Positions 1 through 64,000 of a stretch of 64,000 nucleotides of DNA are shown piece after piece. The stretch is from Pyrodictiaceae archaeon (lineage in GTDB: Archaea; Thermoproteota; Thermoprotei_A; Sulfolobales; WANQ01). The stretch covers positions 62,001 to 126,000 of the forward strand of contig WANQ01000003.1 in the NCBI GenBank assembly GCA_015521735.1, in the 5' to 3' direction. The notes beneath the pieces are model-generated. The model saw nothing but the letters and a program-made list of their open reading frames with translations. It did not search any database and was not told the DNA's origin. The position numbers and the translations under genes were made by a program. How positions within the stretch are numbered: position 1 is the stretch's first letter; every line of letters starts with the position of its first letter.

Positions 1-170
1 AGTTTCCAGTTAACACTCTTCCTCGAAAACCTCTTAATGACTACCAAAATATATCACGAGGAGGTGCTACATGTTAGTAGTAGAAGCATAAAAACCCTTA
101 ACTAGGAAATTCCCTAGGACGCTACAAACCATAATGTTAACAATGGCTTCCCATAAGGTAAATTAAGGCA
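1..170. other. Left-edge non-coding stretch; possible 5' end of a leftward gene
   Basis: No complete gene is visible. On the minus strand a frame is open from a TTG at base 47 to the window edge (only about 15 codons), preceded by a TATA-like TTTTTATGC near 86-94, so a leftward gene may start here. This rests on very little sequence. The rest is the upstream region of topA; no clear ribosome binding site precedes its ATG at 171. Confidence 0.3.
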
Positions 171-2237
171 ATGCCTACAACTAGGTACTTATCTCCAATA
201 GGATTAGTTGGTAAGGGGTATAGGTTAATAATAGCTGAGAAGCCTAAGGCAGCTAAGAGAATAGCTGAAGCATTATCTTATGGTAAAGCCCGTAAGTACT
301 ACTATAAAGGTGTTCCATACTGGTACTTTACTCTAGGTTACTCTAAATATGTTGTAGCTTCAGCTGTTGGACACTTATTTACACTTACAACCAGCCTAGA
401 AGGCTTCCCTGTATTTGAATATTATTGGGCACCTATATGGGAAGTCGAGGACAAGGCTAGTTATGCTAAAAAGTACTATGAGCTACTTGCAATCCTAGCA
501 AAATATGCCATAGAATACATTAATGCATGCGACTACGATATAGAGGGCTCAGTTATAGGCTACATGATAATAAGGAGTCTAGGCGATGTTAGAAGAGCTA
601 AGAGAATGAAGTTCTCTAGCCTAACAGATACAGAGCTTAGAAGATCCTTCAACCAGCTAGGTCCTTTAGACACTCCTATGATAGAGGCAGGTCTATGTAG
701 GCATGAACTAGACTGGATATGGGGTATCAATGTTAGTAGAGCATTAATGAGAGCATTACAGAAGACAACTGGTAGGAGAATAAGCCTTAGTGCTGGTAGA
801 GTACAATCCCCTACACTAATAGAAGTTGTACGTAGAGAACGTGAACGCAAACTACATGTACCGAAGCCTAAACCAGTTGTTAGCGTTACAGTACTAATAG
901 GCTCTGAGAAGGTACCAGTAGAACTAGTTGAACCTAAGCCTGAGACACTCATAGAGGCTAGAGAGCTAGCTAAAGCTCTTAAACAACAAGGATTTCTCTA
1001 CGTTTCATCAGTAAGTTATAGTGTTGAGAAGCTTCAACCACCTCCACCATTTAATCTAGGTGATCTACAGTCAGAAGCAGCAAGAATACACGGGTACAGT
1101 CCGTTAACCACGCAGAGAATAGCAGAGCAATTATACCTAGATGCACTAATAAGTTATCCTCGAACCAATAGCCAGAAGTTACCGCCAACACTAAATCACC
1201 TAAAAATACTAGAAAAGATAAGTAGTATAGGAAAATATGGTACACTGATAAGGAAACTAATAGCTGAAACCAAAGGAGTACTAAGGCCTAGGCAGGGAGT
1301 TAAAGATGACCCAGCGCATCCAGCAATATATCCTACTGGTGTTAAACCCGCTAAACTTAGTATACGTCAATGGAGAATATATGACTTGATAGTAAGGAGA
1401 TACTTGGCATGCTTTGCTAAACCAGCAGTAATTGAAGGAATACGTGCACTCTTATTAGGCCCTAAGAAGACATTATTTAAGCTAACCATTAAGTCCCTAA
1501 GATACCCGGGCTGGATAACATATTATCCCTATACACCAATAGAAGCAAGAACAATACCTAAAATAACGAAAGGTATGAGGCTAAAGATAAGTAGAGTAGC
1601 AGTTAAAGTAACATACTCGTCGCCTCCAGAACCCTATACTAGGGCTAAGATAGTTAAATGGATGGAAACAGTAAACATAGGGACTGAGGGGACAAGGGCA
1701 CGTATTGCTGAAACACTATTTGAAAGAAAATACTTGGAGGTAAAGTCGGGTAAGGTAACTGTTACACCATTAGGTTTTGCAGTAGCAGAAGTACTAGAAG
1801 AATACTTTAAAGATCTAACAAGCATTGAACTTACAAGGAAATTTGAACAGTTCATGGAGGAGATAAGATTAGGTAGAAGAAGCCGTAGCCAAGTAGTAAA
1901 TGAAGCTAAGAAAACACTACTAAAACTGTTTACTGAGTACAATAATAGAATAGAGGAAGTAGGATTAAAACTAGGCATTAGCCTAGGACTACTACAGCCT
2001 AAGAAGAAATGTTTACTATGCAGTAGGGAAGCCATAAGTAAGAATCTATGTACATATCACTTACAAGCACTTAACCAAGTAATAGAATCTTATAATACAT
2101 GGCATAAAATACTAGGAATAACATGGAGCGAATACCTGGTAAAACTACTGAAACTTAAAGGTACAGGTGAATGGGTAAAGGATACAGTAAAGGCATTACT
2201 AAGTAATACGATTACCTTGAACCAAGTATACCAGTAA
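171..2237 (+). CDS. topA: Type IA DNA topoisomerase (archaeal topoisomerase I/III)
   Basis: Relaxes negatively supercoiled DNA through a transient 5'-phosphotyrosine break. The 688-residue protein has an N-terminal Toprim domain with the catalytic glutamate (E23 in IIAEKPKAAKRI) and the acidic triad DYDIEG (D121, D123, E125), followed by the type IA core with the active-site tyrosine Y328 in ISYPRTNS. A C-terminal knuckle with C614, C617, C627 and H630 looks like a single zinc-binding site, fewer than the several found in bacterial TopA. Length fits archaeal topoisomerase III-like enzymes. Its 3' end overlaps the convergent signal peptidase gene by 26 bp. Family assignment is firm; whether it acts as a TopA or a decatenating TopoIII in vivo cannot be told from sequence. 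Confidence 0.95.
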   Translation: MPTTRYLSPIGLVGKGYRLIIAEKPKAAKRIAEALSYGKARKYYYKGVPYWYFTLGYSKYVVASAVGHLFTLTTSLEGFPVFEYYWAPIWEVEDKASYAKKYYELLAILAKYAIEYINACDYDIEGSVIGYMIIRSLGDVRRAKRMKFSSLTDTELRRSFNQLGPLDTPMIEAGLCRHELDWIWGINVSRALMRALQKTTGRRISLSAGRVQSPTLIEVVRRERERKLHVPKPKPVVSVTVLIGSEKVPVELVEPKPETLIEARELAKALKQQGFLYVSSVSYSVEKLQPPPPFNLGDLQSEAARIHGYSPLTTQRIAEQLYLDALISYPRTNSQKLPPTLNHLKILEKISSIGKYGTLIRKLIAETKGVLRPRQGVKDDPAHPAIYPTGVKPAKLSIRQWRIYDLIVRRYLACFAKPAVIEGIRALLLGPKKTLFKLTIKSLRYPGWITYYPYTPIEARTIPKITKGMRLKISRVAVKVTYSSPPEPYTRAKIVKWMETVNIGTEGTRARIAETLFERKYLEVKSGKVTVTPLGFAVAEVLEEYFKDLTSIELTRKFEQFMEEIRLGRRSRSQVVNEAKKTLLKLFTEYNNRIEEVGLKLGISLGLLQPKKKCLLCSREAISKNLCTYHLQALNQVIESYNTWHKILGITWSEYLVKLLKLKGTGEWVKDTVKALLSNTITLNQVYQ

Positions 2238-2712
2238 ACATTAATGATAAGTACCCTAGATAGGGTATCTTAAACGTAAACCCGTTAACCTCTACAGCAA
2301 CACCAACAATTCTCTCATAGGGTATTCCAGGGGTTCTAATATCGCTACAAATTCTAATGGGGCTGTATTCATAGAATTGTCTTAGCCTAGAATCATCGTA
2401 TGGATTATTATCACCCTTAGTGCGATAATAGTATCTATCATCAATTCTTACCACGTCAATAACCCTATGTATAATGTATCCCCCACCACATCTCTTATAC
2501 ACAACTACATCTCCAACCCTTATCTCATTTGGTGGTGGCTTATACAATAAGACTATGTCTCCTTCACGGAATAAAGGCAACATACTTGTACCACTAACAA
2601 CAGCCATAGGTGCTTCAGCACCAGTAATATAAGGTGTAAAGAGATTTAACACAACTATTACTAGTATTGCTATAGTTATTCCAACGTATTCTAATACCTT
2701 ACTCTTCTCCAA
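2212..2712 (-). CDS. Signal peptidase I, archaeal/ER (SipW-like) type
   Basis: Membrane-bound S26B peptidase that removes signal peptides outside the cytoplasmic membrane. A transmembrane segment spans about residues 10-28. The catalytic serine is S43 in SGTSMLP, and the general base is H82 in YIIHRV, the histidine that replaces the bacterial lysine in archaeal and ER enzymes. A KGDNNPYDD box follows at about 103-111. A short hydrophobic C-terminal stretch could be a second membrane anchor. It is the last gene of a leftward run from the Trk genes; the 14-bp gap to the zinc-ribbon gene upstream suggests co-transcription. Confidence 0.92.
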   Translation of the reverse strand: MEKSKVLEYVGITIAILVIVVLNLFTPYITGAEAPMAVVSGTSMLPLFREGDIVLLYKPPPNEIRVGDVVVYKRCGGGYIIHRVIDVVRIDDRYYYRTKGDNNPYDDSRLRQFYEYSPIRICSDIRTPGIPYERIVGVAVEVNGFTFKIPYLGYLSLMFTGILGSR

Positions 2713-2726
2713 GACTCTTTACCGTA

Positions 2727-3062
2727 TTACTCTTCTTCCTCTTCCTCGTCAATATCTATTTCAATTATAGGTCCTTCCCTCTTAACTGGTTGCTGAGTAG
2801 CTCCTAATTTTCTTTTACCCTTACTTGTTTCAACTTCAACTTCTCCTCCACCAGTCTTAATCTTACTTACAACAGCTCTCCATTTATGTCCACAGTTAGG
2901 GCATTCATACATGCCCATTATCGTTATGGTTATCCTACCATAGGCATCAGGCATTGGAGCTACTAGTTGCCAAGTCTTATACGGTTTATCAACCTTGGTT
3001 CCACACCGTGGACAAATATTGGGTTCACGCCTTCTTCTAGGCAATCTTTCACCTACGTCCAA
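2727..3062 (-). CDS. Small zinc-ribbon protein with acidic tail
   Basis: A 111-residue soluble protein of unknown function. Two CxxC knuckles, CPRC (about 17-20) and CPNC (about 54-57), would coordinate one zinc ion. A lysine-rich linker follows and the protein ends in a very acidic run (EIDIDEEEEEE). The ribbon plus charged tail resembles nucleic-acid or RNA-polymerase associated ribbons such as TFS and Spt4-like proteins, but no TFS catalytic DE motif is present. It lies between the MscS-like gene and signal peptidase on the same strand. Function is not assigned. Confidence 0.75.
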   Translation of the reverse strand: MDVGERLPRRRREPNICPRCGTKVDKPYKTWQLVAPMPDAYGRITITIMGMYECPNCGHKWRAVVSKIKTGGGEVEVETSKGKRKLGATQQPVKREGPIIEIDIDEEEEEE

Positions 3063-3090
3063 ACCTACTAGTTACTAGATTATATAATTT

Positions 3091-3948
3091 TTAATCCTCT
3101 ACACCTTTGAATTCAACAGCTACATCGTATTCCTCTAACTCAGACAATATTATCATTGTGCTTTCATTTAATAAGTCATCTTTTATTGAGTTGTATAAGT
3201 TTCTAGGAACATTTATTCTTACCTCATAATTAGTTGTATTACCTTCAACTTTAACTACTATTACATCAACATTCATTCCTGGTACACTTCCACGCTTAGT
3301 CTTCGTTCTAATAGCTTCTTTCAATTCTTCAGCAATCTTTATTGTATGACCTAGGGGTATACCACTAACTCTTACATTCAACTTTACTGAAACTTTACGT
3401 GAAGGTGTTTTAATGGGGCTTATGAATACTCTCCTATTTGGTACTCTTACGATTGATCCATCAGGTAATTCTAGTATTATTGACATAGGAGTTATGTCTT
3501 TAACCTTACCCTCGTAACCATCTATTTTAATATATGCGTCTTGTATGATTAATCTACCAGCGAGAATAGTATAATAGCCTATTATGTTAGCAAAAAACTC
3601 CCACATCGAAAATAGTATTGCTGCTAAGATTATGAATAAGGGTATTAATAGGGTTTCCACACCCGTTAATGTGTAAGCTATTGCTATTATGGCTATTATG
3701 TAGGTAACAGTATCTGTTATACTTCTAATTTTCATTCCAACGGGTTTAGCTATTATCCCTCTATATTCAAGTCTACTTACAACTAGGCTTACTATGCGTG
3801 TAATAATTAATGCGACTATTAGTATTATTACTATTTTGAGTAATGCTACTATTAAGGGATTTTGCAGAAGAATTAATAAGTGCTTATAAATGTTATCTAT
3901 TAATGAAACGACTCCAGATAATATTTGAGGACTTGTGGTATTCTCCAA
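3091..3948 (-). CDS. MscS-family mechanosensitive ion channel
   Basis: Predicted small-conductance mechanosensitive channel that opens under membrane tension to release ions and solutes. The 285-residue protein has a hydrophobic N-terminal half with about three membrane segments (roughly 30-55, 72-92, 97-125), then an MscS beta domain with the motif IIQDAYIKIDGYEGKVKDI and the strand VRVPNRRVF, and a mixed alpha/beta C-terminal vestibule domain. It follows trkA with a 7-bp gap, so channel and potassium uptake genes are probably one transcription unit for osmotic control. Confidence 0.88.
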   Translation of the reverse strand: MENTTSPQILSGVVSLIDNIYKHLLILLQNPLIVALLKIVIILIVALIITRIVSLVVSRLEYRGIIAKPVGMKIRSITDTVTYIIAIIAIAYTLTGVETLLIPLFIILAAILFSMWEFFANIIGYYTILAGRLIIQDAYIKIDGYEGKVKDITPMSIILELPDGSIVRVPNRRVFISPIKTPSRKVSVKLNVRVSGIPLGHTIKIAEELKEAIRTKTKRGSVPGMNVDVIVVKVEGNTTNYEVRINVPRNLYNSIKDDLLNESTMIILSELEEYDVAVEFKGVED

Positions 3949-3955
3949 GGGTTAA

Positions 3956-4612
3956 TCACCTAAATGCTTCTATGAAAGAGTCAACTTTATCTCTTCTAAC
4001 CAAGGCTATAATTTCATAACCTGCTTGTAGTTCTAAAGCTTCCTCTGGGTCAATAAATTTTTCTCCATCATATATTGCCAGTATTTTACCAGCATTCTTA
4101 GGATACTTGATTTCGCTTAAGGGTTTGCCATAGCTTCGATCCATTTCAGTTATTGTAAACGATATTAGTACATAGTTACCCGTGAATGCTGGTATAAGTG
4201 TTGAAGCAATGTATTTTCCTTCAAGTAATGATTGTATTAGTTTAGCAGTAATGTATGCCTCATTTACTGGTTCTGCTACTTCAGCATCCTCCATAAGCCT
4301 TGCAACTCTTTCATCTTTTACCCTAGCTATTCTATGAGTTACATTGTATACCTTCGCCATAAGTGCTACGAATAAGTTCACTTCATCTTTATCAGTAACA
4401 GCTATAACAGCATCAAATCTATGTAAGTCTACTTCTTCGTATAGTCTGGGATTGGTTGCATCCATGTGTATGGCCATTACGTCTGCTTCTCTTGTAACTG
4501 CATCGCATTTATCTTTGTCCTTGTCTACTACTATTATTTCATTACCTCTACCAGATAGTTCTCTAGCAAGTTCTTTTCCTACCTGACCTGCTCCTACAAT
4601 TAGTATCCTCAA
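3956..4612 (-). CDS. trkA: TrkA/KtrA-type potassium uptake regulator (RCK_N + RCK_C)
   Basis: Cytoplasmic nucleotide-binding subunit that gates a TrkH/KtrB potassium pore. The N-terminal Rossmann fold carries GAGQVG (about residues 7-12) and an acidic end of beta-2 (VVDKDKDKC), as in NAD-binding RCK domains; an RCK_C domain fills about residues 135-218. The start is a TTG (TTG AGG ATA CTA) seven bases after the trkH stop, indicating translational coupling. Length, 218 residues, is normal for single-RCK TrkA/KtrA proteins. Confidence 0.92.
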   Translation of the reverse strand: MRILIVGAGQVGKELARELSGRGNEIIVVDKDKDKCDAVTREADVMAIHMDATNPRLYEEVDLHRFDAVIAVTDKDEVNLFVALMAKVYNVTHRIARVKDERVARLMEDAEVAEPVNEAYITAKLIQSLLEGKYIASTLIPAFTGNYVLISFTITEMDRSYGKPLSEIKYPKNAGKILAIYDGEKFIDPEEALELQAGYEIIALVRRDKVDSFIEAFR

Positions 4613-4619
4613 GTCCCCG

Positions 4620-6080
4620 CTAACCTCCCCTACCTAGGGCTTTAGCAATAACAACTATAAATGGGTATATTTCAAGGCGCCCTAACAACATTATTACTAT
4701 GTATACAGCTTTAGCTGGGTCGGGCATGTGGGGTCCAGCCAGGCCAACACTGAGACCAGTACATGTTTGTGCACTAGCTGTCTCAAATAATACGTCTACA
4801 AAGCCTACGTTTATGCCTTCGGAATAGTATATGTATGCTGTTATAAGAGAGCCTACAAGTAATGTAGCAATGTATAATACTATGAATACGGCTACCTTGC
4901 GTATAACTTCGTCGGAAACAATGCGTGCACCAATCTTAGGTGCAAAATAGGTTTTAGGAGGTAGTAGTATACGTTTAACCTCCCATCCAACAGCTTTAAG
5001 GAATACAACGAGTCTATAGATCTTAATTCCAGCAGAAGTAGATGAGGTAGAACCACCTATAACCATTAGTGTAACTAGTATTACTTTAACTAGTTCAGGG
5101 TAATCAGTTATGCTAGTGACTTGGAAGCCTGTATTAGTTAAAGCAGATACTGCATGGAATAATGATGATGTATAGAGTCTAAAATCCAGTACGCTAAGAT
5201 TACGTGATAGTATTATGTAGACTATTGCTCCACCAGTAAAGGCTATTATTAACAGTGTTTTCACTTCCACACTCGTAATAAAGTGTTTAAACCCCTCTCT
5301 ACGTAGACGTGAGTAGTCTACAAAGTTAATTGCACCCATAATCATTGATAATATAGCCGCGTACCATACAAATAATGAGTTATAGTACCCGACACTTCTA
5401 GCATGTGTAGAGAATCCTCCAGTACCAACACCTGTCATAGCATGGTTTAGTGCGTCAAAGAAGCTCATTCCAGCAAAATACAATGCTAGAGTAGCTATAA
5501 TAGTTATGTACACGTATATCTTAAGCATTGCGATAACAGTACGCTTAATACTAGGCTCTATTCTCTCCTCACGCCCCTCAGCTAGAGCTAGCCTAGCAAC
5601 TGTTACTCCTCTAGCAAATAACGCGAGAGATATTACAACAACTCCTAAACCTCCAACCCACTGCATTAAACTCCTCCATAAAAGTACTGTTCTCGGCATA
5701 GCTTCAGGGTTAGTCACCATAGTTAGCCCTGTACCCGTAAACCCGCTAACACCCTCAAATAATGAATCCAGCAAAGGCATATTGGTGCTTAAGTGAAGTG
5801 TTATTCCCCCAATAACTGGTATAATTATCCACGCGATTACAGTGAGTACTACAGCATCACCAAGAGTTAAGGGGACTGTAGCACTAAGAATAGTCCTAAT
5901 AATATAGCCTATACCAAGCAATAGTACTCCAAATAACATGAAGTAGGAGGCTACTCTACTCTCACCTATAATGTAGCCGTATAGACCAGGTATTAGCAGG
6001 AATAGAGAGTTAACTAGGATTATACTACCAGTATGGTATAGCATAGTAGCATAGTATGCTAACCTATTACCCCTAACCAT
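4620..6080 (-). CDS. trkH: TrkH/KtrB-family potassium transporter membrane subunit
   Basis: Forms the K+ permeation pathway in the cytoplasmic membrane. Four pore-loop signatures are visible in order: GFTGTGLTM, GVGTGGFSTH, LTNTGFQVTS and AQTCTGLSVG, each with the filter glycine, giving the usual four M1-P-M2 repeats. The reading frame is open to a TTG at 6110, but I place the start at the ATG at 6080: it has a GGAGG about 9 bases upstream and overlaps the preceding gene's stop by 8 bases (ATGGTTAG), a typical coupled junction. This yields 486 residues. The partner trkA follows immediately. Confidence 0.93.
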   Translation of the reverse strand: MVRGNRLAYYATMLYHTGSIILVNSLFLLIPGLYGYIIGESRVASYFMLFGVLLLGIGYIIRTILSATVPLTLGDAVVLTVIAWIIIPVIGGITLHLSTNMPLLDSLFEGVSGFTGTGLTMVTNPEAMPRTVLLWRSLMQWVGGLGVVVISLALFARGVTVARLALAEGREERIEPSIKRTVIAMLKIYVYITIIATLALYFAGMSFFDALNHAMTGVGTGGFSTHARSVGYYNSLFVWYAAILSMIMGAINFVDYSRLRREGFKHFITSVEVKTLLIIAFTGGAIVYIILSRNLSVLDFRLYTSSLFHAVSALTNTGFQVTSITDYPELVKVILVTLMVIGGSTSSTSAGIKIYRLVVFLKAVGWEVKRILLPPKTYFAPKIGARIVSDEVIRKVAVFIVLYIATLLVGSLITAYIYYSEGINVGFVDVLFETASAQTCTGLSVGLAGPHMPDPAKAVYIVIMLLGRLEIYPFIVVIAKALGRGG

Positions 6081-6441
6081 AACATATCTGCCTCCAAACC
6101 ATGAGGACAACTAATTCAATAAACCCGGAGACACCATACCATAGGACATAGTAGAACTTGGAGAAGACAAGTAGTAATCCAAGCAAGTATACCCCCAATG
6201 TAACGGCAAACAATATTATACCACCATTAAGGCCCTTAAGCACTGATATAGTAGAGTAGGTTATTGCTGGTATAATACTAGCAGTTACAAGTACAATTAA
6301 GAATCCTTTCTCACTAGAAAGCTTACCGTAAAGTACTTGTCTAAGAAGAGGAGGAGTCACAGTTGTAAAGAATGTTAGAAGCATTACAGTTCCAAACATG
6401 TCGGCAACATACGTATCAGTCAATAACAACCTACACCCCAC
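6073..6441 (-). CDS. Small integral membrane protein upstream of trkH
   Basis: A 122-residue protein with about four hydrophobic segments (roughly 8-30, 43-66, 72-92, 95-112) and few charged residues, so it is almost certainly membrane embedded. No family recognised. Its stop codon overlaps the inferred start of trkH, and it is the first gene of the leftward potassium/MscS run, so it may be a Trk accessory subunit; that is inference from position alone. Confidence 0.65.
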   Translation of the reverse strand: MGCRLLLTDTYVADMFGTVMLLTFFTTVTPPLLRQVLYGKLSSEKGFLIVLVTASIIPAITYSTISVLKGLNGGIILFAVTLGVYLLGLLLVFSKFYYVLWYGVSGFIELVVLMVWRQICYG

Positions 6442-6505
6442 GTCCTTTAATAAATAAAAACCTTCACATAATCACTTATCTTAAGCATAGGGTAGGGGTA
6501 TTAAA

Positions 6506-7822
6506 ATGCTTGTCTACGAAGTAGAAGAACTATTCAAGATCGAGAAAGTAAAGGCTAGGTGGATTATAGATTCAAGAGCAAGACCTACAGTAGAAGTAGA
6601 CGTAATTACACGTGGAGGAGGATATGGACGTGCAGCAGCACCAGCAGGAGCATCAAGAGGTAAGCATGAAGCCGTAGAAGTAAGAGATGGAGGCAAAGCA
6701 TTCAAGGGCTATGGGGTATTAAAGGCCGTAGAAAATGTGAATAAGATAATAGCTCCAGCAATAATAGGCATGGACTCGCGTAGGCAAAGGGATATAGACT
6801 ATAAGATGATAGAATTAGATGGTACACCCAATAAGAGTAAACTTGGAGGAAACGCTATTGTAGCAACAAGCCTAGCTGTAGCCAAGGCAGCAGCAGACAC
6901 CTATGGTCAACCATTATTTAAGTACATTGGTGGAATAGAAGCTCGTACACTCCCAGTACCATTAATGAATATAATAAATGGTGGAGTACATGCAGGTAAT
7001 GAGCTAAGTATACAAGAGTTCATGATAGCTCCCGTAGGAGCTGATAAATTTAGTGAAGCACTTAGAATAGCAGTAGAAGTATACATGGAGCTTAAGAAGC
7101 TATTAAAGGAAAACTATGGGCCTATAGCAATAAATGTTGGAGATGAAGGAGGCTTTGCCCCACCAATGAAGAATACTAGAGAAGCATTGAATGCCCTAGT
7201 AGAAGCGGTAAGGAGGGTAGGATATGTTCCTGGAAAAGACGTTCTACTAGCACTAGATGTAGCAGCATCACAAGTATTTAATGAATCAGAAAACGTATAC
7301 ATAATAGACGGTAGAAAGTATAGTAGGTCTGAGTTGATAGAATTTTATGAAAGACTAGTAGAAGAATACCCTATAGCAAGTATTGAAGACCCGTTCCACG
7401 AAGAAGACTTTGAAGGCTTTAAAGAACTCACAGATAAGCTAGGATCAAGAATACTAGTAGTAGGAGATGACTTATTCGTAACAAATATTAAGAGGCTTAG
7501 AAAAGGAATAGAGATGGGAGCAGCTAATGCTATACTAGTAAAGGTAAACCAGGTAGGTACATTAACTGAGACACTAGATGTTGTAAGAGAAGCACATAGA
7601 AATGGATACAAAGCTATAATAAGTCATCGTAGTGGTGAAACAGAGGATACAAGTATATCACACATAGCTGTTGCACTAAATACGGGACTCATAAAGACAG
7701 GAGCACCAGCTAGAGGTGAAAGAACAGCAAAGTACAACGAACTCCTACGCATAGAAGAATACCTTGGAGAAGAAGCAATATACCCCGGTACAAAAGTATT
7801 CCCACGTAGAAGCTACGCGTAG
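6506..7822 (+). CDS. eno: Enolase
   Basis: Interconverts 2-phosphoglycerate and phosphoenolpyruvate in glycolysis and gluconeogenesis. The 438-residue sequence shows the substrate loop GASRGKHEA, the metal ligands in LALDVAAS, SIEDPFHEEDF and LVVGDDLFVTN, the catalytic lysine in AILVKVNQVGT and the signature SHRSGETEDT. The extra N-terminal residues before KVKARWIIDSR are modest. ATG at 6506 is used; no strong ribosome site is seen, consistent with a short leader. A box C/D-like RNA candidate lies just downstream. Confidence 0.97.
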   Translation: MLVYEVEELFKIEKVKARWIIDSRARPTVEVDVITRGGGYGRAAAPAGASRGKHEAVEVRDGGKAFKGYGVLKAVENVNKIIAPAIIGMDSRRQRDIDYKMIELDGTPNKSKLGGNAIVATSLAVAKAAADTYGQPLFKYIGGIEARTLPVPLMNIINGGVHAGNELSIQEFMIAPVGADKFSEALRIAVEVYMELKKLLKENYGPIAINVGDEGGFAPPMKNTREALNALVEAVRRVGYVPGKDVLLALDVAASQVFNESENVYIIDGRKYSRSELIEFYERLVEEYPIASIEDPFHEEDFEGFKELTDKLGSRILVVGDDLFVTNIKRLRKGIEMGAANAILVKVNQVGTLTETLDVVREAHRNGYKAIISHRSGETEDTSISHIAVALNTGLIKTGAPARGERTAKYNELLRIEEYLGEEAIYPGTKVFPRRSYA

Positions 7823-7830
7823 CATTCATG

Positions 7831-7896
7831 CCATGTGATGAAGGTTAAAAGCGCAGAGCCCAATAGGCTGTGAAGAAAGCCAGGCTGCTGAAGGTA
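7831..7896 (+). ncRNA. Candidate box C/D sRNA downstream of eno
   Basis: The gap after eno holds a C box GTGATGA (7835-7841), a C'-like TGTGAAG (7869-7875), a 12-base potential guide (7876-7887) and a D box CTGA (7888-7891). The C-to-D length of about 57 bases is typical for archaeal 2'-O-methylation guide RNAs. A clear D' box is missing, flanking complementarity is weak, and no TATA box lies at the expected distance, so it might be processed from the eno transcript. The target was not identified. Confidence 0.45.
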
Positions 7897-7915
7897 ATAC
7901 GATATACGCTTACGC

Positions 7916-8395
7916 CTAAATATTTCTTAGAACTTCTTCTTCAATCATATTAGCGTAGTAGTCTACTAAGCGTTTAGGAGGAATATTAGTATATGTTGAA
8001 CACTCATCAATAGATCTAGACAATGCTTCACGTAACTCTTCAATGTATAGTGCTATTAATGGGTTATCATAGTATTCTTCTAAGAGTTTTTCAACAAGCC
8101 TAATACTAATACTAGCGTTCAATGCGAAAACATTAATGCTGTGAGAGCTAAGTAGGATTTCAACAATTTTATCCATGAGCTTAGACGCATATCTAAGCGA
8201 GTGCAATTCAGCAGGGTCATGCTCGAGTTTATTCAACGCATTGGCTTTTAAGTCAAATAAGTTCTTAAGCTTAAGTGCAAGGTAAATTGCTTCAGCAACA
8301 AGTACGCGAAGAGGTTTAGGCATACGTATTACATCTCTAATCCTATCACTAATTCCATAGTAGTCTATACGTATTTCCTCCGCCAAGTCATGCAT
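7916..8395 (-). CDS. Conserved-looking helical protein, function unknown
   Basis: A 159-residue protein predicted to be almost entirely alpha-helical and rich in Leu, Glu and Ile, with no membrane segment, signal peptide or catalytic motif that I recognise. The ATG at 8395 is divergent from cdvA, with a 119-bp shared upstream region. Its position beside the cell-division cluster could be meaningful but nothing in the sequence supports a role there. Confidence 0.6.
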   Translation of the reverse strand: MHDLAEEIRIDYYGISDRIRDVIRMPKPLRVLVAEAIYLALKLKNLFDLKANALNKLEHDPAELHSLRYASKLMDKIVEILLSSHSINVFALNASISIRLVEKLLEEYYDNPLIALYIEELREALSRSIDECSTYTNIPPKRLVDYYANMIEEEVLRNI

Positions 8396-8481
8396 CCTCT
8401 AGTAAACTAAGATTAACATCATGGAATAGTATAAGACCTATACTCCACATCAACTAATTTGTACCACCTAGACCCCCAGAT

Positions 8482-8505
8482 TTTATAAATCCTTACATGA
8501 TGTAA
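8482..8505 (+). promoter_or_regulatory. cdvA promoter: TATA box plus operator-like dyad
   Basis: A strong archaeal TATA box TTTATAAA lies at 8482-8489, predicting transcription start near 8511. Directly downstream, at 8493-8505, is the dyad TTACAT-G-ATGTAA with 6-base arms, sitting between TATA box and predicted start, where a repressor would block initiation. The element is seen; its role is inferred. Confidence 0.5.
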
Positions 8506-8541
8506 GAATCTCTTTTGAATCCTAGCCTAGGTGTATATGTC

Positions 8542-9255
8542 ATGGTACTCATGGTGGATGAAGTAGAACGATATGTAGGATTAGAAGTAAAAGACCCTTA
8601 TGGTAGAAAAATTGGTAGAATAGTTGCACTATACAGTGAAGTAGACGGCACTGTAACTGGCATTGAGCTAGAAGTAAATGAGGATACTTTCACAACAGTA
8701 AAAGCTGATAGAATAAAGATAACAGAGGATGGTGAATTACAGATAATCCCTGAATGGAAAGTAGAAGCACTAAGCCTAATTAAACAATTAGATAAGGCCA
8801 AGAGGAGAATTAAGGCATTAGACGACCTATACTCTAAGAATGAAATACCAAGACACGCCTACGAAGAATTTAGGAAAAGAGTTGAGAAAAGCCTATCAGC
8901 TCTTAAAGTAAAAGCAAGAGATGTAAAACAAATGCTAAAGAAGAGAACACACGCACTAGAAGACACTATAATACAAATAGAGAAGGCAATGACAGCCCTC
9001 AAGATGAGCTATCTAGCTGGAGAACTATCTGAGAAAGGCTATAAAGCAGCAGTTGAAGCACTAAGACAAGCTAAAGATAAAGCCGTGGAGGAGAAAGAGG
9101 ACATTAAAAAGATACTTAACAAGATAGAGAAGCTAGAACGCGAACCCGTTGAAATAAAGCTTCCCTCAACTCAGAAAACAGGAACACATGCACCTAAAGT
9201 AGAAGCACCAGAATCATCTGAAGCACCAATACTAGTCCAAGTCGTTGAAGGCTAA
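8542..9255 (+). CDS. cdvA: CdvA, crenarchaeal cell-division protein (PRC-barrel + coiled coil)
   Basis: Membrane-associated, DNA-binding scaffold that forms at mid-cell and recruits CdvB. An N-terminal PRC-barrel-like domain (VKDPYGRKIGRIVALY and following strands) is followed by a long coiled-coil segment and a C-terminal stretch (VEIKLP and onward) matching the E3B-like peptide that pairs with the winged helix of CdvB. The frame opens at a TTG at 8515, but GGTG at 8533-8536 precedes ATG 8542; ATG 8551 is a further option giving an N terminus like other CdvA proteins. With the TATA box at 8482 a leaderless TTG start cannot be excluded. First gene of cdvA-cdvB-cdvC. Confidence 0.9.
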   Translation: MVLMVDEVERYVGLEVKDPYGRKIGRIVALYSEVDGTVTGIELEVNEDTFTTVKADRIKITEDGELQIIPEWKVEALSLIKQLDKAKRRIKALDDLYSKNEIPRHAYEEFRKRVEKSLSALKVKARDVKQMLKKRTHALEDTIIQIEKAMTALKMSYLAGELSEKGYKAAVEALRQAKDKAVEEKEDIKKILNKIEKLEREPVEIKLPSTQKTGTHAPKVEAPESSEAPILVQVVEG

Positions 9256-9265
9256 GTCTTTTCTT

Positions 9266-9283
9266 AAAACAATGATTTGTTTT
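9266..9283. repeat. Inverted repeat between cdvA and cdvB
   Basis: Seven-base arms AAAACAA and TTGTTTT flank the centre TGAT. It lies just after the cdvA stop and about 56 bases before the cdvB start. It shares the ATGAT core of the dyads in front of cdvA and cdvC. It could be an operator or a processing/termination signal. Confidence 0.4.
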
Positions 9284-9338
9284 CATCTATTACTCTTAGA
9301 CCCAAAACCTATTTCAACCCAATAATCGGTGAAGAATT

Positions 9339-10232
9339 GTGGAGGTAATAGCACAGCAGGTAAGTGGGGCGAGTAGCTGGTTGAGAATACTTAGAGGATT
9401 ATTTGGAGCACGAGGACATGAACCAGGTATAGGGGATTTTAAGAAGAAACTTATTGAGGCAAAGGTTAAGCTTCAGGAAACTATAAGTAAAATAGATGAA
9501 GCATTAAATAAGCTTAAACACCGTGATGCACAATTATTTACGAGTGCGGTTAAAGCACTAGCAAGTGGTGATGAGATAAAAGCCTCAATTTATGCAGGTG
9601 AAGTAGCTGAAATAAGGAAGATAATGAAGACGCTGACAACAGTTAGATATGCAATAGAGCAGGTATCACTTAGACTTGAAACAATGGAGACAGTAGAAGA
9701 CATAGGTATATCCATTGCACCACTAATACCAGTTCTAAGAAACATAAGAGATCAACTGGTTACACTAATACCCGACGTAACCTCAAATCTTGATGAAGCA
9801 CTTCAAAGTATGCAGGAAGTAGTATCAGTTACATCAAGTATGCCTGAAAAAGTCATAATACCCCATACTACACGTGAAGCAGAAAACATACTGCAAGAAG
9901 CCAGACGATACGCAGAAAAGGAAACTAGTATCATAACTGGGTTACCTGAACTACCCTCTGTTCCACAAATGAGGAACCTAGTTGATAAAATCAATGCTAA
10001 GATTATGGAGAAGCTACGTGAAGAAGAACCTAAACAACCAGTATCAGTACCTATGATTCCACGTAGACCTTCATTTGAGGAGGTTAAGAAGGGTGTATTA
10101 GACTACATACGTAGCCATAGAGGATTCCTCGACGTAGCTGATTGCGCTAAAAAGCTAGGTGTAGAGCCAAGCACTATACGTAAAGCACTAGAAGAGTTGA
10201 TAAAGGAGGGAAAGATAAGGGTAATCAAGTAG
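9339..10232 (+). CDS. cdvB: CdvB, ESCRT-III (Snf7-like) division polymer
   Basis: Polymerises at the division site and drives membrane constriction, then is disassembled by CdvC. The 297-residue protein has the helical ESCRT-III core over about residues 30-190, a proline-rich MIM2-type motif (PVSVPMIPRRP, about 234-244) for binding the MIT domain of CdvC, and a C-terminal winged helix (about 246-297) that binds CdvA. The presence of both motifs identifies it as CdvB proper rather than the shorter CdvB paralogs. Start is GTG 9339; no ATG is available before the core. Confidence 0.93.
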   Translation: MEVIAQQVSGASSWLRILRGLFGARGHEPGIGDFKKKLIEAKVKLQETISKIDEALNKLKHRDAQLFTSAVKALASGDEIKASIYAGEVAEIRKIMKTLTTVRYAIEQVSLRLETMETVEDIGISIAPLIPVLRNIRDQLVTLIPDVTSNLDEALQSMQEVVSVTSSMPEKVIIPHTTREAENILQEARRYAEKETSIITGLPELPSVPQMRNLVDKINAKIMEKLREEEPKQPVSVPMIPRRPSFEEVKKGVLDYIRSHRGFLDVADCAKKLGVEPSTIRKALEELIKEGKIRVIK

Positions 10233-10425
10233 TAATTAAAGCATTACCTATACACATGTTTAATCCAAGCAGGTAGGCATACTCTGAATAGATAGTATGC
10301 TTAGCCTTCTCATCTAGTTAATAGTACAGCTATAGATAAACCCTGTCTTTATGTATGAATGGGCCAAACTGTTTTTAGTCCTACAACAACATGGGAGTAT
10401 CATTTATGGGGTATTCTAGCTCCAA

Positions 10426-10435
10426 TACATGATGT
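10426..10435. promoter_or_regulatory. TACATGATGT element upstream of cdvC
   Basis: The 10-mer TACATGATGT at 10426-10435 is identical to 8494-8503 in the cdvA promoter dyad and lies 18 bases before the cdvC start. A TATA-like CATTTATGG lies about 25 bases upstream of it. The 221-bp gap 10233-10453 otherwise shows no gene. Shared regulation of cdvA and cdvC is an inference. Confidence 0.4.
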
Positions 10436-10453
10436 GATGGGTGAATTATAGGC

Positions 10454-11590
10454 TTGAGCACAGCAGTATATCTTGAGGAAGCCGCTAGGCAATATGCTCT
10501 GAAGGCAGTTAAAGCTGACCAGAATGGAGAATATGAGGTAGCAGCAAAATTCTATGAAAAGGCTGCTGAGATACTAGAGAGACTTGTTAAACTATATCCT
10601 GATATACCATTCAAGGAGGCATATATTAGGATGATTAGAGAGTATAGGAGGCGTAGTAAGCACTTAAGGGAATTAGCTAAACGAAAAGTTAAGGCCGTAG
10701 CATCGGGGGATGAGGAAGAAGACATAGACTTAGATGAAATAGTGCTTGCCCAGAAACCTAGTATAACATTCAATGATATAGTTGACTTAGAAGAAGTTAA
10801 ACAAGCGATACGTGAAGCAATAGTATACCCGGTGAGGAGGCCAGACCTCTTCCCTCTAGGATGGCCTAGAGGAATACTATTGTTTGGCCCCCCTGGATGC
10901 GGGAAGACCATGATTGCAGCAGCAGTAGCTAATGAGATAGATGGAGTATTCTTCATGGTTGATGCAGCAGTAATAATGTCTAAATGGCTTGGTGAAGCAG
11001 AGAAGAACGTATCTAAGGTGTTTAAGAAAGCACGTGAAGTAGCAGTAAATGAGGGTAAGCCAGCAATAATATTCATAGACGAAGTAGATGCACTACTAGG
11101 CGTATACCAGACAGAAGTTGGAGGAGAAGTTAGAGTTAGAAACCAGTTCCTCAAGGAAATGGACGGTTTACTAGACAAGTCATTCAATTACCACGTGTAC
11201 GTTATAGGAGCTACAAATAAGCCTTGGAGACTAGATGATGCATTTATTAGGAGATTCCAGAAGAGAATCTATGTTCCACCACCAAACTTTGAAGCCCGCA
11301 TAGAATTATTCAAGTACTATACATCTAAGATAAAACTAGATGAAACAGTAGACATAGTAGAACTAGCTAGAATGACAGAGGGATACAGTGCAAGTGACAT
11401 CAAAGACATAGTGCAAGCAGCACATCTAAGAACAATACGTGAATTCTTTGAGAAAAACAATGGAATAGGAGAACCTAGACCCGTAACAATGGAGGACTTC
11501 ATGGAAGTACTAAAAGTTAGAAAACCAAGCATAGACAAATCAATGGTCGATGCATACCTTAAATGGTATGAAAGATTCAAAGCACTATAA
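10454..11590 (+). CDS. cdvC: CdvC, Vps4-like AAA ATPase of cell division
   Basis: ATPase that extracts and recycles CdvB polymers. An N-terminal MIT three-helix domain (about residues 1-75) is followed by an AAA module with Walker A GPPGCGKT (145-152), Walker B IIFIDEVD (about 205-212) and the second region of homology ending in [14 protein letters not shown] with arginine fingers. The C-terminal Vps4-type helical region completes the 378 residues. Start is TTG 10454, because an in-frame stop (TGA 10442-10444) lies four codons upstream; GGTG at 10439-10442 may serve as ribosome site. Confidence 0.95.
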
Positions 11591-11784
11591 TAGCCAAGCT
11601 AGCAACTACTTTGTACTCTACAATTGCCCTTAAAAGGTAATTCTTAGCTAATTTAACTATATAGCAGTTATAATTGTACAAGCTTTCAAGACAATGATAA
11701 GGAAACTCATTGAATAAAGCTTACAAGGGGGATATGGGGTTATAAAGATGCTTGATTACAGTTCATTTCACTTATTTGGTGAAG

Positions 11785-11846
11785 GGTCAGCTACCCCAGG
11801 GGTTACCTAACATCATCTTTCAGCTGGCATGACTTTCTTCAGCCCC
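11785..11846 (-). ncRNA. Candidate box C/D sRNA downstream of gcvPB
   Basis: On the minus strand in order: C-like box CTGAAGA (11842-11836), 12-base guide, D' box CTGA (11823-11820), spacer AAG, C' box ATGATGT (11816-11810), 19-base guide region and D box CTGA (11790-11787). GGG just before C and CCC just after D can form the terminal stem next to the kink-turn. A TATA box TATTATA (11875-11869), overlapping the gcvPB stop, lies about 26 bases upstream of the predicted 5' end. The block is GC-rich against an AT-rich background. C departs from RTGATGA by one or two bases. Targets not determined. Confidence 0.55.
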
Positions 11847-11867
11847 TGGTATAAGTTTAGGTTAAGG

Positions 11868-13403
11868 CTATAATACCTTTATTCTGCCTTCACGTCTAAG
11901 TCTTAGCACACGGTATGTTGGTGTAACGTACTTGGGATGGTTTGCTTTTACAGCATTTACTCGTTTAACGCTAGTGTTTACTGGTGCTTCTCTAAGCTTA
12001 CTTGGATTCTCCTTAGCTTGCTCTGCTATCTCTTTTAATACTCTTGCATAGTATTCTATGTTCTCCTTTGTCTCGGTATCTGTGAACTCTATCATTAATG
12101 CTTCTTCCACTATTAGTGGGAAGTATATGGTTGGAGCATAGAGTCCGTGGTCTAATAGGTTCTTTGCGACATCTTCTGCTGTAACACCATAATCTCTTGT
12201 TAGGGGTTTAGCGCTGTATACTACTTCGTGTTTTCTAGGCCTACTTGGATCATACGGTAAATCGTAGCCTTCGACGTCTTTCATTAGTGATATAAAGTAG
12301 TTGGTGTTTAGTACTGATTGCTCAGCTACTTCTCTTAGCCCTTGTGGTCCAAGGCTGAGTATGTATATGTATGCTTTAACTAATGGTATGATGTTTCCAT
12401 TAAATGCTCTAATACGGCCAATGCACCTATCACATCTATAGTCTAAGTAGTATTTTCTACCATCATATTCTATTAATGGTCTAGGTAATAGGTCTACTAG
12501 TTCGCCTTTAGCACATACGGGTCCTGCTCCAGGGCCACCACCGCCATGTGGTGTTCCAAATGTTTTATGTAGGTTTAAGTGTACTATATCGAATCCCATA
12601 TCACCTGGTCTAACTATGCCTAGTATACCGTTAAGATTAGCTCCATCATAGTATAGTAGTCCTCCTACACCATGTACTATGTCTGCTATCTCCATTATAT
12701 GTTCTTCGAATAATCCAAGGGTATTAGGGTTAGTTAACATTATGCCTGCTGTCTTATCTCCTACAACAGCTTTCAATGCCTCTAAGTCAAGGTTGCCTCG
12801 CTCATCGGTTAATAGTCTTACAACCTTAAAACCAGCCATTGCAGCACTTGCAGGATTTGTTCCGTGGGCATTATCTGGTATAAGCATCTCGTCTCTATCC
12901 TCTCCTCTTAGCTCATGGTATTTTCTTATCATGAGAGCGCCAACTAGTTCACCAGCAGCACCTGCAGGTGGTTGTAGGCTACATCTATCCATACCAGTTA
13001 TTTCTGCAAGCCATTTCTCAAGCTCATATAGTATTTCTAGGAGGCCCTGGACATCTTCATCGTCTTGGAGTGGATGTAGCATTACGAGGCGTTCATCTAG
13101 TACTAGTTCTTCGGCAATGCGTGGATTATACTTCATAGTACATGATCCTAAGGGTACAGGCCCGTGGTCTACTCCATAAGATGTTTCTGCAAGCCTAGTA
13201 TAGTGTCTTAGAACTTCTACCTCTGAGACCTCTGGCAACTCTGGAGCACTACTTCGCAGTAGGTCTTCGGGTAATACTTCACTTAACTTAACATTATTCT
13301 TGATCTCCTCTTCTAGTTCTGGTACAAGGTATCCTATACGTCCTTCTCTACCTAGCTCATATATTAATGGCTCATTCCACCTACTCTGCCTCCACTTACT
13401 CAA
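11868..13403 (-). CDS. gcvPB: Glycine dehydrogenase (decarboxylating) subunit 2
   Basis: PLP-dependent P-protein beta subunit of the glycine cleavage system, acting as a heterotetramer with subunit 1 and passing the aminomethyl group to lipoyl GcvH. The PLP lysine is K280 in HLNLHKTFGTPHGGGGPG, and DNAHGTNPASAAMAG (about 177-191) forms part of the cofactor site. At 511 residues it has the length of the split-type enzyme. It follows gcvPA with a 4-base ATGA overlap. Confidence 0.96.
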   Translation of the reverse strand: MSKWRQSRWNEPLIYELGREGRIGYLVPELEEEIKNNVKLSEVLPEDLLRSSAPELPEVSEVEVLRHYTRLAETSYGVDHGPVPLGSCTMKYNPRIAEELVLDERLVMLHPLQDDEDVQGLLEILYELEKWLAEITGMDRCSLQPPAGAAGELVGALMIRKYHELRGEDRDEMLIPDNAHGTNPASAAMAGFKVVRLLTDERGNLDLEALKAVVGDKTAGIMLTNPNTLGLFEEHIMEIADIVHGVGGLLYYDGANLNGILGIVRPGDMGFDIVHLNLHKTFGTPHGGGGPGAGPVCAKGELVDLLPRPLIEYDGRKYYLDYRCDRCIGRIRAFNGNIIPLVKAYIYILSLGPQGLREVAEQSVLNTNYFISLMKDVEGYDLPYDPSRPRKHEVVYSAKPLTRDYGVTAEDVAKNLLDHGLYAPTIYFPLIVEEALMIEFTDTETKENIEYYARVLKEIAEQAKENPSKLREAPVNTSVKRVNAVKANHPKYVTPTYRVLRLRREGRIKVL

Positions 13404-14800
13404 GGCTTATCCACCTTTTTCTCAATGTATTCTTTTATGGTATCTACAAGTAACTTGATATCACTTAGGCTATGGGCCTCGGTTACACAGAATAAAGCAC
13501 ATTCTCCAAGCCATGGATACTTATCGCCTACATAGTATCCTCCAAGTATTCCCTTAGACTTAAGGTATCTATACAAATCCCTGTAGCCTATGCTAAAGGA
13601 TACTGTAAACTCCTTGAAGTGTTTTGAGCTTAATGCTGGTGCTCTTACACCAGGTATTTCTGATAGCTTACTAGCAGTATATGCAGCCTTCAATGCTATA
13701 TGCTCAGCAAGACTCCTTATACCCTTCCTGCCAAGTAATGATAAGTATACTGCAGCAGCAATAGCCATTAATGCTTCATTGGTTGTGATATTACTTGTTG
13801 CATGCTCCCTACGTATATGTTGTTCACGTGTTTGCAGTATCATTGTAAAAGCTCTATTGCCCTCAGAGTCTTCTGTTAAGCCTATTAGTCTCCCAGGCAT
13901 TTGTCTAACCAGTTTCCTATCCCAGCGAACAGCGAAGACTCCTAGGTAGGGTCCACCATAGTTTAATCCTAGTCCTAGAGGCTGTCCTTCAGCAATAGCT
14001 ATATCGGCTCCAAGCTTTCCTGGAGGCTCTAGTATTCCTAGGCTAATGGGCTCGAAGCCTATAATGAATAAGGAATCGTAGCTGTGGGCTAGTTCACCTA
14101 TCTTCTTAATATTCTCGTCTATGAAGCCTAGGTATGATGGATATTCTACGTATACTGCAGCAGTTTTCCTATCCCTTAACTTATCCTCCAAATCAGCTAA
14201 GTCCATGAACCCTGTTTTCTCGTTAAATCCTACTTTCTCTATAGTTATCTTTTTACCATAAGTCCATGTTCTAGCAACTTCTAAGTGTTGAGGATTCATA
14301 GTACTTGGCACTAGGATTTTATTTTTACGTGTAACTCTTGAAGCCATTAGGAATGCTTCTGCTACAGCAGTACTACCATCATACATGGAGGCGTTTACGA
14401 CTTCTAGTTCAACTAGATCGGCTATGAGGCTCTGGTACTCAAATAATGCTTGTAGAAGACCTTGAGCTATTTCTGCTTGATATGGTGTATAAGCTGTAAG
14501 GAATCCTCCACGAGTAATAATCCATTTAACAGTACTCGGTACATGATGATAGCATACACCTCCGCCCATGAATGGTGGTGGATTAACATATATTCTATTC
14601 CTTGAAAGCTTCTCCTGTACTATACGTTTAACTTCTACTTCACTAAGAGGTCTACCTAACCCCACCTTAAGCTCTCTACCAAGTATTACACTACGAGGTA
14701 TGTCACGGTATAGTTCATCAACGCTTCCTACCCCTATTTTCTCCAACATCTCCTTCTTAATATTCTCAGGAGAATTAGGAAGCCATGGGTGAACTGTCAA
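13400..14800 (-). CDS. gcvPA: Glycine dehydrogenase (decarboxylating) subunit 1
   Basis: Alpha subunit of the split P-protein. The 466 residues align in character with archaeal GcvPA: FMGGGVCYHHVPS near the N terminus, ITRGGFLTAYTPYQAEIAQG, and NYGGPYLGVFA with the conserved glycine-rich turn. It lacks the PLP lysine, as expected for this subunit. The start is TTG 14800. The gene is divergent from gcvT, so the two arms of the pathway may share a control region between about 14800 and 14930. Confidence 0.95.
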   Translation of the reverse strand: MTVHPWLPNSPENIKKEMLEKIGVGSVDELYRDIPRSVILGRELKVGLGRPLSEVEVKRIVQEKLSRNRIYVNPPPFMGGGVCYHHVPSTVKWIITRGGFLTAYTPYQAEIAQGLLQALFEYQSLIADLVELEVVNASMYDGSTAVAEAFLMASRVTRKNKILVPSTMNPQHLEVARTWTYGKKITIEKVGFNEKTGFMDLADLEDKLRDRKTAAVYVEYPSYLGFIDENIKKIGELAHSYDSLFIIGFEPISLGILEPPGKLGADIAIAEGQPLGLGLNYGGPYLGVFAVRWDRKLVRQMPGRLIGLTEDSEGNRAFTMILQTREQHIRREHATSNITTNEALMAIAAAVYLSLLGRKGIRSLAEHIALKAAYTASKLSEIPGVRAPALSSKHFKEFTVSFSIGYRDLYRYLKSKGILGGYYVGDKYPWLGECALFCVTEAHSLSDIKLLVDTIKEYIEKKVDKP

Positions 14801-14931
14801 AAGATCTCAGCCCAGTAAATCTAAGATAACCCTAGGAAAATAAGGCTATGGTAATGATCACATCTAGTAGTCCTAAAAGAAAAGAGTTATCTACCTCAAA
14901 TACTAGTTTGAGCACTTGGTGTCTAGAAGTC

Positions 14932-16029
14932 TTGGCTCTTCTAAAATCTCCTCTACATAACGTCCACATTGAACTAAAAGCTAGCTTTGGCGAATTTGCT
15001 GGATGGGAAATGCCTTTAACATATGAAAGTGGAGTAAAAGAACACTTAGCTGTAAGGACAAGTGCAGGAGTCTTCGATATATCACATATGGGTAGAATTA
15101 TAGTTAAAGGAGATGAAGCATTCACGTTTCTTCAAAAACTTGTACCCAAGGATTTATCCGAAACACCACCAGGATACATGAGTGGGCCTACAGCATTCCT
15201 AAACGAGAAAGCTGGCTTTAAAGATGATGTAATGCTCTACAACTTAGGCGGTAATAAATGGCTTATAGTATGTAATGCTGTTAACAGGGAGAAGATAATT
15301 GATTGGCTAAGAAACTGGAAAGCTAAGTGGGGTATGAGTATAGAAATAATAGATGAGACGATGAATATAGCTATGCTTGCTCTACAGGGACCGAAATCAG
15401 CAGAATACATGGAGAAAGTAGGGTTAAAGCAAGTCCTAGATCTAAAAATGCTACAGTTTAAAACAGACATTGAGACAAGGTATGGCAAGCTATTCCTTGT
15501 AAGCCGTAGTGGCTGGACTGGTGAAGATGGATTCGAAATACTAGGTAAACCCGAAGTAGTTGAAAAACTCCTAAGAGAACTAGTAGAAAGGGGTGTAAAA
15601 CCTGCTGGACTTGCAGCTAGAGATACTCTTAGACTTGAAATGGGCTTCGTCCTCTACGGCCATGATATAGATGAGGATATAACACCAGTTGAAGCACGTT
15701 ACTGGGTTTGGACTCCAGGAAAGAAAGGCTACATAGGCTATGAAGCATTAATGGAGAAGCTAAGGAAAGGTGTTGATAAAATACGTGTTGGAGTAAAAAT
15801 GAAGAAGAAAGTAAAGGCTATACCACGTGAAGGAGATAGGATAGTAGTTGAAGGAGTAGAGGTGGGTAGGATAACTAGTGGAAACTACTCGCCAACAATG
15901 AAGAGAGGTATAGCTATGGGATACGTGAGTTCAAGACACGCTCTAATAGGCTTAAACATAGAAGTAGATATAAGAGGTCGCCTACACCCTGGTAAATTGT
16001 CAGATTTCCCACTATACAAGAAGGGGTGA
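14932..16029 (+). CDS. gcvT: Aminomethyltransferase (glycine cleavage T-protein)
   Basis: Transfers the methylene group from aminomethyl-lipoyl GcvH to tetrahydrofolate, releasing ammonia. Family hallmarks are FGEFAGWEMPLTY at the N terminus, VFDISHMGR, and the C-terminal barrel ending IRGRLHPGKLSDFPLYK. The frame is open to an ATG at 14848, but those extra 28 residues are low-complexity and Ser/Thr-rich, unlike GcvT. I place the start at TTG 14932 (ALLKSPLHNVH), with GGTG about 10 bases upstream; this gives about 365 residues, the family norm. Confidence 0.93.
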   Translation: MALLKSPLHNVHIELKASFGEFAGWEMPLTYESGVKEHLAVRTSAGVFDISHMGRIIVKGDEAFTFLQKLVPKDLSETPPGYMSGPTAFLNEKAGFKDDVMLYNLGGNKWLIVCNAVNREKIIDWLRNWKAKWGMSIEIIDETMNIAMLALQGPKSAEYMEKVGLKQVLDLKMLQFKTDIETRYGKLFLVSRSGWTGEDGFEILGKPEVVEKLLRELVERGVKPAGLAARDTLRLEMGFVLYGHDIDEDITPVEARYWVWTPGKKGYIGYEALMEKLRKGVDKIRVGVKMKKKVKAIPREGDRIVVEGVEVGRITSGNYSPTMKRGIAMGYVSSRHALIGLNIEVDIRGRLHPGKLSDFPLYKKG

Positions 16030-16038
16030 GTAAACTCC

Positions 16039-16455
16039 ATGTCTGAGATAAAGGTTTTAGAATACATAGTGTTAAAGGATAGAAGATATACAGAAACAGA
16101 TGAATGGGTTAAACTTGAAGGAGAAGTAGCTGTTATAGGAGTAACAGACTATGCGCAAAAGAAGCTAAAGGACATAGTAGGAGTAGTCTTTGAAGAACCC
16201 GGTAAGAAAGTTAACAAGGGCGATGTAGTAGCTGAGTTAGAGTCAATTAAGAGTCGTGGAGAGGTATATGCTCCAGTTTCAGGTGAAATAGTAGAAGTTA
16301 ATACCAGACTTGAAGAAGAACCAGATCTCGTGAACTCCGACCCCTATGGCGAGGGCTGGCTTGTAAAGATAAAACCTGATGATCCAAGCGAGGTAGAGAA
16401 GCTATTAACACCGGAGGAGTATGCTAAAAAGATAGAGGAGCGAGAGAAAAGCTAA
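16039..16455 (+). CDS. gcvH: Glycine cleavage system H protein
   Basis: Lipoyl carrier that shuttles the aminomethyl intermediate between P-, T- and L-proteins. The lipoylation site is K71 in ELESIKSRGEVYAPVSG, in the standard hairpin, and NSDPYGEGWLVKI is the conserved C-terminal part. It follows gcvT by 9 bases, so gcvT-gcvH form one unit. No dihydrolipoyl dehydrogenase or lipoate ligase lies in the window. Confidence 0.96.
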   Translation: MSEIKVLEYIVLKDRRYTETDEWVKLEGEVAVIGVTDYAQKKLKDIVGVVFEEPGKKVNKGDVVAELESIKSRGEVYAPVSGEIVEVNTRLEEEPDLVNSDPYGEGWLVKIKPDDPSEVEKLLTPEEYAKKIEEREKS

Positions 16456-16468
16456 GGTGCTCTAAGGC

Positions 16469-17251
16469 ATGTCCTATCCCTACTACTATGAGGAAGTTTT
16501 TGATGGCATAACCATATTTGAAACAAAGATAGTAGAAATACCTAAACCATCATACATGGTACTAGGCTTACCGGATGCAGGACTTGTAGGCTCTATTAGT
16601 GTTAGCCATATGGTGCGAACACTTAAAATGGAAGAGTTTGGTGGTATAGAGAGCTATCGCTTCTTCCCACCAGTAGCAGTAATACATGAAGGTAAACCTC
16701 ATGCGCCAATAAGGTTCTTTTACAAGGATAACGTAGTTGTCGTTGTACCTGAAATAGCTATACCTCCACAAGCAATATACCCGTTGAGTCTAGCAATCCT
16801 AGACTATGCTCAGAAGAGAGGCTTTGACTACATAATATCTATTACTGGAGCACCAGTTCCTAATAGAATGAACCTTGATAAACCTAGGATATACTGGCTG
16901 GCAAGTAATGATAGAGCAGCTAAACTAGTATCAGAGCTTAAGATAGACCAGTTCAAGGAGGGCTTACTGGTGGGGCCATACGCTATTATATTCAAGGAAT
17001 CTGTTAAGAGGAGAGTGAGTAATCTACTATTACTAGCTGAGACGTTTATGGAGTTCCCGGACCCGGAGGCAGCTGCAAAAGTATTAGAGGTTCTCTCAAA
17101 GGTTATTGGAGTAAAAGTTGATGTCGCAAAACTCTTAGAGGAAGCAGAGCTAATTAAGATAAAGACAAGAGAGTTAATGAAGCATACAACTCAGAGTCTT
17201 GCTAGAATGGGTAAGGGCTACGAGTACCAGATGCCTCTACTCTATGCATAA
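16469..17251 (+). CDS. PAC2-family protein (proteasome assembly chaperone-like)
   Basis: A 260-residue cytoplasmic protein with the PAC2/DUF75 pattern: YMVLGLPDAGLVGSISVSHM near the N terminus, a central Rossmann-like core with YIISITGAPVP, and GPYAIIFK. Eukaryotic relatives help assemble the proteasome alpha ring; the archaeal role is not established. It is 13 bases after gcvH and 3 bases before the Hsp20 gene, so it is probably co-transcribed with them. Confidence 0.85.
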   Translation: MSYPYYYEEVFDGITIFETKIVEIPKPSYMVLGLPDAGLVGSISVSHMVRTLKMEEFGGIESYRFFPPVAVIHEGKPHAPIRFFYKDNVVVVVPEIAIPPQAIYPLSLAILDYAQKRGFDYIISITGAPVPNRMNLDKPRIYWLASNDRAAKLVSELKIDQFKEGLLVGPYAIIFKESVKRRVSNLLLLAETFMEFPDPEAAAKVLEVLSKVIGVKVDVAKLLEEAELIKIKTRELMKHTTQSLARMGKGYEYQMPLLYA

Positions 17252-17272
17252 TGAGTGGAGGTGTTTACTGGG

Positions 17273-17689
17273 ATGAGCTTTGACGAGCTCTCAAGGCTTA
17301 GGAGAAGAATTAGGGAGCTACTAGGCGAATATGAGCCCGTACTAGATGAGTCTTGGCGTGAAGTCGCACCTATGTGGACTAGTGATGGAGTGCTTGAACC
17401 ATTGTTCTCTATCTACGAATACCCTGACCACTACGTTATAGTAGTTGACTTACCTGGTGCAGACTTCTCAACACTTAGTGTTGACGTTAAGGGTAGAAGA
17501 CTAGTAGTTAGGTGTAGGCTTAAGGAGGAAGTAGTCTTTAGTCGATGGGGTACCATTCAACGTGAAATAAGATTCCGTGAATACATGAGAGCAATAGATC
17601 TACCCCAAGACGTAGACTTGTCAAAGTTTAATGTAGAACGTAAGGGTACTATGGTAGTAATAGTTGTTGGTAGGAAACTAGAATTCTAG
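17273..17689 (+). CDS. Hsp20/alpha-crystallin family small heat-shock protein
   Basis: ATP-independent holdase. The alpha-crystallin domain runs from about EPLFSIYEYPDHYVIVVDLPG to the C terminus, with beta strands LSVDVKGRRLVVRC and IDLPQDVDLSKF. The usual A-x-x-x-N-G-V-L turn is replaced by FNVERKGTMVVIVV, and the C terminus lacks a clear I-x-I tail. The frame opens at GTG 17255, but ATG 17273 has GGAGGTG about 9 bases upstream and is preferred; this gives 138 residues. Confidence 0.85.
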   Translation: MSFDELSRLRRRIRELLGEYEPVLDESWREVAPMWTSDGVLEPLFSIYEYPDHYVIVVDLPGADFSTLSVDVKGRRLVVRCRLKEEVVFSRWGTIQREIRFREYMRAIDLPQDVDLSKFNVERKGTMVVIVVGRKLEF

Positions 17690-17700
17690 AGTTATGAAGA

Positions 17701-18873
17701 CTACTTTACATGTATTTCAACAATATCTTTATCCATTACTACGTGATCTAATCCTACACGTTCACCAGGATATTTTGCTGAAGGACCCCAAATCTTAGCG
17801 TACCTAAAGTTTTCTACAAAGCTTGAATGAATAGCCTTAGCAACATCATATACTGTTGCTCCTTTCCTAAGAATTAGTGGTTGATCTGAAGGCTTATCAT
17901 GGTTTGGTTGCTTAGTGTACACTCTTATTATCTCAAGGACATCGAATAATGTTTTACCTATCTCATTTAAACCATAACCGGTTTTAGCTGAAACCCCTAA
18001 AACTGGTATTTCTCTTGGCACAATCTTCCTTATTTTCTCAACAATACTTATCCCAGTTAAGTCTACCTTGTTTACTAGTATTATTGTTGGCTTATAGGCT
18101 ATGTTTCCAAACACTGCTTTCTCTACATCATCTATTGTTACCTCACCATAGATTTTAACCAACGCGTTATATATTCTATAGCTTTTCAGCAAGTTCATGA
18201 CATCATTAACAGTGCAGCCAATTAACCTACCAGATAATGCAACTCTTATACCACTTCCACCTCTACCCTTTTCTATTACAACTCTACCCCTAGGCTTTAC
18301 AACATGTATGTGAGCCTTCCTTAACTCTCCTACTATGGTCTTTAACTGGTATAAGGGTTTATTGGAGGCATCAAGAACTATTGCTAGACCATCTGCATTG
18401 CGTGCTAAGCCTAAAACCTTAGTACCCCAAGCAACTCCATCAGCTGCACCAGGCATTATAGCTGGTGCTTCAACCAACTGGAATTGTATGTCTTCGAATC
18501 TAAGCATTCCTGGAATAGGTCTACGTGTTGTATAAGGATAGTCTGCTACTTCTACCTCAGCATTAGTAAGCCTCCTTAACAGCAAACTCTTACCGGAGTT
18601 AGCCATACCAAGTAATACTATTTGTGCAGCCCCCTCCTTCTCAATAAAGAATGTAGGGCCTTTACCACTACTTCTCCTACGTCTCCTTTCTTCAAGTTCT
18701 TCTCTAAGTTCACGAAGCCTACGACGAGCCCAGTACAATAGGTTTTCCGTACCCTTATGTTTAGGAACAGCTGATATGAACTCCTCTAAAGCCCTAATTT
18801 TCTCTTCTACAGTCTTAGCCTCCATAACCTTAAGCCATTTCTCCTTAGCTTCTGGTGGAAGATTAGCAGGCAT
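17701..18873 (-). CDS. DRG/Obg-family GTPase with TGS domain
   Basis: Translation-associated GTPase of the developmentally regulated GTP-binding type. An N-terminal helical region with a very basic patch (EERRRRRSSGKG) is followed by the G domain: G1 GMANSGKS, G3 region VEAPAIMPGAADG, G4 NKVD, G5 SAKTG, and a C-terminal TGS domain (LILRKGATVYDVAKAIH to the end). The usual DTPG of G3 is altered to EAPA, also seen in DRG proteins. Length 390 fits the family. Confidence 0.92.
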   Translation of the reverse strand: MPANLPPEAKEKWLKVMEAKTVEEKIRALEEFISAVPKHKGTENLLYWARRRLRELREELEERRRRRSSGKGPTFFIEKEGAAQIVLLGMANSGKSLLLRRLTNAEVEVADYPYTTRRPIPGMLRFEDIQFQLVEAPAIMPGAADGVAWGTKVLGLARNADGLAIVLDASNKPLYQLKTIVGELRKAHIHVVKPRGRVVIEKGRGGSGIRVALSGRLIGCTVNDVMNLLKSYRIYNALVKIYGEVTIDDVEKAVFGNIAYKPTIILVNKVDLTGISIVEKIRKIVPREIPVLGVSAKTGYGLNEIGKTLFDVLEIIRVYTKQPNHDKPSDQPLILRKGATVYDVAKAIHSSFVENFRYAKIWGPSAKYPGERVGLDHVVMDKDIVEIHVK

Positions 18874-18935
18874 TGCTTTAACACCACGTCTTGCTTCTAG
18901 AATGTTGCTTTAGCTAGTAAGCGTCATTACACCAT

Positions 18936-19655
18936 CTACTTAATATAGTCATATAGGGTTTTAAGTGCATGCTTGCTTTTCTTATCCTTCCTGACATAGC
19001 TTTGTGGGAAATACTTTCTAATAGTACTCCAGCTTCTCCTAACAATGCTTGGGAGCTCGCCTTTCTCAACTACTATTCTCTTAAGCCAATTAATTGTTTT
19101 AGGATCTGATGGGTAACCACTACCTATATCGCCATGGGTTTTTGATAACTCCTTTATATGTCTATCTCTTAGTACTTTAGCTACTATACTAGCAGTTGAT
19201 ACAACTACATAGTTTTTATCAGCGTAGTGCTCAGCTACTATATCACCATTAAATCCTGTTTTCCTAATAGCGTTAACGAGTTTATTTCTTGAACCAGTTA
19301 AGTCTACGTATACTTTGACAATATCTTTACATTTGAGTAGTGCTTCTCTAACTATTTCGGCTACAGCTTCAATGAATAGCTTATTCAAGTTCTCCTCGTC
19401 AATTCTGTTTGGCGGAATCCTCTTCACTAAGACCTCGTCTACTACGTCAACTATCTTGTCATAGAGTTTCTCACGCATATCCGGTGTCAATAACTTGCTA
19501 TCTCTTACACCTAGCTTTTCCAATAACCCTAACTTAGACTCATCAACACATACTCCTACAACGAACATGTCTCCTACTAAGCTACCTCTACCAGCTTCAT
19601 CTATGCCTAACAGTATTCTCCTATTCCTTAGGGATATAGTAGTGCTGTACTCCAA
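18936..19655 (-). CDS. rnhB: Ribonuclease HII
   Basis: Cleaves the RNA strand of RNA-DNA hybrids and single ribonucleotides in DNA. Catalytic acids are D19 and E20 in GIDEAGRGSLVG, D118 in YVDLTGS and D146 before YVVVSTASIVAK. The 239-residue length is normal. The start is TTG 19655, overlapping the upstream TIM-barrel gene's end by 28 bases; there is no nearer start before the first catalytic motif. A basic C-terminal tail (KDKKSKHALK) is present. Confidence 0.95.
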   Translation of the reverse strand: MEYSTTISLRNRRILLGIDEAGRGSLVGDMFVVGVCVDESKLGLLEKLGVRDSKLLTPDMREKLYDKIVDVVDEVLVKRIPPNRIDEENLNKLFIEAVAEIVREALLKCKDIVKVYVDLTGSRNKLVNAIRKTGFNGDIVAEHYADKNYVVVSTASIVAKVLRDRHIKELSKTHGDIGSGYPSDPKTINWLKRIVVEKGELPSIVRRSWSTIRKYFPQSYVRKDKKSKHALKTLYDYIK

Positions 19656-20506
19656 GTCCTAACCTCTCTTACAGTATTGGATAGTTTTTCAGGTGAAGCA
19701 TGTTTTCCTCCTTCCTCGTAGAACACCTCTAGTAGGATATAGTATACTCCTGTTCCCCTAAGGGTTTTCAATAACTGCTTTACACTTACATTGGCTACTC
19801 CTGGAGGTAGGTGATCCTCTACATGACCATTTTTAACTCTATAGTCATGTAGATGTAGTAGTATTAGTCTATCCTTAAACGTCGTAGCCCACTGTGATGC
19901 CAGCTCCAAGTAGTTAATCTGTTGACCTGTATTCTCTTTATTCTTCTTAGCCTTACGAGTATAAGCTATAACAGCATGTCCTACATCGAAGCAGAATTTT
20001 ATTCTCTTTTCTTTATCAGCTATAGGTGCTAACTGGCCTAGTAGGCCACAGCATTTCCCAGGATCGTTTTCAACTACTAAGTATAAAGCGTGCTCACATG
20101 CTAGATCACATAGCTCCATAGCGCTATGTATTGCTGCTTCTATAGAGTCTTTCTCAATAACACTGTCTACGTCTATTGCCTGAGCTGTTGCTAAGTGTAG
20201 GTTTAAGTAGTTTGCTTCAAGGTCTACTGCTACCTCGATAACCCTTCTATATACTTCTAGTCCAGCCTTCCTTACACTCTCTATAGGTGACGCTAACGCT
20301 ATATCTCTCCAAGGACCATGTAGCCCTATCCTTAAAGAATACTCTTGAGTGTACCTACGTATTTGTTTTAGCTTATCAACTTGCTTAAAAGGCCATGGAT
20401 AGTCTAAGCTTAACTCTATGTAGTTAAACCCAGCTCTAGCAACACTAGCTATTGTATGTTCTAAGTTCTTATCACCATACCATACAGGGTATCCTATTAG
20501 AACCAA
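19628..20506 (-). CDS. Xylose-isomerase-like TIM-barrel protein (AP endonuclease 2 family)
   Basis: Predicted metal-dependent TIM barrel, either sugar isomerase/epimerase or endonuclease IV-like. Barrel-strand motifs include YIELSLDYPWPF, LRIGLHGPWRDIALAS, YLNLHLATA, LVVENDPGK, KFCFDVGHA, LILLHLHDYR and YYILLEVFYEEG; the His, Glu and Asp at strand ends are those that bind divalent metals in this superfamily. The substrate cannot be told. It overlaps rnhB by 28 bases, so the two are probably co-transcribed. Confidence 0.8.
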   Translation of the reverse strand: MVLIGYPVWYGDKNLEHTIASVARAGFNYIELSLDYPWPFKQVDKLKQIRRYTQEYSLRIGLHGPWRDIALASPIESVRKAGLEVYRRVIEVAVDLEANYLNLHLATAQAIDVDSVIEKDSIEAAIHSAMELCDLACEHALYLVVENDPGKCCGLLGQLAPIADKEKRIKFCFDVGHAVIAYTRKAKKNKENTGQQINYLELASQWATTFKDRLILLHLHDYRVKNGHVEDHLPPGVANVSVKQLLKTLRGTGVYYILLEVFYEEGGKHASPEKLSNTVREVRTWSTALLYP

Positions 20507-20517
20507 GCCCTACACCT

Positions 20518-20889
20518 TTAGGGCTTAAGTAGGAGTTCAAGGTCATTTAGACCACGTAGTGCTACATCAACATTATACATTGGCTCGTATCCATCAAGAC
20601 ACTTACAGTCTAATCCAGCCTCACTGCACCCTATGTTTCCGCAACCACGTATAATGCTTATAACAGGTATTCCGGATGCCTTAGCTAATGGTATTAGTCC
20701 TTCAAGTCTATAGTACTTACTTGGAGCTTCAATGCATTCATAGTCGTATACTTCACCATTACTTAGTATTAATGGTCTATATAAGTAGAATAGTATTTGC
20801 GGACGTACATCAATGTATAGTCCTAGAAGTCTTTCTTCAACATTATCTCTAAAGCCTAGTACTCTTAAGAAAACGTTTTCTAAACTCAA
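20518..20889 (-). CDS. Unknown protein; reading frame continues upstream without a normal start
   Basis: From TTG 20889 the protein is 123 residues, with a cysteine-rich stretch (IIRGCGNIGCSEAGLDCKC) that could bind metal. I do not recognise the family. The same frame stays open about 62 codons further upstream, to a stop near 21076, and encodes a plausible protein (IAVVAGSVVGGWTSDLRALV and onward), but with no ATG, GTG or TTG. An ATG at 21059-21057, downstream of a TATA box TTTTATTA (about 21104), is in another frame and meets TAG after three codons. A frameshift, sequencing error or rare start codon may be involved; the true gene probably spans about 20518-21059. Confidence 0.6.
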   Translation of the reverse strand: MSLENVFLRVLGFRDNVEERLLGLYIDVRPQILFYLYRPLILSNGEVYDYECIEAPSKYYRLEGLIPLAKASGIPVISIIRGCGNIGCSEAGLDCKCLDGYEPMYNVDVALRGLNDLELLLKP

Positions 20890-21132
20890 TAATTCTCCTA
20901 GAGCTCTAGCTACTTTACCTGCAAAGTACTTCTCAGTTAAGACAAATACTTTTCCTAGCCTAGCAGTAATGGAAACTAATGCTCTGAGATCACTGGTCCA
21001 TCCACCTACTACGCTACCAGCTACAACAGCTATTCTCTTAAACGTCGCTAATCCCTCATTACAGCTTCTACTACGAGAAGCGTCTTAGAGTATTTGGCTT
21101 AATAAAACCTAGTGACCTAAACCTGGAGAACC

Positions 21133-22179
21133 CTAGGTCTTTTCTAAAATCTCTTTAAGCAGTAATAGTATCTTGTCAGAAGGCTTCTCTAAACCACAAA
21201 CCAGTTTCTCAGCGTCAACTCTATACTTGTCTGGATCCCTTAGTATCTCAACTAATAGCTTCTCAGCATCATCAATACTATAAGCCTTAAATAATGGAAG
21301 TCCAAGTCTCCTAACACATTCATCAACATACAGTTTACCTGGAAACAGGTTTATACCCGGAACCCCTAGTAATGCTGCTTCTCTAGCCATAGTCCCACCA
21401 CCTGTTACAACAGCTACTGCATAGTATTCTAGGCTAATACCGTGAACTGGTTCTTGAAGTACAATAACGTTACGTAATTCTTCTAGCTCTCTCCACTGCT
21501 CATTATATCTCGGTAATGCTACTACTCTCGTATACCTAGATAATCTCTCTACTAGCTTTGATAACTGTAAACCCTTACTTCTCGGATAATAGGCCGCATA
21601 GCGCTCTTCAAGTCTCACCACAACATACTCTTTTTCTCTCAATCCAAGCTCCTCTAATACTTCTCTACGCGGCTTTTCACGTTTAATCCACTCTAATTCA
21701 TCGAAACCATTGTATTGTACAAGTACTGTACTTGGATGCGTGTAAACTTCAATAGTACTTCTAGGAATACACATTGAGAAAACAACATAGCTAGCTAGTG
21801 GTAAGCTAAGCCTACTAGCAATGACGCTATGCGGTGAATCCGTTAACGCTATATAGGGAATTCTTAAACCATAGGCTACTCTACTTGCACTAGGATTAGG
21901 ATAAGCTATTAACACATCAATATCCTCATCCTCTACTAGTTCAACTAGCTTCTCCATACGCTTAACATCAGCTACAAGTTTACCAAGAAGTCTTTCACCA
22001 CCATAACCTCCAACTATAACAGGTTTGTATCCATGTATTTCAGCTACACGAACAGTATAGTCATAGTCCCTAACAGTCAGTAATACTTCATGACCCCTAC
22101 TTTGTAAGACTTTAGCTAAACTTGTTGCAAGTAAAGCTTGCTTAGGTGTAAGAGCATCAAGCCAAATCCGAGCCAACAA
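21133..22179 (-). CDS. DUF354-family protein (glycosyltransferase-like fold)
   Basis: A 348-residue protein with the features of archaeal DUF354 proteins, relatives of UDP-N-acetylglucosamine 2-epimerase and MurG-type GT-B folds: MLARIWLDALTPKQALLA with RGHEVLLTVRDYD at the N terminus, ALTDSPHS in the middle, and a C-terminal nucleotide-sugar-like loop VTGGGTMAREAALLGVPGI. It probably acts in cell-surface or lipid-linked glycan synthesis, but the substrate is unknown. It stands alone on the minus strand, 44 bases beyond the region of the preceding orphan. Confidence 0.8.
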   Translation of the reverse strand: MLARIWLDALTPKQALLATSLAKVLQSRGHEVLLTVRDYDYTVRVAEIHGYKPVIVGGYGGERLLGKLVADVKRMEKLVELVEDEDIDVLIAYPNPSASRVAYGLRIPYIALTDSPHSVIASRLSLPLASYVVFSMCIPRSTIEVYTHPSTVLVQYNGFDELEWIKREKPRREVLEELGLREKEYVVVRLEERYAAYYPRSKGLQLSKLVERLSRYTRVVALPRYNEQWRELEELRNVIVLQEPVHGISLEYYAVAVVTGGGTMAREAALLGVPGINLFPGKLYVDECVRRLGLPLFKAYSIDDAEKLLVEILRDPDKYRVDAEKLVCGLEKPSDKILLLLKEILEKT

Positions 22180-22279
22180 TTACACCCAAGCACAGTCGCT
22201 AAGACTACTATAACTTAAAGAAAAATAAACCATAAACACTAATATCTGTACACCATGAATAATAATGTAGGGTAAAGCC

Positions 22280-22639
22280 ATGGATGTTTTAGAAGTTATA
22301 ACAAATATTGCTAAAAGTAAGGGCTTCTCAGTAGAAGTAAAAGATAATAGAGTAGAGATAGGGGTAGGCGAAGAAAACGTACCAATAAAACTTGTAGCAA
22401 CATTGAGAGACCAAGAACTTGAACTTAAAATAGCTGTAGAAGACCTTGAAGACTATATAGAAGATCTAAAAGACTCTGGAGAAGACTACAAGAATATAAT
22501 CATAGAGTACCTGGATGATCTTAAGAATATTGCTAGATACATAATATCAGAAATTACAAGTAGAGGCATCAAAGTAGTAAATAAAATAAGGGAATCTGAA
22601 CTAGATATAATGGATGCATTAGAGGAAAGCGAAGAATAA
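22280..22639 (+). CDS. Small acidic protein, function unknown
   Basis: A 119-residue acidic protein: an N-terminal alpha/beta part (VLEVITNIAKSKGFSVEVKDNRVEIGV) followed by a long Asp/Glu-rich helical stretch. No motif recognised. It is preceded by GGGTAAAGCC and no strong ribosome site. It is followed after 48 bases by another small orphan on the same strand, and the pair looks like an operon. Confidence 0.6.
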   Translation: MDVLEVITNIAKSKGFSVEVKDNRVEIGVGEENVPIKLVATLRDQELELKIAVEDLEDYIEDLKDSGEDYKNIIIEYLDDLKNIARYIISEITSRGIKVVNKIRESELDIMDALEESEE

Positions 22640-22687
22640 AATCGTGGAGGCGATATTGTCATCCAAAACGACTATATAGCTAAAAAA

Positions 22688-23170
22688 TTGAGAAGTACCT
22701 TGGAAAACATTATAGTAGCGCATAAGATCTTAGAAGACATCATAGGTGAAGACATCCCTCACGATATACTAGAACACATACTTGATGAAGTAGAACATAT
22801 TGCTATACACGAGCTCTGCCATGCAGTTATCAGAGCTGTTTATCCCGAAATAGAGAGTTTATACGAGAAGAACGAAGAACTCGCTACATGCATAGATGAA
22901 ATAACATCACGGCTACTAGAAACATATGTTTCAAGAAAAATAGGAGGATATGTTCATAGCATTGAAGAACACGTGTACGAGCTAAAACTCTACAAACCAT
23001 TAAGCAACTTGAACTTATCTGAAAACATGTTAGCAGAATTATATGTTAGAGCTGAAGAAGCATTAAATGGTAGGGAATGTTTATGTAGATTATTAAAGCA
23101 CGTAGAAAACGTATGTAAAGAATTATTTTTCATTAACTTCAAGTCCTATCGCTGGCAAATACCATACTAG
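22688..23170 (+). CDS. Unknown protein with an HExxH-like motif
   Basis: A 160-residue helical protein from TTG 22688. The segment HIAIHELCHAV (about residues 37-47) contains HELCH, matching the HExxH zinc-protease signature, but the rest shows no recognised protease domain. The frame extends upstream to an ATT at 22655, which has GGAGG four bases before it (22646-22650), whereas TTG 22688 has no ribosome site; an AUU start would add 11 residues. Paired with the acidic orphan upstream. Composition is AT-rich like the neighbours. Confidence 0.55.
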   Translation: MRSTLENIIVAHKILEDIIGEDIPHDILEHILDEVEHIAIHELCHAVIRAVYPEIESLYEKNEELATCIDEITSRLLETYVSRKIGGYVHSIEEHVYELKLYKPLSNLNLSENMLAELYVRAEEALNGRECLCRLLKHVENVCKELFFINFKSYRWQIPY

Positions 23171-23363
23171 ACGTGTTTATTATTGTCAATCTTATATACA
23201 ATTGTATGCTCTCCCAGTTCACCTATGACAACATTATCAAGTGTATTAAGTACGTAGAGTGTTGATGCTCTTATCAACAGCTAAAATACTATTTCACGCT
23301 ACTTCTCTGCACTCTGCTATGCATCCTTTATACAGTCTTTAACCACTATGCTCACTGAGTAAT
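23171..23363. other. Intergenic gap with a short hairpin
   Basis: About 190 bases between two convergent genes. I see no gene or tRNA. A small hairpin, GTTGAT and ATCAAC around a 6-base loop, lies near 23262-23279 and may mark the 3' ends of the transcripts. Confidence 0.3.
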
Positions 23364-24140
23364 TTATTTTACTGCTACGAGTATAAGCCTCCCAGCTTGT
23401 TTAGGGTCTTCTATGAGATTATAGTCCCCATATATTTTCGTCTTCTTAAACCCTGTTATCCTAGAGTACAGTTTCAGTTCACTAGCAGTATATAATCTTA
23501 GCTTATGTTTGTCGAAGAGCATGTCTATTTTATCATTGTGTTTCACTATTAGTGTTCGCTCCCATTCTAGTATAGGTGTTACTGTGTTTGTTAACCACTT
23601 GACGTCTATGACTAGTATGCTTATATTATCGCTTTGTACTCGCCATATAACTGGTGTTCCCTTTACCCATCTATCAAATCTATGGAGTGGGTTAGGTACA
23701 TCAGCTATGAATACACCACCTTTCCTTAAGCTATTGTATACTCCTCTGAGAGTATTCGATATATCCTCGTCGCTTAGATTATAGCCTAGGCTTGAGAAAA
23801 AGCATGTTACAGCATCAAACTCCTCATTGAAGTTAAGCCTCCTCATATCACCAAGCTTAAAGTCTACTTGAACCCCGTTTTTCCTAGCCTTTTCTCGTGC
23901 TATCTTGATCATCTCACTACTTATATCCAAGCCTAAAACCCTATACCCTCTCCGTGCAAGCTCTATTGTAGGCCCACCTGTCCCACATGCAATATCCAGT
24001 ACATCCCTAACATCCCTCTCTGCATCACGTTTGAAGACTTCTTCTACAAAATCTATGATCCTAGGTACTCTCTCCACCAAGTACTCATGGTAGATTACAT
24101 CATAGTACCTAGCATACTCAGTGTAAAGAGGAGATATCAT
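23364..24140 (-). CDS. Class I SAM-dependent methyltransferase
   Basis: A 258-residue methyltransferase with motif I VLDIACGTGGPTIELARRG, the acidic end of beta-2 in VLGLDISSEM, motif II LGDMRRLNF and VTCFFSSLGY after beta-4. The C-terminal part, with a beta-rich insertion (RTLIVKHNDKIDML), resembles the small-molecule methyltransferase group. Substrate unknown. ATG 24140 is used. Confidence 0.82.
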   Translation of the reverse strand: MISPLYTEYARYYDVIYHEYLVERVPRIIDFVEEVFKRDAERDVRDVLDIACGTGGPTIELARRGYRVLGLDISSEMIKIAREKARKNGVQVDFKLGDMRRLNFNEEFDAVTCFFSSLGYNLSDEDISNTLRGVYNSLRKGGVFIADVPNPLHRFDRWVKGTPVIWRVQSDNISILVIDVKWLTNTVTPILEWERTLIVKHNDKIDMLFDKHKLRLYTASELKLYSRITGFKKTKIYGDYNLIEDPKQAGRLILVAVK

Positions 24141-24632
24141 AGGCTAAGCCCTCATAGAAATAGTTGTTCGGTAAAATATTTAGCTCTATTAATGAATTGG
24201 TCTTATCAACAAATATCGGGATATCCGAATCTATGCTATTCCATATGTCAGAGTTCAGGTTCAGACATAAGTAGCTATACGCTTAATCTTTAACATCACG
24301 GGACTAGTCATTTGGAAATACATGAAAAAGAATACAGTAACGCTTTAGTGCTTCAAATATTGGGGGGCTGTATACTTGGTTTATAGTCTACGAAATACTA
24401 TGGTTCATTACAACACTTAGTTTGAGGTATTGTGGATCCCATATTCATACTACTATGAATCTTGGCTACTTGGGGGTATTAGTAGCTTTGACATTGCTCT
24501 CATCGGCTATTCTAGCATCATCTATACATACATCTTATCCAAAGTCTTCATATTAGTTGATGCCTAGTTAATGGGATCTTAAACCTAGTAGGAATGTTTA
24601 TATACTAGTAGTTTATTCTAGTACCAATAGGT
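24141..24632. other. Gene-poor interval with decayed coding traces, upstream of vapBC
   Basis: About 490 bases without a convincing gene. On the plus strand ATG 24455-24556 encodes a 33-residue peptide (MNLGYLGVLVALTLLSSAIL and onward) that looks like a signal peptide cut off by TAG. In a second plus frame a stretch broken by two stops (about 24323-24570) still reads like a protein in its 3' part. These look like remains of a secreted or membrane protein gene. The 3' end holds the vapBC promoter. Confidence 0.4.
24597..24604 (+). promoter_or_regulatory. TATA box of vapBC
   Basis: TTTATATA at 24597-24604 predicts transcription start near 24627, giving a leader of about 12 bases to ATG 24639. 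GGTG at 24630-24633 is the likely ribosome site. Confidence 0.5.
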
Positions 24633-24638
24633 GTGTTA

Positions 24639-24875
24639 ATGGAGGTTAAGGTTAAGGTAACAAGGAATTACCAGGTAACTATTCCAGTAGAGGTTAGAGA
24701 GTTTCTAGGAATTAGGGTTGGCTCGTATATAAGGTTCGTAATTGATCCAAGTATGGGAAGAGTGTATATTGAGAAAGCAGTTACAGAGAGGAAGAGGTTA
24801 AGACTTGGCAGAAAACTTGATCCAAGCGAAATAGATGAAATTATAGAGCGAGGCATAGCTAAATGCATGAAGTAG
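24639..24875 (+). CDS. vapB: AbrB/SpoVT-type antitoxin (VapB)
   Basis: Swapped-hairpin DNA-binding antitoxin that neutralises the adjacent PIN toxin and probably autoregulates the promoter. The N-terminal AbrB fold is clear: VKVTRNYQVTIPVEVREFLGIRVG. The C-terminal tail (RKLDPSEIDEIIERGIAKCMK) would wrap the toxin. The frame opens at GTG 24633, but ATG 24639 has GGTG at the right distance; it gives 78 residues. Its end overlaps vapC by 13 bases. Confidence 0.9.
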   Translation: MEVKVKVTRNYQVTIPVEVREFLGIRVGSYIRFVIDPSMGRVYIEKAVTERKRLRLGRKLDPSEIDEIIERGIAKCMK

Positions 24876-25291
24876 AGAAGGCGGTTATAGATACAAACGT
24901 CATAATCTACGATGTATTTGAAGACTCATTATACCATAAAGAGGCCTCTAGTATACTAAATCTCCTAGAGATATGGATAATACCCACCATAGTTATCCAT
25001 GAATTCATATGGTTCCTTAAAGGTTTAGGCTTAGGAATTAAAGAGTCTTATGAGATAATACTACAGTACATTAATAATGAGAAATCAATAATAAAACCTA
25101 TATCCAGCTACCATATAAGAGAAGCCCTGAACACGATTCTTGTAGAGAACACCTCATTATCTAAATATAATGATAAGCTGATACTCACAACAGCTATTGA
25201 AGAAAAGACACCTATTGCAACTTTTGATAAGAAGCTACGTAGTCAAGCTAAAAGACTAGGTGTAAGAGTCATACCAGAAACCATGCCTTAG
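24863..25291 (+). CDS. vapC: PIN-domain toxin (VapC)
   Basis: Predicted endoribonuclease toxin. The PIN acidic residues are visible: D10 in VIDTNVIIYD, the glutamate in VIHEFIW, the aspartate in KYNDKLILTTA and the terminal one in IATFDKKL. The 142 residues match VapC. The start ATG 24863 lies within the end of vapB, showing translational coupling. Confidence 0.9.
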   Translation: MHEVEKAVIDTNVIIYDVFEDSLYHKEASSILNLLEIWIIPTIVIHEFIWFLKGLGLGIKESYEIILQYINNEKSIIKPISSYHIREALNTILVENTSLSKYNDKLILTTAIEEKTPIATFDKKLRSQAKRLGVRVIPETMP

Positions 25292-25360
25292 CCCACATAT
25301 GTAGCTAACTTCAGCACCAGAAACCTTCATCACTTTTTCAGTTAATCTAGCCTTCATCAA

Positions 25361-25543
25361 CTATATTACTTTTAGTCTGGCTAGGGCTATAAGTATTACT
25401 TTAACTATTATTGCTGTACTTGTTAGTAAGGAAAGGTATAGTAGGGGTCGTCTCCACCAGTTAGATTTTGAGATAAGCCCTGCTATGAGGAGTATTGTTG
25501 TTAAGGCAAGTAATGTTATTATTGTGTAGTCTATGATTGTCAT
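25361..25543 (-). CDS. Small two-span membrane protein
   Basis: A 60-residue ORF with two hydrophobic spans (about 5-24 and 34-57) separated by a basic loop containing KSNWWRR. The composition and placement, divergent from the phosphohexomutase gene, support a real membrane microprotein, but there is no recognised homologue and the ribosome site is weak (GGATGAAGCC before ATG). Confidence 0.5.
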   Translation of the reverse strand: MTIIDYTIITLLALTTILLIAGLISKSNWWRRPLLYLSLLTSTAIIVKVILIALARLKVI

Positions 25544-25625
25544 GGCTTCATCCTTCTCTGTTTAATTTTACGTGGGTAAGGTTATTTTTGTATCACTCTA
25601 ATCCTAGTTGATGAGGAGGATCTTT

Positions 25626-26996
25626 ATGGGTAGATTATTTGGTACTGATGGTGTTAGGGGTGTAGTGAATAGGGAGTTGACCATAGACTTTGTTGTAAGA
25701 CTAGCATATGCTATAGGCACGTTCTTTGGTGAGGGAAGCCGTATACTTGTTGGAAGAGATGTACGTATTGGTGGAGAGGTGTTCATGAAGGCTGTTGAAG
25801 CAGGACTTGTAAGTGCTGGTTGTAAGGTCTATGAAGCAGACTTAATCACGACACCTGGGCTCCAATACAATGTAGGCTATAAAGGATTTGATGGCGGAGT
25901 AATGGTGACTGCTAGCCATAACCCACCTGAATATAATGGTATAAAGGTTATAGCATCTGATGGGATAGAAATACCTAGGGAAGCTGAAGAGGAAATAGAA
26001 AGTATATTCTTTGAGCAAAGATTTAGGCCTGGAAACATAACGTTGCTTACAAGTAGTGTTGAGCGTGCTCCAGGAGTTATAGATGACTACGTTAAAGCTA
26101 TTGTAGGCTTAGTTGATAGGGAGAGAATTAAAGCTAGGAAGCTTAAAGTACTAGTTGACCCAGCTAATAGTGTTGGAGCACTAACTACAACAAGAGTTGT
26201 AAGAGAACTTGGAGGTAAAGTGTACACTATTAACGGACACTTAGACCCATTCTTTCCAGGAAGACACCCTGAGCCAACAGTAGAATCTCTTAGAGAAACA
26301 GCACTTGTAGCCAAGGCTTTAGGTGTAGATTTTGCTGTAGGCCACGACGCTGATGGTGATAGAGCAATAATAATAGATGACTTAGGCCGTATCCACTGGG
26401 GTGATCGTAGTGCAACAATACTAGTAGAACACCTAGTTGGAAAACACCCTGAACTACCACGTAGAGTATACACAGCTGTATCATCAAGTATACTAGTAGA
26501 AGAGTACTTGAGGAAACATGGAGTAGAAGTAGTATGGACTAAGGTTGGAAGCCCAATAATAGCAAGAGAAGTAGTTAGGGGTGGTGGTCTAGCAGGTTTT
26601 GAGGAGAACGGAGGCTTCATGTACCCTAAGTTACTGCCAGTAAGAGATGGTGCTATGAAGACTGCTTTAATCATGGAGCTACTAGCATACGAGAATACTA
26701 GGCTCTCAGAAATATTTGATAGGTTACCAAAATACTACCCCGTTAAAACCAAAGTACCAATGCCTAGAGAGAAAGCATTACAGGTAGTTGAAAAAGTCAA
26801 GGAGATCTATAGTAGTAATAGAATGGTTACAATAGATGGAGTAAAGGTCTTTGGCGAAGACTACTGGTTCCTAGTTAGACCTAGTGGAACAGAACCACTA
26901 CTAAGAATAATGGTTGAAGCTAAGGATAAAAGCAAAGCAGAAGAAATAGCCAACAACCTAGTAAGAATAGCTAGGGAGGTGGCATCAACTAAATGA
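25626..26996 (+). CDS. glmM: Phosphohexomutase (phosphoglucosamine mutase / phosphomannomutase family)
   Basis: Interconverts hexose 1- and 6-phosphates. The phosphoserine loop VTASHNPPEYNG, the Mg-binding loop DADGDRAI, the sugar-binding loop FEENGG and the phosphate-binding RPSGTEPLLRIMVE are all present. N-terminal LFGTDGVRG favours phosphoglucosamine mutase over phosphomannomutase, though archaeal members are often multi-specific. ATG 25626 is chosen because GAGGAGG (25613-25619) sits 6 bases upstream; the frame is open from TTG 25608. Overlaps the next gene by 4 bases. Confidence 0.92.
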   Translation: MGRLFGTDGVRGVVNRELTIDFVVRLAYAIGTFFGEGSRILVGRDVRIGGEVFMKAVEAGLVSAGCKVYEADLITTPGLQYNVGYKGFDGGVMVTASHNPPEYNGIKVIASDGIEIPREAEEEIESIFFEQRFRPGNITLLTSSVERAPGVIDDYVKAIVGLVDRERIKARKLKVLVDPANSVGALTTTRVVRELGGKVYTINGHLDPFFPGRHPEPTVESLRETALVAKALGVDFAVGHDADGDRAIIIDDLGRIHWGDRSATILVEHLVGKHPELPRRVYTAVSSSILVEEYLRKHGVEVVWTKVGSPIIAREVVRGGGLAGFEENGGFMYPKLLPVRDGAMKTALIMELLAYENTRLSEIFDRLPKYYPVKTKVPMPREKALQVVEKVKEIYSSNRMVTIDGVKVFGEDYWFLVRPSGTEPLLRIMVEAKDKSKAEEIANNLVRIAREVASTK

Positions 26997-27379
26997 AGTA
27001 TAGGTTAATGGACATACTAGCATGTCCCGAGTGTAGGAATTTTCCACTAAAACTAATAGTACTTGAAAGAGAAGAATATGATAGAAAACTAGAGTTAAAG
27101 AAGCCTTTCTGTGAACTATATTGTTCATTCCTAGACAAGAATGTTAAAGACGTAGGAGATAAGGCTCCATGCGATAAGTGTATAAGGTATGAGATAGTTA
27201 CTGGTGTAATCTACTGTACTAAGTGTGGTAGATGGTATCCTATAATAAATACTATACCTAGAATGCTACCAGATAAGCATAGGAAAAGAAAAGAGGATAT
27301 AGCATTCCTAGAGAAATATAAAGACAAGCTACCAAGAGAAATAGTATATGAGGGTAAGCCATTCAATCTATCAGAGTAG
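26993..27379 (+). CDS. Trm112-like zinc-binding protein
   Basis: A 128-residue protein resembling Trm112, the small zinc subunit that activates several RNA and protein methyltransferases. N-terminal MDILACPEC and the later CTKCGRWYPIINTIPRMLP form the Trm112 zinc fold; an insertion with extra cysteines (CELYCSF, CDKC) separates them. It overlaps glmM by ATGA, so the two are co-translated. The methyltransferase partner is not evident from position. Confidence 0.82.
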   Translation: MKYRLMDILACPECRNFPLKLIVLEREEYDRKLELKKPFCELYCSFLDKNVKDVGDKAPCDKCIRYEIVTGVIYCTKCGRWYPIINTIPRMLPDKHRKRKEDIAFLEKYKDKLPREIVYEGKPFNLSE

Positions 27380-27466
27380 ATAACCTTTATTAAAGCGGAG
27401 TCCTTTTTACCCTAAAAAACCCTATCTTATCTCCAGGAAAAATCCCTAAAGTGGTGTACTCAAACC

Positions 27467-27886
27467 ATGTCCTACACAGAATCATTTCTAGGAAACCTTG
27501 ATGAATGGGTTAAAATGCAGAAACGCATGTTAGAGACCATAAAGAAAGTAGAAGAGGAATTAAAGAACTCTGATAGACTAGACCTAATAGTTGCTACAAG
27601 AACAGCATTCCAGCATATGATGAAGACTATAAAAGCCTTTGACCAATGGCTACAAGACCCAATCATAATAGCCCACATGCCTAGAGAATACCTATTAGAG
27701 GTTCAGGAAAGAGTTTGGAGAATACTAGAAGAACTCCTAAAACTAGACATAATGCATACTAGTAAGTTCAGAAATCATATGGAGAAGCTTATAAGGGAAG
27801 GAAAAGTCAATCCACTACTATGGGCTAAGCCTAGTGAGAGCGAAGAAGAAATTGCTCGTAGGCGTAGGATAGGGACAATAATATAG
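27467..27886 (+). CDS. DUF2153-type crenarchaeal protein
   Basis: A 139-residue all-helical soluble protein, with the repeated amphipathic pattern of the DUF2153 family (LDEWVKMQKRMLETIKKVEEEL, TAFQHMMKTIKAFDQWLQDP). A short basic cluster ARRRR lies near the C terminus. Function unknown. It stands alone between Trm112-like and a convergent gene. Confidence 0.7.
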   Translation: MSYTESFLGNLDEWVKMQKRMLETIKKVEEELKNSDRLDLIVATRTAFQHMMKTIKAFDQWLQDPIIIAHMPREYLLEVQERVWRILEELLKLDIMHTSKFRNHMEKLIREGKVNPLLWAKPSESEEEIARRRRIGTII

Positions 27887-27913
27887 CTTTAGACAATACA
27901 AGCAATAGTCTTC

Positions 27914-28402
27914 TTAAATAAATCTTCTTCTACGCCTCCTCCTAGTACTTGAAAGCATCTTAATAGTTAACTCTACTTCAGCATCAATACTTTTAACCTT
28001 AGCCTCATACTCCTTCGCTGCAGATAGAATCTTCTCTAGCTCACCTTTATCTAGCTTGCTTTTTTCTAAAAGTTCCTCTCCTACACCTGTAACCCTTAAC
28101 TTCTTATTTCTAGGATTAGTCTCTATTGCACCAACATATAGTAGTGCTACTAGATCCATTTTAAGATCTTTACTTGAAGGAACATTACCTATTACGAGGA
28201 AATCGTATCCTAGGTCAACTTCTTTCTCAGATTTAAGCCAGTATACTAAGTACTGTAACGCTTTCTCTGATATCTCGTCGAAACCTTTTATCAGGTATAG
28301 TAGTTTTAGTTTCCTTGGATCCTTTAATACATCGTCTGCAGTAACAACATGTCTTGTTATAATCTTTAGCTCCTTTGACTTAGTTGAAGCTGACTTAGAC
28401 AC
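27914..28402 (-). CDS. Helical / winged-helix-like protein, function unknown
   Basis: A 162-residue protein; the middle (LYLIKGFDEISEKALQYLVYWLKSEK, then LRVTGVGEELLEKS) resembles a winged helix. A run of seven arginines near the C terminus suggests nucleic-acid contact. No family recognised. It is 34 bases downstream of the membrane protein gene on the same strand. Confidence 0.6.
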   Translation of the reverse strand: MSKSASTKSKELKIITRHVVTADDVLKDPRKLKLLYLIKGFDEISEKALQYLVYWLKSEKEVDLGYDFLVIGNVPSSKDLKMDLVALLYVGAIETNPRNKKLRVTGVGEELLEKSKLDKGELEKILSAAKEYEAKVKSIDAEVELTIKMLSSTRRRRRRRFI

Positions 28403-28436
28403 TTAGTTTACACCCCTTACTTCCTTGGATAAAAAG

Positions 28437-29360
28437 CTAGGTCTTATTTCTATCTGTCTTTAAACCTAATTCTCTTGCAAGTTCTTCTAGTGCACGACTC
28501 CTACTATAACCTGCTCGCTCCATCATAGCTATACGGTATTCGAGAATTTCACGTCCTCTAAAACCATATAGTTCCTCATACTTTTCCAACAACAGCTTAT
28601 ATAGGTTGCTGATCTTCTCTGCTGGTTTCTCAGCTTGTCTACTAGGAGCATACTCTTCTAGGGGAATAGTGGGTCTACTACCCAGAATATCCTGTACTAG
28701 TCTAGACAAGTTCTCTTTAACAGCTGATGCATAGTAGGCTGTAAAACCTGATATAACACCTATTATCGAGTAGAGAAATACTACTATCCACGTAGTAGGA
28801 TCTCTTATAAGCCTTAATACCATGAACATGCTTGTAAAAGATAATAGTACTAGGAATATTCCATGCATACGAGTATTAAGTGGTAATAGTATTATGGTTA
28901 GGGATGCTAGAAGCAATATTATTAATGGGTAAACTATGTTGCTGAAACCTATTATCACTAGATCTAAGCTAGCTATTAGTATTGGTGTTAAGACATTAAA
29001 TGCTAGTGCTCTTAAACGGTTACGATACGATGAATATACTCTTCTTGCAATACTGAACATTCTATTTGTTTCATCCCTTAGTCTTTCAAGTAGCTCGCTT
29101 CTACCCTCAACAACATTGTCAATATACCATTTCACAATACTAACACTTTTCGCAAGCTCAACTATACTATACATATAGTCTTTCGTTATAAGTGGTGGGT
29201 CATGGACACGTGATATAAGTGAAGCAGTATTCTTCAAGTTCCTTATAACCGACTCGACTACTTGCTCATCTCCCAGCTTAGCTCTAGACAACCTATGTAT
29301 CATGTCCCTAATAGTATCCCAGAGAGTTCTCGCTGTATCACTACTTGCCAAGTCCACCAC
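28437..29360 (-). CDS. Membrane protein with helical cytoplasmic ends, function unknown
   Basis: A 307-residue protein: an N-terminal helical region (1-105), then about four membrane spans (roughly 110-130, 133-155, 160-180, 187-210), and a C-terminal cytoplasmic part ending in a UBA-like or small helical repeat (RIAMMERAGYSRSRALEELARELGLK). No known family recognised. Start is the first of two GTG codons at 29360. The upstream region contains a GC-rich structured element. Confidence 0.6.
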   Translation of the reverse strand: MVDLASSDTARTLWDTIRDMIHRLSRAKLGDEQVVESVIRNLKNTASLISRVHDPPLITKDYMYSIVELAKSVSIVKWYIDNVVEGRSELLERLRDETNRMFSIARRVYSSYRNRLRALAFNVLTPILIASLDLVIIGFSNIVYPLIILLLASLTIILLPLNTRMHGIFLVLLSFTSMFMVLRLIRDPTTWIVVFLYSIIGVISGFTAYYASAVKENLSRLVQDILGSRPTIPLEEYAPSRQAEKPAEKISNLYKLLLEKYEELYGFRGREILEYRIAMMERAGYSRSRALEELARELGLKTDRNKT

Positions 29361-29415
29361 TCTAGTTCAAAGCTAAGACTAGAACGCCTAATAAGTCCTA
29401 GCTATAATAGAGAAG

Positions 29416-29491
29416 GAGGGTCAGTCGCCGCTGAAGACCTCATAGACCCCCAACCCCTAAGGGCTCGGTAACCAAGGTTTACATCACCCCC
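29416..29491. ncRNA. GC-rich structured intergenic element, RNA candidate (strand unclear)
   Basis: A strongly GC-rich block between divergent genes in an AT-rich genome, the classic look of a structured RNA in hyperthermophiles. On the plus strand GGGTC/GACCC encloses a second stem, with CCCTAAGGG nearby; a TATA-like GCTATAATA (29401-29409) lies about 26 bases before 29431. On the minus strand GTGATGT (29487-29481) and CTGA (29423-29420), flanked by GGGGG and CCCTCC, mimic a box C/D terminal stem, but the final A of the C box is missing. I cannot choose between them. Confidence 0.35.
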
Positions 29492-29580
29492 ATACAAGTA
29501 TAATTACTACACGAGTATACGTGGTTTTAGGTAAAGTTTTTATCCTTCCCTTATAATCCTTAGACTTTTGGGGTCATGGG

Positions 29581-30942
29581 ATGGTAGAAATTAAGGAGAT
29601 TCCCAGGGTAACAGAGTTTAGGAGAATAGGAGCTCATAGCCATATACGTGGCCTAGGACTAACACCTGAAGGCAAGCCTAAGAAGGTAGCTGATGGACTA
29701 GTAGGCCAACTAGAAGCTAGAGAAGCTGCTGGAATAGTAGTGCAAATGATACGTGAAGGGAAAATGGCTGGTAGAGGAGTACTACTAGTAGGTCCTCCTG
29801 GTACAGGTAAAACCGCTATAGCCGTGGCAATAGCAAGAGAGCTAGGTGAGGACACCCCCTTTGTAGCTATGAGTGCTTCCGAAATCTATTCAACAGAGAT
29901 GAAGAAAACAGAAGTACTAATGCAAGCACTACGTAAAGCCCTAGGTGTTAGGATTAGAGAGAAAAGAAAAGTCTATGAAGGCGTTGTCAAGGAGTTAAAG
30001 ATTAGAAGAGTAAGACATCCATTCAACCCCTATGCATGGATACCTAAGGAGGCTAGATTAACCCTAGCTACACGTGACGACGAGTTAACCCTAACAGTTT
30101 CAGAAGACATAACCGTACAACTATTACAACTTGGCGTAAGACGTGGAGATGTTATATGGATTGATGCTGAAACAGGTAAGGTCTATAAAACAGGTAAAGC
30201 TAAGGGATTCGAGAAAGCACGATACTATGACATAGAGGCAACTAGATACGTAGAGATACCCAAGGGGCCTGTGAAGAAAGATAAGGAAATAGTACATACA
30301 CTAACACTACACGACCTAGACGTATACTTTGCAGCTCAGAGAGTAGCAATAACAGCACTATTCGGCTTTGAAATGGAAAGGGAAATAAGCCCTGAGATAA
30401 GAAAAGCAGTAGACGAACAGGTTAGGAAATGGGTATCTGAGGGTCGTGGTGAAATAGTTCCAGGAGTATTATTCATAGATGACGCACACATGCTAGATAT
30501 AGAAGCATTCAGCTTCCTCTCAAGAGCTATGGAGAGTGAGCTAGCACCCATAATAATATTGGCAACCAATAGAGGATTAACAAGAATTCGTGGAACAGAC
30601 ATTGAGTCACCACACGGTATACCACTAGACCTACTAGATAGACTACTAATAATACCTACAAGACCCTACACAGCTGACGAGATAAGAGAAATAATTAAAA
30701 TACGTGCTGCTGAAGAAGACGTAGAATTAACAGATGAAGCACTAGAACTACTAACTAAGATTGGCAGTGAAACAAGTCTTAGATACGCTGTACAGTTAAT
30801 GGAGCCAGCTAGAATTATTGCTAGGAGGAAGGGTAGAGAGGAGGTAAGAGCTGAGGATATAGAAGAAGCTAAGAAGCTATTCGTAGACGTAAAACAGTCT
30901 ATACAACACGTTAAGCGCTACGAGGAAATGTTCTTAAAGTAA
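29581..30942 (+). CDS. TIP49/RuvB-like AAA+ ATPase
   Basis: Archaeal homologue of eukaryotic RuvBL1/2 (TIP49). Walker [12 protein letters not shown] starts at residue 71; the OB-fold-like insertion domain characteristic of TIP49 occupies roughly 130-245; Walker B is [12 protein letters not shown], with D-D-A-H where eukaryotes have D-E-V-H; the arginine-finger and sensor II regions follow ([18 protein letters not shown]). Substitution of Glu by Asp in Walker B may slow hydrolysis. The ATG 29581 follows a TATA-containing AT-rich leader. Its 3' end overlaps the convergent PfkB gene by 32 bases. Confidence 0.92.
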
Positions 30943-31885
30943 ACCTACCACAATCAAAGAGTTCTTTTAAATCAATACTTTTAGTCCTCATTGACTTTAA
31001 CCTCTTAACTCTAAGTAAAGCTAGATTACTTGCAATACAAATACTTCCACGTAGGTCATAGCCGTCGATATGTGCTGTTATGAAACCAGCATTAAAAGCA
31101 TCACCAGCTCCAACACTTACCTTAGCTATATCAATAGTTTTCGGAGAACACTCTATAATACTACTAGAGTCTATAGCTATTGACCCCTTAGAGCCACGTT
31201 TAACTACTAATACCTCTAAGTCATAATTATCTATTACTTCTTCTAGAGACCACTTATCAATAACCCTATAGTTGAATATAGACTTAAATTCCAGTTCATT
31301 GAGTAATAGAAGATCCACATACTCTTCTATGAATCTTAGAGTGTTTTCTCTATCTCTCCTAGCAAGTATGGGTCCAGGATCAAAGCTTACTTGTACACCA
31401 TTACTCTTAGCAAGATCTGCTATGTTAATAGTAGTAGTTTTCTGAGGATCTTTTAGTAGTGTGTAGCCACTAATATGTATGAGATTACTCTTCTTCAACT
31501 CTTCTTCAAGGTTACAGTTAACGTAGTTCTTGTTTAAGTAGATATTGGCACCTCTATAAGACATCATAGCTCTATCATAACCTAAATCGACGACAAAGAC
31601 TCTTCCAGTAGGATAGCTTACTCTGATAATACAGCTTGTATCTATACCATATTCTTTAAGTTCTCCTAGGAGTCTATCACCTACAACATCATTACCTACG
31701 CTACCGACAAGTATGGTCTTTACGCCAAGTAGTGACAGGTATATAGAAGTCGTTGTAGCTGAACCGCCAATGTATTCGATCACATCTTTAACTTCAACAT
31801 CTTCCCCTAGCTTAGGTAACTTGTCAACCATGACTATTATGTCTAAGTTGATGTCGCCTAATACGAGTACTTGTTTTTCAGCCAT
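30911..31885 (-). CDS. PfkB-family carbohydrate/nucleoside kinase
   Basis: Ribokinase-fold sugar or nucleoside kinase, 324 residues. The N-terminal signature is [16 protein letters not shown] with [16 protein letters not shown]; the C-terminal PfkB signature [11 protein letters not shown] carries the catalytic base D262. The substrate cannot be determined from sequence. It follows the Nramp-like gene on the same strand by 16 bases and may be co-transcribed with it. Confidence 0.9.
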
Positions 31886-31901
31886 TAGGCTTCTCCTAAC
31901 G

Positions 31902-33122
31902 TCAATAGTATATTAAGCCCATTATGTTAACTACCATTACTAGGGTAAAGAATACGTATGCTACGTACTCTACTATGCGATCCCTCATACGTGTTTCACG
32001 GTAATAGTATATTATAGCTAGGAGTGGAGTCCATCCTGCAAGACTTATTATTATCGACAACAACTTTATTGACTCAACAAACCAGTTCGGGTTAGATCCT
32101 ATAAAGTAGAGTAGAACTCCAACACCTAGTAGTGAGGCTATAATGGCTTGAAGATTTACGTCTCTACTAATAGGACTATGTATTGCTGGTTCTAGGCCTC
32201 TAGGCCACGAAGGCTTACGCCTATACTCGTATATTACGTATGCATTAACTATCATTATAGCTATAATTGCTAGTAGTGAAGATGCTGTTACACCTATAAC
32301 GAATAAGGGTTTAGCTAATGGTCCTAGATCTCCTAGTACAACTAGTAGGTCTTGAGGAGTAGTAGCAACAACATTGTTGCTGTATAGTGTTATGGCTGAA
32401 AGAAAGCTTATTGAGATTCCTGCAAGGCTAGTAAAGAATAGACCTAAACCTATGCTAGCAAATTCTTCCTCATAGCTAGCTTTTTCTAAAGGTACAAGCT
32501 CTAATATTAGAGCATATGGTGCAGCAGCTGCACCAAACACAGCTATTATGTCGAGACCACTACTTGATAATAGTTTTACGTCAAAGCTAAATAAGCCATA
32601 GACTACGTCTAAGATTACCTTAGGGTTTTGTATCATGTACATTACTGCTAAGTATATGTATGATGCTAGAGCAAGTGTTAGAATAGTTAGTATTCTCTGA
32701 ATTTCCGATAACCCTTTAGCACCAACAACTATAGCATACGCTATTATGCCTATAAGCACTGCAATATAGGCATAGTTTACTCCAAGTATACTTGAAAAAA
32801 TTACTGATACCCCAACAATATTTGCTGTCATTGTCGCAATATTCGCTAAGTATAATCCAAGTAACATGATATTGTATAGCATCCTGTTCTTCTTAAAGCC
32901 AGGTAGTCCTCCTACCTCAACGTTAACTATGTATGCTAGCTGTTGGAAGAAAGCTAGAATTGTAGCAGATAAAAGAATTGTCCAAAACAACTTAAACCCA
33001 TAAGCAGAGCCTATGTACGTGAATACGCCTATATTAGTAATCTCTAAGCCACTACAAGTTGAAATAAAGCCTAAACCTATAAGCTTGCTAAGCTTCTGCT
33101 TCCGCAATAACAGGTGAGGCAA
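31902..33122 (-). CDS. Nramp-like membrane transporter with atypical metal-site motifs
   Basis: A 406-residue protein with about 11 membrane spans and overall Nramp/APC character. The canonical TM1 metal motif DPGN is absent (here CSGLEITNIG), and the TM6 MPH motif is replaced by AAAAPYAL. Related families that lost these motifs transport other ions, so substrate prediction as Mn or Fe is not safe. Start is uncertain: TTG 33122 or TTG 33107, both inside the end of the upstream small gene (35-base overlap). Confidence 0.75.
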   Translation of the reverse strand: MPHLLLRKQKLSKLIGLGFISTCSGLEITNIGVFTYIGSAYGFKLFWTILLSATILAFFQQLAYIVNVEVGGLPGFKKNRMLYNIMLLGLYLANIATMTANIVGVSVIFSSILGVNYAYIAVLIGIIAYAIVVGAKGLSEIQRILTILTLALASYIYLAVMYMIQNPKVILDVVYGLFSFDVKLLSSSGLDIIAVFGAAAAPYALILELVPLEKASYEEEFASIGLGLFFTSLAGISISFLSAITLYSNNVVATTPQDLLVVLGDLGPLAKPLFVIGVTASSLLAIIAIMIVNAYVIYEYRRKPSWPRGLEPAIHSPISRDVNLQAIIASLLGVGVLLYFIGSNPNWFVESIKLLSIIISLAGWTPLLAIIYYYRETRMRDRIVEYVAYVFFTLVMVVNIMGLIYY

Positions 33123-33525
33123 TACCTATAACCTCATGGTTAACGCCAGCATCATTACCAGATACATCCATAGTAGAAGACTTCTCTAACTTCTCCTTAC
33201 TAGTTAAATACCTTACTACTAATCTACCAATATCAGATTTAAGATCATTAGGATTTACAACCAGTATTATAAGCGGGATAGCCTTATCACCAACTTTACC
33301 TTCAACTAAGCTATTGAATTGAGGTATTTGAGGATACGAGGACTTAATTTGAACAGTGGTCCCAATACTTGAAGTAGAGTCAACTTTACCTTCACCATCC
33401 TTACCTATACCTTGTTTCCTCTTAGCCTCTTCATGTCTACGAGTAACTACGTAGTAATTGTAAAGCAATGGCGCAAGCCCTATTAGCGTGTAGATGCTTA
33501 GCCCTAGAAGAATGTTGGCCTCCAC
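33088..33525 (-). CDS. Small membrane-anchored protein upstream of the Nramp-like gene
   Basis: A 145-residue protein with one N-terminal membrane span (about 5-25), then a basic stretch and a low-complexity hydrophilic region, with a small alpha/beta portion (AIPLIILVVNPNDLKSDIGRLVVRYL). No homologue recognised. Start GTG 33525 has a strong ribosome site, GGAGGTGGTG (33546-33537). The overlap with the transporter gene indicates coupled translation, so it may be an accessory subunit. Confidence 0.6.
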   Translation of the reverse strand: MEANILLGLSIYTLIGLAPLLYNYYVVTRRHEEAKRKQGIGKDGEGKVDSTSSIGTTVQIKSSYPQIPQFNSLVEGKVGDKAIPLIILVVNPNDLKSDIGRLVVRYLTSKEKLEKSSTMDVSGNDAGVNHEVIGIASPVIAEAEA

Positions 33526-33653
33526 TGTTGCACCACCTCCTCTCAGGTTTTCTCCGAATACTTACGGTACATAATCATGTAGTTTTAAAATCGGAGTCTA
33601 AGATAATAGTTCATTGCATCGTATAATCAGTGTTAGTACAGCGTATATACGGG

Positions 33654-33673
33654 AATAATACCCGGGTATTATT
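33654..33673. repeat. Perfect 20-bp palindrome
   Basis: AATAATACCC followed by its exact reverse complement, with no spacer. It lies 13 bases after the hps-like stop and about 130 bases upstream of the small gene that starts the Nramp-like operon. A TATA-like TTTTAAAA for that operon is near 33590-33583. It could be an operator for a dimeric regulator of the transporter, or a 3'-end hairpin of the gene to its right. Confidence 0.5.
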
Positions 33674-33685
33674 GAATAGTTTCGG

Positions 33686-36080
<2,395 letters not shown>

Positions 36081-36289
36081 CAAGGAATACTCTAAAAGTA
36101 CTCCAATCAGAGAAAGGTGCACCCATACGTAATCATCTCTAAAACCATACCACGAAATAAAGTCGTTGAACCTATAATGTAGTAAGAATAACGGCATCTA
36201 CTTGTACTGGAAAAGCTGGGAACATGGAACTAGTTTACCGTGGCATAAAATTAGTTGGCTAAGGGGACACGAGGTAGGTTGTATCGTGT
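36081..36289. other. Intergenic gap, nothing recognised
   Basis: About 210 bases between the convergent pyrG and ArsR-like genes. No ORF of note, no tRNA and no strong hairpin seen. Confidence 0.3.
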
Positions 36290-36628
36290 TTAGGGTATGA
36301 ATAGTATTCGTATTTCCTTAATGTTAGTTGAGCAAACCTTCTTTACACCACGCTGGCCAGGCCTATATGAGACCTTGATTAAACCTGCTTCTTCTAGTTT
36401 CCTTATCTGTGCACTAGCATTTGCCTTGCTTTGGCCAATGATCCTTGCTACTTCTCCTACATCTGCTTCATTTTCAAGTAGGTATCTTAGTATTTTTAGC
36501 CTAGTTGGTGATGCTAGTGCTTGTACTACTCTTTGTATGTACTCGTCTCCTATTACGATTAGTGTACCGTTTTCCTCATATATTCCAGGTTTATTCCACC
36601 TATATTCGCTAGACCCCTCAGTAGACAA
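36290..36628 (-). CDS. ArsR-family winged-helix transcriptional regulator
   Basis: A 112-residue protein with a C-terminal winged helix-turn-helix: VVQALASPTRLKILRYLLENEADVGEVARIIGQSKANASAQIRKLEEAGLIKVSYRPG. The recognition helix is SKANASAQIRKL. No cysteine pair of the classical arsenic sensors is present in the helix (only one Cys near the end), so the ligand is unknown. It is divergent from rio2 by 118 bases and may control it or itself. Confidence 0.85.
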   Translation of the reverse strand: MSTEGSSEYRWNKPGIYEENGTLIVIGDEYIQRVVQALASPTRLKILRYLLENEADVGEVARIIGQSKANASAQIRKLEEAGLIKVSYRPGQRGVKKVCSTNIKEIRILFIP

Positions 36629-36746
36629 ATCTACACCCCCGCTGACTGTTCACCACAGAACTTATAAGAGCTTTTCTTTAAACAGTAATAGTCTCACAAA
36701 TAAATATTAGGTTTCACAGAACCTTAGTACCCTAGGAGTAGCAGTA

Positions 36747-37652
36747 TTGGTGAAACTAGCATATATTTACAAGCAACTAAATAATAGGGACTTTAAGGTA
36801 TTACTAGTGTTAGAGAAGTATTTAACTAAGTACGAGTATGTTCCCGTTGAAATTATAGAGAAGGAGGCAAGACTACCACCACAACACCTAGCTCTTAGTC
36901 TATCAAAGCTTAGTAAACTAAAACTAATACAGAGAAGACTTGGATCGCTAACGGGGTACCGTATAACGTATCTTGGCTACGACTGCTTAGCTATTAGAAG
37001 CCTTGTTCAAAGAGGGGTATTAGCGGCTTTAGGAGATAGAATGGGTGTTGGAAAGGAGAGTGACGTATATGTGGGTTTAACTCCTACTGAGGAGAAAGTT
37101 ATAGTCAAGTTCCTTAGGATAGGTAGAACTAGTTTTAGGCAAACAAGAAGAGTAAGGTCTTGGGCTGAAGGAAAACCAGAGTACGGCTGGCTTATGCAGT
37201 CAAGAGTTGCAGCTGAAAGAGAGTATAAGGCATTAGAGCTATTGTACAAGGTTAAAGCTAAAGTCCCTAAACCCTATGGTAGGAGTAGACATGTAGTAGT
37301 AACATCATATGTTGAAGGCGTTGAACTATACCGCTACGATAATCCAAGGAATCCACACCATATGTTGAAGACTATACTAGACACTCTCCGTAAAGCGTAC
37401 TTGGATGTAGGAATAGTTCACGGCGACTTAAGTGAATACAATGTACTAGTAGTGATAAGCGATGAAGGATTAGAGGATCCATATATAATAGATTGGCCTC
37501 AATATGTTTATAGGGAAGACCCTCAGTCAGAGTACTTGCTTAAAAGAGATGTAGAATACATTGTAAAATTCTTTAAACGTAAATACCGGTTAGAAGTAGA
37601 TTTAGAAAGGGCGCTTCGCTACGTTCGGGGAGAAGTAGATGAACCATTCTAG
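36747..37652 (+). CDS. rio2: Rio2 atypical serine kinase/ATPase
   Basis: Ribosome-biogenesis factor acting in small-subunit maturation. An N-terminal winged helix (residues 1-85) is followed by the RIO domain: flexible loop GVGKESDVYVG, VIVKFLRIG with the ATP lysine, catalytic loop HGDLSEYN and metal loop IIDWPQ. The 301-residue length is typical for archaeal Rio2. The start is TTG 36747. The 3' end overlaps the DUF460 gene by 14 bases. Confidence 0.95.
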   Translation: MVKLAYIYKQLNNRDFKVLLVLEKYLTKYEYVPVEIIEKEARLPPQHLALSLSKLSKLKLIQRRLGSLTGYRITYLGYDCLAIRSLVQRGVLAALGDRMGVGKESDVYVGLTPTEEKVIVKFLRIGRTSFRQTRRVRSWAEGKPEYGWLMQSRVAAEREYKALELLYKVKAKVPKPYGRSRHVVVTSYVEGVELYRYDNPRNPHHMLKTILDTLRKAYLDVGIVHGDLSEYNVLVVISDEGLEDPYIIDWPQYVYREDPQSEYLLKRDVEYIVKFFKRKYRLEVDLERALRYVRGEVDEPF

Positions 37653-39684
37653 CAAGGATACTGGGAAGCAGTTACTCATAATGGGCGTTGACCTAGTCTC
37701 ACATGGTGGTAAGGGTAGAGCACCCAAGTATGCACTTGTATTATTGAAGAGTAGTGGAGAAGTTGTATTCGAGAGTAGCGAGGTAAGCCTACATAGGCTA
37801 ATAAGACTTCTATGGGAGTATAGGCCAGATGTACTAGCAGTAGACAACGTATTCGAACTAGGTGATAGTGAACGTAAACTAGTAAAGTTCTTCAACATTA
37901 TACCTCCAACAGTTAAGGTAGTCCAGGTTACCAGGTGGAAAGACGAATTCGTAAACCTAAAAGAAGCAGCTATACGTTCGGGGCTAGGCTTTATTCAAGG
38001 CAAGCCCATGCCTCTTAGAACAGCCTACATAGTAGCATTAATCGCCTCAAAAGGTTATGGTGTTGAAGTAAAACTGTATGAGGAGAAAACAAAGATAATA
38101 GTTTCAAGAACAGCAAGCATTGGTCCTGGGGGTATGAGCCAGAATAGGTATAAGCGTAGACTTAGAGGTATAGTGCTAAGCCTTACAAGGAAGATTAAGG
38201 AAGCACTAGATAAGCATGGACTAGACTACGACCTAACATTCCGTAAATCAGGTGGAGGCTTAGAGAGTAGTATTTTCACAGTATACGCTCCTAGAGAAAA
38301 ACTCTATGGCATAGTAAAACCCCTACGTACCAGTGATGTAAGAGTAGAGATAAGACCAGTATACAAGCCTAAACTAAGCTTCCTCAACCGTGAAGAAGGA
38401 GTAGGAGGGCAAAGATACCTAATAGTAGGAGTTGACCCAGGAATATCTACTGGTGTAGCCATAATAGACATAGACGGGGTACCGTTAACCGTACTTAGTG
38501 GTAGAGGCCTAGATAGAGTAGACATAGTAAACAACATACTATCCTACGGTATACCATTAGTAATAGCAACAGATGTAAACCCACCACCAGATACAGTAAA
38601 GAAGCTAGCATCAATGTTCAACGCAGTACTCTACACACCACCACAAAGCCTAACAAGTGAGGAGAAACGACAACTAGTAGAAGACTACATAAGCAAGTAT
38701 AAGTGGATTAAAATAGAAGACTCTCATCAAAGAGATGCTCTAGCAGCAGCATTAAGAGCATACCATAGCATTGAGTCAAAGCTAAGGCAGGTAGGAAGCT
38801 ATTTATCAAGAATTGGGCTCGAGGTATCAGTAGACAATATTAAGGCTGCAGTAGTTAAGGGTAAGACCATAGCTGAAGCAATTGAAGAGGAAATAGCAAA
38901 ACTATATGAGGAAGAAGAGGAAGATGTAGAGGAAAAACATAGACACTACGAAAAGCAGGAGAAACAGGAGAGTATGATAGAGGAGAAGCTTAGAGAAGAA
39001 CTTAGAGAAGTAAAGATGGAGCGCGAACACCTTAGGGAAAGAGTCCGTGAGCTTGAGAGAAGGATTAGGCAATTAGAATTTGAGCTAGAATACACTAAGC
39101 GTATACCACATAGCCCTGAAGAGGAAGCAGCTAGAACAATAGAAATGCTTAAAAACGAGGTTAAAGCTCTCAAGGAATACTCACGAGAACTCGAAGAAGA
39201 GTTAGCTAGAGTAAGAGATGAGCTAACTAGGTATAGAGAACTATTCCTACAGCTAATGAAAAACAAGGTGATACCTGTAAGAAAACTGCACATGCTAACA
39301 CTTGACGCTATATCTAAGTCTGAGAAAATACTAGGTACGTTCAGGGAAGGTGAAATAGTCTATATAGAGAATCCAGGATTCTACGAGTCTAAGGCTTTAG
39401 AAAAACTAGTTAAATGTAACGTTAAGGCAGTATTACTAGATGATGTTGAGGGTAAGGGGCTAGTAGACGCGTTAACAAATAGGATTATTCCAGTACTTAA
39501 ACTAGAAGACTATTTCGTAGGAGAATTCTTTGACGTAATACTAGTTAAATCCGAGATTACCAGGAAAGCTGATGAATTAAGGAAGAAGCTTGAGGAACAA
39601 CAACGTGTTATTGAGAGGTCAAAGCTGTTAAAGCTATTAGAAGAGTATAGGTCTTCAAGAAAAGTTGAATTAGGATTCCATTAA
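37639..39684 (+). CDS. DUF460-family protein: RNase H-like fold plus coiled coil
   Basis: A 681-residue protein of the archaeal DUF460 family. Two RNase H-like segments are visible: N-terminal IMGVDLVSHGGKG with VLAVDNVFELG, and a central YLIVGVDPGISTGVAIIDIDG, the latter like RuvC/YqgF nucleases with the acidic residue D-P-G. A long charged coiled coil (about 425-545) precedes a C-terminal Rossmann-like part. Predicted to bind or cut nucleic acid; activity is unproven. Overlap with rio2 suggests a joint role in RNA or ribosome maturation, which is inference. Confidence 0.85.
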   Translation: MNHSSKDTGKQLLIMGVDLVSHGGKGRAPKYALVLLKSSGEVVFESSEVSLHRLIRLLWEYRPDVLAVDNVFELGDSERKLVKFFNIIPPTVKVVQVTRWKDEFVNLKEAAIRSGLGFIQGKPMPLRTAYIVALIASKGYGVEVKLYEEKTKIIVSRTASIGPGGMSQNRYKRRLRGIVLSLTRKIKEALDKHGLDYDLTFRKSGGGLESSIFTVYAPREKLYGIVKPLRTSDVRVEIRPVYKPKLSFLNREEGVGGQRYLIVGVDPGISTGVAIIDIDGVPLTVLSGRGLDRVDIVNNILSYGIPLVIATDVNPPPDTVKKLASMFNAVLYTPPQSLTSEEKRQLVEDYISKYKWIKIEDSHQRDALAAALRAYHSIESKLRQVGSYLSRIGLEVSVDNIKAAVVKGKTIAEAIEEEIAKLYEEEEEDVEEKHRHYEKQEKQESMIEEKLREELREVKMEREHLRERVRELERRIRQLEFELEYTKRIPHSPEEEAARTIEMLKNEVKALKEYSRELEEELARVRDELTRYRELFLQLMKNKVIPVRKLHMLTLDAISKSEKILGTFREGEIVYIENPGFYESKALEKLVKCNVKAVLLDDVEGKGLVDALTNRIIPVLKLEDYFVGEFFDVILVKSEITRKADELRKKLEEQQRVIERSKLLKLLEEYRSSRKVELGFH

Positions 39685-39702
39685 CTATTCCACCATGGTC
39701 TA

Positions 39703-40917
39703 CTAGAACAATATTACTTTGTCATCCAAGATCAACTTAGTCACGTTCTTTATACGTGAAAGTTCTTCGTCAACAATACCTTGTATCTCATGGATCATGT
39801 CATTTGTAAGCTTTTCCTCTGGTAGTACCTTGACATTAGCTATTAGGGGGTCATCTATAGGTCTACCTATTTGACTTAGAATCTTCACGTAAACTTCTCT
39901 AACACCTTTAACTTGCTCATATATCTTCTCAGCAGTAATCTTAGCTACAACATTGTATATCTTACCTACATGGCTTACAGGATTCTTACCAGCAGTAGCT
40001 TCAAGGCTCATAGGCCTCATAGGCGTTATTAACCCGTTTACACGGTTACCTCTACCAGTTGCACCATCATCTCCATGCTCAGCTGATGTACCAGTTACAG
40101 TTAAGTATACTATGCCTTTATCTGGTCTATCAGCAACGTTAACGTAGACTTTAACGTCATAGTCTGGTGCAATACTTGATGCTAGGCTTAGAACTCTATT
40201 AGCTATCTCCTCCTTAACAGCTATGTAGTGGTCTAGATCTGGTGTAAGCTTTGAGACTATGGCTGCAGCAACAGTAATCTCTATGGTCTTATCTCTTCTT
40301 AAACCCATAACCTTAACATCTTCTCCTACTTCAGGTAATTCTTTCTTAACTTTAGGTGAATTCAAGTATCTTTCAACTTCAAATACTATTTTTTCAAGAG
40401 TAGTCATTGGGGCATAGCCTACTCCAAAACTAGTATCATTAGCAAGAGGCATTTTCTTGCCAAGCTCATATACTCCTACGAGATCTACACTACCCTTACC
40501 TATCTTATAGTCTACCACAACATGTTCTTCGGGGTCAAGGAACCTCATATTCCTCTTAATCCACTCCTTAGCAGCACTAATGAGTAGTGTTCCAACAGGT
40601 ACTGGTTCTACACCATCACTTGTCTTAACCTCTGTAGTAGCTCTCCCAGCAATTATAATGTATATCGGCTGAAGTACCTCTCCACCACCAAATCTCGGAT
40701 TAGCTTGACCACCTACTAGTAGAACTTTATCTAAGTTATGGTGTAGTATGGTGCCATATCTCTCAATGTAATATTTTGATAAAGCTCTACTAGCAGCTTC
40801 AGCTACAGAGTCAGCAATATAGTCTGGGTGGCCTATACCCTTTCTCTCAACAAGTTCTACTGTAAGTGTTTCAACTGGTTGCCACTTTACCTCCTCTACT
40901 ACTATGTTCCTTGCCAT
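39703..40917 (-). CDS. mat: S-adenosylmethionine synthetase, archaeal type
   Basis: Makes SAM from methionine and ATP. The 404-residue sequence belongs to the archaeal MAT class, distinct from the bacterial one: [18 protein letters not shown] at the N terminus, [35 protein letters not shown], and [23 protein letters not shown] with the phosphate-binding glycines. ATG 40917 starts the protein, with a 216-base gap to the LSm gene behind it. Confidence 0.96.
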
Positions 40918-41133
40918 TACATGTCACCCGCTATTAGCCTAGCTACCAGAAACTATAACTCTTTCGTGCACCCGTTATTAGAGAGTGATTCCTGGGAGTA
41001 ATCAGTAGTTTTTTCCAAAATTAGGCTACAGAAGTATAATTAACCTAGCCTACTAGTATAAGATACCCTCATGATAGAGTCAGTGTTATACTAGGTTATT
41101 GGCAAAGTATTTATTTTTATCTACTAGGCAGTG
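40918..41133. other. Upstream region of mat with an inverted repeat
   Basis: No gene. A 9-base inverted repeat, CTAGTATAA and TTATACTAG, lies at about 41053-41095 around a loop of some 24 bases. It sits between the LSm stop and the mat promoter region and may be a 3'-end structure of LSm or a regulatory element. Confidence 0.3.
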
Positions 41134-41412
41134 TTATGGGTTGTAGAAGTCCTTAAGCTTTGCTTGATGGTAGTCTAAGCTAACGAATAATATATTGCTT
41201 CCTCTTATTAATGCAGTACCATAATTAGCTATTGGTTCCTCAGTACCTTCTTTTACCTCAATACAATCATCTAGTATTAAGTTCATGGTGTTATCGCTGA
41301 GCCTAAGCTTACCTATGTACTCACTTCCATCCTTTAACTTAACTAGTACTACTCTATTAACAGCACTTCTAAGATATTTTAGTGGGCTCTCAAGCCTCGG
41401 TGTAGAGCTCAT
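41134..41412 (-). CDS. LSm (Sm-like archaeal) RNA-binding protein
   Basis: Ring-forming RNA-binding protein. The Sm1 motif is [20 protein letters not shown] with NLILDDC, and the Sm2 motif is [12 protein letters not shown]. The frame opens at a TTG at 41433, but ATG 41412 has GGAGAGGTG immediately upstream at ribosome-site spacing and is preferred; this gives about 92 residues. Confidence 0.92.
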
Positions 41413-41568
41413 GGATACACCTCTCCACGACAAAGTCTTGGTTAGCCATGCCTAGTTATTCGTCATTCATGCTAGGGTAACTACCAGTATTTAAGTCTTG
41501 AGGCTTTTTTGGTAAGAAGTTTTCCTATGGCAACCCGTACTTCCAATACCATAGGGCATTAACTTACG

Positions 41569-42138
41569 TTAAACTCTTACATAGTATATGCAATCCTTTA
41601 CGTTGAGAGACCCTTCTATTCCCTCAGTACACCCCTTCTTTTTCAGCAATGTATAGACTATTAAGCTATTCTTTTTAGCTACTTGTCTAACCACATCTAT
41701 TACTTCGCTTACACTCCTATCTAGTAGGTCTAAAACCGTTATCAAGTATATTTTGTTAAACGAGTTTGCTCTGAATGGAATATTGAGTATATCAGCTTGT
41801 ACTAGGTCAACTTTAGGGCTTATATACAAGTCCTTGTTAATGCATTTTAGTAGCATGTTAATACTTATATCTACTCCAACGTAAACATAGTCTCCTTGCA
41901 CCTTGTCTTCAGCTAAGTACTCGTAGAAAAGACATGTACCACAACCAGCATCAAGTACCCTATCTCCTTTACTAGGCATTAACTCGTTTAATTCTATGAC
42001 ATTGTACTTAGCGTACTGTTCATCTCTATATAGTTCATCGTAGCTATCTGCTGTTGAATCATACTTTACCTTAACGTCTACTGAGGAATTCAAGTAAGCT
42101 AACACCACTCTTACTAGTCTTCTGTTTCTCCTTCTCAA
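41569..42138 (-). CDS. Class I SAM-dependent methyltransferase (Trm9/UbiE-like)
   Basis: A 189-residue methyltransferase: motif I VLDAGCGTCLFYEYL, beta-2 VGVDISINML, beta-4 DLVQADILNIPFRANSFNKI. The N-terminal YDSTADSYDELYRDEQY is typical of UbiE/Trm9-like enzymes. The start is uncertain: the frame opens at TTG 42138, overlapping nucS by 68 bases; TTG 42093 would overlap by 23 and still keep the domain. Substrate unknown. Confidence 0.8.
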   Translation of the reverse strand: MRRRNRRLVRVVLAYLNSSVDVKVKYDSTADSYDELYRDEQYAKYNVIELNELMPSKGDRVLDAGCGTCLFYEYLAEDKVQGDYVYVGVDISINMLLKCINKDLYISPKVDLVQADILNIPFRANSFNKIYLITVLDLLDRSVSEVIDVVRQVAKKNSLIVYTLLKKKGCTEGIEGSLNVKDCIYYVRV

Positions 42139-42862
42139 TTATACCTCTAAGCTTCCTAAGATTCAATTGCTTATATTCTAGTCCTAAACGCTCAACTAGT
42201 TCTAATGCTGACTTAGTAATACTTGGTGCAACAAGTATTCCTCTAACATCTCTACCTATAGACTTACGTACAGCTTGAACATACCTGTAGAGCTGGTTTA
42301 CTGCTTCCTTAGTAGCAGTAACTCTCTTCAACTCTATCACAACTATTCTACCATTCCTATCAATACCGTAGAGGTCTACAAAGCCTGGTTCTACTGGTTT
42401 CTCAATACTAGTTATAGACAAGCCTTCTTCTACTAGTTCAGGTTTAGATGCTAGTAGATCACGTATGTCGTGCTCGCTCATGTATTCTATGAATTCTGCT
42501 TTATCAGATAGACTGGAAATAACTACTAGGGAAACCTCGCTCATACGAACAGTTACTACCTCATGTGGCCTCGTCCTAACAGCTTTTAATACAAGGAGTC
42601 CACCTTCAACGTATACGTCTATAATACTGGATTGGGGTTGCCAGTTTACAGGGGAGTAGCCATTAGGTCTATGGACTAGGAATGCCCAGTCGCTTTTCAC
42701 GATAATAATTCTCTCTCCTTCACCAAGCGTACTTGCTCCTCGCCCCTCATAGTCTACAGTACATGAAGCATAGATTAAGACAACCTTATGCTGGGCTATA
42801 GCCTTCCTTATAATATCAGCATATTCTTCTAAGCTAAGACCTTGGTAAACTCTAACATCCAA
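42071..42862 (-). CDS. nucS: NucS/EndoMS mismatch-specific endonuclease
   Basis: Cuts both strands at mismatches in archaea that lack MutS-MutL. The C-terminal nuclease core has D163, E177 and K179 in GFVDLYGIDRNGRIVVIELKR, and the N-terminal binding domain has PVNWQPQSSIIDVY. The C-terminal tail SGVSLLEFLSRR resembles a PCNA-interacting peptide, as known for EndoMS. Start is TTG 42862, with GGAGG about 11 bases upstream. Confidence 0.93.
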   Translation of the reverse strand: MDVRVYQGLSLEEYADIIRKAIAQHKVVLIYASCTVDYEGRGASTLGEGERIIIVKSDWAFLVHRPNGYSPVNWQPQSSIIDVYVEGGLLVLKAVRTRPHEVVTVRMSEVSLVVISSLSDKAEFIEYMSEHDIRDLLASKPELVEEGLSITSIEKPVEPGFVDLYGIDRNGRIVVIELKRVTATKEAVNQLYRYVQAVRKSIGRDVRGILVAPSITKSALELVERLGLEYKQLNLRKLRGIIEKEKQKTSKSGVSLLEFLSRR

Positions 42863-43006
42863 AGCAGTATAACCTCCTACCTGGATTCCACCACTACATT
42901 ATACTCGTCTACCACTTACTCCACGATAATAATGTCACGTAAGTAGATCTTAAAAGACTAGTGTAGACTAGGTAAATGGGTAGAAGTAGCAGACATAGTA
43001 TACCCC

Positions 43007-43012
43007 TTATAA
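43007..43012 (+). promoter_or_regulatory. TATA box of the UPF0282 gene
   Basis: TTATAA at 43007-43012 lies about 22 bases before TTG 43031, so the transcript is probably leaderless or nearly so. Confidence 0.45.
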
Positions 43013-43030
43013 CTTTAGAGATGAGTAGAG

Positions 43031-43915
43031 TTGAAGCTAAAGCTCATAGCATTTGATAGTATGGGAGTTAGATCTATGGCTACAGTAGTTGAGACAAATG
43101 ATGCCAAGATATTCATTGACCCTGGAGCAGCATTAGCTCCACGTAGATATGGTCTACCTCCTCACCCACTAGAATATGAGAGGCTAAACGAGCTACTAGG
43201 CAATATAAGGAAGGAACTTGAGGACACAGACATAGTAATTATATCCCACTACCACTACGACCACTATCTAAGAGATCCAGAAGACGCTGAACTCTACAGG
43301 GGCAAGATATTACTTGTAAAGAATCCAATGGTGTCAATAAATACTAGTCAGAAGATTAGAGCTCACAGGTTATTCAAGAAAAACCGTGTAGAAGAAATAG
43401 CTAGAAAAATAATCGTAGCCGATGGCATAGAATACAGGGTTGACTCTACTATTATAAAATTCTCACAACCCTTACCCCATGGAGTAGAAGGTACACCCCT
43501 AGGCTATGTACTAATGGTAATGGTTGAAGAAGAAGGGTACAGGATACTTCACACAAGTGATGTACAAGGACCTATGCATGATAAGTCTCTAGAACTAATA
43601 CTAGAATGGAGTCCTAACAAGATAATACTATGTGGGCCACCAACATACTTTGAAGGATACAAGGTACCAATTGAATGGGTAAGGAGGGGTCTAGAGAACA
43701 TGGTTAAACTGTTAAGTATAAAAAGTCTTGAAACACTTATAGTAGACCACCACTTGTTAAGGGACATAGACTACATGGAGAAAATAGATGAACTGGTAAG
43801 GCTTTCAAAAGCTGTAGGAGTAAGAGTTCTAAGTGCAGCAGAGTACATGGGCTTAGAAGTCAGCCAACTCGAAGCTAGGAGGAAAGAGCTATGGGGTAGG
43901 GAGGGTGAAGGCTAA
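43031..43915 (+). CDS. UPF0282-family metallo-beta-lactamase-fold hydrolase
   Basis: A 294-residue metal-dependent hydrolase. The MBL motif is ISHYHYDHYLRD, followed by HGVEGTPLG and HTSDVQGP, with VDHHLLRD near the end. The pattern matches archaeal UPF0282 proteins, whose substrate is unknown. TTG 43031 is the start. It overlaps the next gene by 11 bases, so the two are likely linked in function. Confidence 0.88.
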   Translation: MKLKLIAFDSMGVRSMATVVETNDAKIFIDPGAALAPRRYGLPPHPLEYERLNELLGNIRKELEDTDIVIISHYHYDHYLRDPEDAELYRGKILLVKNPMVSINTSQKIRAHRLFKKNRVEEIARKIIVADGIEYRVDSTIIKFSQPLPHGVEGTPLGYVLMVMVEEEGYRILHTSDVQGPMHDKSLELILEWSPNKIILCGPPTYFEGYKVPIEWVRRGLENMVKLLSIKSLETLIVDHHLLRDIDYMEKIDELVRLSKAVGVRVLSAAEYMGLEVSQLEARRKELWGREGEG

Positions 43916-44540
43916 GAACGTATTATTTGTAATAGAGCATCTTGAGCCAAGACTATCTAAGTGGATGCTACTAGAATACAAGCATGCTTCAAAGATAGTT
44001 GGTAGAAGTAGACTGGTAATAACTAATGCACTAGAATTCAAGGATGAACTAAAGGATCTAGGCACAGTCTATGGTGAGAGTATTACCGATATACTAGGAT
44101 CGAAGATAAAATATAGGAAAGCTATAGTACTCGACCCTAAAGCCGGAAAACTACTTGAACCAAACGATATAGTTGATGGCACAGTAATAATAGTTGGAGG
44201 AATAATGGGCGATCACCCACCTAAGGGTAGAACCTGGACTCTATTAACAAGTAAACTACTTGGAAGAGCTGAACCACGTAGCCTAGGCCCCTACCAGTTT
44301 AGTATTGATGGAGCCATCTACATGGCCTACCAGGTAGTATTGGGTAAGAGGTTAAGTGAAGTAGAAGTAGTATACGGTATTGAAGTTGAAGTACCATCAC
44401 CTATTAAGGGGATAACACATAGCATAAAACTACCATACGCTTACCCAGTAGTCAATGGGAAACCCTTACTTGCACCAGGACTACTAGACTACCTTAAATA
44501 CAGTGTACAATTAGAGGAGGAAGAACTAATAGGCAAGTAG
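43905..44540 (+). CDS. SPOUT-like RNA methyltransferase-related protein (DUF431-like)
   Basis: A 211-residue protein resembling archaeal COG2428/DUF431 members with a SPOUT-type knot: VIIVGGIMGDHPPKGRTWTL and LGPYQFSIDGAIYMAYQVVLGK are the characteristic segments near the predicted SAM-binding knot. Likely an RNA methyltransferase; the target is unknown. It starts with GTG 43905 inside the UPF0282 gene. The K-turn hairpin at 44581 lies 40 bases after its stop. Confidence 0.75.
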   Translation: MKAKNVLFVIEHLEPRLSKWMLLEYKHASKIVGRSRLVITNALEFKDELKDLGTVYGESITDILGSKIKYRKAIVLDPKAGKLLEPNDIVDGTVIIVGGIMGDHPPKGRTWTLLTSKLLGRAEPRSLGPYQFSIDGAIYMAYQVVLGKRLSEVEVVYGIEVEVPSPIKGITHSIKLPYAYPVVNGKPLLAPGLLDYLKYSVQLEEEELIGK

Positions 44541-44580
44541 CCATGTGAGCCTATAAGCCTGTTACCCTAAACATAGTTCT

Positions 44581-44628
44581 CTGGACGCTGACTCCCGAGG
44601 AGTTCCTCGGGCTGGATGAAGCGTCCAG
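44581..44628 (+). ncRNA. Kink-turn hairpin (L7Ae-binding RNA candidate)
   Basis: A near-perfect hairpin: outer stem 44581-44588 with 44621-44628 (CTGGACGC/GCGTCCAG, extended by T44589-A44620) and inner stem 44594-44600 with 44605-44611 (CCCGAGG/CCTCGGG, loop AGTT). Between them, G44590/A44591 face G44618/A44619 as tandem G-A pairs, a 3-base bulge GAT (44615-44617) and a C-G pair (C44592-G44614) complete a consensus K-turn. Such motifs bind L7Ae. It could be part of an H/ACA-like or other sRNA, a regulatory 3' UTR, or a relic of a transposon-end structure; no ACA box is seen at the expected place. Confidence 0.55.
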
Positions 44629-44982
44629 TCAAGGCCCCCCAGTCACGTTCTTAGCAGTTACTAGTTCTTCAGGTAGATTCAGGTTGTATAAAGTAAACCA
44701 GGTTAGTATCCAAGCACTATAATACAATGTTACACCCTTACCAAGTATGTGCGTCTTCTTCAATCCCTTAAACATACGGGATACTATGGGTATGGTGGCA
44801 AAGTATAGTATTGTTGCTAGAAACCATCCAATACCACTCTCCATCCACCCACCACTAAGGCTAACCAGCCTACCATCTATTAGCCAGAAAACTACACCGA
44901 CAACCACACCCCATAATAGTCTAAGAACCATTACCTTGCCCTCAACACTAAGACTACCCACGGCTCCTTTAAGCCTAGCCAA
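44629..44982 (-). CDS. Small membrane protein, function unknown
   Basis: A 117-residue protein with about three membrane spans (roughly 18-36, 50-68, 84-104) separated by short basic loops (FKGLKKTH). It is divergent from the NFACT gene, and its stop lies directly beside the K-turn hairpin. No family recognised; the start ATG 44982 gives the best basic-then-hydrophobic N terminus. Confidence 0.6.
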   Translation of the reverse strand: MARLKGAVGSLSVEGKVMVLRLLWGVVVGVVFWLIDGRLVSLSGGWMESGIGWFLATILYFATIPIVSRMFKGLKKTHILGKGVTLYYSAWILTWFTLYNLNLPEELVTAKNVTGGP

Positions 44983-45034
44983 TACTACTTATCCCTCCGT
45001 CTACGCTAAGATGTGTAGTGAGTGGTATAAAGCT

Positions 45035-46996
45035 ATGTCTAAGAAGTCTATGACAATACTAGACGTAAAAGCATGGATAACGGAGACTAAGAGTATTCTA
45101 AGAAATGCTAGAATAGTAAACATCTATGGTGAAGAAAACATCTACCTAGTAAAACTGTGGGCTAAAACCAGTAATGTTAAACCCATACTACTAATTGAAC
45201 CCGGCAGAAGAATACACCTAACAGAATATGAACACAAAGTACACGAGGCTAAAACACCTCCACCCCTAATCCAAGGACTACGTAAGTATCTTCGTGGAGG
45301 AGTAATAGAAGACATAGTACAAGTTGGAAGTGATAGAATAATAGCATTAATTATTAGATCCTCTAATAGCGTCTACAAGCTAATAGTAGAGCTAGTACCA
45401 CGAGGAATAATAGCATTAGTAGACGATAAGGGAAAAATAATCTATTCTTCAGAGTACAAGGAAATGCGTGATAGAGTTATTAGGAGAGGAGAAGAGTATA
45501 AGCCACCACCTCCACCACCAAATATAATAGAGATAGGCGTTGATGAAGCACTAAAACTGATAGGAAAAGGGAAAGATATTGTTAGAGGACTTGTTAGAGG
45601 ACTAGGTATTCCAGGTGAATTAGCAGAAGAAGCTCTAGCACGACTAGGAGTTGACAAGAAGACTAAGGTTAAAGACATAGATAGAAATACATTGAAGAAA
45701 ATATTAGATGAAGTAAGAGGAATCATTAAGAGTGTTGAAGAGGGAAGAATAGAGCCATGCATTGTTGAGGTAAATGGAGTAGCTGAAACAGTACTACCAT
45801 TTAAGCCAATAGCATATGCTAATGCCAAGCTCATAGAGTATAGCTCCTTCAATAAAGCATTAGACGAGTATTTTACGAGAATTGAGAGAGAAGAAAAAGC
45901 GCTTAAGGAGAAGAAGGAAGTAGAAGAGTTGAAGGAGAAGCTATTATCGAGTATAGAGAAGCAGAAGAAGCTAATAGAAGAATATCAGAGTAAGGCTAAG
46001 GAACTTAAAGAAAAAGCTGACATGTTATCTACAAACTATGTTGCCTTAGAAGAAGTAGCAAACTGTGTTAACAAAGTATTTGATTCTAAGGGATGGAATG
46101 GAGTAAAAGAATGTCCCAGTATAGTAGGCTATGATAAGAGTAGGGGAGTAGTTAAGGCACGTATTAGTGGAGTTGAAGTAGAGTTCAAGGTAGGCTCTAA
46201 GCCCTATGACATACTAAGAGAGCTATATGAGGAGGCTAAGAGTTATAGGAGGAAGGCTGAGAAAGCAGAAGAAGCATTAAGGAATCTTGAAGTTAAGCTA
46301 AACGAGCTAGTAGAGAAAGCCCGTAGAATTGCTGAGAAAACTAAGGCTAAGATAAGGCGTAGGGAATGGTATGAAAGATATCATTGGATGATAACTAGTG
46401 GAGGATACCTAGTAATAGGTGGAAGAAACATTGACCAGAATGAATCAATTGTAAGAAAACTCTTAGAACCAAACGATATATTCATGCACGCAGACATACA
46501 TGGAGCACCCGTTGTAGTAGTGAAAACCCAGGGTAAAACACCATCAAGCGAAGATCTACGTGAAGCAGCACTACTAGCAGCATGTTATAGTAAGGCTTGG
46601 AAACAGGGACTAGGCTACGTAGACGTATACTGGGTTAAAGGTAGCCAAGTCTCTAAGTCACCTCCAAGCGGGGAATATTTGCCCAAGGGCTCATTCATGG
46701 TCTACGGTAAACGTAACTATATTAGAGTAGAGCTCAGATTAGGTATAGGCATAGAAGTAATAGATAAATCACCTAGAATAATAATATCACCACCCGACAA
46801 GATATCCAGTAAAACCAGATACTACGCAATACTTGTACCAGGAGATCAAGATCCATCAAAAACTGCTAAAAAGCTAAGAGAACACTGGGTCAAGAAGGCA
46901 CCCAAGGAGGAGAAGCCTATAATAGAGGCTTTAACGGTAGATGATATACGTGAACGCTTACCCGGGAAAAGCCGGGTACTAGTAGTTAAACCTTGA
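45035..46996 (+). CDS. rqcH: NFACT/RqcH-family ribosome quality-control protein
   Basis: Homologue of eukaryotic NEMF/Rqc2 and bacterial RqcH, which bind stalled 60S/50S subunits with peptidyl-tRNA and add C-terminal tails. Order: NFACT-N domain (about 1-200), helix-hairpin-helix region with RGLGIPGELAEEALARLG, a long coiled coil, and NFACT-R (DUF814) with HADIHGAPVVVVKTQGKTP. The frame is open from 44747, but that part overlaps the divergent gene and is low-complexity. ATG 45035 gives the family N terminus MSKKSMTILDVKAW and 653 residues; ATG 45011 is also possible. Confidence 0.9.
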   Translation: MSKKSMTILDVKAWITETKSILRNARIVNIYGEENIYLVKLWAKTSNVKPILLIEPGRRIHLTEYEHKVHEAKTPPPLIQGLRKYLRGGVIEDIVQVGSDRIIALIIRSSNSVYKLIVELVPRGIIALVDDKGKIIYSSEYKEMRDRVIRRGEEYKPPPPPPNIIEIGVDEALKLIGKGKDIVRGLVRGLGIPGELAEEALARLGVDKKTKVKDIDRNTLKKILDEVRGIIKSVEEGRIEPCIVEVNGVAETVLPFKPIAYANAKLIEYSSFNKALDEYFTRIEREEKALKEKKEVEELKEKLLSSIEKQKKLIEEYQSKAKELKEKADMLSTNYVALEEVANCVNKVFDSKGWNGVKECPSIVGYDKSRGVVKARISGVEVEFKVGSKPYDILRELYEEAKSYRRKAEKAEEALRNLEVKLNELVEKARRIAEKTKAKIRRREWYERYHWMITSGGYLVIGGRNIDQNESIVRKLLEPNDIFMHADIHGAPVVVVKTQGKTPSSEDLREAALLAACYSKAWKQGLGYVDVYWVKGSQVSKSPPSGEYLPKGSFMVYGKRNYIRVELRLGIGIEVIDKSPRIIISPPDKISSKTRYYAILVPGDQDPSKTAKKLREHWVKKAPKEEKPIIEALTVDDIRERLPGKSRVLVVKP

Positions 46997-47012
46997 GTGG
47001 AGGCGTGGAATT

Positions 47013-47462
47013 GTGGGAGAGGAAAGACCACTCCTTGTAAGAGACATAATGGTCTATGATCCAGTCATGGTTACTCCTGATACAAATGTAGTGGAAATAG
47101 CTAAGATAATGAAAGAAAAGAATATTGGTAGCGTAATAGTAGTAGAGGATGGTAGACTAGTTGGAATAGTAACTGAAGAAGACTTGATAAGAAGAGTTCT
47201 AGCTGAAGGAAGAGATCCTGTAAGAACTAAGGCAGCAGACGTCATGACAAGACCCGTAGTATACGTATCTCCTGATACAGAGCTTAAGGAAGCAGCACTA
47301 TTAATGGCAAGACTAGGTATAGGGCATTTACCAGTAGTTGAAGGTAATAGAGTTGTAGGTATAATAGCTGAGTACGATATAGTAAGACTTACACCAGAAC
47401 TAATAGAACTACTATATGTTAAGGGGAAGTTTAAGTCTACTAGTGGTGTTGAAGTAGAATAA
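47013..47462 (+). CDS. CBS-domain pair protein (first of five)
   Basis: A 149-residue stand-alone Bateman module with two CBS motifs: VRDIMVYDPVMVTPDTNVVEIAKIMKEKNIGSVIVV, and ADVMTRPVVYVSPDTELKEAALLMARLGIGHLPVV. The GIVTEEDLIRRVL segment after each sheet contributes to adenine-nucleotide binding. Such proteins sense AMP, ADP, ATP or SAM. Start is GTG 47013, 16 bases after rqcH with GGAGGCG upstream. It is the first of five consecutive CBS genes. Confidence 0.88.
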   Translation: MGEERPLLVRDIMVYDPVMVTPDTNVVEIAKIMKEKNIGSVIVVEDGRLVGIVTEEDLIRRVLAEGRDPVRTKAADVMTRPVVYVSPDTELKEAALLMARLGIGHLPVVEGNRVVGIIAEYDIVRLTPELIELLYVKGKFKSTSGVEVE

Positions 47463-47654
47463 CTTTCTACTATCTCTCGTTTTAATTCTTGTTCATAGCT
47501 CCACCTAGAGTCTTATACCTTAACCTATATTTAACCTGGAAGCACCTAGATAAAACTGGGTGTACTAGCCTTCGCTCTACGTATTCTAGAATTCTTCTCG
47601 AGAAATCATCCAGTACTTAAACCAGACGATCCAGCCTTACGTGCTAGAAAGGTT

Positions 47655-48365
47655 ATGAGGGATACTGGTGTAAGAATAATACCTATAGTAGAATCACGTT
47701 CTCTAAAAGGAATTATTAGTAGGTTAGGTGTACTTAGCATAACATCTTCTAGGTCTAATCTAAGAGCAATTGACATAGCAGAAGAACCATTAGTAGTAGT
47801 TAACCCTCAAGACGAGCTTAATAGTGTAGTAGATAGAATGCTTAGAGTTGATGAATGGTATGCACCAGTAGTAAATGAAAGAAACGAGTACCTAGGAGTT
47901 CTAGGCCTAGAACACATAATATCCTATTTCATATCTAAAGAAGATAAACCTAAAGCACTATTTAACCCAGTAGAACAATACATGACACGTGAAGTAGAAT
48001 TCGTTAAAATAGACGACCACGTATCACGTTTATGGAAGAAGATGTTGAAGTATAGATATGCTGGCTACCCTGTTCTAGACGATAAGGATAGGGTAATAGG
48101 TGTTGTAACCCAATACGACTTACTAAGGTACGGGTTTACTAGGATAGATCTTGAATCTGAGAGTCCTCCTAGAAAAGGCCCACGTGTAAGAGAGATAATG
48201 TCTACTCCACCAATAACAGTTAAGCCTAAGGACCAATTACTTAAAGTGGCCGAGACAATGATTACACGTGGTATAGGTAGAGTAGTAGTCGTAGACGATA
48301 TAGGACACCTTGTAGGAATAGTTGATAGAGAGGATGTAGTTAAAGCTATTATGGGTAAAACCTAA
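47655..48365 (+). CDS. Multi-CBS protein (second of five), 5' end uncertain
   Basis: From ATG 47655 it encodes 236 residues covering the end of a first CBS motif and three complete ones (EYLGVLGLEHII, VEQYMTREVEFV..., VREIMSTPPITVKP...). The first motif is truncated at that ATG: the same frame continues upstream for about 33 codons (VLKPDDPALRARKV immediately before), which is normal CBS sequence, but holds no ATG, GTG or TTG. A TATA box TATATTTA (47526-47533) predicts transcription start near 47555, next to CTG 47556; ATT 47583 is another option. The true gene probably begins there. Confidence 0.75.
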   Translation: MRDTGVRIIPIVESRSLKGIISRLGVLSITSSRSNLRAIDIAEEPLVVVNPQDELNSVVDRMLRVDEWYAPVVNERNEYLGVLGLEHIISYFISKEDKPKALFNPVEQYMTREVEFVKIDDHVSRLWKKMLKYRYAGYPVLDDKDRVIGVVTQYDLLRYGFTRIDLESESPPRKGPRVREIMSTPPITVKPKDQLLKVAETMITRGIGRVVVVDDIGHLVGIVDREDVVKAIMGKT

Positions 48366-48423
48366 CATGGTAATCCTTATTATCCATTAAACATATATTA
48401 CTAGTCTATGAGGAGGATACATC

Positions 48424-49368
48424 TTGTATAGACCAGCCCCTAAGCCTCGAAGAGTTGAAGGATATCGTTGGCTTAGAAGTGATGGTACTCCTAACTTCTC
48501 AGACCACGTATATAGACGTGAAGGAGAAGTAGCCCGTATAGCTAAAACTGATCTAAAAACAGCATCACCTACAACACCTATCCTAGAACTAGCAGAGTCT
48601 ATGACATACAATAACATTAGAAGTATACCAATAGTTAATAGTAAGCTCGAGTTAGAGGGACTAGTACTTGCAACAAGTATAGTTAACTACATTGGTGGAG
48701 GAGAACTATACAACATAGTAGTTGAAAGACATGGTAAAAACATTTACAGTGCTTTAAGAGAGCCTGCATCAACAATAATGATAAGGAACCCCATAGTAGC
48801 TAAGATAACTGATAAGATAACCAAGGTATTAGAGAAAATGATACTTGAAGGTATAGGTGTAGTACCAGTACTAGACGAAGAGGACAAGATATACGGTATA
48901 ATTACCGAGAGAGACCTAGTAGAATACTTCGCCGAGAAAGAGGAAGTAGGGGTTAGTGTTTCAGAAGTTATGTCTAAGGAAGTAATAACAATAAACCGTG
49001 AAGCAACGGTTAAGAAGGCAGCAGAGACTATGATTAAGCTAGGTTTTCGGCGATTACCAGTAGTTGAGGAGGAGAAAATAGCTGGCATGGTGACTGCTAA
49101 AGATATTGTAAGATTTATTGGTAGCCACGAAGTATTCAAGAAGACGACTACAGGGAATATCGAGGAGGCCTTATCAACACCTATAGTAGAGGTTATGAAC
49201 AAGTTCGTTTACACAATACCACCTACAACAGATATTGGTGAAGCAGCTAAACAGATGATGGAGAAAGGTGTAAGTAGCCTACTAGTTGTTGAAGACGAGA
49301 GACTCCTAGGAATTGTTACTGAAAGAGACATTCTATACGGTATTCTCGTGAAAACAGGTAAGAGGTAG
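48424..49368 (+). CDS. Four-CBS protein (third of five)
   Basis: A 314-residue protein with an N-terminal degenerate region (HVYRREGEVARIAKTDLKTASPTTPILELAE) and about four CBS motifs, among them IMIRNPIVAKITDKITKVLEK, VSEVMSKEVITINREATVKKAAETM and VEVMNKFVYTIPPTTDIGEAAKQM. Each ends in GIVTERDILYGIL-like helices that line the nucleotide sites. TTG 48424 has GAGGAGG about 8 bases upstream and a TATA-like CATATATTA before that, so this gene may have its own promoter. Confidence 0.85.
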   Translation: MYRPAPKPRRVEGYRWLRSDGTPNFSDHVYRREGEVARIAKTDLKTASPTTPILELAESMTYNNIRSIPIVNSKLELEGLVLATSIVNYIGGGELYNIVVERHGKNIYSALREPASTIMIRNPIVAKITDKITKVLEKMILEGIGVVPVLDEEDKIYGIITERDLVEYFAEKEEVGVSVSEVMSKEVITINREATVKKAAETMIKLGFRRLPVVEEEKIAGMVTAKDIVRFIGSHEVFKKTTTGNIEEALSTPIVEVMNKFVYTIPPTTDIGEAAKQMMEKGVSSLLVVEDERLLGIVTERDILYGILVKTGKR

Positions 49369-49375
49369 GCTAAGA

Positions 49376-50215
49376 GTGCCAGTAAAGGTTTCATCATATA
49401 TGTCTTCACCAGTAATAGCAGCCTCACCATACGATAACCTAGCCCACATACGTAACCTAATGATAAGGCATCACGTAGGTAGAATAGTCATAGTAGAAGA
49501 CAATAAACCTGTAGGGATAATAACAAAGAACGACTTCATAAGAGCCTTGTTCTCTAGAAGAAGATACACTAAGCCTTTAGAGGAAATAAAAGCAGAGGAA
49601 ATAATGACTAGAAACATAGTTGTTATAGAGGAGAATAAGAGTATTAAGAATGCAGCTAAGCTCATGTTAAGATACAGTATTAGTGGTTTACCAGTTGTGT
49701 CAAGAGAGGGTATGCTGGTAGGTATAATAACTTTAACAGATCTTACAAGAGCTTATGCTGAAAGATATCAGGGTAAGCTAAGAGTAGCAGATGTAATGAG
49801 AAGGAACCCCTCAGTAGTTTCTAGAAGCCATAGCCTATTCTACGTAGTAGACCTATTATCTAAGGATCCTGCAGGTAAAGTCGTTGTAGTAGAAGGTGGT
49901 AAGCCTATAGGCATTATAGCTGAAAGCGATATAGCATTTATTAACACGCTAGCTCTCCCAAGAGATGTAAAGTACATTAAACGTGTTAGTACAGCTAAGG
50001 GTAGAGCAACAACTATAAGAGTATACGCTATGCCCATAGCAGCAGACATAATGACACCTAACCCCCTAACAGCTAAGCCTCTCGAAGACTTAGCATTAGC
50101 AGCTGACACGATGATAAAGAATAATATCAGTATACTACCAGTAGTAGACGAAGAAGATAACTTAATGGGTATTGTAACTAAGATTGAAATAGCTAAAGCT
50201 ATTACAAGACTCTAA
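49376..50215 (+). CDS. Four-CBS protein (fourth of five)
   Basis: A 279-residue protein made of two Bateman modules: VSSYMSSPVIAASPYDNLAHIRNLM, AEEIMTRNIVVIEENKSIKNAAKLM, VADVMRRNPSVVSRSHSLFYVVDLL and AADIMTPNPLTAKPLEDLALAADTM. It starts with GTG 49376, 8 bases after the previous stop, so it is co-transcribed with it. No fused catalytic or DNA-binding domain is present. Confidence 0.88.
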   Translation: MPVKVSSYMSSPVIAASPYDNLAHIRNLMIRHHVGRIVIVEDNKPVGIITKNDFIRALFSRRRYTKPLEEIKAEEIMTRNIVVIEENKSIKNAAKLMLRYSISGLPVVSREGMLVGIITLTDLTRAYAERYQGKLRVADVMRRNPSVVSRSHSLFYVVDLLSKDPAGKVVVVEGGKPIGIIAESDIAFINTLALPRDVKYIKRVSTAKGRATTIRVYAMPIAADIMTPNPLTAKPLEDLALAADTMIKNNISILPVVDEEDNLMGIVTKIEIAKAITRL

Positions 50216-50241
50216 AACGGTATACTAGGAGATGATGGGCT

Positions 50242-51060
50242 ATGAGTGTCTCGGATAAGGCTAAGACTAGGATAGGAGATGTTATGGAGAAAGAATTCCC
50301 CATAGTAGATAAAGATGAAACACTCTACCATGCAGTAAAGGTTATGGAGAAATACGGTTATGATAGAGTAGTTGTTGTTGAAGAAGGAAGACTTGTAGGT
50401 GTTGCTACAAAAAAGGATATACTAATGAAGCTTGGAACAGAACGTACTAGAAGAACAACACCTAGTAGAATGCATATATCAAGCTTCATGACACCAAACC
50501 CTATAACAATAACACCTGAAAAAACAATTGGAGAAGCAGCTAAAACAATGGTGTCTAGGGAAATTAGTAGCCTACCCGTAGTAGAAGGCAATGAACTAGT
50601 AGGACTAGTAACCAAGACTACTATAGCAAAACTATTAGTAGACCTAGATGTACCAGTAAGAGAGGTAATGACTACTAGCCCTATAGCAGTTAAGTTAACC
50701 GATAGAGTACTACATGTTAGACAATTAATACTAAACGAAGGATTAACATTTATACCAGTAATAGACGAGGAGGGAAGAGTCCTAGGATCAATATCAATAG
50801 ACGAAGTAGCTGATGCCCTATTCGCATTCCACGACATAGTACCAGAAAAACATAGAAAGGAGAGAATACAACACCTACTAGTATCAGATGTAATGAGGCT
50901 AAGACCACCAAAAGCTAGTGCAACTGATCCACTAGGAGAAGTAATAAAGGACATGTTGAAGAGAAGATATCGTGGAGCAATAATAGTTGACGATGAGGGT
51001 AGACCTATAGGAGTAGTAACTTTAACAGACATAACAGAATACATGGCAACACTAGCATAA
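50242..51060 (+). CDS. Four-CBS protein (fifth of five)
   Basis: A 272-residue protein of two Bateman modules: IGDVMEKEFPIVDKDETLYHAVKVM, ISSFMTPNPITITPEKTIGEAAKTM, VREVMTTSPIAVKLTDRVLHVRQLI and VSDVMRLRPPKASATDPLGEVIKDM. ATG 50242 follows GGAGATGATGGG. The gene lies 26 bases after the fourth CBS gene and ends the array; the next 160 bases to the Mut7-C gene contain no ORF. Confidence 0.88.
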   Translation: MSVSDKAKTRIGDVMEKEFPIVDKDETLYHAVKVMEKYGYDRVVVVEEGRLVGVATKKDILMKLGTERTRRTTPSRMHISSFMTPNPITITPEKTIGEAAKTMVSREISSLPVVEGNELVGLVTKTTIAKLLVDLDVPVREVMTTSPIAVKLTDRVLHVRQLILNEGLTFIPVIDEEGRVLGSISIDEVADALFAFHDIVPEKHRKERIQHLLVSDVMRLRPPKASATDPLGEVIKDMLKRRYRGAIIVDDEGRPIGVVTLTDITEYMATLA

Positions 51061-51293
51061 ACATTACACCTGTTAACTAAACAGTTTTTAAGATACAACT
51101 ACTAGGCATAGAATACTTCATACAATAAACCACGTAGAGGCCTTAAAGATACCAACTCTAGTGAATTAGCTGGCCTAGGAGGACAATAGTATTAGTCTTC
51201 TAGATTGTAGTCAACCATGTTTTATTGCTTTTATACCCCTATATACTGAAATATTGTATCCTAGGATATAGTGTATTGAAGGAAGATGCTAAG

Positions 51294-51824
51294 ATGAATA
51301 GGGAATCCGTAGAACTAAAGTTCGTAGTTGACACTATGCTCGGAGACCTTGCCCGATGGCTACGAATACTAGGCTATGATACAAAGTATTCTAGAAGCTA
51401 CGAGGACTGGCAATTACTAAGGATAGCCGAGAACGAGAATAGGGTGTTATTAACTAGGGATAGAGGATTGTACTGGAGAGCTAGGAGAAAGGGTTTACAA
51501 GCAGTCCTAGTGACAAGTGATGATATTGCTGGAAGACTCTACGAGGTCTCCAAGAAATACCCTATAAGACTCTACGTTGACTTCACGTTAACTAGGTGTA
51601 GTATCTGTAATACACCGTTAATCAAGGTCAATAAGGAGGAAGTAAAGGACAATGTACCTAGACCAGTATATGAGAAATACCATGACTTCTGGATATGTCC
51701 TAGATGCGGTAAGGTTTACTGGCGTGGAAGCCACTGGATTAAAATAGAGGAAATACTAAGCCAGGTAAGGGGGATGATTAATGAGTGGAAGCGAGCCCGT
51801 ACATCCAAGAGAGTTAAGCTTTGA
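51294..51824 (+). CDS. Mut7-C RNase-domain protein (PIN-like with zinc ribbon)
   Basis: A 176-residue protein of the Mut7-C family, a PIN-like putative RNase fused to a zinc ribbon. The PIN-like part has [22 protein letters not shown] and [13 protein letters not shown] with conserved Asp residues; the ribbon has CSIC and [14 protein letters not shown]. The frame opens at 51225, but ATG 51294 fits the family start and lies some 50 bases after a TATA-like TTTTATACC near 51229-51237. Its end overlaps the AMMECR1 gene by 44 bases. Confidence 0.85.
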
Positions 51825-52461
51825 AGAAGGAGTATTCCTCGTAAAACTAGCTAGACGAGCAGTAGAAGAGTTCCTAAAGAATGGAGTTAAGATTAAGCCA
51901 TCTGAAAACACTCCACCAAAACTACTAAGACCAGGTATGACTTTTACAACCATAGAAGTATTCCATGACTACCATAGACGTAGCCTAAGAGGATGTATAG
52001 GTTATCTTCAACCCATTACAAGCCTCGTCCAATCAGTAATAGATACGGCAATACAAGCAGCAGTAGAAGACCCCCGATTCCCACCAATGCATGCAGGAGA
52101 ACTAGACTACGTAACCTTTGAAGTCTCAGTACTCTCAACACCAAAACTACTAAAAGTAGAAAACCGCTGGGAACTACCCAAACACGTCATAGTAGGTAAG
52201 CACGGACTAATAGTAGAGAGGAGAATATACAAGGGAACACTACTACCACAAGTACCAGTAGAGTATGGCTGGGACTCTGAAACATTCCTAGCAGAAACAT
52301 GCCTAAAAGCAGGCCTTAGCCCAGACTGCTGGCTTGACGAAAAAACACGCATCTACGTATACGAAGCAAGACTATGGCGAGAAAAAGAGCCAAAAGGAGA
52401 AATAGAAGAAAGAGACATGACCAAAGAACTAGAAGAACTATGGAAGAGTACAAGTAAATAA
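51781..52461 (+). CDS. AMMECR1-family protein
   Basis: A 226-residue protein with the AMMECR1 signature [13 protein letters not shown] and the later [35 protein letters not shown] and [11 protein letters not shown]. The LRGCIG box with its cysteine is almost invariant from archaea to humans. Biochemical function is unknown; links to Memo-type partners have been proposed. ATG 51781 overlaps the upstream gene by 44 bases, implying co-expression. Confidence 0.92.
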
Positions 52462-52585
52462 GAAGCACAACGAATAGAACGCGAACTTACAGCATGTATA
52501 AAAACCTTCTGTACATCACCTCTATCAAGATTACTGTCTAGATATTTTTAGCAATCAATAATAGTATACTCTCTTAAGGGTAAAG

Positions 52586-53110
52586 ATGTTTAGTTCAGGT
52601 AGAAGAAAGAAACCAGGTTTGATACTTATATTGCTATCGTCAGTAGCATTACTATCAATTATAACACTATCACTGATAAAGCCTACGCCAGGAGTAGAGA
52701 TATCACTAGAGTTCTATGATAAAGGCATACTCGTTAAATCATGGCTAGGCATTCCTAGTCTCCCTAAAGGCAGAGTATACGTTGAAGTATACGCCATAGC
52801 TCCACCAGGATATAGTGAACCCGAAGTCAAGATATTCAATGGAACACTAAAATCGCCTAGAATATTCATACCGTATTCTGGTAAGTTCAAGGAAATAGTA
52901 GACAAATACTATAAGTGGCTTAGCAAAGCACCAATAACAAACAGCGTCCGTGAAACATCAAAATATGGTCTAAGAGTAGACTTATGGATGATATCAGAGA
53001 ACAACATTATCCAAAGCTACACATACTACGTAACCCATAGCCCGTGGAAAATACATAAAGGAAGGGATAGCTATACCACCTTCTACTTTCAGCAATATCT
53101 TTCAAGCTAA
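52586..53110 (+). CDS. Membrane-anchored extracellular protein, function unknown
   Basis: A 174-residue protein with a basic N terminus (SSGRRKKPG) followed by one hydrophobic span (about 11-31) and an ectodomain rich in beta strands and aromatic residues. The topology is N-in with the bulk outside. No family recognised. It starts at ATG 52586, 124 bases after the AMMECR1 gene, and faces the gene-poor island. Confidence 0.6.
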   Translation: MFSSGRRKKPGLILILLSSVALLSIITLSLIKPTPGVEISLEFYDKGILVKSWLGIPSLPKGRVYVEVYAIAPPGYSEPEVKIFNGTLKSPRIFIPYSGKFKEIVDKYYKWLSKAPITNSVRETSKYGLRVDLWMISENNIIQSYTYYVTHSPWKIHKGRDSYTTFYFQQYLSS

Positions 53111-53621
53111 ATAATATAAGAGATAAGAGTTAATAATTGAGATGTGTGCTTTAAGGAATTTTAAGACATTAAGTCCTTCTAACATTAATGCAACGATAAA
53201 ACTCATCAAATAAAGGAAATGGAGTCTATATGGTCTTTAGGAAATACTACAACAAAATGCTACAACATAAGGACAAGGCTTAAAGCTTTTAAGAAGCATG
53301 GACAAATAAGGAAAGCTTAACAGAGTAAAAGCATATAAGGCAAAGAAAATCTATCAAAGGTTTTAAGAGGTGTCACGGTTAGTTGACCAATCAAAGAATG
53401 TTCAAGTAGCTACATAAGAAACGTACATAACACGTACAAAATAAATAACTAAAAAGCATAAATACTCTAATAACTTTAGTAAGCAAAATATCAAAACATT
53501 AGGTTAATCTGTAACTAAGAAACGAATCTTTTCCAAGTAGTCAGAAGATAGGGTTGTCAACAATATTCGGGAAACCTAGAAATATCTGTAATGAACATAA
53601 CATTAAGGGGGCTACTAGGTA
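53111..53621. other. AT-rich gene-poor interval
   Basis: About 510 bases, richer in A and T than the neighbours, with no convincing gene. A 33-codon frame at 53219-53320 (ending with AFKKHGQIRKA) is the longest reading frame I note; it has no ribosome site and I do not assign it. No tRNA, inverted terminal repeats or target duplications are apparent. It might be a decayed integration. Confidence 0.35.
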
Positions 53622-55253
53622 ATGAATAAAATGATCCCAGCCCTATTAATACTAATGACACTTGTCATCTTAGTACCACAAATCACGCATGCAACAATAC
53701 GCGCACAACCACCAATACAAAAGCTCTGGGAGAGCGAAGAACTAGGAGGATGGGTGAAGAGTATTGCTTGGTCACCAGATGGCACAAAAATAGCAGTAGG
53801 TATAGGGTGGCGTGAAAAGATAGGAGATAAGTACTATTATCATGGTGAGATCCTTATCTTCTCTTCGTCGGGCAAGTTATTATGGAAAAGTGATGACTTA
53901 GGTGATCATGTACGGTGTGTTGCTTGGTCACCTGATGGTAGTAAACTAGCTGTTGGAGGAGACTTTGGTAAAGTCATAGTGTTTACCTGGGCTGGTTTAC
54001 CTCTAACTTCACCAACTACATCGACGGTCAACTATGTAACTCTTGAACCTACTTGGAGTTTGCGTACAACAGCTTCCACTATTGTTAACTCCTCATCAAG
54101 TGTTGTTGGCTTTAACTGGTTCCCGGCAATCTTAGTCGTTGGTATCGGGAGTATTGTTACCGCTATTCTGTTTACTGTTCGCATCAGAAGACGCAGTATT
54201 CCTAGCAAAGCAATTAGTGAGGAATCTAGTGTTACTGGAGAAGTAGCTCATCCAAGAGGCAGGTTTAGCGGAAGTTTCAGAGGAGGTAATTTCAGTAAAA
54301 TGAGCGATGTTTCTTATGATGTTGTTGAATCTGTTCTTAGTATGAGTCTTAATGGGTTAATAAGCGGTTATGGTTGTATTGAAGGCCACACTCCTAGGGA
54401 GGTTGTGTTGAGACCAGGAATTGCCCCTAACGGCTTCGAGGGCTTGTGGAAGTGTTGCTTACTTGGTTGCGGTGGTTGGGGTTGCGCGTACTTATGTAGC
54501 CAGGATAACAGAGAAGTTGTCTTCAAGGTGCCTAGAGGTTTCGAATCAATTTTTGAGGATGGTTTCGTACCTACTGTTGACGTGGGACTGCTTGAGAGAA
54601 TTAGAAATGAAGCGGAGGTTCTGAGGGGGCTAAAACATCCCTGCATTCTTAGATTACTCGGTGTAGCCAAGTCTGCACCCGTCCTTGCTTACGAGTTTGC
54701 TGAGGGCGGATCACTCGACTGGCAACTCTCCCATGGATGGTCCCCAAGCTTAAGAGATGTTCTCCTAATAGGTATTCAGGTTGGTGATGCTCTACGATAT
54801 ATTCACTCAAGAGGTCTTATTCATGGAGATATTAAGCCTGGTAACATCTTCATCAAGAACGGTGTTGCTAAGGTAGGAGACTTCTCCTCAATTGTTAGGT
54901 TAGTGACGATGAGCTCCAGGTTATCGAGGCTGTCTTATACACCAGGTTTCAGATCACCTGAGCAAGTATTTGCTGATCTGAGAAGGAGAGTAAGGGAGTT
55001 AGGGCTTGAGTCGAGGATAGACACGTACCTCTTAGGTAATCTCCTCCTGTACCTACTAACTAGAAGATCAGTGGATGGTGAGGAGGCTGTAGGTAGTAAT
55101 GAAGTCGAAAAAGCAACCGAAGCAATAGAGGATCCCGAACTAAGGGAGGTAATTAGGGAAGCGCTAAACCCTAACCCGCTACAAAGGCCATCAACGGAAG
55201 AGGTCGTCAAGAAACTACTAAGAATATGGATAAGTAGATATGGAAAACAATGA
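53622..55253 (+). CDS. WD40-transmembrane-Ser/Thr kinase protein
   Basis: A 543-residue receptor-like protein. A signal peptide (about 1-25) is followed by two WD40-type repeats (VKSIAWSPDGTKIAVG at 45-60 and VRCVAWSPDGSKLAVGG at 97-113), a Ser/Thr-rich linker, a membrane span (about 168-187) ending in RIRRR, and a cytoplasmic kinase domain (about 275-540). Kinase motifs: Gly-rich LGCGGWGCAYLC, lysine K302 in VVFKVPRG, catalytic HGDIKPGN (HGD for HRD), and GDFSS (DFS for DFG), then RSPEQ. Two repeats cannot close a 7-blade propeller, so the sensor seems truncated. Base usage shifts to a higher GC, different codons after about codon 85. Confidence 0.82.
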   Translation: MNKMIPALLILMTLVILVPQITHATIRAQPPIQKLWESEELGGWVKSIAWSPDGTKIAVGIGWREKIGDKYYYHGEILIFSSSGKLLWKSDDLGDHVRCVAWSPDGSKLAVGGDFGKVIVFTWAGLPLTSPTTSTVNYVTLEPTWSLRTTASTIVNSSSSVVGFNWFPAILVVGIGSIVTAILFTVRIRRRSIPSKAISEESSVTGEVAHPRGRFSGSFRGGNFSKMSDVSYDVVESVLSMSLNGLISGYGCIEGHTPREVVLRPGIAPNGFEGLWKCCLLGCGGWGCAYLCSQDNREVVFKVPRGFESIFEDGFVPTVDVGLLERIRNEAEVLRGLKHPCILRLLGVAKSAPVLAYEFAEGGSLDWQLSHGWSPSLRDVLLIGIQVGDALRYIHSRGLIHGDIKPGNIFIKNGVAKVGDFSSIVRLVTMSSRLSRLSYTPGFRSPEQVFADLRRRVRELGLESRIDTYLLGNLLLYLLTRRSVDGEEAVGSNEVEKATEAIEDPELREVIREALNPNPLQRPSTEEVVKKLLRIWISRYGKQ

Positions 55254-55662
55254 GTAGATGCTATTGCCTATGATATGGTTAGATTACAATTTTCTATACT
55301 GGGTAATGTCTTTTTAGCATGTGAGTTCTCATACTCTGTATATAGTCCTAACTAAATACTTAGTAGTTTCTCTTCGATTTCTTAGCGAACACCTCCCTTA
55401 AGTGGGACATTTATTCTCTTCTCTCTGAGACATTATTCATATACAGCTAAAAACATTGAAAAGTACACAACAGATACCGATATTAATTTATAAGCTTGGA
55501 ATAATTGGTAAAAATAATCAAACCATAGAAAATATGTAAGCAGAAACAAGTATAGCACCTACAACTACTCAGTACTGCTTCTGGATAACACAATGGACGA
55601 TTACACCAGAAGACCTGGCAAGCAACGGAGTATCAAGCATACAATACAATGGGCAAACATTT
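55254..55662. other. Non-coding stretch and broken 5' end of the next gene
   Basis: About 410 bases. The 3' third is in frame with the following gene, open from a TAA at 55537-55539. A TATA-like AATTTATAAG (about 55487-55496) precedes an ATG at 55534 that is followed at once by that TAA. The remainder shows no gene. Confidence 0.4.
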
Positions 55663-56562
55663 GTGGAAACACCACTAGTAATAGTATATAACTATGGAGC
55701 ATACTTAGGAATCCTTAGGACTAGCTTAGAGTTGTCAACGGAATACAATACCGGGGTAGCTGTAGGCATAGGGGTAGGCTACAAGATATCAGCTAAGGTG
55801 GGTAGTGAAAGTTATGATATAGTAAACCTAGGTGTAACGTTATATAAGTCGGGGTACTCTATTGAAAAGGAAATAGCGTTCGGATACAGCATAGACACAC
55901 TCCCTAATGCTGAGAACTACATATACATTTACACGCGACCATATGTAGTGTTTGAGAAAGAGAAATGTTACTACTATGGTGACCCAGTAGGCTACTATAC
56001 AGGTAATGAGAGGTTAAGATTGTATATAAGCGAGATAGCTGTTAATGGTGTTTACGCTATAGGCGGAATGAAGAATGGTAGTCCACCATACGTGTTATAT
56101 GATTTATTGTTTAACGACAATGCTAGTATTGAGCAAATAATTAGAATAGACCAAACACCTACTAGTGATGGAGACCTTGATCCTGGTGAAAGCATATTGT
56201 TTAAGCACGTATTCAACTACTATGATGTATGCGGAGTAGATTTCGAAGCATCAGTACCCATAGGCTTAATTGCAGGTAGTATATGTACAGCTGCATCACT
56301 TGGTACTTGTTCACCTTTCGCGTTACTGCTCTCAGCGATATCAATATCATTAGAGCTTAATCCTAGTGCAGCATCGGTAACTGTTGGTGGCTTGCTCTCA
56401 AACTGTGGTGATGGAAGTTATTGTGGTTTACCACCTATTGGAGGATACAACGTATATGAGGAATTGTATATGAGGATTAGTAAGCTGAAGTATCGTGCAT
56501 ATACATGGTATGGTTACTGTGAATTCCAAGTACCAGTAGCATTCTATGTGAAATCGTGGTAG
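55663..56562 (+). CDS. Putative surface protein, possibly 5'-truncated
   Basis: From GTG 55663 it is a 299-residue beta-rich protein with aromatic and Cys residues (CYYYGDPVGYYTG, LLSNCGDGSYCGLPP, YGYCEFQVP) and one hydrophobic helix (about 205-232), typical of secreted or S-layer-associated archaeal proteins. The frame is open a further 41 codons upstream (AETSIAPTTTQYCFWITQW and onward) with no normal start and no signal peptide, stopping at a TAA directly after an ATG at 55534. It may be a pseudogene that has lost its signal peptide. No family recognised. Confidence 0.5.
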   Translation: METPLVIVYNYGAYLGILRTSLELSTEYNTGVAVGIGVGYKISAKVGSESYDIVNLGVTLYKSGYSIEKEIAFGYSIDTLPNAENYIYIYTRPYVVFEKEKCYYYGDPVGYYTGNERLRLYISEIAVNGVYAIGGMKNGSPPYVLYDLLFNDNASIEQIIRIDQTPTSDGDLDPGESILFKHVFNYYDVCGVDFEASVPIGLIAGSICTAASLGTCSPFALLLSAISISLELNPSAASVTVGGLLSNCGDGSYCGLPPIGGYNVYEELYMRISKLKYRAYTWYGYCEFQVPVAFYVKSW

Positions 56563-56628
56563 CACTCACACATACATGCCGTGGTGTGATCCTTTTTGTC
56601 TTGCTATGTTATTTTGCGTAGTGGTTAG

Positions 56629-56637
56629 TTTTATATA
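56629..56637 (+). promoter_or_regulatory. TATA box of the L35Ae gene
   Basis: TTTATATAA at about 56629-56637 lies some 54-62 bases before GTG 56691; the leader ends with GAGGAGG about 9 bases before the start. Confidence 0.5.
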
Positions 56638-56690
56638 AGGTGTTATTGTTTTGTGTGGGTAGTGGCTAGTAGTTTGAGGAGGGGTTTAAT

Positions 56691-56975
56691 GTGAGCGGCG
56701 AGTTATCTGGTTTAATTATAGGGTATAGGAGGGGTACGAATACACAGTATCCTAGTGAGGTTTTGGCGAAGATATATGGTGTTGAGGATAAGAGGCAAGC
56801 CTCAAGGTTTATTGGCTGGAAAGCAGTATATGTTGATCGCTATGGTAACCGCTATAATGGTAGGGTTGTAGGAGTTCATGGTAGAAAAGGTGTTGTGAGG
56901 ATAGTGTTTAAGCCAAACCTACCAGGCCAAGCTATTGGCGAGGAGTTTAGGCTTATACCGCCTAAGCAGGAGTAG
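56691..56975 (+). CDS. rpl35ae: Large-subunit ribosomal protein eL33 (L35Ae)
   Basis: A 94-residue ribosomal protein of the L35Ae family, restricted to eukaryotes and some archaea. Key segments are SGLIIGYRRGTNTQYPSEVLAKIYGV, FIGWKAVYVDRYGNRYNGRVVGVHGRKGVVRIVFKPNLPGQAIG. GTG 56691 is preceded by GGAGG. Its 3' end overlaps the convergent ligase gene by 14 bases. Confidence 0.95.
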   Translation: MSGELSGLIIGYRRGTNTQYPSEVLAKIYGVEDKRQASRFIGWKAVYVDRYGNRYNGRVVGVHGRKGVVRIVFKPNLPGQAIGEEFRLIPPKQE

Positions 56976-58779
56976 CTTGTTCTACTATCTTCCTTAGCTG
57001 TCTCTTATACATTTCGTAGAGTTCTTTTGTTGTAGTAGCGTCTTGTGGTCCTTTATCAGGTCTCCATCTTATGAATCTTGGGAATCTAATAGATATTCCT
57101 ACTCCTTGCTTAGCCCAGTTATAGCAGCATGTGTGGAGTGGTGATAGGGTTAGTTCTGCACCTATGATTTCTGCTACTATCGCTGGCTGGAACCATACAT
57201 CTGGCTTCATCTTGGAGTCTACTCTTGGATGCTTATGTGGTATAACGTATGGTTTGAACATTTCCATCATCTTATCTAGATCTTCATCTGTAAAGCCGCT
57301 TCCAACCTTACATACTGTTCTAAACATGTCTGTTTCTGGGTCATAGGCTGCCATTAGTAGTGCTCCATATTTTCCTCCACGTCTACCTCTACCATAGAAT
57401 GCTCCAACTGCTACAAGGTCTACTGGTTCAATCATTTCGCTCTTATAGTCGCGTTTATACTTTATCCATAGCCAGCCTCTTGCACCTGCTTGGTATATTG
57501 CTTTACCGTGTATGGCTTTTACTACTACTCCTTCTGCTCCATCTTCTATTGCTTTTAGGAAGAATGCTTCTAGTTCCTCTGGTTTATCAGTGATAATGTA
57601 TTCTGCTATGCGGAAGTCTTCTGTCTGCTCTATTATTTCTTCTAGCTTCCTTCTCCTCTCAGGTAGGGTTTTTTGTGTAAGGTCTTCGCCATCAACGTAT
57701 AGTGCGTCAAATAAGTATACTCTTACTGGAACCTCCTTCATAGCTATATGTATGTCATGTTTCCTCTTCCTCCTCATAAGCTCCTGGAATGGTCTAAGCT
57801 CTCCTGTTTCAGGGTCAACTGCTACTATTTCGCCTTCAACTATTGCTTCACGTGCCTTAATGTACTTTTTAGCATATTCTTGTACGTCTGGGTATTGTCG
57901 TGTAATGTTTTCTAGTCTGCGTGAGAAAATCCATATCTGATCGTCTTTCTTATGTATTTGTGCTCTTTCACCATCATACTTGTACTCTACTATGGCCTTA
58001 CCTCCAACTTGTTTCAATATCTCAATGGGGTTACTTAGTCTTTCAGCTAGCATAGGCCTAATTGGAACTCCTACCTGTGGCTTAATTTTCTTCAATTCTT
58101 CTAAGCCCTTGGTAGCTAGGATTTTCGCGATCATTCCAAGGTCTGCTCTAAGATTATAGGCTCTCTCTATTACTGGCCTAAATGCCTGGCTACCAGCATA
58201 CACTATTGCTAACGCGTCCATTATTGTAGCATCTCCTACACCTAGCCTAAGCCTCCCCTCAACAAAGCGTACAATATACTTGGCTTCTCTAGGACTAGCA
58301 TCAGTTAATAGCCTTGCAAGAAGCTTTATCTTAAGATCACGGCTCCCCTCTCCCTGAGCCAACGCTATCTTAGCTAACGTATCATATACTTCCTGTACAG
58401 TAAGCTTCTTCTTAGCTGTCTGAGCCTTAGGTAGGAATGCTAGAATACCTACTGCTCCCTTAGACTTCTTCTCTAACTCCTCCTTAAGCATAGCAGCAGC
58501 TGTACCAAGATCACCATACTTTCTTCTAAGCTTTTCAACATCTGATTCCCTAGCATGAGTTGCAAGAACTATTGCACGGATAATACCCTTCTCCCCCACA
58601 CCTAGTTCAGGTAAGCCCTTCCAATCAGGCCAGAGTTTTCCCTGCATAAAGTACACTACCTTGTCTATGACGTCAGCTGGAGTCTTCTTAAACAACTCTA
58701 CAAGATATAGGGTCATCTGAGTCCTAGAGGTAACAGCCTCGAGTTTCTCAAACGTATTAGCTACTAGCTCAAACTCCAA
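56962..58779 (-). CDS. lig: ATP-dependent DNA ligase
   Basis: Seals nicks in replication and repair. After the N-terminal DNA-binding domain, the nucleotidyltransferase core has motif I KYDGERAQIHK with the AMP lysine, then motifs III-V (VEGEIVAVD, EGVVVKAI, WIKYKRDY), and an OB fold ending in SIRFPRFIRWRPDKG. The frame runs back to 58932, but family members start near EFELVANTFEKLE; TTG 58779 with GGTG about 11 bases upstream gives about 605 residues, the normal length. Confidence 0.95.
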   Translation of the reverse strand: MEFELVANTFEKLEAVTSRTQMTLYLVELFKKTPADVIDKVVYFMQGKLWPDWKGLPELGVGEKGIIRAIVLATHARESDVEKLRRKYGDLGTAAAMLKEELEKKSKGAVGILAFLPKAQTAKKKLTVQEVYDTLAKIALAQGEGSRDLKIKLLARLLTDASPREAKYIVRFVEGRLRLGVGDATIMDALAIVYAGSQAFRPVIERAYNLRADLGMIAKILATKGLEELKKIKPQVGVPIRPMLAERLSNPIEILKQVGGKAIVEYKYDGERAQIHKKDDQIWIFSRRLENITRQYPDVQEYAKKYIKAREAIVEGEIVAVDPETGELRPFQELMRRKRKHDIHIAMKEVPVRVYLFDALYVDGEDLTQKTLPERRRKLEEIIEQTEDFRIAEYIITDKPEELEAFFLKAIEDGAEGVVVKAIHGKAIYQAGARGWLWIKYKRDYKSEMIEPVDLVAVGAFYGRGRRGGKYGALLMAAYDPETDMFRTVCKVGSGFTDEDLDKMMEMFKPYVIPHKHPRVDSKMKPDVWFQPAIVAEIIGAELTLSPLHTCCYNWAKQGVGISIRFPRFIRWRPDKGPQDATTTKELYEMYKRQLRKIVEQATPA

Positions 58780-58943
58780 GGCCTTAAATACACCTCTCAC
58801 TCCAGTCTCTATAGAAATATATTGCTCATACACCCTTAATAGAAGTAGAGGGTCTAGGCCGATGAAGACTACCCGGCAAGTAGGACCGTTAAAAGGGGAG
58901 TGACTGATCAGTGTTACGCTGAGGCACAACACGTAGAGGAATA

Positions 58944-59369
58944 CTAGGGATCAATACCCTCCTTAACCATATAGTTAACTAACTTGTTGAACAAGGACCT
59001 CCATACCTGGATTTCATCTTTAATAGCCTTAAACAATAACTCTCTATCAACATCAGCATACATGTGTACTAGTATATTCCTTAGCCCTACTAGTCCCTCA
59101 AACACCTTTTGCTCATCACTTGTTATAACACCATGTCTACCTAGTATCCTAGCTACATCTCTATAAGTACTTGGTTTCGAGAACCCTTTCTCTGCTATAA
59201 TGTGGTTTCCCAAATCCACTAATATCTCGATCATTATGTGTATGTTTCTTTCAATAGCATCCATCTCTATATCGGATAACTCATCATAGCTTCGTTGCGC
59301 GAAATTAGCAAGTTTAACCATAATGTTATTGAACATGCTGATTTTCCGTCTAAGTCTTGGTGAAACCAT
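58944..59369 (-). CDS. hepT: HEPN-domain toxin HepT
   Basis: Ribonuclease toxin of the HEPN class. The all-helical 141-residue protein carries the catalytic motif R97-N-x3-H102 followed by M-Y104, exactly the R-x4-H-x-Y pattern in which the tyrosine is AMPylated by the partner MntA. It follows the MntA gene by 11 bases. It lies just upstream of the DNA ligase gene. Confidence 0.88.
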   Translation of the reverse strand: MVSPRLRRKISMFNNIMVKLANFAQRSYDELSDIEMDAIERNIHIMIEILVDLGNHIIAEKGFSKPSTYRDVARILGRHGVITSDEQKVFEGLVGLRNILVHMYADVDRELLFKAIKDEIQVWRSLFNKLVNYMVKEGIDP

Positions 59370-59380
59370 GTGTAGCTCCC

Positions 59381-59752
59381 TTAACTATTGGATGTCTTTA
59401 TTCTAAGGTCATTTAAGTCCCTGAATACTCTTAGTCTATCGTCTATTAGCTCGTTTTTATCCAATACTACTAGTGGTTTCCCCTCCCATAATATACTGTA
59501 TGCTAGTTCTACGGGTATGTCGAGGTCTAATATGACTAGGTCTATTCTATCGGTATCCAGTACTTCTACTAGATCACCTATTACGCGTATATATTCTCTT
59601 CCAGTTATCTTCCTACCAAACTTTATAGCTATATCCCAGTCACTTAGAGGGGTTTCTTTACCTCTTATACGGCTACCAAATAATATAATGTACTTTACAC
59701 GCCATTTTTCAGCGATTCTCCTTAATCCTAGTATTTTGGATTCCTCTATCAT
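59381..59752 (-). CDS. mntA: MNT-type nucleotidyltransferase antitoxin MntA
   Basis: A 123-residue minimal nucleotidyltransferase that inactivates the adjacent HEPN toxin by adding AMP. The active site has G26-S27 in FGSRIRG, D38 and D40 in LSDWDIAI, and the third acid around D71 in RIDLVIL. Gene order, antitoxin then toxin, is the usual one for MntA-HepT. A TATA-like ATTTAAAT lies on the minus strand near 59810. Confidence 0.88.
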   Translation of the reverse strand: MIEESKILGLRRIAEKWRVKYIILFGSRIRGKETPLSDWDIAIKFGRKITGREYIRVIGDLVEVLDTDRIDLVILDLDIPVELAYSILWEGKPLVVLDKNELIDDRLRVFRDLNDLRIKTSNS

Positions 59753-59924
59753 AGTTTTAGACCAGGGTTTTTCTGTCTTCTTTCACGTAATTCCAAGTAT
59801 TCATGATTTAAATAATGTTGTCTTCATAGGTTTCTGGAAGTAGTTGTTTTAGCGTAACGCTTAATATCTGGTGTACTCGGTTATCCTTAACAGTGCACTA
59901 TGGAGGGAAGGTGTAGGATAGACC

Positions 59925-60578
59925 ATGCACATACCCGATGGTTTTCTAGATGCTACGACTGTTGCTATAACTTATGCGGTAATGGTAGTGTTCATGGCGT
60001 TAGCTCTAAGGAAAATGGGTAATACTAGTAGAGAGGCATTATCATTGTCAACAGTATTGGCGGCAGGTATATTCGCAGCCCAAATGCTTAACTGGCCTAT
60101 CCCGGGAGGTACGAGCCTACATTTTGTTGGTGGAGCACTTGCAGGTATACTACTTGGACCCTACTTAGGCTTTTTCACAATGTTCCTAGTACTACTCGTG
60201 CAATGCCTAGTATTCCATGATGGAGGCATAACTGCTTTAGGAGCTAATGTACTCAACATGGCTATAATAGATGTCCTAGTAGGATACGGCATGTACATGC
60301 TAGTAGTTAAAAGCCTAGGTAATTCTAGGAAAACTAGGATGCTAGGAGCATTCCTAGGTGGATGGCTAGGAATAACACTAGCTGGTATTGCCTGTGGCCT
60401 AGAAATAGGCTTCTCTCCATCCTTCCCATTAGGAATAACCATAACAGTACCCGTAATGGGTATATGGCATGCAATTCTAGGTGTAATAGAGGGATTGATA
60501 ACAGCTCTCACAGTAGACTACCTATATCCACGTCTACCACACATCCAGTTAGCAATGACAAGAGGTGTAGGTAGGTGA
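59925..60578 (+). CDS. cbiM: CbiM-type substrate-specific component of a Co/Ni ECF transporter
   Basis: Membrane S-component that binds cobalt or nickel. The N terminus is the family signature MHIPDGFLD, in which the N-terminal Met-His coordinates the metal. About six to seven membrane spans follow, with FPIPGGTSLHFVGGALAGILLGPYLG-like loops (here PIPGGTSLHFVGG) and FHDGGITALGANVLNMA. It is first in a CbiM-N-Q-O operon. No cobalamin riboswitch or obvious NikR site was found upstream. Confidence 0.93.
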   Translation: MHIPDGFLDATTVAITYAVMVVFMALALRKMGNTSREALSLSTVLAAGIFAAQMLNWPIPGGTSLHFVGGALAGILLGPYLGFFTMFLVLLVQCLVFHDGGITALGANVLNMAIIDVLVGYGMYMLVVKSLGNSRKTRMLGAFLGGWLGITLAGIACGLEIGFSPSFPLGITITVPVMGIWHAILGVIEGLITALTVDYLYPRLPHIQLAMTRGVGR

Positions 60579-60862
60579 TTGGAAAGAAGGCTTTAATAGC
60601 AATAATAGTCTTAGTATTGATAAGTCCATTATTTGGCGTAATACTAGCCGATATCGTTGGATACCATGAACCACTAGATGTAGCTGCTGAAAAACTAGGG
60701 CTAAGGGATATATCTGAGGAAATTGATTGGACACCATTCTACGACTACACGGTACCAGGATTACCAGATACTATAGGATACATTGTAGCAGGGTTCATAG
60801 GAGTAGGCATAATACTTGGAATAGGCTATCTTCTATTAAGAATTGCTGGTAAAAGGAAATGA
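60575..60862 (+). CDS. cbiN: CbiN-like (PDGLE-type) small membrane component
   Basis: A 95-residue protein with a membrane span at each end (about 6-26 and 66-90) and an extracytoplasmic loop. GYHEPLDVAAEKLGL recalls the PDGLE-domain proteins that replace CbiN/CbiL in many Ni/Co transporters. It starts with GTG 60575 overlapping the cbiM stop (GTGA). Confidence 0.82.
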   Translation: MIGKKALIAIIVLVLISPLFGVILADIVGYHEPLDVAAEKLGLRDISEEIDWTPFYDYTVPGLPDTIGYIVAGFIGVGIILGIGYLLLRIAGKRK

Positions 60863-61626
60863 ACATAGCCTATAAGTATCTAGAAGAACTTAGAGAAGTG
60901 TTTACTCATTTATCACATGACAGATCATGTCTTCTAACCCACTATTCGACAATACCCCTACTAATAATAGTGTTCACAGTATCGTTGAGCAATGCCATTA
61001 TAACTCCTATACTAGCTCTAGCCTTAATGCTAGCTTTAACAGCTGTTGTAGGGTTATTAGAGCATGTCGACGTTAATCTTAGGGTGTTGGCTAAGCCTAT
61101 TGTATACATACTAGCTTTAGCATTGATAGTAACTTTTCCAGCAGTAATCGGCTTTGTAGACGTAGATGTAGGTGAAATACCTGTATTCATCTTAAGAGTA
61201 ATATCTGCTACTACAGTATTCGTTACGGGTATACAGTTGGTTGGATGGCTTAACATCATTTTAGGATTGAGAATACTTAAAATACCAAGTATTCTCCTAG
61301 AACACATTTATCTTACAGTTAAGTTCATACCCATATTCATAGGTGAAGTACTAAGAATGCTCATAGCTAGGGATGCGAGAACACTGGTTCAAGGTGGAAG
61401 GAGTAGTATGTGGAGTCTTTTAGCTTCAACTGTCTCGGATATTATAGTTAGGTCAACTAATAGAGCTTGGAGACTAACACTAGCATTTCAGGCTCGTAGT
61501 CTAGGTAATGGTGTAAGTGGAAGCCACGGTGGCTTATATGATGAGATGAGTGTTTACGATAAAGTTTTGATTATTGTAGCAATACTGGTGGTTCTGGTAG
61601 AAGTTTTACAGCGTGTATGGAGTTGA
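60859..61626 (+). CDS. cbiQ: CbiQ-type transmembrane (T) component of the ECF transporter
   Basis: A 255-residue T-component linking the S-component to the ATPase. Five or so membrane spans occupy about 25-140, followed by a cytoplasmic coupling region with IARDARTLVQGGR and AFQARSLG, the Ala-Arg-x coupling motifs of EcfT proteins. ATGA overlaps with cbiN. Confidence 0.88.
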   Translation: MNIAYKYLEELREVFTHLSHDRSCLLTHYSTIPLLIIVFTVSLSNAIITPILALALMLALTAVVGLLEHVDVNLRVLAKPIVYILALALIVTFPAVIGFVDVDVGEIPVFILRVISATTVFVTGIQLVGWLNIILGLRILKIPSILLEHIYLTVKFIPIFIGEVLRMLIARDARTLVQGGRSSMWSLLASTVSDIIVRSTNRAWRLTLAFQARSLGNGVSGSHGGLYDEMSVYDKVLIIVAILVVLVEVLQRVWS

Positions 61627-62414
61627 AGTGGAGTATTAGTGCTAGAAACCTATGGTTTAGCTATGATGGTAGGACATGGGTTCTACGTGGAGTAAGTCTT
61701 GAAGTAAAGCCTGGAGAAGTAGTTGTTGTCATGGGGCCTACGGGGTGTGGTAAAACAACATTACTCCTACTTCTTGCAGGACTATTAAAACCTAGTAAAG
61801 GTGAAGTATACTATAACTCAAAGCCTCTACAAAGCCTTTTACCAAGCATTAAACGCTATATAGGCTTCTTATTCCAGGATCCCGATGACCAGTTATTTAA
61901 CCCTAGTGTTTATGATGAAATAGCTTTTTCTCTTAGAACACTTGGGTTAGGGGAAGATAAAATACGTGAACGAGTACATAGTATTGCTAGAACTCTAGGA
62001 TTAACTAGTGTTCTCAAACGTCAACCCTATAGGCTTAGTGTTGGCGAGAAAAAGAAGGTTGCACTAGCATCAATACTAGTATATGATCCCAGTATATTGT
62101 TCCTTGACGAGCCTACAGCTAATCTAGACTACTCTACTACAGTGTTCATAGAGAAGCTTATAGTTGAGGCTAAGAGTAAGGGCAAGACAGTAATCATTGC
62201 AAGCCATGACCTAGACTTCACCTTGAGAATAGCAGACAAAATATACGTATTAGTTAACGGTAGCATAGCATCTGAGCATAAGCCAGTAGAACTATTCTCT
62301 AAGTCAAAGCTAGTAGGATACGGGCTTAAGCCTACTAGTATAGTGGAAGTAGTTGAAGAACTCCGCCTTGATAAGTCGATGGTTCTAGAAATAATACGTA
62401 GACTTAAACAGTAA
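61617..62414 (+). CDS. cbiO: CbiO-type ABC ATPase of the ECF transporter
   Basis: A 265-residue ABC ATPase: Walker A GPTGCGKTT, Q-loop LFQDPDDQLFNPSVYDEIAF (the QDPDDQ stretch is typical of EcfA/CbiO), signature LSVGEKKKVALA, Walker B ILFLDEPTANLD and switch histidine ASHDLDF. It overlaps cbiQ by 10 bases and completes the Co/Ni transporter; a single ATPase gene implies a homodimer. Confidence 0.94.
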   Translation: MELKWSISARNLWFSYDGRTWVLRGVSLEVKPGEVVVVMGPTGCGKTTLLLLLAGLLKPSKGEVYYNSKPLQSLLPSIKRYIGFLFQDPDDQLFNPSVYDEIAFSLRTLGLGEDKIRERVHSIARTLGLTSVLKRQPYRLSVGEKKKVALASILVYDPSILFLDEPTANLDYSTTVFIEKLIVEAKSKGKTVIIASHDLDFTLRIADKIYVLVNGSIASEHKPVELFSKSKLVGYGLKPTSIVEVVEELRLDKSMVLEIIRRLKQ

Positions 62415-62889
62415 TAGCCTTAGCTTTCTCAAGACTATAAGCTACTGCAGCCTTAAGTTCTACTAGGAAGAACTCACCCTTAATGTTACGTACAACTACT
62501 TCACGTAGAATACCGTCTTCAGATCTAATATCGTAGTCCAACACCTTGTTTTCCGGGATATCCCCCTTCCTAGCAGCTTCTACTTCCTTAGTCTTTGTTT
62601 CCTCAAGAAATCTTAGTAGGAAGCCCTTAATGTATGGGTCATTAACGCTAACTTCCTGTAAAGGTATTATTCTCACATAGTTTCTACCAACATATAGGTA
62701 GGCTACTACATCCCCTGTACTAGATTTTACCTCAACTACTTTCTCACCAGGACGTGGTTCACGGAATCCTGGAAGCTTACCACCTTCAATTATACTAAGT
62801 AGTAGCTCATATAGTTCCAACTCTCTTTTAAGCTCCTTAACCTTTTCTTTAAGGAATTCCTTTAGTTCTTCCAAGTGGTTTCCAGCCAA
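62404..62889 (-). CDS. Conserved-looking cytoplasmic protein, function unknown
   Basis: A 161-residue protein: an N-terminal charged coiled coil (EELKEFLKEKVKELKRELELYELLL), then a mixed alpha/beta domain with two similar strand-rich segments (VVEVKSSTGDVVAYLYVG, and ILREVVVRNIKGEFFLVELKAAV). Its 3' end overlaps the convergent cbiO by 11 bases. Family not recognised. Confidence 0.65.
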   Translation of the reverse strand: MAGNHLEELKEFLKEKVKELKRELELYELLLSIIEGGKLPGFREPRPGEKVVEVKSSTGDVVAYLYVGRNYVRIIPLQEVSVNDPYIKGFLLRFLEETKTKEVEAARKGDIPENKVLDYDIRSEDGILREVVVRNIKGEFFLVELKAAVAYSLEKAKAITV

Positions 62890-62967
62890 CTATGTATCCC
62901 CTAATACGTTATACTTAATCTCTAAGTACACCATAATTAAGTAGTTAGGCTTATGGGTTGAGGATTG

Positions 62968-63537
62968 CTACTTTAAATACCTTTCAATTACCTCTAAGGG
63001 TTTTAGTGTAAGCCAGTCTATTCTAGGCCCAGAAGGTTTTTTGCCAGTTAATACCTCCTCTATTATCTCCTTTACTACTTCTTGAGGGCTACGATTAGTT
63101 GTGTCAACCTCATATACCTTGTCGGCTCCTTGCTCCTCTAATGCGTTAACCGTACATACCCCTAGTATCTCGGCTGCAATGTTTTCACGAATTTTCTCCC
63201 AAGACCAGTTCTTCCTCCTCAACCTCTCTTCTAGTTCTAGTGGATCAGTTCTCAGTACTATTACTTTGTCAACGTATTCTCTAGGCGCGATTTCTCCATA
63301 GTGTCCATCAACTACTAGTATGTTACAATCCTTTACTAGCTCTCTAAGTCTACTGCGAACACGTTCCTCATCTACTATGTAGCTTCCACGAGATTCATCG
63401 TATCCTACATATAGTTTCTCCTTTAAAACCATTTCCGATAAGTTAACATAGCATGCTCCCAGTTCCTCCGCTAACAGCTTAGCTATAACGGTTTTACCTG
63501 TACCAGGTGTTCCGGAAACAACTATTATCTTAGGCAT
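62968..63537 (-). CDS. AK6/Fap7-like adenylate kinase
   Basis: A 189-residue P-loop kinase of the Fap7/AK6 group, linked to adenylate metabolism and small-subunit ribosome maturation. P-loop GTPGTGKTVIA starts at residue 9; VVDGHYGEIAP is the conserved second motif, and VIVLRTDPLELEERL and RKNWSWEKIRENIAAEI form the lid/NMP region of this family. The start ATG 63537 overlaps the upstream gene's stop by 8 bases (ATGCCTAA), a coupled junction. Confidence 0.9.
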   Translation of the reverse strand: MPKIIVVSGTPGTGKTVIAKLLAEELGACYVNLSEMVLKEKLYVGYDESRGSYIVDEERVRSRLRELVKDCNILVVDGHYGEIAPREYVDKVIVLRTDPLELEERLRRKNWSWEKIRENIAAEILGVCTVNALEEQGADKVYEVDTTNRSPQEVVKEIIEEVLTGKKPSGPRIDWLTLKPLEVIERYLK

Positions 63538-64000
63538 GGGCCCCGCTTCTACCTCTACTCTTCAAGTACATGCCATACTCTGCCAATGCTGCTATTACTC
63601 TTACAGCTCTTTCAGGTGTTTGGTATGCTGGTATACCTTTCTCTTCTATCTTTTTAGCAAACTCCTCAGATATAGCTCCACCAGTAACAACTGCTACCAT
63701 TGGCACCTTATACTTTCTCCAAGCATTTGCTAGGTATTCTACTACTATACCCTTAATTGATGGTGGATGTGGTGGTGTTATAACTACTACAGCATCAAAT
63801 AGGTTTAATGGTAGTAGTTCTTCTAGGACAATCCTATAGCGTTCATCATCTGTATCACCTGTTAAGTCAACTGGATTACGTACAATAACATGTGGTGGTA
63901 GCTTTCTTCTAAGCTTCTCCTGTATGTCTTCTGGTATCTCTGGTACATCTAATCCATATTTTTCAGCATAATCTGATGCTATAACGCCTTCACCACCAGC
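63530..64000 (-). CDS. ADP-forming acyl-CoA synthetase alpha subunit, 3' part
   Basis: The last 156 residues of a gene that continues beyond the right edge. AGGEGVIASDYAEKYGLDVPE, NPVDLTGDTDDERY and the final PAYQTPERAVRVIAALAEYG are characteristic of the alpha subunit (succinyl-CoA synthetase-like and ligase domains) of acetate/acyl-CoA synthetase (ADP-forming), which makes ATP from acyl-CoA in peptide- or sugar-fermenting archaea. The catalytic phosphohistidine lies in the part not in the window. It ends within the first codons of the Fap7-like gene. Confidence 0.88.
   Translation of the reverse strand, partial: AGGEGVIASDYAEKYGLDVPEIPEDIQEKLRRKLPPHVIVRNPVDLTGDTDDERYRIVLEELLPLNLFDAVVVITPPHPPSIKGIVVEYLANAWRKYKVPMVAVVTGGAISEEFAKKIEEKGIPAYQTPERAVRVIAALAEYGMYLKSRGRSGAHA

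Follow-up and report, generated by a model that had tools for sequence, protein, structure and literature searches.

The study of ribosome storage in archaea has only just opened, with Dri, HibA and Sri described between 2024 and 2026. PMC13324472 (Nat Commun 2026) defines the families CM-1 to CM-6, names a 'CM-5/4/1/2 cluster', derives Dri from a fusion of CM-1 and CM-5, places the functional loops of Dri and HibA in the linker between CBS3 and CBS4, and leaves the role of CM-2 undecided. The hibernation factor Dri of Pyrobaculum calidifontis (PDB 9E6Q, 9E7F) is a single fused eight-CBS protein, and HibA of Pyrococcus abyssi (PDB 9SR9 and others) is a four-CBS module acting on ribosomes that bears a C-terminal HPF/RaiA (S30AE) domain; deleting hibA in T. 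barophilus slows the exit from stationary phase. The Sri proteins are named in the titles of three PDB entries released in January 2026, in which the Methanosarcina acetivorans 70S ribosome is in complex with SriA and SriB (9ZNF), with SriD (9ZNG) or with SriC and SriD (9ZNI). The chains themselves are labelled 'CBS domain-containing protein', and all three entries share their uS12 chain with 9O17, the M. acetivorans 70S. The entry titles establish which chain is SriD and leave SriC by elimination, and SriA was tentatively told from SriB by chain order.

The locus compared here lies in the window, i.e., the whole 64,000-nucleotide stretch of DNA that was analysed, and consists of five consecutive plus-strand genes, P1 to P5, at 47013–51060 (Table 1). 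The preliminary description had counted around 18 CBS motifs in these genes; a whole-genome Pfam CBS search returned exactly 18 over threshold, split 2+4+4+4+4. The genome as a whole gives 37 matches, so that half of them fall in the array, a density far beyond chance. As had been stated, none of the genes is fused to an enzyme, channel or DNA-binding domain, since hmmscan placed no non-CBS domain over its cut-off in P1–P5. The array directly follows rqcH, whose identity was confirmed by the model NF041120 RqcH_arch (648 bits versus a cut-off of 400), and the gaps from rqcH through P5 amount to 16, 93, 58, 7 and 26 bp. The true start of rqcH is probably near 45035–45050, because residue 103 of the longest open reading frame is the first one covered by the RqcH_arch model. 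Downstream, the gene for a Mut7-C RNase-domain protein, with its true start probably at 51294, and that for an AMMECR1-family protein are conserved neighbours in the order. No Rfam match was found across 42000–56000. PADLOC gave zero matches for P1–P5, which leaves a defence role without support.

The 5′ end of P2 was re-bounded, because the earliest in-frame ATG (47655) is preceded by its first CBS motif and because an alignment with the orthologue in a sister genus (L013) sets CTG 47556, codon for codon, against the TTG start of that gene. A stop at 47547 leaves the frame open from 47550, and the non-standard CTG 47556 is the probable start, giving a protein of 269 aa. TATA-like boxes are found about 25–30 nt upstream of the P2 start in both the window and the sister genus, and the element in the window suggests a leaderless transcript of its own for P2. 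Automatic annotation would cut P2 short at ATG 47655.

Table 1. Coordinates of the CBS array, its neighbours and the Dri gene of the same genome (window positions unless another locus is given).
Feature	Position	Strand	Basis or remark
rqcH, NFACT family, ribosome quality control	44747–46996	+	NFACT domains; directly upstream of P1
P1, unfused CBS pair, 149 aa, head gene of the cluster	47013–47462	+	Pfam CBS, synteny
TATA-like element TATATTTAA	47526–47534	+	sequence; about 25–30 nt before the probable P2 start
P2, four-CBS module, CM-5/SriA-like, 269 aa (probable start)	about 47556–48365	+	domains, PDB match, tree
P3, four-CBS module, CM-4/SriB-like	48424–49368	+	domains, PDB match, tree
P4, four-CBS module, CM-1/SriC-like	49376–50215	+	domains, PDB match, tree
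P5, four-CBS module, CM-2/SriD-like	50242–51060	+	domains, PDB match, tree, AF2 fold match
Mut7-C RNase-domain protein	51225–51824	+	domain, synteny; conserved downstream neighbour in the order
AMMECR1-family protein	51781–52461	+	domain, synteny; next conserved neighbour after Mut7-C
Dri	L004 4029–5888 (G000:C41:66031-67887)		eight-CBS CM-5+CM-1 fusion

A sequence search of the PDB linked P2–P5 to the ribosome-bound chains. The closest chains were 9znf_4 for P2 (E = 1.2e-31), 9znf_5 for P3 (E = 1.1e-48) and 9zni_7 for P5 (5.6e-31), and P4 matched 9zng_7, 9zni_6 and 9zni_7 at near-equal scores (9zni_6, 6.4e-31; 9zng_7 slightly better). P2 also matched the N-terminal half of Dri, and P4 its C-terminal half. 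The AlphaFold2 model of P5 (pLDDT 91.8) gave a fold match to 9ZNG chain 7, which is SriD on the ribosome (TM 0.88/0.93).

In a tree of 76 modules, CM-4 fell on one side of a branch with support of 100/100 and CM-2 on one side of a branch with 99/91; CM-5 grouped with both DriN rows (100/99) and CM-1 with both DriC rows (100/100). Each Sri chain shares its clade with one protein of the window, 9znf_4 pairing with P2, 9znf_5 with P3, 9zni_6 with P4 and 9zni_7 with P5. Because the rows were labelled by BLAST best hit, the tree confirms the labels but is no independent choice of them; the Dri halves are the basis for the names CM-5 and CM-1, and the cluster order for CM-4 and CM-2. P2–P5 are thus unfused four-CBS proteins of the right clades, in a genome without HibA, and their order CM-5, CM-4, CM-1, CM-2 is identical to the published one (PMC13324472). 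By sequence, P2–P5 are assigned to these four ancient families, as counterparts of SriA, SriB, SriC and SriD. The same gene order occurs in L117/G286, a relative with modules that the tree places as near-identical to the Sri chains. That system is from Halobacteriota, whereas the window belongs to Thermoproteota; P5 and SriD share about 28% identity, and the window differs further by its neighbours rqcH, Mut7-C and AMMECR1 and by a P1 without the two-CxxC tail of Halobacteriota. The published cluster agrees in its four-CBS families, their order and the exclusion with HibA, but the passages of PMC13324472 consulted do not mention the two-CBS head gene P1, and rqcH is absent from its text.

The order of the window was sampled as 147 genomes, with CM-2 present in 64. 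Around CM-2, the arrangement P1-CM5-CM4-CM1-CM2 was found with some genes missing or moved: CM-5 and CM-1 are jointly lost in family f9, P1 is absent from family f2, and in part of family f5 CM-5 and CM-1 are sited elsewhere in the genome (family f7 is Pyrodictiaceae). A profile built from 29 CM-2 sequences contained no stretch of sufficient conservation for scanning the collection. Scanning it with a single protein yielded 11 loci, one of them in Methanocellales (L098), where all five genes occur in the same order, packed or overlapping; this led to the comparison with Halobacteriota. There, the exact order P1-CM5-CM4-CM1-CM2 is present in 28 of 41 loci. The view that the array genes belong together is borne out by this order, preserved across two archaeal phyla. 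Scattered orthologues, which the preliminary description had named as evidence against it, do occur in part of the order (families f5 and f9), but not as a general pattern. Adjacency of rqcH to the cluster, seen in 12/45 Thermoproteota loci versus 0/41 in Halobacteriota, is lineage-specific, so that the cluster adjoins this ribosome-rescue gene in part of the window's lineage, while P1, upstream in both phyla, is by its position part of the ancient arrangement. One Halobacteriota locus (L107) has a 630-aa CM-4/CM-1 open frame, a possible fusion.

P1 lies directly upstream of the cluster in 39/41 Halobacteriota loci and in 29/45 Thermoproteota loci of the window's lineage, the Halobacteriota figure describing cluster-bearing genomes rather than all genomes, since the 41 loci were picked by the presence of CM-4. 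This positional conservation across Thermoproteota and Halobacteriota suggests that P1 belongs to the ancient arrangement. At least two CxxC pairs follow the CBS pair in 38 of the 39 Halobacteriota counterparts, forming a two-CxxC tail that is a putative metal ribbon; the window's lineage is without it. The P1 model resembles ordinary CBS pairs, including the metal-binding Ta0289, and the PDB sequence search found no specific match for P1 among the ribosome-entry chains. A tree of array P1s and other CBS pairs of the same genomes, with few comparison sequences, neither recovered nor rejected a single clade of the array P1s (AU p 0.31). In the papers found, P1 is a conserved fifth gene without a published description; in PMC13324472, proteins with one CBS tandem fall mostly outside the E-value cut. 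In two Halobacteriota loci (L137, L140), P1-type frames of 421–422 aa carry four CxxC and are possible fusions.

The window's own genome also encodes a full-length Dri of 619 aa with eight CBS motifs (1.8e-66 to the Pyrobaculum protein), unlinked to the array. The Dri halves group with CM-5 and CM-1, but in the window these are separate genes, and the fused form is found at G000:C41:66031-67887. Across the order, the Dri fusion has not simply taken the place of the unfused modules, because 37 of 38 Dri genomes keep CM-2 and 24 of the 38 a stand-alone CM-1. HibA is absent, since the genome has no S30AE domain, and the window proteins resemble HibA as four-CBS modules but carry no HPF/RaiA domain. 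Among the 147 genomes, HibA was found in 40, CM-2 in 64 and both in none (Fisher 5e-13, uncorrected for kinship). This reproduces at a finer scale, within the window's order, the HibA–CM-2 exclusion given in PMC13324472. HibA and Dri never co-occur in the 147 genomes, and HibA and CM-1 are found together in four f2 genomes. What this analysis adds to the published picture is P1 as head gene, Dri alongside the array and the exclusion of HibA and CM-2 within an order; a Sri-type set is hereby documented in a hyperthermophile lineage that also retains Dri.

Taken by analogy with the described factors, the array is very probably a conserved archaeal ribosome-hibernation cluster, in which P2–P5 would occupy idle ribosomes. 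Family membership, gene order and co-occurrence come from the present analysis, and the ribosome binding of the relatives is the work of others; the function in this organism, the binding sites of P2–P5, the role of P1 and any control by AMP or ATP are what we infer from them. Most likely, P2–P5 would attach to idle 70S ribosomes and obstruct their functional centres. Because of the Dri sites (PMC13324472 and PDB titles) and the shared clades, P2 is predicted at the peptidyl-transferase centre of the large subunit, by homology to the N-terminal half of Dri, and P4 on the small subunit, inside the mRNA channel, by homology to the C-terminal half. P4 has the longest CBS3–CBS4 linker, which is strongly basic (+6 net). 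P3 and P5 would be the partners of P2 and P4, modelled on SriA+SriB (9ZNF) and SriC+SriD (9ZNI), and P1 would probably be a regulatory or ligand-sensing accessory, or a fifth factor. The hint of a link to translation or stress in the preliminary description, drawn from rqcH, is supported, the relatives being ribosome-bound factors of the Sri, Dri and HibA type. Since the genome also has Dri, some of what the array does may be duplicated, or its main role may be a different one. A more far-reaching proposal, which we put forward tentatively and hold to be somewhat doubtful, is that the ancestor shared by Thermoproteota and Halobacteriota already had the five-gene unit, with P1 as an overlooked component (another ribosome ligand, or a switch that senses nucleotides or metals), and that the separate four-module set and the fused Dri make up two hibernation systems per cell in part of the window's order.

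It had been suggested that the array encodes a hetero-oligomeric energy sensor. Such a soluble assembly of P1–P5, which would read AMP, ADP or ATP like AMPK gamma and control other enzymes, would account for the fold matches of P5 to AMPK gamma chains and to AMP-bound SSO3205, the latter with the best Foldseek E-value, although CBS folds are generic. It would also fit P3, since MJ1225, which the PDB lists as a putative archaeal gamma-AMPK homologue and which has the same four-CBS disk fold, groups with P3/CM-4 in the tree, and since CM-4 shows the fullest retention of the (T/S)xxD ribose signature among the families (all four sites in 79–100% of the family). In the window, however, the signature is retained in only 9 of 18 motifs; P3 is tied to SriB by gene order and clade, and the cluster has no kinase partner. 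The four counterparts sit in 70S ribosome entries, where the PDB titles have them working in pairs (SriA+SriB, SriC+SriD). PMC13324472 keeps the AMPK-gamma-like CM-6 apart from CM-1/2/4/5, and it contains the closest biochemistry, according to which HibA binds AMP without a clear effect on ribosome binding. We therefore regard an energy sensor of this kind as unlikely. Nucleotide sensing and ribosome binding are not mutually exclusive, and control of the cluster proteins by adenine nucleotides is possible from the retained signatures.

Two further readings are less probable still. P2–P5 match the NCBIfam HhpR model at 65–78 bits, as would be expected if they were four-CBS transcription regulators of the HhpR (CM-3) type, acting on gene expression and not on ribosomes; these scores are far below the 520-bit cut-off and reflect generic CBS similarity, no DNA-binding domain is present, and the best and clade-level affinity of P2–P5 is to Sri and Dri chains, which makes this reading highly improbable. 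Tandem duplication, offered earlier as an origin of the array, agrees with adjacent genes of a single fold, but the paralogues are about 24–35% identical, whereas the nearest orthologues in the tree lie across phyla, and the order is fixed in Thermoproteota and Halobacteriota. A duplication origin can thus be retained at best as a very old event, each gene being nearer to its orthologue in the other phylum than to its own neighbour, and a recent local duplication without concerted function has a next to negligible chance of being correct. The duplication test on single motifs, comparing same with different motif positions, was uninformative (p 0.89 by sequence, p 0.13 by profile). The hibernation cluster is thus the reading that we prefer.

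Several minor observations were made in passing. In a complete genome of family f9 (G021:C1:205890-209700), Dri appears as two pieces separated by about 1.9 kb, both of which contain an in-frame stop, and is possibly broken or interrupted. In 24 of the 147 genomes (e.g., G008, G018, G037), neither CM-2 nor a strong CM-1, full-length Dri or HibA was detected, and members of family f6 have a distant, 330-aa DriN-like match that is a possible further factor. In the window, a few genes past the array, 53622–55253 encodes a protein that has WD40-like repeats in its N-terminal part, a protein kinase domain at the C-terminus (Pfam Pkinase, 91.7 bits; PADLOC similarity to mad6 and the PD-T4-6 kinase) and a transmembrane-like stretch.
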